42,649 nt of DNA, taken from a virus. The stretch lies in the IMG/VR virus record IMGVR_UViG_3300021197_001483, positions 1-42,649 of that record; one strand, given 5' to 3'. A model generated the notes under the pieces. The model was not told the DNA's origin and did no database searches. It saw only the letters and a program-made list of their open reading frames with translations. Below, in pieces: positions 1-42,649 of the stretch. A program made the translations under genes and the position numbers. How positions within the stretch are numbered: position 1 is the stretch's first letter; every line of letters starts with the position of its first letter.

Positions 1-92
1 TATAACTCCTCTATTAAAGCTATTGCTAGTGCTGCTATAAACACTACTGCTATAAATGCTACTGCTGCGAAAGCTGCGACTGTTGTGATCAT
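1..92 (-). CDS. small hydrophobic membrane peptide, runs to the window edge
   Basis: Reading leftward from an ATG at 92-90 gives 30 codons of almost uninterrupted Ala, Val, Ile and Phe ending in Glu-Glu-Leu, a single predicted transmembrane helix after a Met-Ile-Thr-Thr start. A GGAG Shine-Dalgarno lies six bases upstream. The frame is open at position 1, so it is partial here. If the molecule closes into a circle, the last base of the window completes a TAG stop, giving a 30-residue protein. Function unknown; a small inner-membrane or early host-takeover peptide is possible. Confidence 0.5.
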   Translation of the reverse strand, partial: MITTVAAFAAVAFIAVVFIAALAIALIEEL

Positions 93-199
93 GTTGTTCT
101 CCGTTGGTTAAGTTGTGCTGCTTGGTAGTAACTATAAGTACTCCTGAAGAAAGTGCTAGTTTCATCAGCTTTTCCTTGGAACGTTTTGGAAGTATCGCT

Positions 200-221
200 A
201 GTACTAGTGTGAATTAGTACT
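200..221. repeat. 7-bp inverted repeat in the left control region
   Basis: AGTACTA (200-206) and TAGTACT (215-221) form a perfect hairpin with an 8-base loop. No T-tract follows on either strand, so an operator or other protein-binding palindrome is more likely than a terminator. The half-site uses the AGTACT/CTAG words common throughout this genome, which lowers its significance. Confidence 0.3.
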
Positions 222-369
222 TGTAGTGGGGGTAGGGGGTCTTTTTTGGTGCGTGGGCGTATAATCCTATATAGTCACTCTTAAAATTTTCTAAACTTTT
301 TTCAAACACCTTCACACTTACTACCACTCCTAGCCCTTCCACCTACCACAAACAATCCCCTAAAGACCC

Positions 370-398
370 TTGCATTTAAAACCTTGACAACCTATACT
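370..398 (+). promoter_or_regulatory. candidate sigma70 promoter for the packaging operon
   Basis: TTGCAT (370-375) and TATACT (393-398) are separated by 17 bases. An overlapping perfect TTGACA (384-389) has no good -10 at normal spacing. The -10 is close to consensus and the -35 only half so. The site lies about 90 bases upstream of the small terminase start. Weak evidence on its own; transcript mapping would decide. Confidence 0.3.
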
Positions 399-490
399 TA
401 CTATAGTATTCGCGCACGCGCACATATAATAAAGGTACTACAAATGTACCCCACAATCACCCCACAACCCGCACCACATAAGGAGGGAGC

Positions 491-1150
491 ATGGAAAGAG
501 GCACACAAATAGTTGTAGAGATGCTATCTAAAAACATCCCTCAGGCAGAAGTAGCCCGTATTCTCAACTGTACACCTAGTGCGGTTAGTCAGGTCGCCGC
601 TACCTATGCTACTAAAATAGCAGAAGCATCTACCCTATCAACTACTAGTACAGAAGTGATGGAAGATTCCATGGATAGGATTGAGAACAAGCTACTAGAG
701 AAGATAGAGAACACACTACCACTTGAAACTGACCTAATGAAACTAACTAAGATGTTCCAAGTAGTGAATGGTGCTAAACGTCGTAGTAAAGGTGAAGGGC
801 ATGTAGGTGCGGGTAACGTAACCGTGGATAATCGTAAAGTAGTACAACTAAACCTGCCAGCGCACATGCAGCGCCAAGTAGAGTATACTACTAATAATCA
901 AAATCAAGTAGTAGAAATTAATGGGCGTAACCTCTCAATAGCATCAACTAAGAGTATTGAGAAAATGGCAGGCATAGGAGATTATGAAGATGAGCAACAA
1001 GAACTGCAACTACATGATGACACTGCACTACAAGGAGACGGAACTGGACAAGGAGATAGACCATTGCCCTCGCCGACTAACGACAGCAGAGAAGAAGTTA
1101 GCACAACTGAAGCAGCAAGCATCACGCTTGAAGATTTCGACAGAGACTAG
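491..1150 (+). CDS. terS: terminase small subunit (TerS)
   Basis: A 219-residue protein whose N-terminus has a helix-turn-helix: residues about 17-36 read IPQAEVARILNCTPSAVSQV, typical of the DNA-recognition domain of small terminases. The middle is helical and the C-terminus (about 160-219) is acidic and Ser/Thr rich, as expected for a disordered large-subunit contact. The start has a strong AAGGAGG site. It lies six bases before the large terminase gene, the classic terS-terL order. It would recognise the packaging site and load TerL. No overall family match is claimed beyond the HTH and the context. Confidence 0.75.
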   Translation: MERGTQIVVEMLSKNIPQAEVARILNCTPSAVSQVAATYATKIAEASTLSTTSTEVMEDSMDRIENKLLEKIENTLPLETDLMKLTKMFQVVNGAKRRSKGEGHVGAGNVTVDNRKVVQLNLPAHMQRQVEYTTNNQNQVVEINGRNLSIASTKSIEKMAGIGDYEDEQQELQLHDDTALQGDGTGQGDRPLPSPTNDSREEVSTTEAASITLEDFDRD

Positions 1151-1155
1151 TACGG

Positions 1156-2739
1156 ATGACTAACCCTACTGATATGGTACAAGCTGGTGCTCCTCACGAG
1201 TTTGACCACAACCAACATTTCCTAGTAGATGACATTGTTGCTCAAATGCAGAGTGACCTTGATGTCTTCGCAGGCATAGCACTTCCCGAGGAGTGTACTG
1301 AGCCTTTCAGTGACTTGCACCATAACGTGTGGGCAATGATGACCTCATCAGTACTGAGTGGAAATAGGCTAGATAAGTATGCAATAGCCATACCTCGTGG
1401 TCACGCCAAAACCCTCTTACTGAAACTGCTATGCCTGTTCTCCATTCTATTCTCTAAACGTAGATTCATACTAGTACTATGTGCTACTGCTACACTAGCT
1501 GAAGACTTCATTAGTGACGTGTGTGACCTCCTAGACTCTCAGAACATCATAGACCTATTTGGTGATTGGCGCTCTGACATTGAGAGTGATAACAACAAGC
1601 TTAAGAAGTTCCACTACCGTAACCGTGACATTATCATGAAGCCTCAAGGTGTTGGTGGTAATGTACGTGGTACTAACATCAAGTTTGTACGTCCTGACCT
1701 AATCATATGTGATGATGTTCAATCACGTGAAGATGCACAAAACCCTGTCACTAGTAAGCAACTCTTGCAGTGGTTCTTAGGTACAATGCTTAAAGCTCGT
1801 AGTCCTAGATGGTGTACGTGTATTTACCTAGGTAACATGTACCCTGATGTAGAGATGGGTGAACGTGGCTCAGGACTATATACCTGTCTACTGCGAAACC
1901 TACAACTTAATAGTAGTTGGATGACTTGGGTGACAGGTGCCATACTAGCAGATGGTACAGCACTATGGGAAGCAGTACATTCACGCGAAGCACTACTAGA
2001 GGATTTACGACAAGACTCTGACATGGGTGAAGCAGCCATATGGTATGCAGAGGTACAGAATGATCCAGCAGCTGCCAGTGTTAAGCACCTTGACCCTAGT
2101 AAGATTCCAGCGTATCCGTATAACGAGCATGACCTAATCGTAGGCAAGTACCTAGTAATCGACCCATCACTTGGTAAAAAGAAGAGTGATGACCAGATAG
2201 TAGGACTCTTCTATGTCTACGACGACAAGGGACCAGTGCTTACAGAAGTACGAACCATTCAGAAGTCAGCACCAGAGCTAGTTGAAGAGGTGATAGTATG
2301 GGCACTAAAAGAAGGAGTACCACTAATCACTGCTGAGACAGTAGCATACCAAGCAACACTATTACAATGGTTTGCCTTCTGGTTCGAACGCTTACAGATT
2401 GAAGGAATACAACTAGCTGGGGTGGCTCCTAAAGGTATGAGCAAACCCTCACGAATACTAGCGTATTTTAAATCACTAATGGCTGGGCGCAGTATATGTG
2501 CACCTACGTCACTACCTCTGGTAACAGCACAAGCTCAGTTCTACCAGCCAGATAAACCTAATAATATTGATGACATACTAGATGTTGGTGCCTACGGCGA
2601 AGAGGTATTCGTACAGCACTCACAGTCATGGATATTACCACTTGAAGGTATTACCAGTAACTATCTTGATACACCTGACAATACTCAACGTGCTGAGACT
2701 ACAGAAGCAGACTGGTCATCAGCAGTAACTATGTTGTAG
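1156..2739 (+). CDS. terL: terminase large subunit (TerL), packaging ATPase and nuclease
   Basis: A 527-residue packaging motor. The ATPase domain shows a Walker A-like RGHAKT (residues 81-86) and Walker B DLIICDD (181-187). The RNase H-fold nuclease has an Asp in VIDPSLG (D336), a Glu in ITAETVAYQ (E394) and acidic residues in DDILD (472-476), all expected metal ligands. Length fits the family. Only five bases separate it from the small subunit, suggesting translational coupling because its own ribosome site is weak. It translocates DNA through the portal. Its TAG stop is followed at once by structured element A. Confidence 0.93.
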   Translation: MTNPTDMVQAGAPHEFDHNQHFLVDDIVAQMQSDLDVFAGIALPEECTEPFSDLHHNVWAMMTSSVLSGNRLDKYAIAIPRGHAKTLLLKLLCLFSILFSKRRFILVLCATATLAEDFISDVCDLLDSQNIIDLFGDWRSDIESDNNKLKKFHYRNRDIIMKPQGVGGNVRGTNIKFVRPDLIICDDVQSREDAQNPVTSKQLLQWFLGTMLKARSPRWCTCIYLGNMYPDVEMGERGSGLYTCLLRNLQLNSSWMTWVTGAILADGTALWEAVHSREALLEDLRQDSDMGEAAIWYAEVQNDPAAASVKHLDPSKIPAYPYNEHDLIVGKYLVIDPSLGKKKSDDQIVGLFYVYDDKGPVLTEVRTIQKSAPELVEEVIVWALKEGVPLITAETVAYQATLLQWFAFWFERLQIEGIQLAGVAPKGMSKPSRILAYFKSLMAGRSICAPTSLPLVTAQAQFYQPDKPNNIDDILDVGAYGEEVFVQHSQSWILPLEGITSNYLDTPDNTQRAETTEADWSSAVTML

Positions 2740-2917
2740 TTGCGTCGCTGCAGTACAACCACACGCATCATGGGTGAATTTTTGCTTAACAGCGCGACTT
2801 AAGTACTAGTAGTGGGAGCAATGTCATACTGAAGTGAGCGGAGCGCAGCGGAGACGAACGTAATTGACATTGTGACTACTAGTAGTACGGTCGCAAAGCT
2901 GTTAAGAAAATATTCAC
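2740..2917 (+). ncRNA. structured element, copy A
   Basis: A long imperfect hairpin between terL and the portal gene. Visible pairings: GTGAAT 2774-2779 with ATTCAC 2912-2917; CTTAACAGC 2785-2793 with GCTGTTAAG 2898-2906; GCGAC 2794-2798 with GTCGC 2890-2894; ACTAGTAGT 2805-2813 with ACTACTAGT 2875-2883; AATGTCA 2820-2826 with TGACATT 2865-2871. The 38-base apical loop is purine rich with two GCGGAG words. A conserved single-stranded 5' leader (GCGTCGCTGCAGT) begins right after the terL stop. Copies B and C keep the same architecture with compensatory changes. It may act as RNA (leader, processing or stability element) or as cruciform DNA; no known RNA class was recognised. Confidence 0.85.
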
Positions 2918-2954
2918 ACAATAAGAATACTAAACCCCAAAAGGAGTAGTAGTA

Positions 2955-4805
2955 ATGACTACTAATGTAGCACTAAAATTACCTAAGAAAGTCCAGAAGA
3001 ACTTAATAGCATTTGCCAATATGCGTTATGCATCTTTTGGTATTAGTACTTACAGGGAGCGCTTTGAGAAAATAGACAAGGCTATCCAACTTGAGAGTGA
3101 TAACCGCAGGGAGAAGATACCTGACTACTTTGATGATGTAGAACAGCCACTAGTTGCAGGACCTACTAGTACTGTTGCTAACTTCCTCATTGATACTTTC
3201 GTAAATAACCAGCACTTGTTTGAGGTAGTAGCACCAGATCCTACTAATGCTGAAGGTGCAGACCAGATGAATGCTATTAATGAGGAAAATAGCAAGCGTA
3301 GTAACTGGACTCGTGAGTTTCTACTATTTTTCCGTAACATGCCTAAGTACAACTATGGTGCTATGGAGTTATTGTGGGAGATTGAGCCAATATTATCTTT
3401 AACAACTGACGCTGTTAATGGTAGTAACACAGGTGCAGCAGTAGAAGCTAGTACTCGCCAAGGTAATGTGTTCCATTCATGGGATCCGTACAATACCTTT
3501 TATGATACTAGTGTTGATGTTAACCAAGTCCACGCTAAAGGTGAATTTGCAGGTACAGTAGAGCGTGTTAGTATGATTGAGCTACAATCACGTATTGATA
3601 AGCTTAAACTAGCAGGTCGTCACCTGATGAACATTGATAAGATTTGGAGTGTAGGCAGTAGTGCACCTACTCATTACTATACACCTGCTGTTCGTACTGA
3701 AGTTAGTGCTAGTAAACAGGATAACGGTTGGTTAGGCTTCTTTGGTGAAACTCCTGACATGGTAGGTAGTGAACGTCGCTCACTTAGCTTCATGTACGAG
3801 TATGTCACCATGTATGTTCGTATTATTCCTAAGATGTTTGGTGCTAGTACTCCTGGCGCAGACAAGATTCAAATCTGGAAGCTACATATAGTAGGATGGG
3901 ACACACTCATCTATGCTGAGAAGCAGAACAATGCTCATGGTTTCTTTCCATCAGTGTTCGTACAACTAGATGAGCAGAACATCCAAGACCAAGTTAAGTC
4001 ATTAGCTGAGAAACTAATACCAATGCAGAACCTCAGTACTAAGTTGTATGATTCACGACTTGCTAGTATTGTACGTGCTATTGGTGATAGAGCATTGTAT
4101 GATGGTGGTCGTATTGAGAAGCGTCACCTTGATAGTGATAATCCTAAAGCTAAGATACCAGTAAAGCCTAACATCTTGAACCCCGGTCTTAGCAATGCTT
4201 ACGCATCAATACCATTCAATGACAACATTAGTCAGACCTTCTTGCAAGAGCTAGGATTCTTAGACCAACGTGCTAATAAGACTAGTGGATTGAATAACCC
4301 TCAACAGGGTCAGCTACAGAAGGGCAATCGTACTCTTGGTGAATTTAATGAAGTAATGGCGAATGCAGATGATGACTTGCGTACATGGGGCAAACTAGTG
4401 CAAGCTCAGGCAATGACACCACTGAAACAAATCCTTAAAACAAATATCTTGCAGTATCAACCGCCAACTACTATAGTACCTGATAACGGTCAAGTGCAGC
4501 AGCAGATTGACCCAGTAACACTACGTAAAGCTGCTATAGGATTCAAGGTTGCTGATAACTTAGTAACTAAGGAAGCTATACTAGATATGCCAACTGCTCG
4601 TTCATTCTTTGAGTTACTACTACAGTCACCTCAATTACAGCAGTTCTACGGTGAGCGTCTACCTGATTTAGTAGACCACGTATTTAGTACTATGGGATTC
4701 AATACTCGTGACTTCCGTAGTCAACAACAGCCACAAGGTCAAGCACCTCAAGGTCAACCACCTGCGGCACAACAGCCAGCAGCACAACAAGGGACACCAG
4801 CTTAA
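2955..4805 (+). CDS. portal protein
   Basis: A 616-residue protein directly after the terminase and before scaffold and capsid genes, the portal position and size of podovirus-type phages. The body alternates helical and beta segments. The C-terminus (about 594-616) is a Gln/Pro/Ala tail likely to be disordered. It would form the dodecameric ring at one capsid vertex, docking the terminase and later the tail adaptor. An AAGGAG ribosome site precedes the start. The mRNA leader contains structured element A. The stop overlaps the next start (TAATG), so the following small gene is translationally coupled. The assignment rests mainly on context and length. Confidence 0.8.
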   Translation: MTTNVALKLPKKVQKNLIAFANMRYASFGISTYRERFEKIDKAIQLESDNRREKIPDYFDDVEQPLVAGPTSTVANFLIDTFVNNQHLFEVVAPDPTNAEGADQMNAINEENSKRSNWTREFLLFFRNMPKYNYGAMELLWEIEPILSLTTDAVNGSNTGAAVEASTRQGNVFHSWDPYNTFYDTSVDVNQVHAKGEFAGTVERVSMIELQSRIDKLKLAGRHLMNIDKIWSVGSSAPTHYYTPAVRTEVSASKQDNGWLGFFGETPDMVGSERRSLSFMYEYVTMYVRIIPKMFGASTPGADKIQIWKLHIVGWDTLIYAEKQNNAHGFFPSVFVQLDEQNIQDQVKSLAEKLIPMQNLSTKLYDSRLASIVRAIGDRALYDGGRIEKRHLDSDNPKAKIPVKPNILNPGLSNAYASIPFNDNISQTFLQELGFLDQRANKTSGLNNPQQGQLQKGNRTLGEFNEVMANADDDLRTWGKLVQAQAMTPLKQILKTNILQYQPPTTIVPDNGQVQQQIDPVTLRKAAIGFKVADNLVTKEAILDMPTARSFFELLLQSPQLQQFYGERLPDLVDHVFSTMGFNTRDFRSQQQPQGQAPQGQPPAAQQPAAQQGTPA

Positions 4806-5086
4806 TGCAATTAGAAGATATTCTTGAAGGCAGAGTTTCAACAGATGAGATAGATACTAGTAAGTTCATGCTAACTGGTACTAACATCCAAGGGTTGCGT
4901 AGCATAAAGCTGCGCAGCACCATGGAGCTACTACAACTGGAAGCTGCCAAACTTAGCGACGAAGACTTTCGCAAGCAGTACATGATTAAGCAGTATGAGA
5001 TATCATTCATTGACTACTTAATAGATCTATCCACCATCAACCTAGCAGAAGCTAATAACAAAGTAAAATCTAACACTGAGGACTAA
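4805..5086 (+). CDS. small head-region protein of unknown function
   Basis: Ninety-three residues, mostly helical and acidic, beginning MQLEDILEGR, with a Glu/Lys-rich centre and a hydrophobic segment near residues 65-80. It overlaps the portal stop by one base and ends five bases before the scaffold gene, so it belongs to the head morphogenesis operon. Small genes at this position sometimes encode assembly chaperones or minor head proteins, but no family was recognised. Confidence 0.75.
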   Translation: MQLEDILEGRVSTDEIDTSKFMLTGTNIQGLRSIKLRSTMELLQLEAAKLSDEDFRKQYMIKQYEISFIDYLIDLSTINLAEANNKVKSNTED

Positions 5087-5091
5087 AAACT

Positions 5092-5970
5092 ATGAACATT
5101 CCAATGGGCGGACACAATCAAGTACCACAAGGTAATCCAGCTAATACTCCTACTGCTGATGTAGGTGGTGGCTTCCAACAAGGTCAAGCCTTTGACCCTT
5201 TTAACGAGCAAGCACCTAATCCATTTGTACCAGCACAACAAGCACCAGCACAGCAGCAAGCTCCAGCACAGAACATGCCAGCTGGTATGATGCAACAACC
5301 TCCAGCAGAACAGCAACAAGGGGCGCACTCTCCTGCTCCTACTGGTCAAGGGGGTGCATCCACTCTAGACTCTTTCCTGCCAAAAGCAGATAATAGTCCT
5401 GAAGGTGGAGCACAGCAGCAAGCAGCACCTGCATCAGCACCAGAACCTACTAAGTCTATCTTTGACAATAATGTAGATGCGTACCACAAGATGGTAGCAA
5501 ACAACAACTTTGTGGGAGATATTACTCCCGAGTCAATGCAGAAGATTATGCAAGGTGATGTTACTGAGCTTACTAATGTCATTAATGGCGCAGTAAGGCA
5601 AGGTGTTGCTAGCTCCGCTTATACTAGTGCTAGAGTTGCTAATGCTGGACTTAATAGTCACATGGATAACTTCCAAAAGACTACACTACCATCAATGTTA
5701 ACTGACCATAGCTTCCAGCAAGGTTGGGCTAATAACAACGATACTATATTAAGTCACCCAGCAGTAGCACCACTAGTAGAACAGCAGACTGCTACTTTTA
5801 GAAGTCAGTTCCCTGAAGCGTCAGTACAAGACATTCAGACTAAGGTAACTGAGTACTTCAAGGCAGTAGCTGGTGCTTTCACTAACCAAACTAACACTGC
5901 TCAACAAGATGACCCTAATCAGGCACCACAGAACAACGCCACAGGTCTTGAGCAATTCTTTAACATGTAG
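5092..5970 (+). CDS. capsid scaffolding / assembly protein
   Basis: A 292-residue protein immediately upstream of the major capsid gene. The first ~125 residues are very rich in Gln, Pro and Ala (runs such as QQAPAQQQAPAQ) and look disordered. The remainder (about 125-292) is helical and ends in GLEQFF. Low-complexity N-terminus, helical C-terminus and position between portal and capsid fit a scaffold that guides capsid assembly and is then expelled. The ribosome site is weak (GAGG about ten bases upstream). No protease is apparent nearby, so removal without cleavage is likely, but that is inference. Confidence 0.75.
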   Translation: MNIPMGGHNQVPQGNPANTPTADVGGGFQQGQAFDPFNEQAPNPFVPAQQAPAQQQAPAQNMPAGMMQQPPAEQQQGAHSPAPTGQGGASTLDSFLPKADNSPEGGAQQQAAPASAPEPTKSIFDNNVDAYHKMVANNNFVGDITPESMQKIMQGDVTELTNVINGAVRQGVASSAYTSARVANAGLNSHMDNFQKTTLPSMLTDHSFQQGWANNNDTILSHPAVAPLVEQQTATFRSQFPEASVQDIQTKVTEYFKAVAGAFTNQTNTAQQDDPNQAPQNNATGLEQFFNM

Positions 5971-5981
5971 GAGATATAACC

Positions 5982-7205
5982 ATGCGTTTTTATGGTACTA
6001 ATGATTTACCCACGGATTTCGCTAAGAAGTCATTCGCAGCTAACCTAGCACGTATTATGCCTAATGGTGAAGCTCCATTATTTGCTATGAGTGGTTTAGC
6101 TCGTAAGAAAACAGCACTACAGATTGAGCATGGCTACTGGTCTAAGACTATGCAGTTCGCTTCAATCGTATTAGCAGCAGCAGTTGTTAGTGCAGGTGCT
6201 ACTAACTTTGAAGTAGTTGATACTACCTCTGTTAGTGTTAACGATGTAATACGTGCTCCTAGCGCTTTCTCAGGTGGTAACTTTGTTGCTCCTGAAAACG
6301 TTCGTATCACTGCAATTGTAGATGCTACTAACATTACTGTTGAGCGTGGATTTGGTGGTACTACTGCTAAAGCTTCAATCTCCAACGGTTCAGTACTACC
6401 TGCTATTGGTAATGCTTACCCAGAAGCATCAGCACGTCCTAACCACAAAGCTATCGTTCCAGTACGTCACTTGAACAATACTCAAATCTTCCGTAATGCT
6501 TGGTCACAATCTAAGACATTAATGGCAGTACAGCAAGTTGCTGGTATGGGTACTGTTGCTGAAAACAGATTAGATGCTTCTAACTTCCACGGTCGTGACA
6601 TTGAGTTAGCTACTTTCTTCTCTCGTAAGAGTAATACTAACGATGCTGTTACTGGTGAAGCACTACACACAATGGATGGTATTGAAGCTATCATTGAGAA
6701 TCAAGCTCCTGGTAACTTACGTGAAGCGGGTGCTACTACTACATACGATCAGTTAGTAACACTACTTGATCCTGTATTAGACCAAAAGACTGATTTCATG
6801 CAAGGCAACAAGCGTGTTATCTACTGTGGTAAAACAGCACTTAACGTATTCCATCAGATTGGTCGTTTATCAGGTCAGTATGAGATTGTTAATAAGCAAA
6901 CTAGTTTTGGTTTGAAGTTCACTGAGATTACTATCCCACGTGGTACTTTCCAATTAGTAGAGCATCCAATCTTTAACACTGATCCAGAGTGGCAGAAGAT
7001 GGCAGTAATAGCTGACTTGTCTAGCTTTGACTTCGCTTACTTAGAAGGTCGTGATACTGAAGTTACTTTCATTAACGAGCAAGCACAAGCTACTGACGGA
7101 CAAGATGCTAAAGGTGGTGTTCTTACTACTGAATTAACCATCGAGTTGCAAAACCCATTCGCATGGGGCGTTATCTACAACTTACGCGCAGGTGCAGCTG
7201 CTTAA
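5982..7205 (+). CDS. major capsid protein, SU10-like HK97 fold
   Basis: A 407-residue protein with the layout of the SU10-type (DUF5309-like) capsid family: an N-terminal 'APLFAMSGLARKKT' segment, a beta-rich region around residues 70-130 (E-loop or insertion), the family-like NNTQIFR segment followed by helical sequence through about residue 225, and a beta-rich C-terminus. It has a strong AGGAG site, follows the scaffold gene and is followed by a strong terminator, consistent with very high expression. It forms the icosahedral shell. The family name is recalled from pattern, not from a search. Confidence 0.85.
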   Translation: MRFYGTNDLPTDFAKKSFAANLARIMPNGEAPLFAMSGLARKKTALQIEHGYWSKTMQFASIVLAAAVVSAGATNFEVVDTTSVSVNDVIRAPSAFSGGNFVAPENVRITAIVDATNITVERGFGGTTAKASISNGSVLPAIGNAYPEASARPNHKAIVPVRHLNNTQIFRNAWSQSKTLMAVQQVAGMGTVAENRLDASNFHGRDIELATFFSRKSNTNDAVTGEALHTMDGIEAIIENQAPGNLREAGATTTYDQLVTLLDPVLDQKTDFMQGNKRVIYCGKTALNVFHQIGRLSGQYEIVNKQTSFGLKFTEITIPRGTFQLVEHPIFNTDPEWQKMAVIADLSSFDFAYLEGRDTEVTFINEQAQATDGQDAKGGVLTTELTIELQNPFAWGVIYNLRAGAAA

Positions 7206-7240
7206 CACAGCTCCCTTTTAGTCCTCAGTGGGACTTTAGC

Positions 7241-7283
7241 AATCCCCTATCCCTACCGACTCAGGGGTAGGGGATTTTTTTTT
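7241..7283 (+). terminator. Rho-independent terminator after the capsid gene
   Basis: A 14-bp stem (7241-7254 with 7263-7276, one G-T wobble) closes an 8-base loop and is followed by a run of nine T residues including those at the stem base. It ends the head operon 35 bases after the capsid stop. Partial read-through would give excess capsid mRNA over tail mRNA, as in T7-like phages. A smaller GTCC/GGAC hairpin lies just upstream (7221-7234). Confidence 0.93.
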
Positions 7284-7305
7284 ATATCAACAAAGGTACA
7301 GCCCG

Positions 7306-7905
7306 ATGACACTAGATGAAATCGTCGCAGAAGTAGTAGCACAAACTAGACGTGTAGACAAGACGGACGAGATTCGTCGTACTGTACGTAAGGCTATTAC
7401 TCAGGTACATAATGTTGCGTTCTTTAAACGTGACAGGCAAGAGGATGTACTGATACTGCAAGACCCTCTTAGTAAATTTAAGATTCCATTACCAGCACGT
7501 TGTCGTAAGATTGAATCATTAATACCAATGAGTGCTGGTGGTGCTCCAATTCGTATTACTACTCATGACAATCGTTACGAATACATAGATGCTGCTGATA
7601 TAGTAAACTCTTTCTTTAACTCCAAGACCGATACCTATTACGATACAGGCTCAACACTAGTAATCAATTCAAGTGTAGCAGCACCTCAACTGTACGTGAG
7701 CTGGTATCAGTTACCAGAAGTAGCAGATAACAATCTTGAGACTTGGCTCATGGCGCTACATGATAACATTTTTATTGATACTGCTAAGATGATGTTTTGG
7801 CAGAGTAATGGTAGAGACCAGCTAGCACGTAGTATGCGTGACACTCTCTTCCAAGTAGATTACCAAATGCTCATTAATAACTACAGCATGGGAGGTATGG
7901 ACTAA
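7306..7905 (+). CDS. head-to-tail adaptor (tail tubular A-like)
   Basis: A 199-residue protein with an N-terminal helical bundle (about 1-45, TLDEIVAEVVAQTRRV and following) and a beta-rich middle containing 'CRKIESLIPMSAGGAPIRI', the arrangement of podovirus adaptor proteins that bind under the portal. The C-terminal ~60 residues are helical. It is the first gene after the capsid terminator, the usual adaptor place. It would form the ring joining portal and nozzle. Its stop overlaps the next start (TAATG). Confidence 0.65.
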   Translation: MTLDEIVAEVVAQTRRVDKTDEIRRTVRKAITQVHNVAFFKRDRQEDVLILQDPLSKFKIPLPARCRKIESLIPMSAGGAPIRITTHDNRYEYIDAADIVNSFFNSKTDTYYDTGSTLVINSSVAAPQLYVSWYQLPEVADNNLETWLMALHDNIFIDTAKMMFWQSNGRDQLARSMRDTLFQVDYQMLINNYSMGGMD

Positions 7906-8144
7906 TGTCATACAGCAATGAAGTAGAAGTAATAGTGCAGACAGGTGCTGAGAAATTAAAGGATATAGGCAAGCAGGACGTAATTGTCACTACTAGTGCT
8001 CATGGTGCTGTAGGTGTACAGGATGTACTATATCCCTCTCAACAGCATAAGACAGAAGAACGCTACCTAGCAACACAGGAAGTCCCTGAGGACTCTAATG
8101 GACTAGGTTATCAATTCACCAATACTAATAATACAGAGGTCTAA
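7905..8144 (+). CDS. small tail-region protein, unknown
   Basis: Seventy-nine residues starting one base inside the adaptor stop and ending two bases before a fibre-like gene. The sequence is polar, with a short beta-prone stretch (EVEVIVQTG, residues 6-14) and a Gly/Asn-rich end (GLGYQFTNTNN). No family recognised. Context suggests a minor tail or connector part. Confidence 0.7.
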   Translation: MSYSNEVEVIVQTGAEKLKDIGKQDVIVTTSAHGAVGVQDVLYPSQQHKTEERYLATQEVPEDSNGLGYQFTNTNNTEV

Positions 8145-8145
8145 A

Positions 8146-10392
8146 ATGACAAGTCCAACAGTGTTTAGTAGTAGAGCAGGTCAACGTGTTGTCACCGAGA
8201 ATACAGGTGTCAAACGTATAGCAGGGGCAGACCTACTCACTCAAGGTAAAATCCCCGAATGGCAGTACTACTTGCTGGATATAGAATCCATTGTAGTTTA
8301 CCGCAATGATGGCAGTGATGTATGGGTCAACGGTTTAGGTCAGGCTGCTGCAGGTTCACTTGCAGTACGTGATAGCATCCCAGCATTCGAAGGTTACAGA
8401 TTCTACGTACTAGAGCAAGATACTGCTTATGAGTACAAGAGTGGTAGCTGGACAGGTTCAGTATTCAGTGGTAACACTCTTAGTCCTACATTTGTAGAGA
8501 TTAATACTGCCTCTCAGTTAGAACGTGGACGTAAGTACTACGTTACTGCTGACGCAGATTTAACACTTCCACCTTTAGATGATACTGCTGGTGGTAATGG
8601 TGCATCATTATTCGGTCATGAGATTGAAGTAGTAGTTGCTCGTGGAGTTACTTCTAGATTCCTTCCATCAGGTGCTGAAGCATTCACCAAAAGTAGCGGC
8701 ACAAATGTAACACCTCTGATACTTGCAACTGCTACATCATACTTGCTAGTAATGGGTGCTACTGCTTGGGAGGTAATGGCAGTAGATGTATTAGATCTGC
8801 AAGTACAACTAGATGGTAAATTAGTTGCAGCTAACAACCTATCTGATGTCGCCAATGCTGACACAGCACGTGATAACTTAGATGTATTTAGTACTGCTGA
8901 AGCTAGTGCAGACTCAGATGGCGCAGTTGATAACATTATAGCTGGCTCAGGTCTTACCAAGACTGGCAGTAGTGCTGCAGGTACGTCTGCATTTGCGGCT
9001 GACTTTGCTACAGCATCAGAAGCTACCAATCCTGCAGTAACAGATAAAGTACTATCACCTTCTCATGTTACAAGCGCAGTTACAGCAGCGACACGAGGAA
9101 GTGAGTTCAATAACATCACAGGTCTACTACCTGCTACTACTGAAAGCAAGTTCTTAATGACTGCTAATGTAGATCGTACGAGAGTGGATTACCCTGAGTT
9201 TACAGGTGTATTTAACTCTGACCCTTACATTCGTCATGACGCACTTACCACTGTAGTTGTGCCAGCAGGTCAAATCGTATTACCTAATACAGGCGCTGAT
9301 CCTACTAGCCATTATGTTAGTGTTAATAGTGCAGGTACTATCTCTCTAAGCTTAGGGCAGTTAGATAAACAAAGCACTAGTGAATTCTTCTTAGGTGTTA
9401 TTGTTGAGATTAATGGTGAAGTTGCATTAGGTGCAGGTGGCGATGTAATCAACAATGGTCCATGGCTTGCTAGTACTGAGACTAGTATGCGTATAAGCGA
9501 TACCACTGTATCAGGAGGTCTAGTACAGCCCAGTGTTACTGTTGGTAAGGTTGCAATGGATGCTCTTACATTTACACGTGAAAGTGTTAACTGGGAACAG
9601 TCAGACATTGAACCTCATCAACGTACACTAGGTGCTGTAGATCCACTACTGTGGACTTACTTAGACCGTAATGGTAACGTAATTGGTACCTTACAGACTG
9701 ATGAAGTAGATGGTAATCAGCTTGATGATACTACTAATGTTGGTAACAACGAGTATTCTATTCAAGTAGTCTATAGTTCATCTGAGGGTGTCATTGGTGT
9801 GCTGGCAGGACAGAGCACATTCTCTACATTGGTAGCAGCCCAAGCAGCAGTAGAGAACTACAATCCTGTAATACCAACAATCTTGACTAACGTATCAGAG
9901 ATTAGCCGTTGGATTGTACGAGGTAGCCAGTACCCAGGTAGTGGTAGTCTTGATCTTACAGATGCTAATAACTTTGTGGCAACAGTGAGTAATACAGTTT
10001 CAGGAGGTGCAAGTGCTAGTGCTGCAATTAACGTTACAGCATCTAACACTAATAGCACACTTACTGCTACTAACGTGCAAGAGCAGAATGATGAGTTAGC
10101 TAATCGTACTGACTTGAAACCTACTACAGGTGGAGGTGCAATTACATTTCCATCCATTATGGTAGAAGATGCTACACCTTACACACTTCCAGCAGTTCCT
10201 ACTGAAGAGGGTGTGGTACAAAAGCTTGTAGCATTTGGTGGAGTCATTGCAACTTTCAATACTAATGGCGGTACTAATGATATCACTAGTAGTAATGGTA
10301 AGTTCGCAGATGATAATGTATTTAGAATATTGGAAGCTGACAATGGTAAGATTTACTATCTTATTAGTCGTGCTGGTAAATGGGTCTTATAG
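8146..10392 (+). CDS. tail fibre / adhesin-like structural protein
   Basis: A 748-residue protein, rich in Ser, Thr, Gly and Val, almost all beta. The N-terminal ~120 residues (LDIESIVVYRNDGSDVW and following) could anchor it to the tail. The middle carries fibre-like segments such as 'QLDGKLVAANNLSDVANADT' (about 223-242). The C-terminal part includes 'TNVQEQNDELANRTD' (about 640-655), a motif common in trimeric fibre shafts, followed by a compact terminal domain. It probably contacts the host surface or forms the fibre stalk. Which residues bind receptor cannot be seen. Confidence 0.65.
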   Translation: MTSPTVFSSRAGQRVVTENTGVKRIAGADLLTQGKIPEWQYYLLDIESIVVYRNDGSDVWVNGLGQAAAGSLAVRDSIPAFEGYRFYVLEQDTAYEYKSGSWTGSVFSGNTLSPTFVEINTASQLERGRKYYVTADADLTLPPLDDTAGGNGASLFGHEIEVVVARGVTSRFLPSGAEAFTKSSGTNVTPLILATATSYLLVMGATAWEVMAVDVLDLQVQLDGKLVAANNLSDVANADTARDNLDVFSTAEASADSDGAVDNIIAGSGLTKTGSSAAGTSAFAADFATASEATNPAVTDKVLSPSHVTSAVTAATRGSEFNNITGLLPATTESKFLMTANVDRTRVDYPEFTGVFNSDPYIRHDALTTVVVPAGQIVLPNTGADPTSHYVSVNSAGTISLSLGQLDKQSTSEFFLGVIVEINGEVALGAGGDVINNGPWLASTETSMRISDTTVSGGLVQPSVTVGKVAMDALTFTRESVNWEQSDIEPHQRTLGAVDPLLWTYLDRNGNVIGTLQTDEVDGNQLDDTTNVGNNEYSIQVVYSSSEGVIGVLAGQSTFSTLVAAQAAVENYNPVIPTILTNVSEISRWIVRGSQYPGSGSLDLTDANNFVATVSNTVSGGASASAAINVTASNTNSTLTATNVQEQNDELANRTDLKPTTGGGAITFPSIMVEDATPYTLPAVPTEEGVVQKLVAFGGVIATFNTNGGTNDITSSNGKFADDNVFRILEADNGKIYYLISRAGKWVL

Positions 10393-10403
10393 GAGAACAT
10401 ATT

Positions 10404-11756
10404 ATGGTAGATTCAACAAGTTTAGGTGGTGGTGGTGGTGTCTCAGTAGGTGACATTGTTTCAACTACTAGGACAACAACAGAAGCAGGTAATGTGTTAT
10501 TGCCATTATTTCCATATGGGAGAATTTTAAGCGCCTCAGAACTGACAGCTTATCCCTTACTTGCTGCACAGTTAGATGAACGCTTTGCAATAACACGATT
10601 TCCTATAACGTTTGGCGCTAGTATAGGACTTACAAATAATGAGATAGCTAGACAGGAGCGCAGTGGTGTAACTGTAGACGGTATGTACTTTGAGCAGCCT
10701 GATGATTACAGACTTATGGGCTATGACGCTACAACTGGTTCACAATCACAAATGTATTCTTCAGGGAACACATCCGACGAGAGTATATCATATGATATGA
10801 GCGCTGACGGTGTGGTCAGAGCTTTCCTATGGTATGACGCTTCAGCAGGACTTATTAGAATGTACGTGTCTGTCAATTCAGGTGCTTCTTATATCAGTCA
10901 CGCGAGTTCTGTTACTAGTGGGGTTGGGTGGTCTCCTGCATACGGACAATTAGGTAGCGTCAAAGTACTTGATGATAACTCAGTAGTAGCAATATTCATG
11001 GAGAACCAATCTACTTCGATAAACTATGTAAAAGTAGATTCAGCAGGTGTAAAACAGTTAGACGTTCTAAGAACTCTACCACTTTCACTTGCTAACCCTG
11101 CCGAAATGAGAGCAGATTTTACAGATGATTTAAGTAAAATCGTTGTGTCTGTATACACAGGCTCAGGTTCAGATAGAAGTGCAATTTTTACTAGTACAGA
11201 CGAAGGGGTTAATTGGACTAGATTACAGGGTTTCCCTGTACCGTATCTTCAAATAACCAGTGACGGTAGTGGTATTACAGCAGTTGCACGTATAGATGAC
11301 AAAGACCCCAATATGCTAGTGGTGTTTACGGGTCACGCCTTTACTCAGTCAGGCGCTCACTATACTTTAGACGGTGGGACAACATGGTTCCCCTTAATCT
11401 TGAAAGGTTCTTATGGCTCAGGGCTAACGCAAAGTGGTGCCAATATGTCTACAGACATAATGCTACGAAATAGGCATTGTGCACTTAATATAGATAATGG
11501 TCATATGCTGGTCTATCTTGGTGATGATGGCGTAGTAGAAGAATTAGGGGTGTTTAATGCTGATACTAATTACTCAGGTGTTATAGTAAATTCGCTTGCT
11601 TTAAATTGGAGCGCTGATGGTACTGCAGGTGGCTTTGCTTACACTACTGAATCTAATGATTACGTTAGAGTGGGCGGTCAATTAACTAAAGGTAAGTATA
11701 TCCCTGCTTCATTACAGGGTGAAGTAAATCTTAAAATTGTCGCAGATGCGCCATAA
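10404..11756 (+). CDS. receptor-binding beta-propeller protein with Asp-box repeats
   Basis: A 450-residue protein. An upstream in-frame ATG at 10380 exists, but the ATG at 10404 has the AGGAG site and starts after the previous stop. Two clear Asp-box turns (S-x-D-x-G-x-x-W type) lie at residues 264-271 (STDEGVNW) and 321-328 (TLDGGTTW), with a degenerate one at 156-163. Asp-boxes mark sialidase-like beta-propellers. No catalytic sialidase triad can be claimed, so glycan binding is more likely than cleavage. Together with the preceding fibre gene it forms the host-recognition module. Its base composition looks richer in ordinary Ser codons and poorer in CTAG words than its neighbours, suggesting exchange. 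Confidence 0.65.
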   Translation: MVDSTSLGGGGGVSVGDIVSTTRTTTEAGNVLLPLFPYGRILSASELTAYPLLAAQLDERFAITRFPITFGASIGLTNNEIARQERSGVTVDGMYFEQPDDYRLMGYDATTGSQSQMYSSGNTSDESISYDMSADGVVRAFLWYDASAGLIRMYVSVNSGASYISHASSVTSGVGWSPAYGQLGSVKVLDDNSVVAIFMENQSTSINYVKVDSAGVKQLDVLRTLPLSLANPAEMRADFTDDLSKIVVSVYTGSGSDRSAIFTSTDEGVNWTRLQGFPVPYLQITSDGSGITAVARIDDKDPNMLVVFTGHAFTQSGAHYTLDGGTTWFPLILKGSYGSGLTQSGANMSTDIMLRNRHCALNIDNGHMLVYLGDDGVVEELGVFNADTNYSGVIVNSLALNWSADGTAGGFAYTTESNDYVRVGGQLTKGKYIPASLQGEVNLKIVADAP

Positions 11757-11767
11757 GGAGTAGGATA

Positions 11768-12241
11768 ATGAAAAACGTATTAATACCGTGGTTCGCAATC
11801 AATGGCACTGATTCTTACCCTGACCACCACTCTAAGTTTAGTAATCCAGTAGAGGTAGAGTTGCATGGAGTTAAATACTACACAGCAGGTTACTCAGGTA
11901 ACAAAGACCTTGAAAGTGGTGCTCATGACTATGCAGACTACGAAGCATGGTTAGGTACTCAGCCACCAGTAACAGGTATACGTGAAATCCGTACTGATGC
12001 TTTCCGACGTAGACTTACTAAGGCGGAACGTAAGAGTATACGCAAGTACAAGAATGGTCAGAATCCTACACTAGCGGATGATGTGGACGATGTACAAGAG
12101 TCCTTACGTTATGCTCGTAGTGTGAGACTTGACCATCCGTACTTCATTGCAGATCTACAGGTATTGGTAACAGCAGAAATCATTACTTCTGCTAGAGCTG
12201 ATGACCTACGTGTAGATGGGCTTCCAGAAGAAGCTCTGTAG
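11768..12241 (+). CDS. fibre-associated small protein with a C-terminal helical motif
   Basis: A 157-residue protein eleven bases after the propeller gene. Residues 1-60 are beta-prone. The rest resembles a short helical module often placed beside phage fibres: 'IREIRTDAFRRRLTKAER' (about 75-92), a D-rich linker, then 'ADLQVLVTAEIITSARADD'. This may be a fibre cap, hinge or assembly protein. Function is inferred from position and a remembered pattern only. A GGAG ribosome site precedes it. Confidence 0.6.
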   Translation: MKNVLIPWFAINGTDSYPDHHSKFSNPVEVELHGVKYYTAGYSGNKDLESGAHDYADYEAWLGTQPPVTGIREIRTDAFRRRLTKAERKSIRKYKNGQNPTLADDVDDVQESLRYARSVRLDHPYFIADLQVLVTAEIITSARADDLRVDGLPEEAL

Positions 12242-12313
12242 CATGGACGAGGTAGTAGTGCGAGTGCTACCATTAACGCAACCTTTACAACAATACTAAC
12301 AAGGCTGTAGAAT

Positions 12314-12661
12314 ATGTCTAAAGAACCAGAAGCAAGTATCCTGAAAATACTCTTCCAGTTATGGGAATCAGGGGCTCAATACCTTGGACTAGTGGTATTT
12401 GCAGTAGTAGGAGGTCTAATGAACTATCTAGGTAGAGTGCAAAGAGGGGAGATAAGCTTTAAAATACTCCCTTTACTAGCCGAGCTATCAGTTAGTGGAT
12501 TTGCAGGCTTATTAGCTGCACTTGTAGCTACCAGTATGAGTTTTAGTACTGAAATGGTATACTTTTTCGCAGGTATATCAGGTCATCTAGGCGCACGAGG
12601 TATCTTCCTTATGCAACTAGTGGTAGCTAAGAAGCTTAACATAGATAAGGAAATGAAGTAA
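12314..12661 (+). CDS. holin, LydA / superfamily III type
   Basis: A 115-residue membrane protein with three hydrophobic segments (about 23-40, 57-75 and 81-100). The final segment 'FFAGISGHLGARGIFLM' and the 'AELSVSGFAGLLAAL' segment match the layout of the LydA-like phage holin family. It would form pores in the inner membrane to release or activate the endolysin encoded at 14795-15310. Unusually, a nozzle gene and a coiled-coil gene lie between holin and endolysin. A CsrA-like hairpin follows its stop. Confidence 0.8.
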   Translation: MSKEPEASILKILFQLWESGAQYLGLVVFAVVGGLMNYLGRVQRGEISFKILPLLAELSVSGFAGLLAALVATSMSFSTEMVYFFAGISGHLGARGIFLMQLVVAKKLNIDKEMK

Positions 12662-12666
12662 CACTA

Positions 12667-12682
12667 AGCACAAGGACGTGCT
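12667..12682 (+). promoter_or_regulatory. CsrA-like hairpin upstream of the nozzle gene
   Basis: AGCAC (67-71 of the 12600s) pairs with GTGCT (78-82), exposing AAGGAC in a six-base loop. The core GCACAAGGACGT matches the selected CsrA/RsmA consensus RUACARGGAUGU at ten of twelve places. It sits between the holin stop and the AAGGA ribosome site of the next gene, where bound CsrA could block translation. A sister hairpin lies at 24459-24474. Binding is an inference. Confidence 0.4.
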
Positions 12683-12696
12683 ATTAAGGAACACTC

Positions 12697-14421
12697 ATGA
12701 CAACAAGAAGATTATACATGGACTTGAGTCAGGCATCTAGTTGGATATCAGCAGACCAATTAGACAATACTATCTCAGGTGCATTCGAACAGAAACAAGA
12801 CAACCTCCCCAAAGTAGTGTGGGGAATGAACACTATACCTTATACTGCTGGCATCAAATCTCTTACTGCTGGTAAAGATGCGGCACTTGAAGACTTGCCA
12901 GCACTTACCACTCCTGATCCTCTATTCTCCTTAGATGCTGCCATTGACCGTAACGGCTCACTCCATTACCTAGCACTTGATGACACTATTGATGGTGTTA
13001 AGAAGCGCTTATCCTACAATGCATTCAGCTCTGAGTGGAAGACTATTACTAGTGGCACATATGTGAATAGCTACTTTCATCGTAGACAAACAGTATTCCA
13101 GAACCAAACAGTATATGCTCATACAACTGTTGATAGCTTTGACCCATCGGTACAAATAGTTGGTGATGCTCCTAGTGGCAATGACGTATTCTTTTATGCA
13201 GACCTAGCACATCAGGTGCAAGTATTCAACTTAAGTGGTATGAACCTTAACCCATTGTTTGGCGTACAAGGTATTACTAGTCACCAGAACTACTTACTAT
13301 TCTGGGACTTCGATACAGTATACTGGTCAAATCCAATTGATTTCACTGATTTTACTCCTAGCATTGGAGGTGGTGGTAATACCAAGATTGCAGAAGCACG
13401 TGGCAACATACTCACAATAGTGCCAAACCCTACTGGTCTTATGATTTACTGTAAATACAATATAGTACATGCAGCCTTCAGTGGTGATGCTACTAATCCT
13501 TGGATATTCACAGAGGTAGCAGGTAGTGAAGGTCTACTAATCTCTATAGCAGGTCAGCCATTAGTAACTAGTAATGAGTCATCTGCAATACAAATGGCTG
13601 TAACTCCTACAGGTATTGTAAGTGTTGCTGATAATGGTGTACAACCCCTTAACGTATCTATGCTAGAAATGTTTGATGACCTAGCTGTGGAGAAGAAAGA
13701 CATAGGCACTGTTGATTTCACTAGGAAGTTCTATGATTACACAGGTGAGTTACTAGCTAGTACTAAAATCTACAACATCAAACTGATAGGACGTGAGTTA
13801 TTCATCATGTCAGGTAAGTCTACCAACTTAACAGATAAGACTGAGTACACTGATGGTAGAATGCACGTACTTAATTTGCAGACCAACAAGGTATCACTAC
13901 TTGAAGGTACTTATCTAGATGTGAGTCCTAAGATTAACCTCAGTAAGACCTTGGCAGGCGGTGTTAACATGGCAGTACGCCCTGATATACAGCCTAATAG
14001 CTATGTAGGTGCCATACGTGACACTATATTTCCTAATGCAGCTGAGACTATAGTACTAGATTTTGCAGGTACTACTGATCGTGACATAGGCTCATTCAAT
14101 AATGGTACTATCCAGCGTGATGCTGAGTTCTTGGTAGGTAACATTAGTGTTAGTCGTGAGAATACTACTATCATACATAGTGTTATGTTAGATGGTAGGT
14201 TACACGCTGATAGTGACACTCTAGGTACTAAACGTGCTAAAGTGTTCGGCTATAGTAAGTCATCACTAGGAGCTAGTAACCCTGTTGAGTTCACATACAA
14301 CACAGGTGATGGCAGGTACTACGGGCATGTAGAGGGTAAAGACTTACTGATTGAAGTGAGAGGTGAGAACTTTTACCTAACTGGTATGGAAGTAGAAATT
14401 GAACAAGGGGGTATCTTCTAA
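12697..14421 (+). CDS. tail nozzle / tail tubular B-like beta-propeller protein
   Basis: A 574-residue beta-rich protein. The region about 205-285, containing 'LFWDFDTVYWSNPIDFTDFT' and then a Gly-rich loop and a 'GLMIYCKYNIVHA' strand, resembles the propeller of podovirus nozzle proteins that recognise wall-like positions ('in the field, these phrases read x-WSnP-xDftdF'). It would extend the adaptor ring to the distal tube. Position apart from the adaptor gene is unusual. Start uses a TTAAGGAACACTC leader shared exactly with the gene at 17091. The stop overlaps the next start (TAATG). Confidence 0.6.
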   Translation: MTTRRLYMDLSQASSWISADQLDNTISGAFEQKQDNLPKVVWGMNTIPYTAGIKSLTAGKDAALEDLPALTTPDPLFSLDAAIDRNGSLHYLALDDTIDGVKKRLSYNAFSSEWKTITSGTYVNSYFHRRQTVFQNQTVYAHTTVDSFDPSVQIVGDAPSGNDVFFYADLAHQVQVFNLSGMNLNPLFGVQGITSHQNYLLFWDFDTVYWSNPIDFTDFTPSIGGGGNTKIAEARGNILTIVPNPTGLMIYCKYNIVHAAFSGDATNPWIFTEVAGSEGLLISIAGQPLVTSNESSAIQMAVTPTGIVSVADNGVQPLNVSMLEMFDDLAVEKKDIGTVDFTRKFYDYTGELLASTKIYNIKLIGRELFIMSGKSTNLTDKTEYTDGRMHVLNLQTNKVSLLEGTYLDVSPKINLSKTLAGGVNMAVRPDIQPNSYVGAIRDTIFPNAAETIVLDFAGTTDRDIGSFNNGTIQRDAEFLVGNISVSRENTTIIHSVMLDGRLHADSDTLGTKRAKVFGYSKSSLGASNPVEFTYNTGDGRYYGHVEGKDLLIEVRGENFYLTGMEVEIEQGGIF

Positions 14422-14786
14422 TGGCAATTACACCTATTTCTGATACTACCCTACCTACTGCTGATGACCTACTGAAAATTAAATCAGTAAAACATTTGCC
14501 ACAGGCTGTACAAGTTCCTACAATGTATGATAGGCAGTACTTCCACATCAACACTATTAACGTTCATCTAGTGATACGTAGTATTAGGGATGATATAGCA
14601 AGTGTTTATGCAGCACTAGAAGACCCTGTTGTTACAGCTATTAATGATAATAAGGACTCTATATTACTAGACATGCAAGCTCTAGAAAATAGGATACTTG
14701 CACTAGAGAATGCACTTGTCACCACCAACAATACATTAAGTGATCATGAGTCACGTATAGCAGCACTTGAAGCCTTCCACCCCTAA
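14421..14786 (+). CDS. small protein with C-terminal coiled coil
   Basis: A 121-residue protein coupled to the nozzle gene by a TAATG overlap. Residues about 80-118 form clear heptads (LENRILALENALVTT, then LSDHESRIAALEAF), a trimeric or dimeric coiled coil. The N-terminal half is mixed. Such proteins are often small tail fibres, tail needles or chaperones. No family was recognised. Confidence 0.7.
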   Translation: MAITPISDTTLPTADDLLKIKSVKHLPQAVQVPTMYDRQYFHINTINVHLVIRSIRDDIASVYAALEDPVVTAINDNKDSILLDMQALENRILALENALVTTNNTLSDHESRIAALEAFHP

Positions 14787-14794
14787 GGACTATT

Positions 14795-15310
14795 ATGAAG
14801 AAGAATACTAATAATAAATTCAGTAATAAGAGTAGCAGCATTTTAGATACATGTTGCCTAGAACTAGTCATGACTTGTACAGCTGTACTACCTTACTGTG
14901 ACATTAGTGTCGTAAGTGGTGCACGTGGTAAGACTGAGCAAGACAACCTATTCATTGATGGTAAGTCAGAGCTTACGTTCCCTAATAGTTTACATAATGT
15001 AGGTGATGAAGCAGGACGTGACCTTAGTGATGCAGTAGATGTAGTAATATATCACCCAGTGTACGGACAGTTATGGGGAGGCGACGCGCAACTATGTCGC
15101 ATTGCTGATGACTTTGAAGTATCACTGGTGAGAGTACGCTACTGGTTCTACATGCAGTACGCACAATTGAACATGCTGATGCAAGTAAAGGCACGTACTG
15201 CTGGTATTGAACTTAGATGGGGTGGTGACTGGAATAGTGAGAACGGTATACTAGACCAATCCTTTGATGACTTTTACCATTGGGAAGTGGTGCGTCGCTG
15301 CAGTCAATAA
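14795..15310 (+). CDS. endolysin, M15-type L,D/D,D-carboxypeptidase-like peptidase
   Basis: A 171-residue zinc peptidase of the VanY/phage endolysin type. Zinc ligands appear as H67 in SLHNVG, D82 in DAVDV and H162 in DFYHWE, with E164 as the catalytic or stabilising acid (the D-x-x-H-x-E motif). A conserved 'GIELRWGGDW' segment is at 137-146. The spacing between H67 and D82 is longer than the usual SxHxxGxAxD, a small insertion. No signal peptide, so release depends on the holin. The last residues VRRCSQ are encoded inside structured element B, starting directly after the catalytic motif. Confidence 0.85.
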   Translation: MKKNTNNKFSNKSSSILDTCCLELVMTCTAVLPYCDISVVSGARGKTEQDNLFIDGKSELTFPNSLHNVGDEAGRDLSDAVDVVIYHPVYGQLWGGDAQLCRIADDFEVSLVRVRYWFYMQYAQLNMLMQVKARTAGIELRWGGDWNSENGILDQSFDDFYHWEVVRRCSQ

Positions 15311-15468
15311 CCACTACAGCTGGGTGGATTTTTAGTTGAAAGCGCGACTTAAGTAGTAGCATCTGGTAGTAAAGTCACAGCGTAACGAGCGGAGCGAAGC
15401 GGAGACGAGTGAAGGTGACTTTATGCACCAGTGGTACTACGGTCGCCAAGCTTTCAACGGAAATTCAC
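15290..15468 (+). ncRNA. structured element, copy B
   Basis: Second copy, overlapping the last 21 bases of the endolysin gene. Pairings: GTGGAT 15324-15329 with ATTCAC 15463-15468; GTTGAAAGC 15335-15343 with GCTTTCAAC 15450-15458; GCGAC 15344-15348 with GTCGC 15442-15446; GTAGTA 15353-15358 with TACTAC 15435-15440; CTGGT 15363-15367 with ACCAG 15427-15431; AAAGTCAC 15371-15378 with GTGACTTT 15415-15422. The apical loop (15379-15414) again carries GAGCGGAGC. Compared with copy A both arms of the second and fifth helices changed together. It forms the leader of the gene at 15509. Confidence 0.87.
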
Positions 15469-15508
15469 ACAACACTAACAACAAATTTAACAACTTGGAG
15501 TAAATATA

Positions 15509-16660
15509 ATGGGTCTATTAGATGGTATATTTGGAAGTATTTTTGGTAGTAAAGATGCCAGAGATGCTAACAGAACTAATAAAGATATAGCGGAAGTTAA
15601 TACTCTTACTTCTGGTATACAGGAACTCTTTAACGAGATTGAGAGTACTCTTACCACAGATCAACTATCACAGTTTCAGGAGGCACTGACTCAGATAGAG
15701 AAGTCTAACCAGTTACAAACTCAGACTGGTACTGAAGCTACCGAGCAAGAGCGTTCACAGACTCAGACTGGTGTAGTACAGCGTGGTAGTGAGACTGGAC
15801 AGGCAGCACTTGATGAGCTTATTTCGTCACTAAGTGGTGGAGGTACTGACACTGGCGCTGCTATGGATGCTGCTATTCGTCGTGTACTAGAGAGCGGTGC
15901 ACCTCAAATTAGTAATGTACTTGCACAGAGTGGTAGTTTTGATAATACTACAGCAGCTCTATTGCAGAATGACCTCATTACTAGAGCCGCTGATGCTGCA
16001 GCACAAGTGGACTTACAACAGCAGAATGAGCAAACACAGCAGTTACTTGATGCTGTAGCAGCAGGACAATCTGGTACTGAGACAACTACTCAGGACTTAG
16101 AAGAGGCTGTAACAGGTACTACTGATACTACATCTGAGACTGCAACTGAGTCTGAATCTTCTACTGAATCTACACGTGATGCTACAGAGCAGACTACCAC
16201 TACTGAGGAAGAAGTTACTTCTGAAGCTCAGACTGGTGTTACTCAAGAGTTCAAAGACGTTAGTGATGCTGTACAGCCAGCAGCTGGTAGTGACTTGAAT
16301 GAGTTAGTACGTGAAGGTCAGACTACTGACGTGGATTTAACAGCAGAAACTCCTCCTACTACATCAGGTGATGGTGCTGAACCTGACCCAGATGCTATAC
16401 CTGTAAGACCAGGAGCAGGTGATGACCTTCACTTAGAAGATGTTGTCACAGGTGGTGGTACTAATCCTTTCAAGATTCAAGCAGAGCCTCAAGGTATAGT
16501 AGCTGGTCAGACTCCTGATACTATGCCTAGCTTAGATGGTGTAATAGAGCCTGACGCAGCAGTGCAAACACTACGTCAATTAGAAGCAGCTCCTGAGGGT
16601 CAAGGTGGTGATACTGCACTAGAAGCTGAGTTACTTAGAATCGCACAAGGGGCACAGTAA
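15509..16660 (+). CDS. acidic internal virion / ejection-type protein
   Basis: A 383-residue protein. The N-terminus (GLLDGIFGSIFG) is an amphipathic Gly/Phe segment typical of ejection proteins that meet membranes. Residues 30-70 and 110-200 are helical and Gln/Ala rich. The centre (about 200-250) is almost pure Thr, Glu and Ser. It is followed by two more such genes and the giant internal protein, so the four probably form one injected complex. Start has a GGAG site, in the leader made by structured element B. Its stop overlaps the next start. Confidence 0.65.
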   Translation: MGLLDGIFGSIFGSKDARDANRTNKDIAEVNTLTSGIQELFNEIESTLTTDQLSQFQEALTQIEKSNQLQTQTGTEATEQERSQTQTGVVQRGSETGQAALDELISSLSGGGTDTGAAMDAAIRRVLESGAPQISNVLAQSGSFDNTTAALLQNDLITRAADAAAQVDLQQQNEQTQQLLDAVAAGQSGTETTTQDLEEAVTGTTDTTSETATESESSTESTRDATEQTTTTEEEVTSEAQTGVTQEFKDVSDAVQPAAGSDLNELVREGQTTDVDLTAETPPTTSGDGAEPDPDAIPVRPGAGDDLHLEDVVTGGGTNPFKIQAEPQGIVAGQTPDTMPSLDGVIEPDAAVQTLRQLEAAPEGQGGDTALEAELLRIAQGAQ

Positions 16661-17043
16661 TGGGTAATCTATTTGGTACAAAAGAGGAAATTATTGCACG
16701 TAGATCAGGTACTAGCAGTGGTAGAACTGAGAGTAAATTCAAGGGCAAGGATCCTCAGCAGCAGAATACTATAGCAGGTTCTGATGCTGGCTCAGTTCAC
16801 ACCATGACTAATCCTATTAAAGAGGCTGAGAATCTGATTAAGCAGACTGAGAAGGATATAGAAGCTTCACTTATTAACACTGTTACTGGTAGTGATTTGG
16901 TAGACCCTAACTCTACTGCTAGTGCTGATGCTCAAGTAGAGGGACACTTGATTAGTGCTGTCACTGGTGGTGCTGCTGAGAGTGAAGACCAGTTAGAAAA
17001 CATGTTAATCAATGCAGTAATAGGCGGTTTTATGGGTGGCTAG
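16660..17043 (+). CDS. small internal-virion-type protein
   Basis: A 127-residue protein beginning GNLFGTKEEI, similar in style to the preceding gene, with three related segments ending in a small hydrophobic motif: 'LINTVTGS' (about 76), 'LISAVTGG' (about 97) and 'LINAVIGG' (about 115). These look like an internal triple repeat of ~20 residues. It overlaps the previous stop (TAATG), and its own stop lies inside a terminator hairpin. Likely a minor injected or capsid-internal protein; no family recognised. Confidence 0.65.
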   Translation: MGNLFGTKEEIIARRSGTSSGRTESKFKGKDPQQQNTIAGSDAGSVHTMTNPIKEAENLIKQTEKDIEASLINTVTGSDLVDPNSTASADAQVEGHLISAVTGGAAESEDQLENMLINAVIGGFMGG

Positions 17044-17056
17044 TGTCACCCTTTTT
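17034..17056 (+). terminator. Rho-independent terminator overlapping a stop codon
   Basis: GGGTGGC (17034-17040) pairs with GTCACCC (17045-17051, one G-T wobble) around a TAGT loop, followed by TTTTT (17052-17056). The TAG stop of the upstream gene lies in the loop, so ribosomes finishing that gene would cover the stem and may favour read-through into the two largest genes. Confidence 0.8.
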
Positions 17057-17090
17057 CACAACTAAAATTAATAATCTTTAAGGAACACTC

Positions 17091-18974
17091 ATGGCGAATG
17101 ATATACCATCACTAGAAAGTCTTGACCTTGACTTAACTCTTAATCGTACTGCGGGACAACCTCCTGTAAGTCAAGAGCAGGCAGCACAGGTAACTGAACA
17201 AATACTACCTCATACTGAGAGTATTGCTAATGCAGCTATTCAGCGCAGACAGGCAGCTTCTAGTAATTTAGAAAGTCTCAATAGTATTAATGAGCAGCTA
17301 CAGCAAGAGCTATCACAAGTAGAAATTGCTCAGGTTAATCAGGCTGAGATTAAAAAGGCTAACACTCTTGCAGCCCAAGATGCTGATGACTTTGATGTTA
17401 ACCAGTACAACCAAGCTACTAACAGTGAGATTGCTCAACGTAACCAGCAGACCGCTCTTGCACGTGTACAGACTAAACAGGCAGAGCTTAATCGTTTACG
17501 TGATGAAAGTGAGACTGGTGGATTCTTCACTAGATTTGTTAACACATTCAAAGAAGCTAGTACTAAGAATGAGTTACTAGAAGCCCAACAAGAGCTTAAC
17601 AATATTAGAGTAGGTCAAACTACAGCAGGTCATGTACTAAATTCAGAGCTAGCTGCTAATGCTGTTAGTGCGGGAAAGCTGACAACTGCTGAAGCTGCTC
17701 ATGCACAGGAGATGTTAGACGTGTCACGTGCTCATGTTGAGCGTCTATCAGGTGAAGGCAAACTAGCTCAGTCAGAGATTGACTCACTGGCAGCTATGGC
17801 TCGTTTTGATAAGGACACTATGTCTACCCTTAATGGTGTGCTGGAACAGCTTCGAGCTGCTAACTCTCTTAGTGCTGCTAGTGCTAATGCTGCTTATCAA
17901 GCTGCACAACTAGAGTCATTCACTAAGCAAGAGAAGCGTAGAGAAGATGATGCTGCTGATAAGGACGCCTATTGGGGTGAACGTCAGAAAGACTTTGATG
18001 CGTTCTTACGAGTAATGGGTCATGACGCTAAAGTAGGTAAGATGGACTTTCGTACTCTTAGCTCAGAAGCTAGAAAGTCAGGTGTAATGACTGACCCACT
18101 ACTCCAACGCTTTGTTAGCTGGGACACACTGTACAATACTATGGGTAAAGGTGCTTACAGTAATGCACTATTGTTACAACAGAATGGTGCAGCTATGAGT
18201 ATGGCTCAGAAGAATGACTTATCTCTTGGACAACGTCTAGCCGCGGAAAGTAATGCACAATTACTAGTAGAGCAGGAAGCCCGTATAAAAGGCTTATCAC
18301 CTAAAGCTACCCCTGCAGATGCTGAAAGTATCAAAAACGAGATAAAGTCCCGTGCTATTGACCTTAATACTGCTGAGGGTATCTCTAAGATTAACAGCTT
18401 ACTAGATGACCATAAGCAGGCTGCACTAGATGATATCACTCCTGCCTTAAAGACTGGTAATATAGTTACACTACCTCTGCAGACTATCATGAGTACTCCT
18501 GAGAATGCTGTAGTAATGAACAAGTATGCTACTCGTGCTGGACAGGAACTTATGCTTACTGATGGTTGGAAAGATACCAAGTTTGAAATTAACCCAGCTG
18601 ACCCAGTAGGTAGTGTTAATGCTACATTCGACCAACTAGTAGCACAGATTGAAAAGGCTACTAATGATACTGCCCAGCAGGATGCACTGACTAAAACACT
18701 TGGTGGCGTCGCTGAAGGCTACTACCGTACTACAGTTAAGTTCAGTGCTAATGCGATGGGGTACCCCCTACAGAACTCTTGGCAGATGCAAGGCATTGAC
18801 ACTGGTGAAGGCGGACTAGGCGGATTTGGTGGGCTGACACTACAGCCATCACTACAGAAGATAGATCTATTCAATGGTGCTAAGATTAGCAGTATCTTGA
18901 AGGCTCGCTTAAGAGCACGTCGCCTAGCAGCCACTAAGACTGTTAATCGCGTTAATCTATCGCGTAACCAATAA
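17091..18974 (+). CDS. internal virion / ejection protein, helical
   Basis: A 627-residue protein, mostly alpha-helical and rich in Gln, Ala and Asn. Residues about 45-190 form long coiled-coil segments (INEQLQQELSQVEIAQVN). The basic C-terminus (about 600-627, SILKARLRARRLAATK) could bind DNA or a partner. Size and place just before the giant internal protein match the middle ejection protein of T7-like virions. The TTAAGGAACACTC leader is identical to that at 12697. Confidence 0.65.
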   Translation: MANDIPSLESLDLDLTLNRTAGQPPVSQEQAAQVTEQILPHTESIANAAIQRRQAASSNLESLNSINEQLQQELSQVEIAQVNQAEIKKANTLAAQDADDFDVNQYNQATNSEIAQRNQQTALARVQTKQAELNRLRDESETGGFFTRFVNTFKEASTKNELLEAQQELNNIRVGQTTAGHVLNSELAANAVSAGKLTTAEAAHAQEMLDVSRAHVERLSGEGKLAQSEIDSLAAMARFDKDTMSTLNGVLEQLRAANSLSAASANAAYQAAQLESFTKQEKRREDDAADKDAYWGERQKDFDAFLRVMGHDAKVGKMDFRTLSSEARKSGVMTDPLLQRFVSWDTLYNTMGKGAYSNALLLQQNGAAMSMAQKNDLSLGQRLAAESNAQLLVEQEARIKGLSPKATPADAESIKNEIKSRAIDLNTAEGISKINSLLDDHKQAALDDITPALKTGNIVTLPLQTIMSTPENAVVMNKYATRAGQELMLTDGWKDTKFEINPADPVGSVNATFDQLVAQIEKATNDTAQQDALTKTLGGVAEGYYRTTVKFSANAMGYPLQNSWQMQGIDTGEGGLGGFGGLTLQPSLQKIDLFNGAKISSILKARLRARRLAATKTVNRVNLSRNQ

Positions 18975-18992
18975 CAATAAGGAATCACAACT

Positions 18993-21900
18993 ATGGCAAA
19001 TGTATTTGAAGAAGAAGCAGCACGTCGCAGTCGTACCAACTCTTATCATCAAGCCTTAGAGCATGAAGATGCTGAAGGTTTTGGTAGTGAGGTTGTTGAC
19101 TTTGCACAATATGGCATTACCTCTAGTCTTGTTAGTGGTGGACTAGGTATATTAAACACAGGTATTGCATTCTCTAATATCTTTGGTGCTGAGATTAGTA
19201 AGTTCAGTACTGAGGATGCTCTTACTGATATGGGATGGGAGAATACTGCTGAGTATTACAAAGACCATCAGACTACTATAGATGCAGTTGGCTTTGCTGC
19301 ATCATCTTTAATCCCTGGTACTATTGGACTTAAAGCTCTTAGATCTATTCAGAAAGGATTGGCAGGTAAAGACAGTTCTAGTAAGTTTATACTAGGGATG
19401 CAGAAAGCTCTAATACCTGAGTCTCAAGCTAAGAAACTAAGACAGTTGGTACAGAAGGATTCCTTTACTACTGATGCGCGTAGTGGTCTTATTGCTAAGG
19501 CTGCTAAGGAAGGCTTCCATCAGGCAGCAGTTGAGACTGTCTTTGCAGAGACTGCTATCTTACTTCTTAACAACCAGAACCCTAGCATCAACAACCAAGA
19601 CCTCAGCTATTTTGATAGTATTACTGCTAACTTAGGTGGCGCAGGATTCGGGTTTGTACTAGGTACAGGTATTGGAGGTGTTATCAATTCTACAATAGGT
19701 TACAGTACTTTACGTAAGGTAATGGGTGATCAACTGCTAGAAGAGAATCAACTCTATAAGTTCCAACAAGCTGACAGTGAGCGCTTCCGTATTGATGTTA
19801 CTAGTGGTGATAGAGTAGTAACATTACTTGACCAGCGTAGAGAGTTCCAATCTAATATAGAGAAGTCTGCTACAAGTGGTGTTGACAATTCAGATGCTTT
19901 AGTAGCAGAGGGTAGACGTAGACTTGATACTACAGACTCTTTATTGATAGAAGAAATTCAGAAGATTACTACTCCATTAGACCCTACTTACAATGTACCT
20001 GAAGGTACTGCTAAGGAGATCTTTAGACTAGTAAAAGACATGGAGACTGATGATGCTATTAACTTCATGGCTAATGCTCAACGTATTACAGGCTTTGATG
20101 ATGTTGATATCATGTTCAATCCTTCCACTACTTCTTTGCATTTGATCGACGAAGACCACTGGATTGAAGGCGCACAGAAGCTAGTACTAGGTGATAGGTT
20201 CAGTAGTGCTTCCATCTTTCAGAAAGAGAATATTGCTAACAGTATTAGGAACGCTAATGGCTGGGCAGTCCCAATGGACAAGCGTAAGCTAGTAACAGTA
20301 CGTGAAGAGTTGTTCACTAAGGGTAGTCGTGAAGAAGCACTAGGTGTCTTACGTCATGAAGTGGGGCATATTAATACTAACATCGAACGAGTAGAGGCAG
20401 TCGTTGCAGCTAACCCACTGGGTATTACAGATGAACTAGTAGCAGCTAGTCGTCAGCGTAGACCTGGTAGCTGGGCATACACAGATGAGTTACCTGCCTT
20501 ACGTCAGCAGCATGAAGATATGCTACTTGTTGGTACTTCTAGTATTAAAGACTTGGAGACAATGGCGAATGAGATAGCAAAAAGAGAGAAGTACCTTACT
20601 TACCTACACGAACCTCGTGAATTACTAGCAGATGCATATGCAGTGCTTAATACTCCTGAGATGTACCATATGTGGAAGGGTAAGATACCTACAGTTCACG
20701 ATGTACTACTTAAGAACTTTGCTATCAAGCAGGCTCTAGGTCGTAATGAGGTACTTGTAGACTTGAAGAATGGTGCTATGCATTCAGTAACAGATCGTAC
20801 TCCTACTGTGGCTGACCGTGGTAAGTTGAATGTTGTTAACCCTAATGGTAAAACTCCTACTGTTACTTGGAGAGATGGCAGTGCTAAGGTTAACTTGGAA
20901 GAGTTCAGTATCTTAGATGCTACTCCTGACAGTGCAAGCGCTCACTATGTTATTGCACAGCAAAAGCCTAATGTGGGTGGTAAGGAGATTACAGTACAGT
21001 GGACTAACTTCGCTAAACTGAATCAAGTACGTCAACGTCTTATAGCTGGTAAGCATAAAGGTATTGTTAATATTAAGATGCCTGATGGTAATACTACCAA
21101 GTTAACACTGACTGATGATGACATTAGCCGTAACTTGTTTGACCGTCAGTACGAGATACTTAAGACTGAGGCTACCAAGCGTATCCGTAATACTGATGAG
21201 CTTCGTGGTAACAAGACTGATAGTGACATTGCTCGCATCATTGATGCAGGTGAAGATTTCGTAGAGACAGCAGGTGCAGCAGGCGGTACTAAGTTCTGGT
21301 CTGCAACCTATAACCCTATGAAGCCTACTGTTGCTAAGGTGTTCTACAAGGTGCGTGAAGATGTAGCTAACCCTTCTAACATGAATGGTATTACTGATGC
21401 ACAGATGCGTATACGCGCTACCCAAGAGTCAGTACGTAGTAGCTTCAATAGTATGCTAGGTAACTTAGACCCTGTATTAGTGGACATGTTCCCTGAAGCT
21501 GCATGGGAGTCTGGTATTAACTTGGCTGAAACTGTTACACGTGCTACTAAAGGTGCTGGAGCTGTACGAACTAACCAAGCCGACTATGGTACTGGTGAGA
21601 GTATGGTACAACTGATTGCTAATGCCAATGCTAATGTGAAACAAACATGGCGTGACTCTGTAGCTGAGTCTATGGCAAGTGCTTCTATTGCTGTTAAGAA
21701 TGACCCACAAGCACTAGCTGAATTGGCTGCACTAGATAGTACTTTACGTCAGCGCTTCTACAGCTTTGCTCCATCTGTGGCTACACGTGGTGAGATTGAC
21801 ACGTTCCTACAGAGTAGAGTAAGAGGTGGTGGTACCAAGACTACACAGCGTAATGTACAACTTATTGCTGATAGGCTTGAGAAGGCAGGTAAGGATTGGG

Positions 21901-24440
21901 GTGAGGGTACTATTATATCCCGTCAACTACAAGACACAATGGACACTATACTTAACACTAAGCGCCTAACTGCTAACATGGTTAATAAGTTAGATGACCA
22001 ACTAGCTGATGGTCTACAAGTTCAGACTATTAAGAATGAGAATGTTAGAAGATTGTGGAGTGCTAAGGTTCACGCTAATGGCACCATTGTACAGGGTAAG
22101 CAAACTGTTGCTAGTATGCGAGGACTAGAGACTAATGTTAACACAGATGTACTATACCCTGGACCTCTTGATACTAATAGATACCAGTACATGGAATTTG
22201 TTATACCTAAGAAAGGTAGTGGTATCTTCGCTAATGGTAAGCCGGGAATAATAGGAGCGCCCACACCAGAAGCATTAGCTGCTAAGAAGTTACAGGTAAT
22301 GGAAGCTTATGGTGATGATGTACTAACTGTTGGACGTGATGATGTTAATAGATGGAAAGAGTTAGAAGGTTCATACTCATCTGACTTAGACCTTAATGAC
22401 TTCCATGTTGATAGTAGCTTGCAACGTAAAGGTGTACAGTGGGATGTAGCCCCTGAGCCAACACCACAACTAGTAGACCATTACATTGGTCATATGCAGA
22501 GTGAAGTGGATAACCTAGTTGATAACATGACTGCTGCTAGATATGCTGAGGAGGTACAATCCCTTGAGAGCGCATCACTTGTAGTAGGTCAGCAAGCACA
22601 ACGTGCTGGTAAGAAAGGTGTTAGCACTGAGGATGCTTTCCAAGAGCAACTAAGTGTTATGATGAACCGTTCTCGTAAAGGTAAGTTCAGTACTTGGAAG
22701 ACTAGTCAGGAGAAACTAGACAATGTAGTTAGTGGCATGTTTAACACCATTAAGTCTACCTTTGTATCTAGTGCTAAAGGTGACTTCACTAAGATGAATG
22801 AGGTCATGGAACAATACAACTTGCCTAAAGTCTACAACGACAAGGTCGGAGAGTTCCTAGTACAGACTGAGGGTATTAACTCTACTGTTGCTGCAGGTGT
22901 AATACCTAAAGCTAATGGTGTGGCTGCTACCTTGATGCTACGTCTTGATGCAATACAGCCTATGGTCAATGCCTTGAGTATGCCGATTACTTCTATACCA
23001 GAGATGAAGCACCTGCTCAATAGTATTCCTGAGCTACAACGTCAGCAAGCACTCAAAGGGTTAGCAGTAGCAATACCTGATGGAAGTGGTCATACTATTC
23101 CCAGTAATTCTAGACTAATGCACCAAGCTGTTAAAGACTTCTTCACTAAGAAAGAGTTGGTGAAAGAGTATGATGAGTTAGGACTAATGCCTAGTATTGT
23201 ACAGGAGATGCGTGATGTTATTGACACTAGTGCTCTTGACCCTAAGCTACTACGTAAGGCAGGTGTTACTGGTTACAATGCTTCTATCAGAAAGGTTACT
23301 GATTTCCTTAGTACCCCAGCTGATGCTAGTGAAGGCTTTGTTAAGTTCACAGCTGCTCGTATGGCTGACCTTGCACTAACTGCTGCTGGTGTTACTGATT
23401 CTAGTATTAAGCACATGGCAATGCTAACGTACCTCAAGCGAGTTCATGGTAACTATACATCTGCTCAACGACCAGGACTATTCCAAGGGTTCGCAGGTCA
23501 GGCAGTTGGATTGTTTCAGACTTACCAGTTCAACTTGTTCCAGCAGTTACTACGTCATGTAGGTGATAAGCAGCTTGGCGGTGCTAGTAGTATGCTAGGT
23601 CTACAAGCTGGTATCTTCGGAGCACAGTCAATCCCAGGGTTCAGACTAATGAACGACTACATAGGTGAACGTAGTATAGAAGGTAATGACTTCTACAATG
23701 GGACTTCTGATGTACTAGGTGATGAGATGCAAGAGTGGTTGATGTACGGACTAAGCTCTAACTTCACTAAGCCTATCATGGGTGAGGGTATAGCACTGTA
23801 TACTCGTGGTGATTTGAATCCACGTACACCATTCATCATACCAACTAGTATTGATGAGATACCTATCTACAGTCTTAGTACTAAGTTCGTTAGCTCTATG
23901 TTAACTGCTGCTGATAGTGTCGCTGATGGTGTACCTGTGAGTCAGGTCTTTGCAGAAGCTCTAGCTACTAATGGTGTTAACCGTCCACTTGCTGGTCTAG
24001 GTCAGATAATGAGTGGGGGTCAAGTCACTAGTAAAGGCTCACTAATAGCGAGTACTCAGGACTTAGAGTGGTGGACTGGTATGACTAAGCTAGCAGGTTC
24101 ACGCCCACTAGATGAGAGTATAGCCATACAGAGTTTCTATCGCACTAAAGGGCATGAGTCCTCTAGACGGGATAAGATAAACCAGTTAGGTGTTAGTGCT
24201 AAGAAGATGATTCGTGCTGATGCTTGGAATGGTGATGTGTATGATAACTTCTTTAATGACTACACAGCACAAGGTGGTAACATTGACCAGTTCCAGAAGT
24301 GGACACATGACCAAGCTATGGGTGCGACAGAGAGTACTATTAATAAGTTGTATGAGCGTAACAACAGCCCTAGTGGTAGGTACTTACAGAAGGTAATGGG
24401 AGGAGAGATTGAAGAGTATCTTGATGTGACGTATGAGTAG
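18993..24440 (+). CDS. giant internal virion protein with a metallopeptidase motif
   Basis: An 1815-residue protein, the largest gene, ending the virion arm. Three Gly-rich hydrophobic segments lie near the N-terminus (about 40-66, 98-116 and 215-240), suited to membrane insertion during ejection. A zinc-metallopeptidase signature H455-E-V-G-H459 is followed by 'EPRELLADA' (540-548), where E543 or D547 could be a third ligand; this resembles the metallopeptidase domains of polyvalent injected proteins. The long remainder is helical and Gln/Asn rich; the C-terminal 450 residues again have hydrophobic stretches (FAGQAVGLFQTYQFNLF). No lytic transglycosylase motif was seen. It probably opens the cell envelope and/or cuts a host target after injection. 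Confidence 0.75.
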   Translation: MANVFEEEAARRSRTNSYHQALEHEDAEGFGSEVVDFAQYGITSSLVSGGLGILNTGIAFSNIFGAEISKFSTEDALTDMGWENTAEYYKDHQTTIDAVGFAASSLIPGTIGLKALRSIQKGLAGKDSSSKFILGMQKALIPESQAKKLRQLVQKDSFTTDARSGLIAKAAKEGFHQAAVETVFAETAILLLNNQNPSINNQDLSYFDSITANLGGAGFGFVLGTGIGGVINSTIGYSTLRKVMGDQLLEENQLYKFQQADSERFRIDVTSGDRVVTLLDQRREFQSNIEKSATSGVDNSDALVAEGRRRLDTTDSLLIEEIQKITTPLDPTYNVPEGTAKEIFRLVKDMETDDAINFMANAQRITGFDDVDIMFNPSTTSLHLIDEDHWIEGAQKLVLGDRFSSASIFQKENIANSIRNANGWAVPMDKRKLVTVREELFTKGSREEALGVLRHEVGHINTNIERVEAVVAANPLGITDELVAASRQRRPGSWAYTDELPALRQQHEDMLLVGTSSIKDLETMANEIAKREKYLTYLHEPRELLADAYAVLNTPEMYHMWKGKIPTVHDVLLKNFAIKQALGRNEVLVDLKNGAMHSVTDRTPTVADRGKLNVVNPNGKTPTVTWRDGSAKVNLEEFSILDATPDSASAHYVIAQQKPNVGGKEITVQWTNFAKLNQVRQRLIAGKHKGIVNIKMPDGNTTKLTLTDDDISRNLFDRQYEILKTEATKRIRNTDELRGNKTDSDIARIIDAGEDFVETAGAAGGTKFWSATYNPMKPTVAKVFYKVREDVANPSNMNGITDAQMRIRATQESVRSSFNSMLGNLDPVLVDMFPEAAWESGINLAETVTRATKGAGAVRTNQADYGTGESMVQLIANANANVKQTWRDSVAESMASASIAVKNDPQALAELAALDSTLRQRFYSFAPSVATRGEIDTFLQSRVRGGGTKTTQRNVQLIADRLEKAGKDWGEGTIISRQLQDTMDTILNTKRLTANMVNKLDDQLADGLQVQTIKNENVRRLWSAKVHANGTIVQGKQTVASMRGLETNVNTDVLYPGPLDTNRYQYMEFVIPKKGSGIFANGKPGIIGAPTPEALAAKKLQVMEAYGDDVLTVGRDDVNRWKELEGSYSSDLDLNDFHVDSSLQRKGVQWDVAPEPTPQLVDHYIGHMQSEVDNLVDNMTAARYAEEVQSLESASLVVGQQAQRAGKKGVSTEDAFQEQLSVMMNRSRKGKFSTWKTSQEKLDNVVSGMFNTIKSTFVSSAKGDFTKMNEVMEQYNLPKVYNDKVGEFLVQTEGINSTVAAGVIPKANGVAATLMLRLDAIQPMVNALSMPITSIPEMKHLLNSIPELQRQQALKGLAVAIPDGSGHTIPSNSRLMHQAVKDFFTKKELVKEYDELGLMPSIVQEMRDVIDTSALDPKLLRKAGVTGYNASIRKVTDFLSTPADASEGFVKFTAARMADLALTAAGVTDSSIKHMAMLTYLKRVHGNYTSAQRPGLFQGFAGQAVGLFQTYQFNLFQQLLRHVGDKQLGGASSMLGLQAGIFGAQSIPGFRLMNDYIGERSIEGNDFYNGTSDVLGDEMQEWLMYGLSSNFTKPIMGEGIALYTRGDLNPRTPFIIPTSIDEIPIYSLSTKFVSSMLTAADSVADGVPVSQVFAEALATNGVNRPLAGLGQIMSGGQVTSKGSLIASTQDLEWWTGMTKLAGSRPLDESIAIQSFYRTKGHESSRRDKINQLGVSAKKMIRADAWNGDVYDNFFNDYTAQGGNIDQFQKWTHDQAMGATESTINKLYERNNSPSGRYLQKVMGGEIEEYLDVTYE

Positions 24441-24458
24441 TATGAGTTAGTTGTGAGC

Positions 24459-24474
24459 TGCACAAGGATGTGCA
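24459..24474 (+). promoter_or_regulatory. CsrA-like hairpin in the convergent junction
   Basis: TGCACA pairs perfectly with TGTGCA around AGGA. The core GCACAAGGATGT (24460-24471) matches the CsrA/RsmA selected consensus RUACARGGAUGU at eleven of twelve positions, and the GGA is in the loop as that protein needs. It lies 18 bases after the stop of the giant gene. No T-tract follows, so it is a poor intrinsic terminator, though it could protect 3' ends. Related to the hairpin at 12667-12682. Confidence 0.45.
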
Positions 24475-24497
24475 ACCCTCAACAATTGCCAGTAGTA

Positions 24498-24908
24498 TTA
24501 CTTCTTACCTGCTAGCTTTCCAAGAAGTCCGCCACCTTTGGGTTTGTCTGGACTAGGCTTTGTAGTATCTCCTGTTCCTCCCGTCGTGTTAGTCTTTCCT
24601 GTAGCGCCTGTGCCTTCTTCTTTCTTCGTTTCATCTTCTGCTTTGCTGCTTTGCTCACTACTAGTCTCCTGTTTTTGTTGTTCTGCTAGTGCACCATCGC
24701 TGAGTACTTGCTTGGCTTCTTCAATCTCAACGCCCCACTTCCTGTTAATCTTAGATTCCATAGTACCAATGTGTGCCAGTATTGCGTGGTACAATGGGTA
24801 GTTAGTGTTACTAATACCTGTTGCCATCTGACGTAACCGTGTTAAGTCATTGGTTAACATCGTTGCTACTTCTACTTCGGTTGCTTCTCTTTCTGCTACA
24901 TGTTCCAT
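24498..24908 (-). CDS. unknown protein with low-complexity tail
   Basis: A 136-residue protein, last gene of the leftward arm. Residues 1-80 are helical and acidic (EREATEVEVATMLTNDL, then LYHAILAHIGTMESKIN). The tail (about 82-136) is Gly/Thr/Lys rich and ends in GGGLLGKLAGKK, an amphipathic basic segment. Good AGGAG site. It lies 9 bases downstream of the P-loop ATPase gene. Function unknown. Confidence 0.7.
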   Translation of the reverse strand: MEHVAEREATEVEVATMLTNDLTRLRQMATGISNTNYPLYHAILAHIGTMESKINRKWGVEIEEAKQVLSDGALAEQQKQETSSEQSSKAEDETKKEEGTGATGKTNTTGGTGDTTKPSPDKPKGGGLLGKLAGKK

Positions 24909-24917
24909 AATGGACTC

Positions 24918-26246
24918 CTACTTTTTAAGTTGATCTTCTTTATACTCTCGCAGTATTTTCATATCCACGAATGGTATCTCTTTGATGTTAGTATTTACTA
25001 TAGGCAATAGCTTAGCGTTACTAACCTTTAACTTACCTGCTGTCTTAAGCTTACCTATTACCTCACCAAAGTCTTTAGAATATGAATCAAAGTTAGTACT
25101 AACTACCTTGAACAACTCCTCTAACTTAATACCTTGTTTGGTAGTATGGTAGTGATCTTCGAGTGCCCTCATTACAAGCTGTGCTTTATCTGCTTTGAAA
25201 CTCTTACCAAATTCACCTAGTGCTTTAGGCATTAGTGATTCAGTGTAGTGTAGGATAGTGTTAGCTTCTATTGCAATCTCACGAGTAATAATCTTAGTGA
25301 GCTTAGTAGCTGCTATCACAATACATAACTTGTAGAAGTGTATGTGCCTACGGTTGAGGTATGACTCTAGTCGCGCGTCGTTGAGGTTAATCTCACCTTG
25401 ATATACTGCATCAAATACTTCATAGGCTTCAGGTGTATAAGTAAACTCACCTACCATCTGTTGCTTAATCTGCTGCATGTGCTCTTCAAAGAACTTTAAG
25501 ATAGTAGTATCAGGATGCTTAGGGATAGTAATCTTCTTACGTACACCACCACCGTATACTAGTAGCATACGACTTAACATACCTTGTCCTATTACTTCAG
25601 GAGGGAATACAGTGTTAAAGGTAACAGGAGTACAACCACCTATCATATTCAAGGTAGGTTCCTTAATCCATATATCTTTACTACTGAGTTTACCATGCCC
25701 ATACTTAGGTAGGTTATCCCATAGGTTTGTAAGTAGTGATATGAAAGCAGTATCACCTTGTCCTAAGAAGTCCTCTAACTCACCTGCTGTAATGTAAACC
25801 TCAGCTGGAGGTAGGCTGTCGAAGGGTACTATGTTCAGCTCTTCAACGTCACTCAACTCCTCATCGTGCGTATGACCATTAATAATATCAAAGCCTACAC
25901 TCAAGTCCTTGATGAACTTCTCCTTACTACTACGTTCACGTGCAAACTTATCATATCCAGTAGCTTCTGCTAGAGTCTTACCAATCTTAATGGCACTACT
26001 CTTACGAGTACCAGCACTTCCCATTAAGCACACATACATGTTAGGGTAGATGGTATCGAAGCCGAAGTTCATATAGGCATTGCGTCCTAGTATGGCTGCT
26101 ACTGCACTGATAAGAGTCCACCTGTGGTATAGTAGTGGGCACTCACTAGTCTCTTCTATTAGCTCAAAGTAGATATCAAACAGGTCAACATCAGGCACCG
26201 CATCAGATGCGTCTGCTATGTGTAATGTGTTAGTAGTACCTGTCAT
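24918..26246 (-). CDS. P-loop ATPase, DUF3987-like, putative replication protein
   Basis: A 442-residue ATPase. The N-terminal 'YHRWTLISAVAAILGRNAYM' segment and Walker A GSAGTRKSS (76-84) match the phage proteins often grouped with DUF3987 that sit in replication modules. A middle region 'PTLNMIGGCTPVTF' resembles the family's sensor area. It could be the replicative helicase or primase-helicase part, since no DnaB or primase was recognised. The start has only a short AGG site. It follows a small basic gene by nine bases. Confidence 0.65.
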   Translation of the reverse strand: MTGTTNTLHIADASDAVPDVDLFDIYFELIEETSECPLLYHRWTLISAVAAILGRNAYMNFGFDTIYPNMYVCLMGSAGTRKSSAIKIGKTLAEATGYDKFARERSSKEKFIKDLSVGFDIINGHTHDEELSDVEELNIVPFDSLPPAEVYITAGELEDFLGQGDTAFISLLTNLWDNLPKYGHGKLSSKDIWIKEPTLNMIGGCTPVTFNTVFPPEVIGQGMLSRMLLVYGGGVRKKITIPKHPDTTILKFFEEHMQQIKQQMVGEFTYTPEAYEVFDAVYQGEINLNDARLESYLNRRHIHFYKLCIVIAATKLTKIITREIAIEANTILHYTESLMPKALGEFGKSFKADKAQLVMRALEDHYHTTKQGIKLEELFKVVSTNFDSYSKDFGEVIGKLKTAGKLKVSNAKLLPIVNTNIKEIPFVDMKILREYKEDQLKK

Positions 26247-26255
26247 GCTTATTAC

Positions 26256-26411
26256 CTATTGTTTCTGTTGGTTGAGTTCTTGCTCACGCTTCGTCAATTC
26301 TGTAGCCGCAGATTCTTTATGGTGCTTGTAGCCATAAGTACTGTTACGTCTAAGGTATGAGTTGCGTATGCCTTTGTGTCTGCTCTTGTTACTGTCCTGC
26401 TCCTGACTCAT
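26256..26411 (-). CDS. small basic protein, 51 residues
   Basis: An ATG at 26411-26409 opens 51 codons ending TAG at 26256. It overlaps the previous gene's end by 23 bases and ends nine bases before the ATPase gene, filling what would be the only gap here. The product is rich in Lys, Arg, His and Gln (KSRHKGIRNSYLRRN), suggesting nucleic-acid contact. AAGGA lies 9 bases upstream. Unknown function. Confidence 0.55.
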   Translation of the reverse strand: MSQEQDSNKSRHKGIRNSYLRRNSTYGYKHHKESAATELTKREQELNQQKQ

Positions 26412-26643
26412 ACTTAGCCATCCTTTCTAGTTCTTGCTCAGCATAGGCTATGATCTTACGTAGGTCACGCGCCTTATCACTATGAGTAGCACCACCCATA
26501 CGCCATGCACTACGGAATATCTCACCCTCTTGTGCGTTCATGTCCTTAGCCCATATAAGGTGCTTTAGTTCTGTCGCATCCTCAGGTAAGTTGTAGTGAT
26601 TAGTACCAGCATTACTACCATCATTCTCATTAGGTTTATTCAT
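26389..26643 (-). CDS. DUF3310 / SaV-like small protein
   Basis: An 84-residue protein with the pattern of DUF3310: a leading N-H-Y-x-L-P (NHYNLPEDATELKHLIW, residues 15-31), a middle 'IFRSAWRMGG' where the family has 'GNAIKYLWR', then 'KARDLRKIIAYAEQELERM' as the final helix. These proteins occur widely beside phage replication genes and were proposed as nucleotide kinases, without proof. GGAG site present; lies 25 bases downstream of the polymerase gene. Confidence 0.65.
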   Translation of the reverse strand: MNKPNENDGSNAGTNHYNLPEDATELKHLIWAKDMNAQEGEIFRSAWRMGGATHSDKARDLRKIIAYAEQELERMAKYESGAGQ

Positions 26644-26668
26644 ATTCTTATTCTCCTGCCACTAGGGC

Positions 26669-28957
26669 TTAGTCTTTGATATTACCCCAAACGAAGTCAC
26701 AACCGCCACCATCGTTTGGTACTATTAGTTCCCTACCACGTACTGTAATAGGTCGTGCCATTAAATCACTTAGTGCTTTCTTAGTCTCAGGGTAGTGTAC
26801 TGGTTGAATCATGTATACTACCTCATCATGCACCTGCGCTTTTAGTCTTGCTACTCCACGTCCTATTTGGTACTCAAGCCAGAAGTCGAACTCTGCCTCA
26901 TCTACCATCATGACACTAAGAGATTGTGGTGAGTGAGCAACATACTTGTTAAGTATAGGTTTAGCTCCAGTACGACTAGGTATCTCGAAGCAATATCGTG
27001 TCCATCCTGTAGCACCTCTAAGCATACTGGTAATGCGTATCTCTTCACATACTTCATCGTAGTACTTTCCTTTCACCTTAGGGTAGGTGTCTTCAAATGT
27101 TTGTAGTAAGTGCTTACATGTATCAATGAGTCCGTAGTGCCTAGGTAAGTTAAGTAGAGCCTTAGCTTCTATTACATTCTTACTGCCCATAGTCTCAAGT
27201 AATACACTAGCTCCCATGTTATAGTTACTACCATGGTTAACTCTCTTACTGAGGGTACGTATTGCCTTACTGATTTCATCCTCTGGTATACCGAAGAACA
27301 AACTAGCATTACGACGGTGAAAGTCTGGTGCTGTCTCAACACTATCCATTAGAGTTTCATCTTCACTAATGTAAGCAGTGGTACGTGACTCAGCCTGACT
27401 ACCATCACAGTTAGCTATTAGCCAGTCAGCGTTACTACCAGTAGCAATACTGTCAGCAATATACATTGACCGTAAATCGTTATCTTGGTTCTGAATCTGC
27501 GTTCCCACCCATAGGTTGCTACTCTTTGACGCAGCGCGACCAGTATCAGTACCGCTATGATTAACTTCATACAACAATCTCCCATCCATAAGGGTTGCTT
27601 CTATGTACGTACTTAGCTTCTTAGTAGCACCACGTACTGTTAGTATTAATTCTTTTATGAGTGCGCACAGTGGGTCAATCTCAGCAAAGCGTTGTAGTGC
27701 TTTATCGTCACTCTTCTTAAACTTAGTGATACTCATTGAGTTCATTACGTCTAGCACTTGTGCTGGTGACTGAGGGTTGAAGTGCTTATACACAATAGCA
27801 TCTAGTCGTGCTTGTGCTATCTCACGTTCTTCACTGTACAACTTATGTAATCTTTGACGCTCAACTGGGTCTACTAAGAAGCCCTCTATACCACAAGTAA
27901 TAGCAGGGAAACACTTACGGAATACTATCAGGTAGTTATCCTTAGCCCACTGAGGTGCCATGTTCACCATGAATACCCATGACCACAAGGTAGTGTGAGT
28001 ATCTTTAGCATTGTACTCAGCCCTGTTAGATTCTATCTCATCTTTCCAGTACTGGTAGTCTTTCATAAACAAGCTAGTGATAAAGTCTAGTGAGCGTGGA
28101 AGCTCTGCATACCATGAGTGCATGAAGTGAAAGGTATCACATAGCCAGTTGTGTAGTGGAGCATTGTAACGTAGTAAATACGTAGCCTCATACCCACCAT
28201 TCTGGCATATCTTAGGAGCTTCTAAGTTGTTGAACTTACGCATCCAGTAGATATCTTCCATGCTGTTAAGATGTAGTACTATACTCTGACTATAGAGTTT
28301 ACCATCAGGTGAGCGTAGTAATGCACAGTACCCTATCATATCTATCTGAGGTACACATGGTACTAACTTCTTACTAGACTTAGTAGGTGGCATCAAGGCA
28401 TGTAAGCCTTTAGCTTTGTCACCATAGTATTCTAGTATTGTTGGATCTACTGGAGGTTTAATAGTTTCAATATCCACTGCTATGTACTCAGCCTTTTGGA
28501 ATAGCTCGTAGTAACTCTGGATATTTAAAGGAGTGCAAACATCCCATAACATTTCAGGTGCAGTAGGGAATGAAGGGTTGAGGTGTTTGTTGACATACCA
28601 ACGTAGTAAGAACTTACCATAGCTGGTAGTTACTAGATGGTTAAAAGGTCTACTGATTATGATACGTATACCATCGAAGTCAAAGATAGCACCTGCCCAC
28701 TGTAGTGATGGTGTTAGCTTCTTACCGTTACGGTATAGTGGTATAGTTTTACCAGTACAATGCTTCACTACTTTAGCAAGTAGGTTACAGTTACTAAGTA
28801 CAATAGTATCTACTCCGTGCTTCTTACAGCTACGAATGTACAAAGCTATTGTGTCATAGTGTACTTTAGGTATTAGAATGTTGTGACCATTGATAGCTGC
28901 TCGTGCTTGGCTGTAGAATCTACTATTATATTTATCAGCTACTAGCATTAATTTCAT
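26669..28957 (-). CDS. family A DNA polymerase with 3'-5' exonuclease
   Basis: A 762-residue replicative polymerase. Exonuclease motifs: D162 and E164 in VDIET, and YNAKD at 315-319. A TGRAAS element (472-477) precedes motif A, CDGSQAESR (517-525, catalytic D518; usual form DYSQIELR). Motif B is KRVNHGSNYNMGA (571-583) and motif C is QVHDEV (708-713, D711). Motif A is atypical (Gly for Tyr, Ala-Glu-Ser for Ile-Glu-Leu), but both catalytic Asp are kept. Length fits phage Pol I without the 5' nuclease domain. A GGGGG tract precedes the start. It copies the phage genome. Confidence 0.95.
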   Translation of the reverse strand: MKLMLVADKYNSRFYSQARAAINGHNILIPKVHYDTIALYIRSCKKHGVDTIVLSNCNLLAKVVKHCTGKTIPLYRNGKKLTPSLQWAGAIFDFDGIRIIISRPFNHLVTTSYGKFLLRWYVNKHLNPSFPTAPEMLWDVCTPLNIQSYYELFQKAEYIAVDIETIKPPVDPTILEYYGDKAKGLHALMPPTKSSKKLVPCVPQIDMIGYCALLRSPDGKLYSQSIVLHLNSMEDIYWMRKFNNLEAPKICQNGGYEATYLLRYNAPLHNWLCDTFHFMHSWYAELPRSLDFITSLFMKDYQYWKDEIESNRAEYNAKDTHTTLWSWVFMVNMAPQWAKDNYLIVFRKCFPAITCGIEGFLVDPVERQRLHKLYSEEREIAQARLDAIVYKHFNPQSPAQVLDVMNSMSITKFKKSDDKALQRFAEIDPLCALIKELILTVRGATKKLSTYIEATLMDGRLLYEVNHSGTDTGRAASKSSNLWVGTQIQNQDNDLRSMYIADSIATGSNADWLIANCDGSQAESRTTAYISEDETLMDSVETAPDFHRRNASLFFGIPEDEISKAIRTLSKRVNHGSNYNMGASVLLETMGSKNVIEAKALLNLPRHYGLIDTCKHLLQTFEDTYPKVKGKYYDEVCEEIRITSMLRGATGWTRYCFEIPSRTGAKPILNKYVAHSPQSLSVMMVDEAEFDFWLEYQIGRGVARLKAQVHDEVVYMIQPVHYPETKKALSDLMARPITVRGRELIVPNDGGGCDFVWGNIKD

Positions 28958-28987
28958 TCAACAAATTCCCCCTGTGTTAGATACTAG

Positions 28988-29011
28988 AAAAGGGCAGCCG
29001 AAGCCACCCTT
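28988..29011 (-). terminator. UUCG-loop terminator inside the replication arm
   Basis: On the minus strand GGGTGGC and GCTGCCC (two wobbles) close a TTCG tetraloop, flanked by AA and followed by TTTT. The arms on the plus strand are 28990-28998 and 29003-29011. It lies between the putative ssDNA-binding protein gene and the polymerase gene, so it likely limits polymerase mRNA relative to the abundant binding protein. Confidence 0.75.
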
Positions 29012-29092
29012 TGTTCTAAACAATTTATTAACCTTAGTATAACTTACATCATTACTTGTTAGTTATTAGTTAATGTACTACTGAGGTTAGGC

Positions 29093-29596
29093 TTACGCCC
29101 ACTCTACTGTAGTTGCGTCGATGTTGTTGCTATACTTCTGCTCACCATCTTTCTTGTAACCGCGCTTCTTAATCATACCACCACCTGACGCACCAACAGC
29201 TGCTTCTAGTATGTCACTGATTTGTGATACACCAGCACCTACAGCAATAGGGCGGAACATAGTAGCGAAAGTACGAACACCAAAACCTTTACCACCTTCT
29301 AAGAAGTACAACTCTTTGTACTCACGAGGAAGCTCACCTACTTCTTCAGCTTCTTCAGGGTTAGAAGTTTCCATACACTCTAAGATTTTGTACTGTACTG
29401 AGATAGCCTTCTTGTTCTCAGCACCTACTTCAGTAATCTCAGCACCTGTTACTTCCCACCCGTACAAGCCAGCTGGTAGTAGTTTAAATGCTTCTACGTC
29501 TGCAAGCTGTGCAATATCAAGTGATAGTAAATCTTCTGCACCTAATGATTCTAATGCTGCTGCGTCTAAAGTGTCTGCGTTTTGATTTAAGTTCAT
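29093..29596 (-). CDS. putative single-stranded DNA-binding protein
   Basis: A 167-residue acidic protein. The core 'LLPAGLYGWEVTGAEITEV' (residues 39-57) then a beta strand AISVQYKILE recalls small OB-fold-like phage proteins (DUF669 type) near recombination ATPases. The C-terminal Gly-rich hinge (GASGGG, about 135) precedes a basic stretch. It lies between a Sak4-like recombinase and the polymerase, flanked by larger gaps and a terminator, suggesting high expression. The role is inferred from place and composition; another SSB candidate is at 41815-42501. Confidence 0.45.
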   Translation of the reverse strand: MNLNQNADTLDAAALESLGAEDLLSLDIAQLADVEAFKLLPAGLYGWEVTGAEITEVGAENKKAISVQYKILECMETSNPEEAEEVGELPREYKELYFLEGGKGFGVRTFATMFRPIAVGAGVSQISDILEAAVGASGGGMIKKRGYKKDGEQKYSNNIDATTVEWA

Positions 29597-29736
29597 AGTC
29601 TTAATTCCTATTTCATTAATTATTTAAAAGTTTAAGTTTAGTTGCGGGCTATTAACGTGACTCCGCCCTCACGATACTAGTACCAAGTTGTGCTACAAAT
29701 GCTTCACGTCTGGCTCACTACTCAATACTACTAGTA

Positions 29737-30525
29737 TTACTTACCGAACAAAGCACAGAATGTTTCAGGCTTGTCCATGTCTACTACTACATCAGTACGG
29801 CTACCAGTCATGATACGATTCTCACTGACTGTGCTACTGATAGCTTTGTGTTTACGATTCTTAACAGTAGTGTAGATGATGTGGTCAAAGTACTTAGGTA
29901 CATTACGTGCGAAGTTCTTAGTGCCTCCACTCGGTTGTAGTTTCTCAGCCCCATCACTCTGCTCCAGTCCCATCTCATGCGTAATCACCACACAGTTATA
30001 CCGCGCATTCTGAACATAGTCAAGGAATCTTTCAAGCAGTACACCTTGTGCTCTATAGTGGTCAAAGGTCATCTTCTGCTTCTCCATATCCATACCACGG
30101 CATACATGACCTTGAGCACTACTGGTTAATTGGGTGAAACTATCAAAGACTACTACCCACTCACTAGGGTTAAGGTCATTAAGCTTGTACTCACTGAACT
30201 TCTTCTTACCAATAGTACAAGTCTTACAAGTAGTAGCACCATGCTCTTCACATATCTTTACTAAGTTACCTTGTGCTAGCTTGAGTGCAGTGTTGATAGC
30301 ATTCGGATTCTCTTTGTTATCAAAGACTCGTACTGCTTCTACCTGTTCTTTAAGTTTAGTAGGTAACTTGATTAGTGTAGTGATGCCACGCTCCAAGTCT
30401 ACGTACAGTACCTTGAACTTAGTAGCTAAAGCTCCTACTACTAACTGAGTCTTACCACTTTTAGGTGCACCGTATACTATTACAGATTGCGCACTATTGT
30501 CCATACTTACTTCTGTTAAGTTCAT
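29737..30525 (-). CDS. Sak4-like RecA-family ATPase
   Basis: A 262-residue single-domain ATPase. Walker A is GAPKSGKT (19-26), Walker B VVVFDSF (124-130), and a 'NCVVITHEM' strand follows as in RecA-fold sensors. This is the layout of phage Sak4 annealing/recombination ATPases (AAA_24). A Cys pair (C100 and C103) in 'TTCKTC' may bind metal. It works with ssDNA-binding protein and a RecB-type exonuclease, both encoded close by. Its start overlaps the stop of the preceding gene (TAATG). Confidence 0.8.
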   Translation of the reverse strand: MNLTEVSMDNSAQSVIVYGAPKSGKTQLVVGALATKFKVLYVDLERGITTLIKLPTKLKEQVEAVRVFDNKENPNAINTALKLAQGNLVKICEEHGATTCKTCTIGKKKFSEYKLNDLNPSEWVVVFDSFTQLTSSAQGHVCRGMDMEKQKMTFDHYRAQGVLLERFLDYVQNARYNCVVITHEMGLEQSDGAEKLQPSGGTKNFARNVPKYFDHIIYTTVKNRKHKAISSTVSENRIMTGSRTDVVVDMDKPETFCALFGK

Positions 30526-30788
30526 TACTTCTCCTCACTACCACTAGGTAGTACTGCTATCTCGTCATAGGCAACAAAGGCAAAATTATTGTTACCATCC
30601 CACAATACTGCTACTGGCTTATCATCATGACAAGGCTTTAGTATATCAAGTACCTTACCTTTAGTACCAGCATTAGCCATTACATCACCATCGAAATCAT
30701 CTGTGTCGTCGTTGTAGTCGCATATATCTACAAGAGCCTTCACTCTCATACCTGCTACTAACTTTACTTGCTCACTTGCATTACTCAT
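30525..30788 (-). CDS. small beta-barrel (KOW/SH3-like) protein
   Basis: Eighty-seven residues. A GTG at 30794 is in frame, but the ATG at 30788 has the better-spaced GGAG. The sequence (GMRVKALVDI, then TKGKVLDI, AVLWDGN, and AYDEIAVLP) alternates short strands with turns, as in small SH3-like or KOW folds. Overlaps both neighbours, so it is coupled to the Sak4-like gene. Function unknown. Confidence 0.6.
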   Translation of the reverse strand: MSNASEQVKLVAGMRVKALVDICDYNDDTDDFDGDVMANAGTKGKVLDILKPCHDDKPVAVLWDGNNNFAFVAYDEIAVLPSGSEEK

Positions 30789-31104
30789 ATCCACTCTCCT
30801 GCTCTTCTATATCGTCATGACTAGGTGACTCGTGAGTACTAGTAAGGTACTCTTCTGCATTAGTCATGAGGTTGTCGTTGAAGTACTCAGTATTACTAGT
30901 ATCTATATACCAAGGTACTGGTGGTACTTCCTTCTCAGGGCGCATGTTGTTAGGGTCACATACATGTGCTGCCTGTGCACGGTACGTGGTCTTGTTCTCC
31001 ATCAGTACCCAACCATTAGTCCACTCACCATTAGCCCTCCTACCACCTTTCTGCCAGAAACAATTATCTTCTGCACAGCGGTTACAACTTACAGTCTTAG
31101 CCAT
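30781..31104 (-). CDS. small putative zinc-binding protein
   Basis: A 107-residue protein whose first half has Cys at 6, 9 and 14 plus a further Cys near 49 with His at 47, a possible metal site. The C-terminal half is acidic (ESPSHDDIEEQESG). It has an AGGAG site and overlaps the next gene by eight bases. Position in the recombination cluster hints at a nucleic-acid role; no family recognised. Confidence 0.6.
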   Translation of the reverse strand: MAKTVSCNRCAEDNCFWQKGGRRANGEWTNGWVLMENKTTYRAQAAHVCDPNNMRPEKEVPPVPWYIDTSNTEYFNDNLMTNAEEYLTSTHESPSHDDIEEQESGYE

Positions 31105-31113
31105 ACCTTTCTC

Positions 31114-32169
31114 CTATGTGTGTACTTGTACTACATCTAGTAGCATATCAAGGTCATCACCTGCCTCAGCTGTGCCACTAGTGGCATACTTGATAAGCTG
31201 CTCCTGCCTTTCCATCAACTCTTCAATAGTGAAGATGAACATAGGCTCTAGCATCTGACTGTAAGTACTATCATCCTCTGCTGCTAGGTCAGTGGTAGTA
31301 CCATAGATGCGGTCAATACTTTCATCACTCATGTTACATACGTCTAAGTACTCGCAAGGTCTAAAGAAGTTAAAGCATGACTCACCATGACGAGGATAAC
31401 CATTCTGCTCATACAACTCTATGATTTGCATATCAGTTAGTAAGGCACTTAACCAATCTACACGTAGTGCTGGTGACTTAGTAAAGAGTAGTGGCACTGT
31501 CTCCCTAGTGCGAGACTTGTACACCATGTACAGTACATCATAAGAAGCTGACGCATTAAGGTTAGCTGCTATCATATCTACTACAATACCATAGCCTAAT
31601 GCTTGTGCACTGTTCTTATAGCTAGCTTCATTGATAGTAGTCATGCCAGTAGTCTTAAGCTCTAGTATCATGTAGCGCTTTTTCACTGGATGGTACAACA
31701 CTAGGTCAATGTGTCCCTCATAAGAGTACCCATCTATTAACTTCACTACAAAGGTCAACTCTACTGCATCTATAATCTCACCAGTCTTAGGGTCAGGGAA
31801 TGTTGCTACCTGCCACCCCTCTAAGAATGAGTACACACCTGCGTGATACTTCTTGTAGAATTCCTCTGCGGCTATTACTGCCCACCAGATATTCTTCTTA
31901 GACTTCTGCTCATTCTCACAACCTAAGTCATCTTCGTCATGAGAGTAAGCTAGTACTGTGTCTATAACAGTGCGATTAAAGCTAGCACCTGCCATAGTAG
32001 ACTGGATTGCTTGACCTACTGCGTGACCGTACGAGAAAGTAACAGACTCTATCTTACCTTTGATAGCTTTCTTAGAATCTAGTTCGTACTTACGACCACA
32101 CGAGTGTAGTGTTAGTTGGCGAGAGTAGCTTAAGCCTTTCTCACTCAGGTTATAGTAATCAAGTTTCAT
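31114..32169 (-). CDS. PD-(D/E)XK exonuclease, Cas4/RecB-like with Fe-S cysteines
   Basis: A 351-residue nuclease. The catalytic core is H49 in YGHAVG, D155 in GHIDLVLYH and E170-x-K172 in ILELKTT, followed by a QALGYG motif near 189. Four Cys, C24 and C265, C272, C278, are placed as in Cas4 and AddB nucleases that hold an iron-sulphur cluster tying the ends of the fold. It probably resects DNA ends for the Sak4-like system. Good GGAG site. Neighbours are a small Cys protein and a helical protein. Confidence 0.85.
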   Translation of the reverse strand: MKLDYYNLSEKGLSYSRQLTLHSCGRKYELDSKKAIKGKIESVTFSYGHAVGQAIQSTMAGASFNRTVIDTVLAYSHDEDDLGCENEQKSKKNIWWAVIAAEEFYKKYHAGVYSFLEGWQVATFPDPKTGEIIDAVELTFVVKLIDGYSYEGHIDLVLYHPVKKRYMILELKTTGMTTINEASYKNSAQALGYGIVVDMIAANLNASASYDVLYMVYKSRTRETVPLLFTKSPALRVDWLSALLTDMQIIELYEQNGYPRHGESCFNFFRPCEYLDVCNMSDESIDRIYGTTTDLAAEDDSTYSQMLEPMFIFTIEELMERQEQLIKYATSGTAEAGDDLDMLLDVVQVHT

Positions 32170-32180
32170 ACTCAGTACTC

Positions 32181-32777
32181 CTATACCTTCATCTTGAATA
32201 GGTCATCAAGGTCAGCACCACCTAAGTCATTAAGACTAGTAAGCTCTTTCTTCTTAGCTTTAGTTGCAGCTGCCTTAGTCTTAGGTGCGGTCTCAATACC
32301 AGCAGTAGTAAGATAGCCACCTACTATTATACCTAGTTGATCATCTGTTAGTAGATGTGTAAGCTCAGAGTACTGCTCTAAGTTCTTACGAATAGCACGA
32401 CAGAAGGTACGAATATCAGGAGTCTTCTCTACTGTTGCAGCATCTAAACTTTGTAGGTTGCTTAGTAGTAAGTCAGCATCTAGTCCATCTAACTCACGCA
32501 CTTCGTCCTTCAAGTTGTAAGCACCCTTAGCTTCTTGCTTCTCTAAGTGCTTGTCTAACTCAGACTTAGTTTCCTTAACACTTACTACTAGGTCATCAAG
32601 AGAAGTGAACTGTCCTTTCTTCTCACCTAGAGTAGAGGCACCTGCTGTACCAACTGTCTTAACAGTAGCAGTTGTAGCAGTTGCGGGAGCATCCTTGCTT
32701 TGTTCTTCTGTACTACTAGGAGTAGGAGCTTTGTGCTTGGCTTTCATAGCCGCTAACTTTTCTGCTAAGGAACTCAT
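32181..32777 (-). CDS. unknown helical protein
   Basis: A 198-residue protein: N-terminal basic helix (SSLAEKLAAMKAKHK), Thr/Ala-rich linker to about residue 50, helical body with a 'LLTDDQLGIIVGGYL' segment, and a Lys-rich then acidic end (DLGGADLDDLFKM). The N-terminal LAxxL pattern resembles short ends of the helicase and of the protein at 39509. Overlaps the preceding gene by ATGA and lies eleven bases before the Cas4-like gene. Function unknown. Confidence 0.65.
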   Translation of the reverse strand: MSSLAEKLAAMKAKHKAPTPSSTEEQSKDAPATATTATVKTVGTAGASTLGEKKGQFTSLDDLVVSVKETKSELDKHLEKQEAKGAYNLKDEVRELDGLDADLLLSNLQSLDAATVEKTPDIRTFCRAIRKNLEQYSELTHLLTDDQLGIIVGGYLTTAGIETAPKTKAAATKAKKKELTSLNDLGGADLDDLFKMKV

Positions 32778-33091
32778 ACCATACCACCTTCATTACTATT
32801 ATTACTTGCGTCACACTCAAACTCTTCCACCTCCAATGCGGTGTACTCGTTGTAGTGCAACTTGAATTTAACATCACTACCCTCTACTACACTACTCATG
32901 TAGGCATTAGGGTACTTGAGTCTGAAAGTTTCATCACGAAACTTCTCTTTCTGTAATGCTTTGCGGTAGGTCTTAGCAAACTTAGCTACTACTTTAGGAT
33001 CACTACTACCTACTACTCTCATTACTACTGAGCTTGTGGTCTTTAGTACATTCCACGGCTCTTCATATGTACGCTTACGTTGTGCTGTCAT
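32774..33091 (-). CDS. unknown small protein
   Basis: A 105-residue protein, basic at the front (TAQRKRTYEEPWNVLK), a helical 'VVAKFAKTYRKALQKEKFRD' segment and an acidic end. Overlaps both neighbours (17 bases at its start, ATGA at its end), which supports it as a real, coupled gene. No family recognised. Confidence 0.6.
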   Translation of the reverse strand: MTAQRKRTYEEPWNVLKTTSSVVMRVVGSSDPKVVAKFAKTYRKALQKEKFRDETFRLKYPNAYMSSVVEGSDVKFKLHYNEYTALEVEEFECDASNNSNEGGMV

Positions 33092-33380
33092 CTTCTTTGT
33101 CCTCGTCTACTAGTTCAAACGAAAACTTACCTTTACCTGCACGTGCTTGTTCTTCTTCTTGATGTTCTATTACAGTGATAGTAACAGCTCCAGCCTTATC
33201 TGCTTTAGCAATACTAAATGACTGCATGAAAGGTTCAGTCTCTAGTATATTAGCATTGAGGTTGTAGGAACTAATAGCTGATTGTAGTCCCTTGCGTATT
33301 GCTGCTGTCGTTACGTTGGCAGTGATAGTAAGGCTGCCTTTGTTAATCAGGTGAGTTAGTAAGTCGTTGTATTCGTTCAT
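33075..33380 (-). CDS. unknown small protein
   Basis: About 101 residues. In-frame TTG (33392) and ATG (33383) precede; the ATG at 33380 is six bases from GAGG and is preferred. The middle alternates strands and a helix (SLTITANVTTAAIRKGLQ, later AGAVTITVIEHQEEE) like a small alpha/beta fold. The C-terminus is acidic. It overlaps the next gene by 17 bases. Function unknown. Confidence 0.6.
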   Translation of the reverse strand: MNEYNDLLTHLINKGSLTITANVTTAAIRKGLQSAISSYNLNANILETEPFMQSFSIAKADKAGAVTITVIEHQEEEQARAGKGKFSFELVDEDKEDDSTT

Positions 33381-33392
33381 CATTTGCCTCAA

Positions 33393-33884
33393 TTAAATCG
33401 TAGTAGTATCATAACAAGGGTGCATCCCCATGTCAATAAGCCTTTTTAAAATGTTCTTTCGTAGTACTAAAGGTAAGTACTCGAAACAGGTGGTAGCTGG
33501 GTTAGTATCGTGCCAACCATTCTGAGGTAGTGGTACCTCTAGTACTAAGTCTGTAACAGGATTACAATTTACACACTCTTTTTTAAATGGTAATGCTGTC
33601 TCTGTTCTACCACTAGTACCACAATTAAGACAGTACTGCATTCCATAACGAGTGTAGTTATAATTACTAGGAGTATTAGGAATGGTTAGGTCGTGTCGTT
33701 GGTCAAAGGTTACAGGCTCAGCACTGTATAGTAGTGCTAGTATTGCAGTGTTAGCTTCACCTATCTTAATATCCTTCTGACTTACTGGGTTCTTGTGGAA
33801 GTAATGGAGAAGCCGCACGAATAGTGCAGCCCTCACATCATCACTCTCAGGTTTCCAGTTAAGAAGTTCTGCGAGTGACTTCAT
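33393..33884 (-). CDS. zinc-ribbon protein of unknown function
   Basis: A 163-residue protein with two Cys pairs, C-L-N-C and C-V-N-C, separated by 14 residues (about 108-128), a zinc ribbon. The N-terminus (KSLAELLNWKPESDDVRAAL) is helical and the C-terminus hydrophobic and helical. It starts one base before the end of the exonuclease gene's stop region. It may bind DNA or RNA; no family recognised. Confidence 0.65.
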   Translation of the reverse strand: MKSLAELLNWKPESDDVRAALFVRLLHYFHKNPVSQKDIKIGEANTAILALLYSAEPVTFDQRHDLTIPNTPSNYNYTRYGMQYCLNCGTSGRTETALPFKKECVNCNPVTDLVLEVPLPQNGWHDTNPATTCFEYLPLVLRKNILKRLIDMGMHPCYDTTTI

Positions 33885-33885
33885 A

Positions 33886-34500
33886 CTACTGTACTACTCC
33901 ATCAGCTTCTAACTCACGTACTTCATAGCTAGTGAATTGTGATGCTAAGAACTTAACTACTGCTAGTGTGTCATAGCAATCAGCTAGTGCACGGTGACGA
34001 CCTTGTCTTTGTATCTGGTACTCAGCACAGAAGTCCTGTAACTTAATCTTCTTACCATGGTAGTCACTAGTGAGGGGCATCACGTCAGTCCATACCAGTC
34101 CACCAAAGTCAAAGTTAATACCACTAGCTAGTGCTGTCTGTGTTAGTAGTCGGCAATCAAAGCTAGCATTGTAGGCGAGGATGTTCATACACTCTAGTCC
34201 ATCTACTAGTTCATCATGCACATCATTGTACACCATGCCATGCTTATCAGTAGCAGACTTAGTAATACCATGTACCTTTTGTGCGTGATAGTTAATAGGT
34301 TGCGAGTGCTTGAGGAACAAGTCAGCTGCTACTCTCTCAGGATTAATCTCTAGTATTGCTAACTCTATTACCACATCAGCCTTACTCATACCAGTAGTTT
34401 CAGTGTCTAGTAGTATACAGTTACCTGATTCTAGTATGTCACGCGATAACTGTATTGCATTGTCACGCTTCTCAGTACTACTTAATTTAATCTTGCTCAT
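33886..34500 (-). CDS. DnaQ-like DEDD 3'-5' exonuclease
   Basis: A 204-residue exonuclease with all DEDDh motifs: D32-x-E34 in LLDTETTG, D115 in NASFDCRLL, and H169 with D174 in GRHRALAD. This is the fold of the DNA polymerase III epsilon subunit. Because the phage polymerase has its own proofreading domain, this enzyme may work in recombination, RNA-primer removal or host RNA/DNA turnover. It is coupled to the tiny gene before it through an ATGA overlap. Confidence 0.88.
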   Translation of the reverse strand: MSKIKLSSTEKRDNAIQLSRDILESGNCILLDTETTGMSKADVVIELAILEINPERVAADLFLKHSQPINYHAQKVHGITKSATDKHGMVYNDVHDELVDGLECMNILAYNASFDCRLLTQTALASGINFDFGGLVWTDVMPLTSDYHGKKIKLQDFCAEYQIQRQGRHRALADCYDTLAVVKFLASQFTSYEVRELEADGVVQ

Positions 34501-34661
34501 GCTTGGGCTCTCTTATACTCTTTGTAACTAGTTAGGGTTAGGAATGTATCAACTGGTAGTGGTGGATAGTTACGAGCGTGATGCACGTAGTGTACTACCA
34601 CGTCGTTGCTTATAGCCTGACGTACTGCTTGTGCTACCAATAGTGGCTTGATTAAACTCAT
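34497..34661 (-). CDS. small protein, 54 residues
   Basis: An ATG at 34661-34659 opens 54 codons ending TGA at 34497. Both ends overlap neighbours by ATGA, giving seamless coupling between the hydrolase gene and the exonuclease gene, strong support for coding. The product has a hydrophobic start (SLIKPLLVAQAVRQA), His-rich middle (VVVHYVHHARNY) and basic end. Function unknown. Confidence 0.75.
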   Translation of the reverse strand: MSLIKPLLVAQAVRQAISNDVVVHYVHHARNYPPLPVDTFLTLTSYKEYKRAQA

Positions 34662-35398
34662 ACTGCAATCCCCCATACCTGCCCAGTCTGTATAACATCC
34701 TGACGTAGTGAACTAGCAGTACCATTATACATAGCATCAAGGCACTTATCAGCCCATCGTTGTAGTACTAAGTCACGGAAGAAGTGACTGTGCCCATCTA
34801 CCCAATGACTCATGTTAACATTCCATACTGCTGGTACGTAGGTATCAACTGCATGAGCACAGTAAGTAGCACCTACCTTACCCATATCCCCCCAAGCATT
34901 AGGAACAATCAAACCTAGTAGTGGTATCCAGTTACAGTAACGTGCTATTGCTGTAGGTACGTCATGCTCAGTGTGTACTACTACTACATTCTTCATGCCC
35001 ATAGGAAATATAAGGTCACGTGGTAGTGCAGGATTAATCAGTAGTACACCGTCAAAATCAGCACCTTGCTTTACAGCTTCTACTAGAATAGCACAGCCAT
35101 TACTATGACCTACTGCAAACTGTTGTCTGTATGAAGGGTGCTTATCTAGTAACTCTACTATGGCATTAGCAGCCTTACCATTATGACGTATCACATCTAG
35201 TAAGCCGAACTCTCCATAGTCAAAGTCAGTTACATTACTACCCATAACATTAGCGCGTATGAATGGTATGATTTTATCTACAGTATTATCACCAGTATCA
35301 TCTACATTAAAGCCATGTACTACTGTAGTGTTGGCACTCCTAGAGGTAGGATGTATCAGATGGTCATACTGTTTGATAGTAAATTTAGGTAAACCCAT
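34658..35398 (-). CDS. alpha/beta hydrolase
   Basis: A 246-residue serine hydrolase. The nucleophile elbow is GHSNG (97-101, S99), an oxyanion-type HGF is at 28-30, the acid is probably D146 in HTEHDVP and the base H203 or H205 in DGHSHFF. No signal peptide, so it acts in the cytoplasm. Such an enzyme is unusual in a replication operon; host lipid, signal or modified-nucleobase substrates are possible. Its leader contains structured element C, and a strong AGGAG follows it. Coupled to the next tiny gene. Confidence 0.78.
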   Translation of the reverse strand: MGLPKFTIKQYDHLIHPTSRSANTTVVHGFNVDDTGDNTVDKIIPFIRANVMGSNVTDFDYGEFGLLDVIRHNGKAANAIVELLDKHPSYRQQFAVGHSNGCAILVEAVKQGADFDGVLLINPALPRDLIFPMGMKNVVVVHTEHDVPTAIARYCNWIPLLGLIVPNAWGDMGKVGATYCAHAVDTYVPAVWNVNMSHWVDGHSHFFRDLVLQRWADKCLDAMYNGTASSLRQDVIQTGQVWGIAV

Positions 35399-35440
35399 TG
35401 GGTTACTCCTGTTGTTATGTTGTTATTGTTGGTTGTGCTA

Positions 35441-35616
35441 GGTTAATTTTCGCTGGAAGTTTGGGCACCGTACTACTAGTACCTGCGCATGTCACCTCCG
35501 CTCCGCTTCGCTTCGGCTCCGTTGTGACATGCTTGTTACTACTAGTACTTAAGTGCCACTTCCAGCTAAAAATGAACCTATGATGGTGGTTGTTGCTCTT
35601 GACTACAGCGACGCAC
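35441..35616 (-). ncRNA. structured element, copy C
   Basis: Third copy, on the minus strand, overlapping the last 39 bases of the gene at 35578. Plus-strand pairings: GGTT 35441-35444 with AACC 35575-35578; GCTGGAAGT 35452-35460 with ACTTCCAGC 35558-35566; GGCAC 35464-35468 with GTGCC 35553-35557; GTACTA 35470-35475 with TAGTAC 35543-35548; GCATGTCAC 35487-35495 with GTGACATGC 35524-35532. The loop carries GGAG-type words. The GCGAC/GTCGC helix of A and B is GGCAC/GTGCC here, a two-sided change. It leads into the hydrolase gene. Confidence 0.87.
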
Positions 35617-35808
35617 TTCTTCCACACTCACTCGGAATAGACGCATCTTACCAGTAGTCTTTGCCCTGTACCACGCTTGTTTCTTAGACTCGCGATAGGC
35701 AAACTCCCACTCATTAGGGTCAGGAGCATGACGTACTGTATGTCCCTGCCCTAGTGTGCTATTAGAGGCAAGTGCCAGTGCCATCATCATTGCAGGATGC
35801 TCATTCAT
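35578..35808 (-). CDS. unknown small protein with element-encoded tail
   Basis: A 76-residue protein: hydrophobic Met/Ala-rich start, then 'PNEWEFAYRESKKQAWYRAK' and 'TGKMRLFRVSVEEVRRCSQ'. The last residues from VRRCSQ onward lie inside structured element C, as do the last six of the endolysin in copy B. Overlaps the preceding gene by TAATG. The Trp/Tyr/Arg-rich centre may bind nucleic acid. Function unknown. Confidence 0.65.
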   Translation of the reverse strand: MNEHPAMMMALALASNSTLGQGHTVRHAPDPNEWEFAYRESKKQAWYRAKTTGKMRLFRVSVEEVRRCSQEQQPPS

Positions 35809-36167
35809 TAGAGTGAGTCATCCTCTGTTAAGTCTTGTACTAGGGACTCATCAAGGTTAATACCCATGCTCTCTAGCTGACGTAGTAAGACACGTGCTTG
35901 CCCACGAAGTGCACTAGTAAAGGCAGTACTAACTTCCATATCCACTGCTTCATCTAGCGCAGGGTCTAGTAGTCGTTCGATGTTACTGACATTACCTTCG
36001 TTACTAATACGACACACACTAATAGTAGTATTGTCTGCAATCTTAAGTGCATGCTGTATGCGACCTAGTTGCCCAATGGTTTCACCAATATCACTAAGGT
36101 TAGTATTAATAGGTGATGATAGTTGTGTGCCTTGTACTGCTGGCTTAGTTACTCTGATATTACTCAT
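35808..36167 (-). CDS. unknown small protein
   Basis: A 119-residue protein with a helical body (LSDIGETIGQLGRIQHALK, then a long helix about 70-105) and an acidic end (LVQDLTEDDSL). It overlaps both neighbours by one to eight bases and has GGAG upstream, so it is a coupled operon member. No family recognised. Confidence 0.65.
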   Translation of the reverse strand: MSNIRVTKPAVQGTQLSSPINTNLSDIGETIGQLGRIQHALKIADNTTISVCRISNEGNVSNIERLLDPALDEAVDMEVSTAFTSALRGQARVLLRQLESMGINLDESLVQDLTEDDSL

Positions 36168-36486
36168 TTACTTTCTCCAAGTGTTGTTGAATATTGTCTA
36201 CTAGTTCAGGGAATGAATACTCCTTAAACTGGGTCATTACTGTTACTAACTCTTTAGTATGCTCGGCACTTACTTTGTACTGTTGCATCAGTTCCAGTAG
36301 CCTTACTATAAGAATCAGGTCTTGCTCTTTAGCTTCCTCTGCTAGTTCTTCTTCCTTAGTAGCTTGGAGTTGTATGCCCCATTCTACTATGATGTCGTTG
36401 TTGAAGTAGGGCTTGTACCTGTCTACTTCAGCCACTGTAAGGTGTTGTAGTTGAGTAGGTGTGAATGGTATTGCTCTACTAGTCAT
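36160..36486 (-). CDS. unknown small helical protein
   Basis: A 108-residue, Glu-rich, fully helical protein (LQATKEEELAEEAKEQDLIL at about 41-60). GGAGGAG precedes its start; it overlaps both neighbours by eight bases. Possible coiled-coil adaptor; function unknown. Confidence 0.65.
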   Translation of the reverse strand: MTSRAIPFTPTQLQHLTVAEVDRYKPYFNNDIIVEWGIQLQATKEEELAEEAKEQDLILIVRLLELMQQYKVSAEHTKELVTVMTQFKEYSFPELVDNIQQHLEKVNE

Positions 36487-36724
36487 TAGGTAGCTCCTCC
36501 AGTTCCTGTGCTAGTGCTTCTTGTAGTAGGGCTGTGTTAGCATCCCACAATCTAAGCACTACATCTAACTCTTCTATAGCCTTGAACATTAGTACACGTT
36601 CTTCTTTAGTAGAGTTACCTGTATGAGCATGTGCTACCTGATTCATTATTATACCACGTGCTCCCATTAGTTTGCGCTTGTTCCAGTTACGAGTACGAGC
36701 ACTCTTCTGTAAGGGTGTTGCCAT
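36479..36724 (-). CDS. unknown small protein with basic N-terminus
   Basis: An 81-residue protein: basic first 20 residues (LQKSARTRNWNKRKLMGARG), then two acidic helices (ERVLMFKAIEELDVVLRLW). Overlaps its neighbours by TAATG and eight bases. Function unknown. Confidence 0.62.
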   Translation of the reverse strand: MATPLQKSARTRNWNKRKLMGARGIIMNQVAHAHTGNSTKEERVLMFKAIEELDVVLRLWDANTALLQEALAQELEELPND

Positions 36725-37086
36725 TAGTAGTGCTCCTCTTGATCAGGTTCTACATACCCATCTACCAAGCTAGCATCTAGCGCATCCGCTACTAGCTTCA
36801 AGGTAGTGTTGTATGTCATGCTTACTAAGGCACTAGCTTTGCGCTTGTCAATGCCCATGCTATCAATACCATGTTGTATGCAAGAGTCTAATGAATCCTT
36901 ATGCAAGTGAGTGTGTAGTGCTGTCTCCATTAACTGCTTCGCTAGTGGATGCTTGTACTTGTTAGGATGCAGTACTGGATTAGTGTTTACTACTTCCACT
37001 GCTTCGGTTTGTTCTGCGTTCAGGTGTGAACGACGTGATGGTACTAGTGTGTTACGTGCTTCGTCATGATTATCAGTGTTGTTCAT
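36724..37086 (-). CDS. unknown small protein
   Basis: A 120-residue protein, helical from about residue 20, with His-rich segment (LMETALHTHLHKDSLDSCIQ) and acidic end. AGGAG site upstream; lies 13 bases after the helicase gene. No family recognised. Confidence 0.65.
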   Translation of the reverse strand: MNNTDNHDEARNTLVPSRRSHLNAEQTEAVEVVNTNPVLHPNKYKHPLAKQLMETALHTHLHKDSLDSCIQHGIDSMGIDKRKASALVSMTYNTTLKLVADALDASLVDGYVEPDQEEHY

Positions 37087-37099
37087 GTTGGTATTGCTC

Positions 37100-39064
37100 C
37101 TATTGAAATGCTGCTGTCTTAGTGATTGTTAGTGCTGGTTGTGATGCTCTCTTCTTAGCAAGTTCCAGCTTGAGTTTCTCTGCCCTGACCTTACTACGGT
37201 AGTAGTCTAACTTCTTGTCAAGGGTATTACCTTTAAGCTTCTGAGTAGTGATGCCTTTCTGTAGCATACTATCACCAGCTTTAACAGGGTTCTGCTTATC
37301 GTACATGATAGTAATGTCACGTCTTGCACGAGTAACACCAGTGTATACTAGCTCACGGTTAACCATAGTACTATGACTGTGGTGTAGTATTAGCCATACT
37401 CTTTGTGCTTCACTACCTTGAGCTTTGTGGACTGTCATTGCACCAACTAGTAGTAGGTTGCTGACTTGTCCTGCACTTCTAGCAGTAGCAGTACGGCTAG
37501 GGTCTTGACAGTTTACCATTCTGATAACGGCACTACTCTGAGTACTGTTACGAGTCTTACTTACCTCTACTGCTGCATCTAGTAGGTCATCAATATCAGC
37601 ATTCTCAAAGTTAAACTGCTGTGCTTCTATTACCTCTGCCTCATGCTCAGTACTAATGCGTCCCCATCTATCTACATGAGGCGATGGTGGTAGTGGTGGT
37701 GCACCAGTGTAGTCAGTGTTAGGTTCGATACTATCAATGAACCAGTACTCTTTGTTGTGTAAGACCTTATCTCCTACACAGAAATGGAAGTGGTGGTAGT
37801 TACTAATAACTTGATGTACTTCTAGACCATCACGCTCTGCCAGTCCTTGACCTATCCACTTGTTTAACTCTAGTGTACCGAATGCCTTGTTGAAAGGTAC
37901 TAGTACCATATCGTACTGTGGGTCAAATTCACCAGCTATTATTAGCTTCTTAAAGTAAGTACCTATTGCCATACAACTAGTCTCACTAGGGTGTCTCTTA
38001 GCAAAGGGCTTCATACTAACAGTACCACTATGGTCTGATTGGTTCCACGTCTCCGCTTCCTTATCTCCCATAGGCTTACCCTCTAGTATACGTTGTGCTA
38101 GCTTTGTTACTAGTCCAGTATTACGATACACTTCACCAAGCTCAATGATAGGTAGCTCTAGTAACTTGAACCCTAGTATTGCGTCATCGAATACTGGCGG
38201 TAGCTGGTTCAAATCTCCTAGGAATATAAAGGTAGTATCATCAGGTCTTGGCAAGGCACTATAGAATGTTTCCCATAACCACATAGGAACACTACCACCC
38301 TCTTCCACTACTACTATATCTAGGTGTGGTAGAAATGCCCCATCACCAAGACCATCAGGTTGGCAACCATAAGTAGGTACGAATCGTTGAGACTCTTTAT
38401 TAAAACCAGTCTCTTTACCATCATCACCTATCTCAGGTATTTCTACCTCACAAGGATAGTATTCTAGTAGTGTGTGAAAGGTACTACAGTTCTGCTTGAA
38501 CTCTTGAGGTAGTGCCTCTTTGATATTACGTACTGCTTGGTTAGTGAATGAAAGTACTGCTATTGCTGGCTTACCCTCTGAAAGCACACGCTCAGTACCT
38601 TCTGTTAACCTACTGATAACACCACTACTACTCAAGGTGGTAGCCATTGTACGTACAGTAGTAGTCTTACCAGTACCCGCACTACCAACTAGGCAGAATG
38701 AATGCTTACTTTCAGCCATTACTACTGCTTGGCGTTGTTCCGCATTCAGGTTATCGAAGTTAACTTCGTCTTTGTTTAGTGCTTTAGCTACACTGTTGGC
38801 AGTAGCAGTTGTTGTAGTATCGACGCCATTAGCCCCACTCCCACTGCTAGCCCCATTACTGCCATCAATAGTAGTAGTCTTACCAGTGCTACTGTCTTTC
38901 TTCTTCTGTAAGAAGGCTTGAAGGGTAGATACTTCTGCTTGTCCTGCTTCCTGCTTAACACTCTTTAACTCCACTGTTGGCTTTACTACTGCTTGTGCTT
39001 GTTGTGATGCTTGCTTCTGCTCTTTTAGTCGTTTAAGCATACGTGCTAGTGATGGGCTAGTCAT
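37100..39064 (-). CDS. SF1 DNA helicase (RecD/UvrD-like)
   Basis: A 654-residue helicase. The chosen ATG at 39064 has AAGGAG seven bases upstream; an in-frame ATG at 39103 lies well inside the previous gene. Motifs: Walker A GSAGTGKTT (127-135), Walker B VVVEEGG (251-257), motif III-like GDLNQLPPV (283-291), and near the end the UvrD C-terminal 'TVHKAQGSE' and 'YTGVTRARR' motifs. The first ~100 residues are a linker rich in Gln, Ser and Thr with an N-terminal SPSLARMLKRLK helix that recurs at the end of the protein at 39509. It may be the replicative or recombination helicase. Confidence 0.9.
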   Translation of the reverse strand: MTSPSLARMLKRLKEQKQASQQAQAVVKPTVELKSVKQEAGQAEVSTLQAFLQKKKDSSTGKTTTIDGSNGASSGSGANGVDTTTTATANSVAKALNKDEVNFDNLNAEQRQAVVMAESKHSFCLVGSAGTGKTTTVRTMATTLSSSGVISRLTEGTERVLSEGKPAIAVLSFTNQAVRNIKEALPQEFKQNCSTFHTLLEYYPCEVEIPEIGDDGKETGFNKESQRFVPTYGCQPDGLGDGAFLPHLDIVVVEEGGSVPMWLWETFYSALPRPDDTTFIFLGDLNQLPPVFDDAILGFKLLELPIIELGEVYRNTGLVTKLAQRILEGKPMGDKEAETWNQSDHSGTVSMKPFAKRHPSETSCMAIGTYFKKLIIAGEFDPQYDMVLVPFNKAFGTLELNKWIGQGLAERDGLEVHQVISNYHHFHFCVGDKVLHNKEYWFIDSIEPNTDYTGAPPLPPSPHVDRWGRISTEHEAEVIEAQQFNFENADIDDLLDAAVEVSKTRNSTQSSAVIRMVNCQDPSRTATARSAGQVSNLLLVGAMTVHKAQGSEAQRVWLILHHSHSTMVNRELVYTGVTRARRDITIMYDKQNPVKAGDSMLQKGITTQKLKGNTLDKKLDYYRSKVRAEKLKLELAKKRASQPALTITKTAAFQ

Positions 39065-39299
39065 CTTTCCACTCCTTATGAGTAAGAATCTTTTTAGTTT
39101 CAATGTTACGAAGCTTGCCTACTATTGCTAGTACTTCTTTCAGTGTTAGTTCTAGTTTAAGCCACTTGCCACTGTCTTGACCTAACATATGAATGTAGTA
39201 CCTACTAGGTCTTGACTTAGTGATACTGAATTGCATAGGACAGTAACGCTCTTGTACTTCTACTGTGGTGTGGGTAGTACCATACTTTAAATATTTCAT
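39057..39299 (-). CDS. unknown small protein, paralogue of the preceding gene
   Basis: An 80-residue protein starting MKYLKYGTTHTTVEVQER. The KYGTTHT segment and a later K/R-L-R element recur in the adjacent upstream gene, indicating tandem duplication and divergence. Overlaps the helicase start by eight bases and the upstream stop by TAATG. Beta-rich front, helical basic end. Function unknown. Confidence 0.65.
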   Translation of the reverse strand: MKYLKYGTTHTTVEVQERYCPMQFSITKSRPSRYYIHMLGQDSGKWLKLELTLKEVLAIVGKLRNIETKKILTHKEWKDD

Positions 39300-39496
39300 T
39301 ATGCTGTCCTCAATTTGCGTACTACTAGATGTGATGATGTTAGTATGTGTGGGAAAACATTCTTAGTCTGTAATACCCACCGCTTTCTCCAAGGTACTAG
39401 TACGTACACCTTGTCGCTATCTAAACTACATTCGTACGTACTACCAGTTGCCTTACTCGTTACCGTATGAGTAGTACCATATTTGTATCGTGTCAT
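39299..39496 (-). CDS. unknown small protein, paralogue of the following gene
   Basis: A 65-residue beta-rich protein (MTRYKYGTTHTVTSKATG at the start, YVLVPWRKRWVLQT at 31-44). It shares its first strand, KYGTTHT, with the next gene. GGAT site twelve bases upstream. Function unknown; too short for family assignment. Confidence 0.65.
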   Translation of the reverse strand: MTRYKYGTTHTVTSKATGSTYECSLDSDKVYVLVPWRKRWVLQTKNVFPHILTSSHLVVRKLRTA

Positions 39497-39508
39497 TGCT
39501 ACTAATCC

Positions 39509-40567
39509 TTATGCCTTTGCTGGAGTTTTGAATTTGTTTAACATACGAGCTAGAGGTGAATCACCAGTAGGCTTGTTGTTACTCACTTTTACTACTACAT
39601 TGTTATGGAAGCTCATATCAGATACCTTAGTCTTAGTAGTGTACTTAACATTCGCGCCTTTGTTATGCTGCTCTTCTTCTTTAACAGTAATGAAGTCTAG
39701 GCTTGCTACTATGTTATGAATAGTCTCTAGTTTAGCTTCAAGATGACGTATTACTAGTAGTGACTGCTCTCTGTTGTCATCCTCATAAGGTAGGGATGCC
39801 TTAGCTATCTTGATAACCTTTTGTAGTGTACCTACATTCAAGCGGTCTAGGTTAGTACTGTTAAGATAGTGTCTAATAGTATCAGCTTGCGTACCAGTAA
39901 GATCTTCGTTCTTAATGTGCATTTGCTTGATAGCCCATTGACCTAGTTTAGGTGTGTACTTACTACCTTTAAGGTGATACGTGTTAAGAATACGGTTAAG
40001 CTCTACTTCTAGTGCTAGTTCGTCCTCTAACTTCTCGCGCTTCTTCTCTTGCGCTGTTAGTGGGTTGTCTCCGTAGTACAAGTGCAACTGCTTGCTAACT
40101 TCTTTCAAGTACAATGCAATGCGACTACCACTAGTATTGTTATCTCTACTGATAATAAGTGTTGGTAAGTCTAACTTGTGGTGATTCTCAGTACGGATGT
40201 ACTTACTAAGTGGCTTGATTACTCTTACTAGTGCCTTGAATATCTTGTTAACTTCTTTCTCTGACTCAAGATACAGACCACAGCGTTTAGTACTGATTAA
40301 GCCAGTGTTAACAAGTAGTGCTGTTACTGCTAAGTATTTCTCCGTTGGAGTGCGTGATTCTGATAGTAGTGTTATCAACTCTAGTGGTGATAGCCCGAAT
40401 ACAGGATGACTGTTACGAACTAATTTGTTCTTAATACTAGAGTTGTGAAAATGTGTACCTACTGCAATTTTAATATTAGTATGGTGACAGAATGAGATAG
40501 TAGCGCTAATTTCTTTTAGTGTCTTTAGTGTCTCAGTGTCGTGCTGTGTAGGTTGTGAGTAAAACAT
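39509..40567 (-). CDS. unknown protein near the putative origin
   Basis: A 352-residue, helical, basic protein. N-terminal ~100 residues are hydrophobic and helical (LSPLELITLLSES, TEKYLAVTALLVNTG), the middle (about 170-260) charged and helical, and the end reads SPLARMLNKFK, nearly the same as the helicase's N-terminal helix. It is the first large gene after the iteron region, a place suited to an initiator or helicase loader, but no domain proves that. AGGA ribosome site. Confidence 0.6.
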   Translation of the reverse strand: MFYSQPTQHDTETLKTLKEISATISFCHHTNIKIAVGTHFHNSSIKNKLVRNSHPVFGLSPLELITLLSESRTPTEKYLAVTALLVNTGLISTKRCGLYLESEKEVNKIFKALVRVIKPLSKYIRTENHHKLDLPTLIISRDNNTSGSRIALYLKEVSKQLHLYYGDNPLTAQEKKREKLEDELALEVELNRILNTYHLKGSKYTPKLGQWAIKQMHIKNEDLTGTQADTIRHYLNSTNLDRLNVGTLQKVIKIAKASLPYEDDNREQSLLVIRHLEAKLETIHNIVASLDFITVKEEEQHNKGANVKYTTKTKVSDMSFHNNVVVKVSNNKPTGDSPLARMLNKFKTPAKA

Positions 40568-40586
40568 GGGCTTTCCTTAATGGTGT

Positions 40587-40784
40587 TTAAGCTAGAGTTA
40601 AAGTAGTTGTTGATGTTGCTAGTGCTAGTGGTCGTGCTTGTACTAGTTCACACAGCGTTTCCGTATTACTGCGCTTACGTCTACGATTACACTTGTCATG
40701 GTGTGCTCTTGCGTCGTCGCTGTAGTCACCTGCTTTGTGCTTGCGCTTCTGGTGACTGTTCTTCATTGGTGCTGGCTTACTCAT
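40587..40784 (-). CDS. small basic protein
   Basis: Sixty-five residues, very basic in the first half (KNSHQKRKHKAGDYSDD, then HDKCNRRRKRSNTE), hydrophobic Thr/Leu end. Probable nucleic-acid binder by charge only. ATGA overlap with the preceding gene and an AGGAG site support it. Confidence 0.6.
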   Translation of the reverse strand: MSKPAPMKNSHQKRKHKAGDYSDDARAHHDKCNRRRKRSNTETLCELVQARPLALATSTTTLTLA

Positions 40785-41041
40785 AGTGCTTGCTCCTTTA
40801 GTAGTGACTGTTGATGTTCACGCCACTGTTGTGTTAGTATTATTGCTTGTGCTAGTCGTAATCTAGTAGCACCCTCTACAATAGTAGTACCTTTCACAAT
40901 CTTACCGTCTACTTCTAGTGTGGCGTGTGGACGTGCCATTGCTAGTGCTAACTGAGCTGTACCTTGTGATACAGTATTACTATCTAGTCGTTGTGTACAA
41001 TAGTGCAGTAGTTGTTCATACTGCGTGTCCGTTATATTCAT
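40781..41041 (-). CDS. first gene of the leftward operon, unknown
   Basis: An 86-residue helical protein (LDSNTVSQGTAQLALAMARP, then TRLRLAQAIILTQQWREHQQ). AAGGAG lies ten bases before the ATG, and a consensus promoter ends about 67 bases upstream, so it opens the early transcript. Such first genes often encode host-takeover proteins; that is inference. Confidence 0.7.
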   Translation of the reverse strand: MNITDTQYEQLLHYCTQRLDSNTVSQGTAQLALAMARPHATLEVDGKIVKGTTIVEGATRLRLAQAIILTQQWREHQQSLLKEQAL

Positions 41042-41107
41042 AGTAGTAACTCCTTACTAGTTAATAGTAGTGCTAAGGGGTGAATCCCTAACACCAAAGT
41101 AGTGCCT

Positions 41108-41136
41108 ATCATATCATACTTTTAACAGAATGTCAA
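41108..41136 (-). promoter_or_regulatory. strong sigma70 promoter of the replication operon
   Basis: On the minus strand TTGACA (41136-41131) and TATGAT (41113-41108) are separated by exactly 17 bases, eleven of twelve consensus bases. Transcription would begin about 41100 and give a ~55-base leader with a GGTG/CACC hairpin before the first gene. A host RNA polymerase could drive the early arm from here without phage factors. Confidence 0.85.
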
Positions 41137-41218
41137 GTACTCATTCAGTGGTAGCTTGTGTAGAAGGAGTAGTAGTAGGAGTTGTGAGTAAGGTAGTACT
41201 ACAAATCTTATGCACTCC

Positions 41219-41280
41219 AAATACCAAGTACCAAATACTTAAATACCTAGATACCTAGAAACTTGAAAACCTGAAAACCT
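41219..41280. repeat. iteron array 1 (8-bp tandem repeats)
   Basis: Six contiguous 8-mers from 41233: AAATACTT, AAATACCT, AGATACCT, AGAAACTT, GAAAACCT and GAAAACCT, with two weaker units before them (from 41219). Consensus ARAWACCT. The inverse sequence occurs as array 2, about 330 bases away. Suggested binding sites for an initiator. Confidence 0.75.
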
Positions 41281-41579
41281 AGGGGGTAGGTATTGGGTGT
41301 GTGGGGTGTGGTTGTCGTTGTAGTAGGTATTAAGGTGTTGTGTTGTTGTAGTGTTGCTTGTGTAGTAGGTAGTACTTACTTGCCTTGTGAGAAAGGTGTA
41401 AGTGTCTATGATTATTATGACGTTAATATAAGGGGTATTGAAATTTTTAATAAATAATAATACTACTACTATACTATCTACTACAGCTACTACACTACTA
41501 TTACTAGCTACTAGCTTTGCTACTACACTAGGTACTAGTATTAGGTGTTGTAGTGGTAGGTACTACTATTGGAGGTAAA

Positions 41580-41684
41580 ATGGATATTGGGTATGAATAT
41601 CCCCTCAAGGTTTCTAGGTTCTCAGGTTCTCAGGTATTCAGGTATTTGTGGTATCTAGGTATCTGGGGTGCACTGTGCTGCTAG
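41580..41684 (+). CDS. possible 34-residue peptide across iteron array 2
   Basis: An ATG with an ideal GGAGG four bases upstream opens 34 codons to TAG at 41682-41684. The product would start MDIGYEYPLKV and end in an aromatic hydrophobic stretch and two Cys. It runs rightward, against the neighbouring transcription, and covers the iterons, so coding may be chance. Confidence 0.25.
   Translation: MDIGYEYPLKVSRFSGSQVFRYLWYLGIWGALCC
41608..41664. repeat. iteron array 2 (inverted relative to array 1)
   Basis: Five contiguous 8-mers AGGTTTCT, AGGTTCTC, AGGTTCTC, AGGTATTC, AGGTATTT, then two further units GGTATCT and AGGTATCT. The consensus AGGTWTYT is the reverse complement of array 1. Together they bracket the AT-rich core. 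Confidence 0.75.
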
Positions 41685-41766
41685 TACTAGTAGTTAGTAA
41701 TACCAATGTAGTGTTAGTAGTATTGATGCTTGTAGTGTGGCTGTGATTGGCTTTATTTCAGGCAAT

Positions 41767-41790
41767 AAAAAACCCACTACAATGAGTGGG
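41767..41790 (-). terminator. Rho-independent terminator
   Basis: On the minus strand CCCACT and AGTGGG form a perfect 6-bp stem with a six-base loop, followed by TTTTTT. It lies 25 bases after the stop of the gene at 41815 and isolates that gene from the origin region. Confidence 0.93.
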
Positions 41791-41814
41791 CTTCTGTTAA
41801 GTACTAAGTACTAG

Positions 41815-42501
41815 TTATGCGAACATATCTAAGTCAAAGTCCTCTGACGGTTTAAGAACTTTCTCTAAGTTAGTCGCCCATAGGTTAACTACTGGCTCAC
41901 AAGTTGCGGCTACATCAGCATCCTGCTCTGCTAGTGCTGCATACCAAGTAGCGATAGCGCCTTGCAACTTCTCAAGTACTGCGTTGCTAACTGGCTGACA
42001 TGAAGCAAGAGAAAAGCGCTTCTCGCCTAGTTGTGCTACTGCTGCTGCTACCTTGTCGTTGAACAACTCAGGCATAGTAGCTTTAACAACTTCTACAACT
42101 GCTTTGACCATTTCGGCAGTAACTTTAATCGCTGCTGTGCGTTGTGCGAATGGTGCTTCTAATACAGCATCCCAAGATACTAGAGTCTCAGCCGTTGGTG
42201 TGCCATTGCCTATCACGTCATCTTGAGCAGTCTTGATAGCTTTGTTAACCAACTGCTGTAAGTGGTCGTTCTGTGCTGCTGTAAATCCTTCAACGGCTAC
42301 AACTGGTACAGCCATGTTAACAGTTACAGACTTACGCTTGTACTTGTCTGCTTTGCCTTCTTCTGTGATTACTTCTACTTGATCTGCTGCTAGAGATTCT
42401 TTCTCTACTAGAGCTGATAAGCGCTCATAACCTTTTTCCTCTGCTGTGTATGATTTAAAGTGGAATGTAAAATCGATTGCTTTAGTATTAATATCAGACA
42501 T
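41815..42501 (-). CDS. unknown early protein with acidic C-terminus
   Basis: A 228-residue protein. A TTG further upstream is in frame, but it is part of the GGAG site (TTGGAGACTACA) of the ATG at 42501, which is preferred. The protein is Ala/Val/Glu rich, with beta-prone residues about 1-75, a helical centre and the C-terminal tail SEDFDLDMFA, acidic with aromatic residues as in ssDNA-binding proteins that recruit partners. It has its own strong promoter and terminator, so high early expression is expected. An SSB or host-takeover role is speculation. Confidence 0.7.
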   Translation of the reverse strand: MSDINTKAIDFTFHFKSYTAEEKGYERLSALVEKESLAADQVEVITEEGKADKYKRKSVTVNMAVPVVAVEGFTAAQNDHLQQLVNKAIKTAQDDVIGNGTPTAETLVSWDAVLEAPFAQRTAAIKVTAEMVKAVVEVVKATMPELFNDKVAAAVAQLGEKRFSLASCQPVSNAVLEKLQGAIATWYAALAEQDADVAATCEPVVNLWATNLEKVLKPSEDFDLDMFA

Positions 42502-42566
42502 TGTAGTCTCCAATTGGTTAGTAAAATAAGTGTGGGGTTAATCCCCATTCCCTCAGTGGGAGTACC

Positions 42567-42594
42567 ATTATAATTGAATGGTGTGTTAGTGCAA
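42567..42594 (-). promoter_or_regulatory. sigma70 promoter with leader hairpins
   Basis: On the minus strand TTGCAC (42594-42589), a 16-base spacer and a perfect TATAAT (42572-42567). The ~60-base leader to the gene at 42501 holds two small hairpins (TCCC/GGGA and GGGG/CCCC), which may stabilise the message. The -35 is only half consensus, the -10 is exact. Confidence 0.7.
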
Positions 42595-42649
42595 GTATTT
42601 ACACTCAATAACCTACTATTACTAATAGGCTATGAAGTGTTTGTACTGC

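Follow-up and report, generated by a model that had tools for sequence, protein, structure and literature searches.

Origins of replication in which tandem repeats lie beside an A+T-rich unwinding element, near the replication genes, are found in theta plasmids with iterons and in phage lambda. Classic iteron arrays have units of around 18-22 bp and flank the A+T region on a single side, and DnaA boxes are present in many, although not all, iteron origins. In herpes simplex virus oriS, inverted initiator boxes are arranged around an A+T-rich spacer, while ori/crr of satellite phage P4 has short iterons in two blocks which are required together. The lambda ori lies within gene O (PMC6022878). 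In archaeal Orc1/Cdc6-ORB origins, an A+T-rich unwinding region lies between inverted repeats and the repeat sequence diverges from origin to origin. In addition, oriC1 of Haloarcula hispanica has a G-rich inverted repeat directly inside each ORB (PMC4010727). No published origin for PaP2, PaMx41, Tiera or EBPR podovirus 3 was found in the literature searched, and the replication start site appears to be undescribed for this phage group. The tract described here is, on sequence evidence, probably the main DNA replication origin of a phage of this kind, with a probability of about three in four.

The window, which is the whole stretch of DNA analysed, is the complete 42,649-bp IMG/VR virus record IMGVR_UViG_3300021197_001483, in which end repeats were absent. 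The late genes are oriented rightward (491-24440) and the early and replication genes leftward (42501-24498). The leftward half encodes a family A DNA polymerase (26669-28957), a Sak4-like AAA protein, a DUF3987 protein and two nucleases, together with a Dda-like helicase of the RecD/UvrD superfamily 1 (37100-39103, minus strand) situated downstream of the tract in the leftward run of early genes. The entire structure is housed in a gene-free tract of 773 bp (41042-41814), and 0% of the array region was under ORFs of 75 aa or more. The phage records yielded no close DNA relative of this tract. An intrinsic terminator on the minus strand (41767-41790; minus strand CCCACTCATTGTAGTGGG TTTTTT), with a stem and a minus-strand T run, ends the 41815-42501 gene ahead of the tract. 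At the other side, a sigma-70-type promoter on the minus strand (41108-41136; TTGACA-17-TATGAT with TG ahead of the -10) agreed with 11 of 12 consensus positions and is predicted to face the early operon with the replication genes, with array 1 behind it. No Rfam match for an RNA element was found in the tract, and its folded-strand z-score only re-expressed the inverted repeats.

Array 1 (41221-41281) showed eight degenerate units with AWACCT-like cores, starting at 41221, 41228, 41235, 41243, 41251, 41259, 41267 and 41275 (spacings 7, 7, 8, 8, 8, 8 and 8). Array 2 (41608-41662) showed seven degenerate units with AGGTWT-like cores, starting at 41608, 41616, 41624, 41632, 41640, 41649 and 41657 (one spacing of 9). 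Both have a period of 8, array 2 is the reverse complement of array 1, and the spacer separating them is approximately 327 bp. The inner edge of array 1 was CCTAGGGGG, with a G run (GGGGG) at 41282-41286, and CCCC was located at the inner edge of array 2 (41601-41604). Exact words were scarce: array 1 contains two copies of ARAWACCT and array 2 three of AGGTWTYT. The six to eight and seven copies counted in the sequence-only reading hold if degenerate units are allowed and fail as literal words. AWACCT had 70 matches genome-wide against 54 ± 7 expected and neither word was strongly over-represented; the array signal is clustering, period and inversion, not word abundance.

No other stretches of the 42,649-bp genome fitted a period of 8 as well as the two arrays (33/40 and 29/40 matches). 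An unbiased, ungapped inverted-pair scan with a spacing of 150-700 bp, which replaced a k-mer scan (one mismatch) in which CTA/TAG words dominated this genome, ranked 41241-41286 / 41602-41647 first with a score of 24, followed by an independent match at 17. In the Markov control (one first-order sequence per record, 523 kb), one pair scored at least 17 and none at least 19. In a gapped test the real 773-bp tract scored 36, whereas 60 Markov versions averaged 17.3 and reached at most 27. The arrays could be a product of chance, namely low-complexity CTA/TAG-rich intergenic DNA mimicking periodicity, as TAGTAG/CTACTA words are plentiful in the tract and yield the second-best inverted pair; however, the Markov controls were exceeded and the recurrence of the arrays in 20 relatives with unrelated repeat words already contradicts this explanation, which is considered extremely improbable.

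A candidate DNA-unwinding element at 41423-41482 is the 60-bp stretch of lowest stability in the whole genome (nearest-neighbour sum -60.2, rank 1 genome-wide), at fraction 0.52 of the spacer. Inside it, near the midpoint of the arrays, lies the A+T core TTTTTAATAAATAATAATA (41443-41461). With this core present and the pair ranking first genome-wide, the initial description of two mutually reverse-complementary arrays bracketing an AT-rich core was borne out. No DnaA box (TTWTNCACA) was found in this tract, which leaves the suggested binding by DnaA unsupported. Two DnaA boxes were seen in the array tract of the relative G008 (L062), at 6284 and 6305, and none in the tracts of the relatives G001 and Tiera. 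The cumulative GC skew, proposed earlier as a check, reached its minimum no more than 1.9 kb from the core. This result is confounded by gene orientation, however; the minimum was also within 1.9 kb of the core in G001 and was absent in G008, and the skew of the 41815-42501 gene was as transcription predicts.

Compared to the described systems, the tract has tandem direct repeats of one short word with an adjacent A+T-rich unwinding element, as in iteron origins. It differs from theta plasmids and lambda in having two inverted short-unit arrays, in non-coding DNA and without a DnaA box, and its arrays lie in a gene-free tract whereas lambda-type iterons lie within the initiator gene; thus parts are in common with iteron plasmids and lambda but the symmetric layout is not. 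The oriS of herpes simplex virus has few boxes rather than tandem arrays and belongs to another virus realm with another initiator. The blocks of P4 are kilobases apart and use a primase-helicase initiator, whereas no such protein was assigned to the phage arrays. The best-documented match in layout is the archaeal origin, where inverted repeats likewise surround an A+T-rich element with a G-rich element inside each block; the G-rich repeats inside the ORBs of H. hispanica oriC1 correspond to the G/C runs inside the phage arrays. In contrast to archaeal origins, the phage repeats are tandem units of 8-10 bp and the host is bacterial. Since no Pfam match to Orc1/Cdc6 was found among about 20 window proteins scanned, the likeness is not taken as common descent, and the resemblance is one of layout only.

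Relatives were gathered by helicase or polymerase similarity only, so that the arrays played no part in the choice, and the 26 records that extended far enough upstream of the helicase were counted; contigs ending before the tract were left out. The nearest relative found was the uncultured virus G001 (43,592 bp; polymerase identity of 49%). More distant relatives included Aeromonas phage P5 (L032), Polaromonas phage Tiera (L061), EBPR podovirus 3 and the Pseudomonas phages PaP2/119X/PaMx41 (Jamesmcgillvirus, Fredfastierviridae). In G001, a syntenic non-coding tract of 765 bp takes the place of the 773-bp tract. It is flanked on one side by the gene for a homologue with 33% identity to the 41815-42501 protein, and on the other by the early operon with homologues of the 39509-40567 product and the helicase. 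DNA similarity to the arrays of this genome was absent; in their place were copies of GGAACG on the left (39037-39101), copies of CGTTCC on the right (39467-39502) and, between them, an A+T core (39256-39290). This array pair was the sole inverted pair scoring at least 16 in the whole of G001, and the distance from core to array was approximately 160 bp on each side in both genomes.

Overall, an inverted pair scoring at least 17 was found in the early non-coding region of 20 of the 26 relatives, this genome being counted among the 20 (the others were G001, Tiera, G008, L051, L052, L067, L069, L071, L072, L074, L075, L076, L077, L078, L079, L081, L084, L089 and L097). The earlier statement that such paired iterons are rare in phages of this type was therefore wrong. 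The common layout consisted of inverted arrays, most commonly of period 8, 159-427 bp apart, with an A+T-rich centre and G/C runs inside. The array pair was usually the sole inverted pair of such strength in its record, and only one other pair of at least 17 occurred outside these tracts in the same 523 kb (this genome, 26913-27355). Sixteen of the 20 array spans were without an ORF of at least 75 aa, and those of L051, L052, L081 and L089 partly overlapped one. The repeat word varied by lineage: TGACTAAT in L069, TGTAACCA in L071 and L077, TGGCATTG in L067, TTGTGCTA in L075 and GACTGTAG in L081, while the units of L078 were about 10 bp (e.g. TATAGTGGTT). In Tiera, a tandem duplication of approximately 70 bp in the right arm (about 43927-44070) doubles the word ATAACGAACA.

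Period, A+T position and G/C runs were not used when finding the pairs. Among lags 3-16, lag 8 showed the highest mean z over the 20 records (2.46), with 1.42 for lag 16 and 1.25 for lag 10. The A+T maximum of the spacer fell in its central 30% in 16 of the 20 records (binomial p 5.6e-6). Runs of five or more G or C, counted within 60 bp inside the arrays with the arms excluded, had a density of 7.5 per kb, whereas the remaining non-coding DNA of these records had 1.02 per kb (p 1.7e-10); these p-values treat related records as more independent than they truly are, although the array sequences are mostly unalike. The runs were often of C on the left and of G on the right across the 20 records. 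The melting minimum between the arrays was of rank 1 in this genome and in G008, 2 in G001, 3 in Tiera and 4 in PaP2; in the two complete genomes where the minimum was clearest, it was ahead of the runner-up by a wide margin.

The inverted-pair scan gave no significant pair in P5, L066, L070, L083 and L090. The polymerase of P5 is among the closest, yet paired arrays were undetected by the scan. P5 showed a single outstanding melting minimum at 32931-32990 in the early non-coding region and a long-armed hairpin near that minimum, at about 32276-32400. PaP2 was the sixth record without a scan match and its arrays were recognised by motif, with five CRAGGT units (43649-43690) and four ACCTYG units (146-221) spanning the record ends and an A+T minimum between them. 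Since the tract is contiguous in FBPa48 and 20Aug470, joining the ends of the PaP2 record is justified. Among the Jamesmcgillvirus isolates compared (FBPa48, 20Aug470, Neko, PaMx32, TF17 and 119X; repeat word CRAGGT), array 1 varied by point mutations and by a 23-bp insertion bearing one extra CGAGGT unit. Hardly any variation was seen in array 2, the A+T core or the G run, although all are non-coding.

Arrays whose word changes, together with a melting minimum midway, are the reason why the tract is read as a symmetric origin. The comparative anatomy (20 of 26 relatives and the melting minimum) thus strongly favours the origin first proposed in the sequence-only reading, while the rarity and the role of DnaA were unsupported and the initiator named with it stays a candidate. 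Preservation of the layout while the word changes points to an origin that would be read by a fast-evolving, co-evolving initiator. The arrays may instead be operators or enhancers for a phage transcription factor at the early promoter, with array 2 acting via a DNA loop. The strong promoter stands 85 bp from array 1, TTGACT-17-TAGGAT stands 34 bp from array 1 of G001, a TTGACA...TATAAT promoter lies directly after array 2 in Tiera, and MetJ-like regulators typically use tandem 8-bp boxes. However, no rightward gene is present beside array 2 here or in G001, so that symmetric, outward-facing arrays would not be needed for divergent promoters, and the central position of the melting minimum of the genome is left unexplained; regulation is therefore regarded as an unlikely function of the pair.

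The obvious candidate for an initiator by position and conservation, although unproven, is the 352-aa protein P0002 (39509-40567, minus strand), a putative initiator or loader with an unrecognised fold. Its family has 22 members, is encoded near the helicase in P0001-type relatives and has a conserved N-terminal motif, C..[ST]G...HP[IVL][FY]. No match was found in Pfam, PHROG or PDB, which gave no grounds for reading the product as a known initiator, and the AlphaFold model (pLDDT 70, moderate confidence) gave no convincing structural match or known DNA-binding fold. Array similarity barely followed the similarity of this product (rho of 0.18, Mantel p 0.069); with the DNA-binding fold unmatched, binding of the arrays is a putative role of this product, whose family is conserved beside the helicase. 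The C-terminus of the 352-aa protein (SPLARMLNKFK) and the N-terminus of the helicase (SPSLARMLKRLKE) have a short motif in common, which could serve in binding a shared partner.

Array similarity compared with small-terminase similarity gave a rho of 0.20 (p 0.057), as weak as for P0002, and the large terminase showed no tracking (p 0.22); co-variation of array sequence with the neighbouring proteins thus gave no clear winner. The small-terminase value would also fit a packaging start (pac or cos region) bound by that protein, as would the proximity of the small-terminase gene, which is a few kb at most from the tract in every complete record, and the start of several PaP2-like records within the tract. 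Against packaging, the record starts of PaP2 relatives vary, FBPa48 and 20Aug470 carry the tract uninterrupted, the large terminase did not track the arrays, and pac or cos sites are not characterised by a melting minimum at the centre of an inverted array pair, which makes this function very unlikely.

On the far side of the tract, a 228-aa protein (41815-42501, minus strand) ends in DFDLDMFA, and its G001 homologue, in the same position, ends in DDDIDVDLFETE (L047 3647-4402, minus strand); both are acidic tails with phenylalanine resembling those of single-strand DNA-binding proteins. No family match was found for the protein or its homologue. A single-strand binding protein was suggested by the acidic tail alone and was not adopted, as the model and the search were uninformative.

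The PaP2-like phage Shea, a near relative of PaP2, was reported to persist as a non-integrated episome (PMC13348215). Such persistence requires its own replication and counts for the origin reading. It would equally suit a partition (centromere-like) site of an episomal, pseudolysogenic state, and tandem short repeats are frequent in centromeres. Nevertheless, those window proteins that were compared with Pfam or PHROGs gave no ParA/ParB match, and centromeres do not need a central unwinding element; a partition site is accordingly rated highly improbable.

For the favoured reading as an origin, we infer protein binding, unwinding and the firing of forks in both directions from the tract. A phage-coded initiator would bind both arrays cooperatively, with one protomer or dimer per 8-bp unit, and the opposed arrays would place two initiator assemblies facing each other across 41423-41482. 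These assemblies may open this element and then load helicase on both strands, after which two diverging forks would depart, one moving leftward with the early genes and the other rightward with the late genes. Melting might be limited, or initiator binding aided, by the G/C runs that lie inside the arrays. At the early promoter (41136-41108), the same complex could couple early transcription to replication.

Phage origins are seldom known beyond a few model phages. We tentatively suggest, as a proposal with somewhat less than an even chance, that the Fredfastierviridae-like short-tailed clade and its uncultured relatives may have a symmetric origin resembling archaeal oriC, in which inverted tandem arrays with G/C runs on their inner sides surround a central unwinding element, with a repeat word of fast turnover, perhaps avoiding cross-control or parasitism by related replicons, and an initiator of an undescribed family. 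A simple scan finds the layout in 20 of 26 relatives, which makes a clade-wide origin directly testable, and this clade-wide design raises the interest of the tract above what observation of a single genome could show. The layout prompts a search for an unrecognised initiator family, and the lineage-specific words would constitute a natural series of origin and initiator pairs for studying how specificity changes. Finally, the layout is relevant to the episomal persistence of PaP2-like phages.
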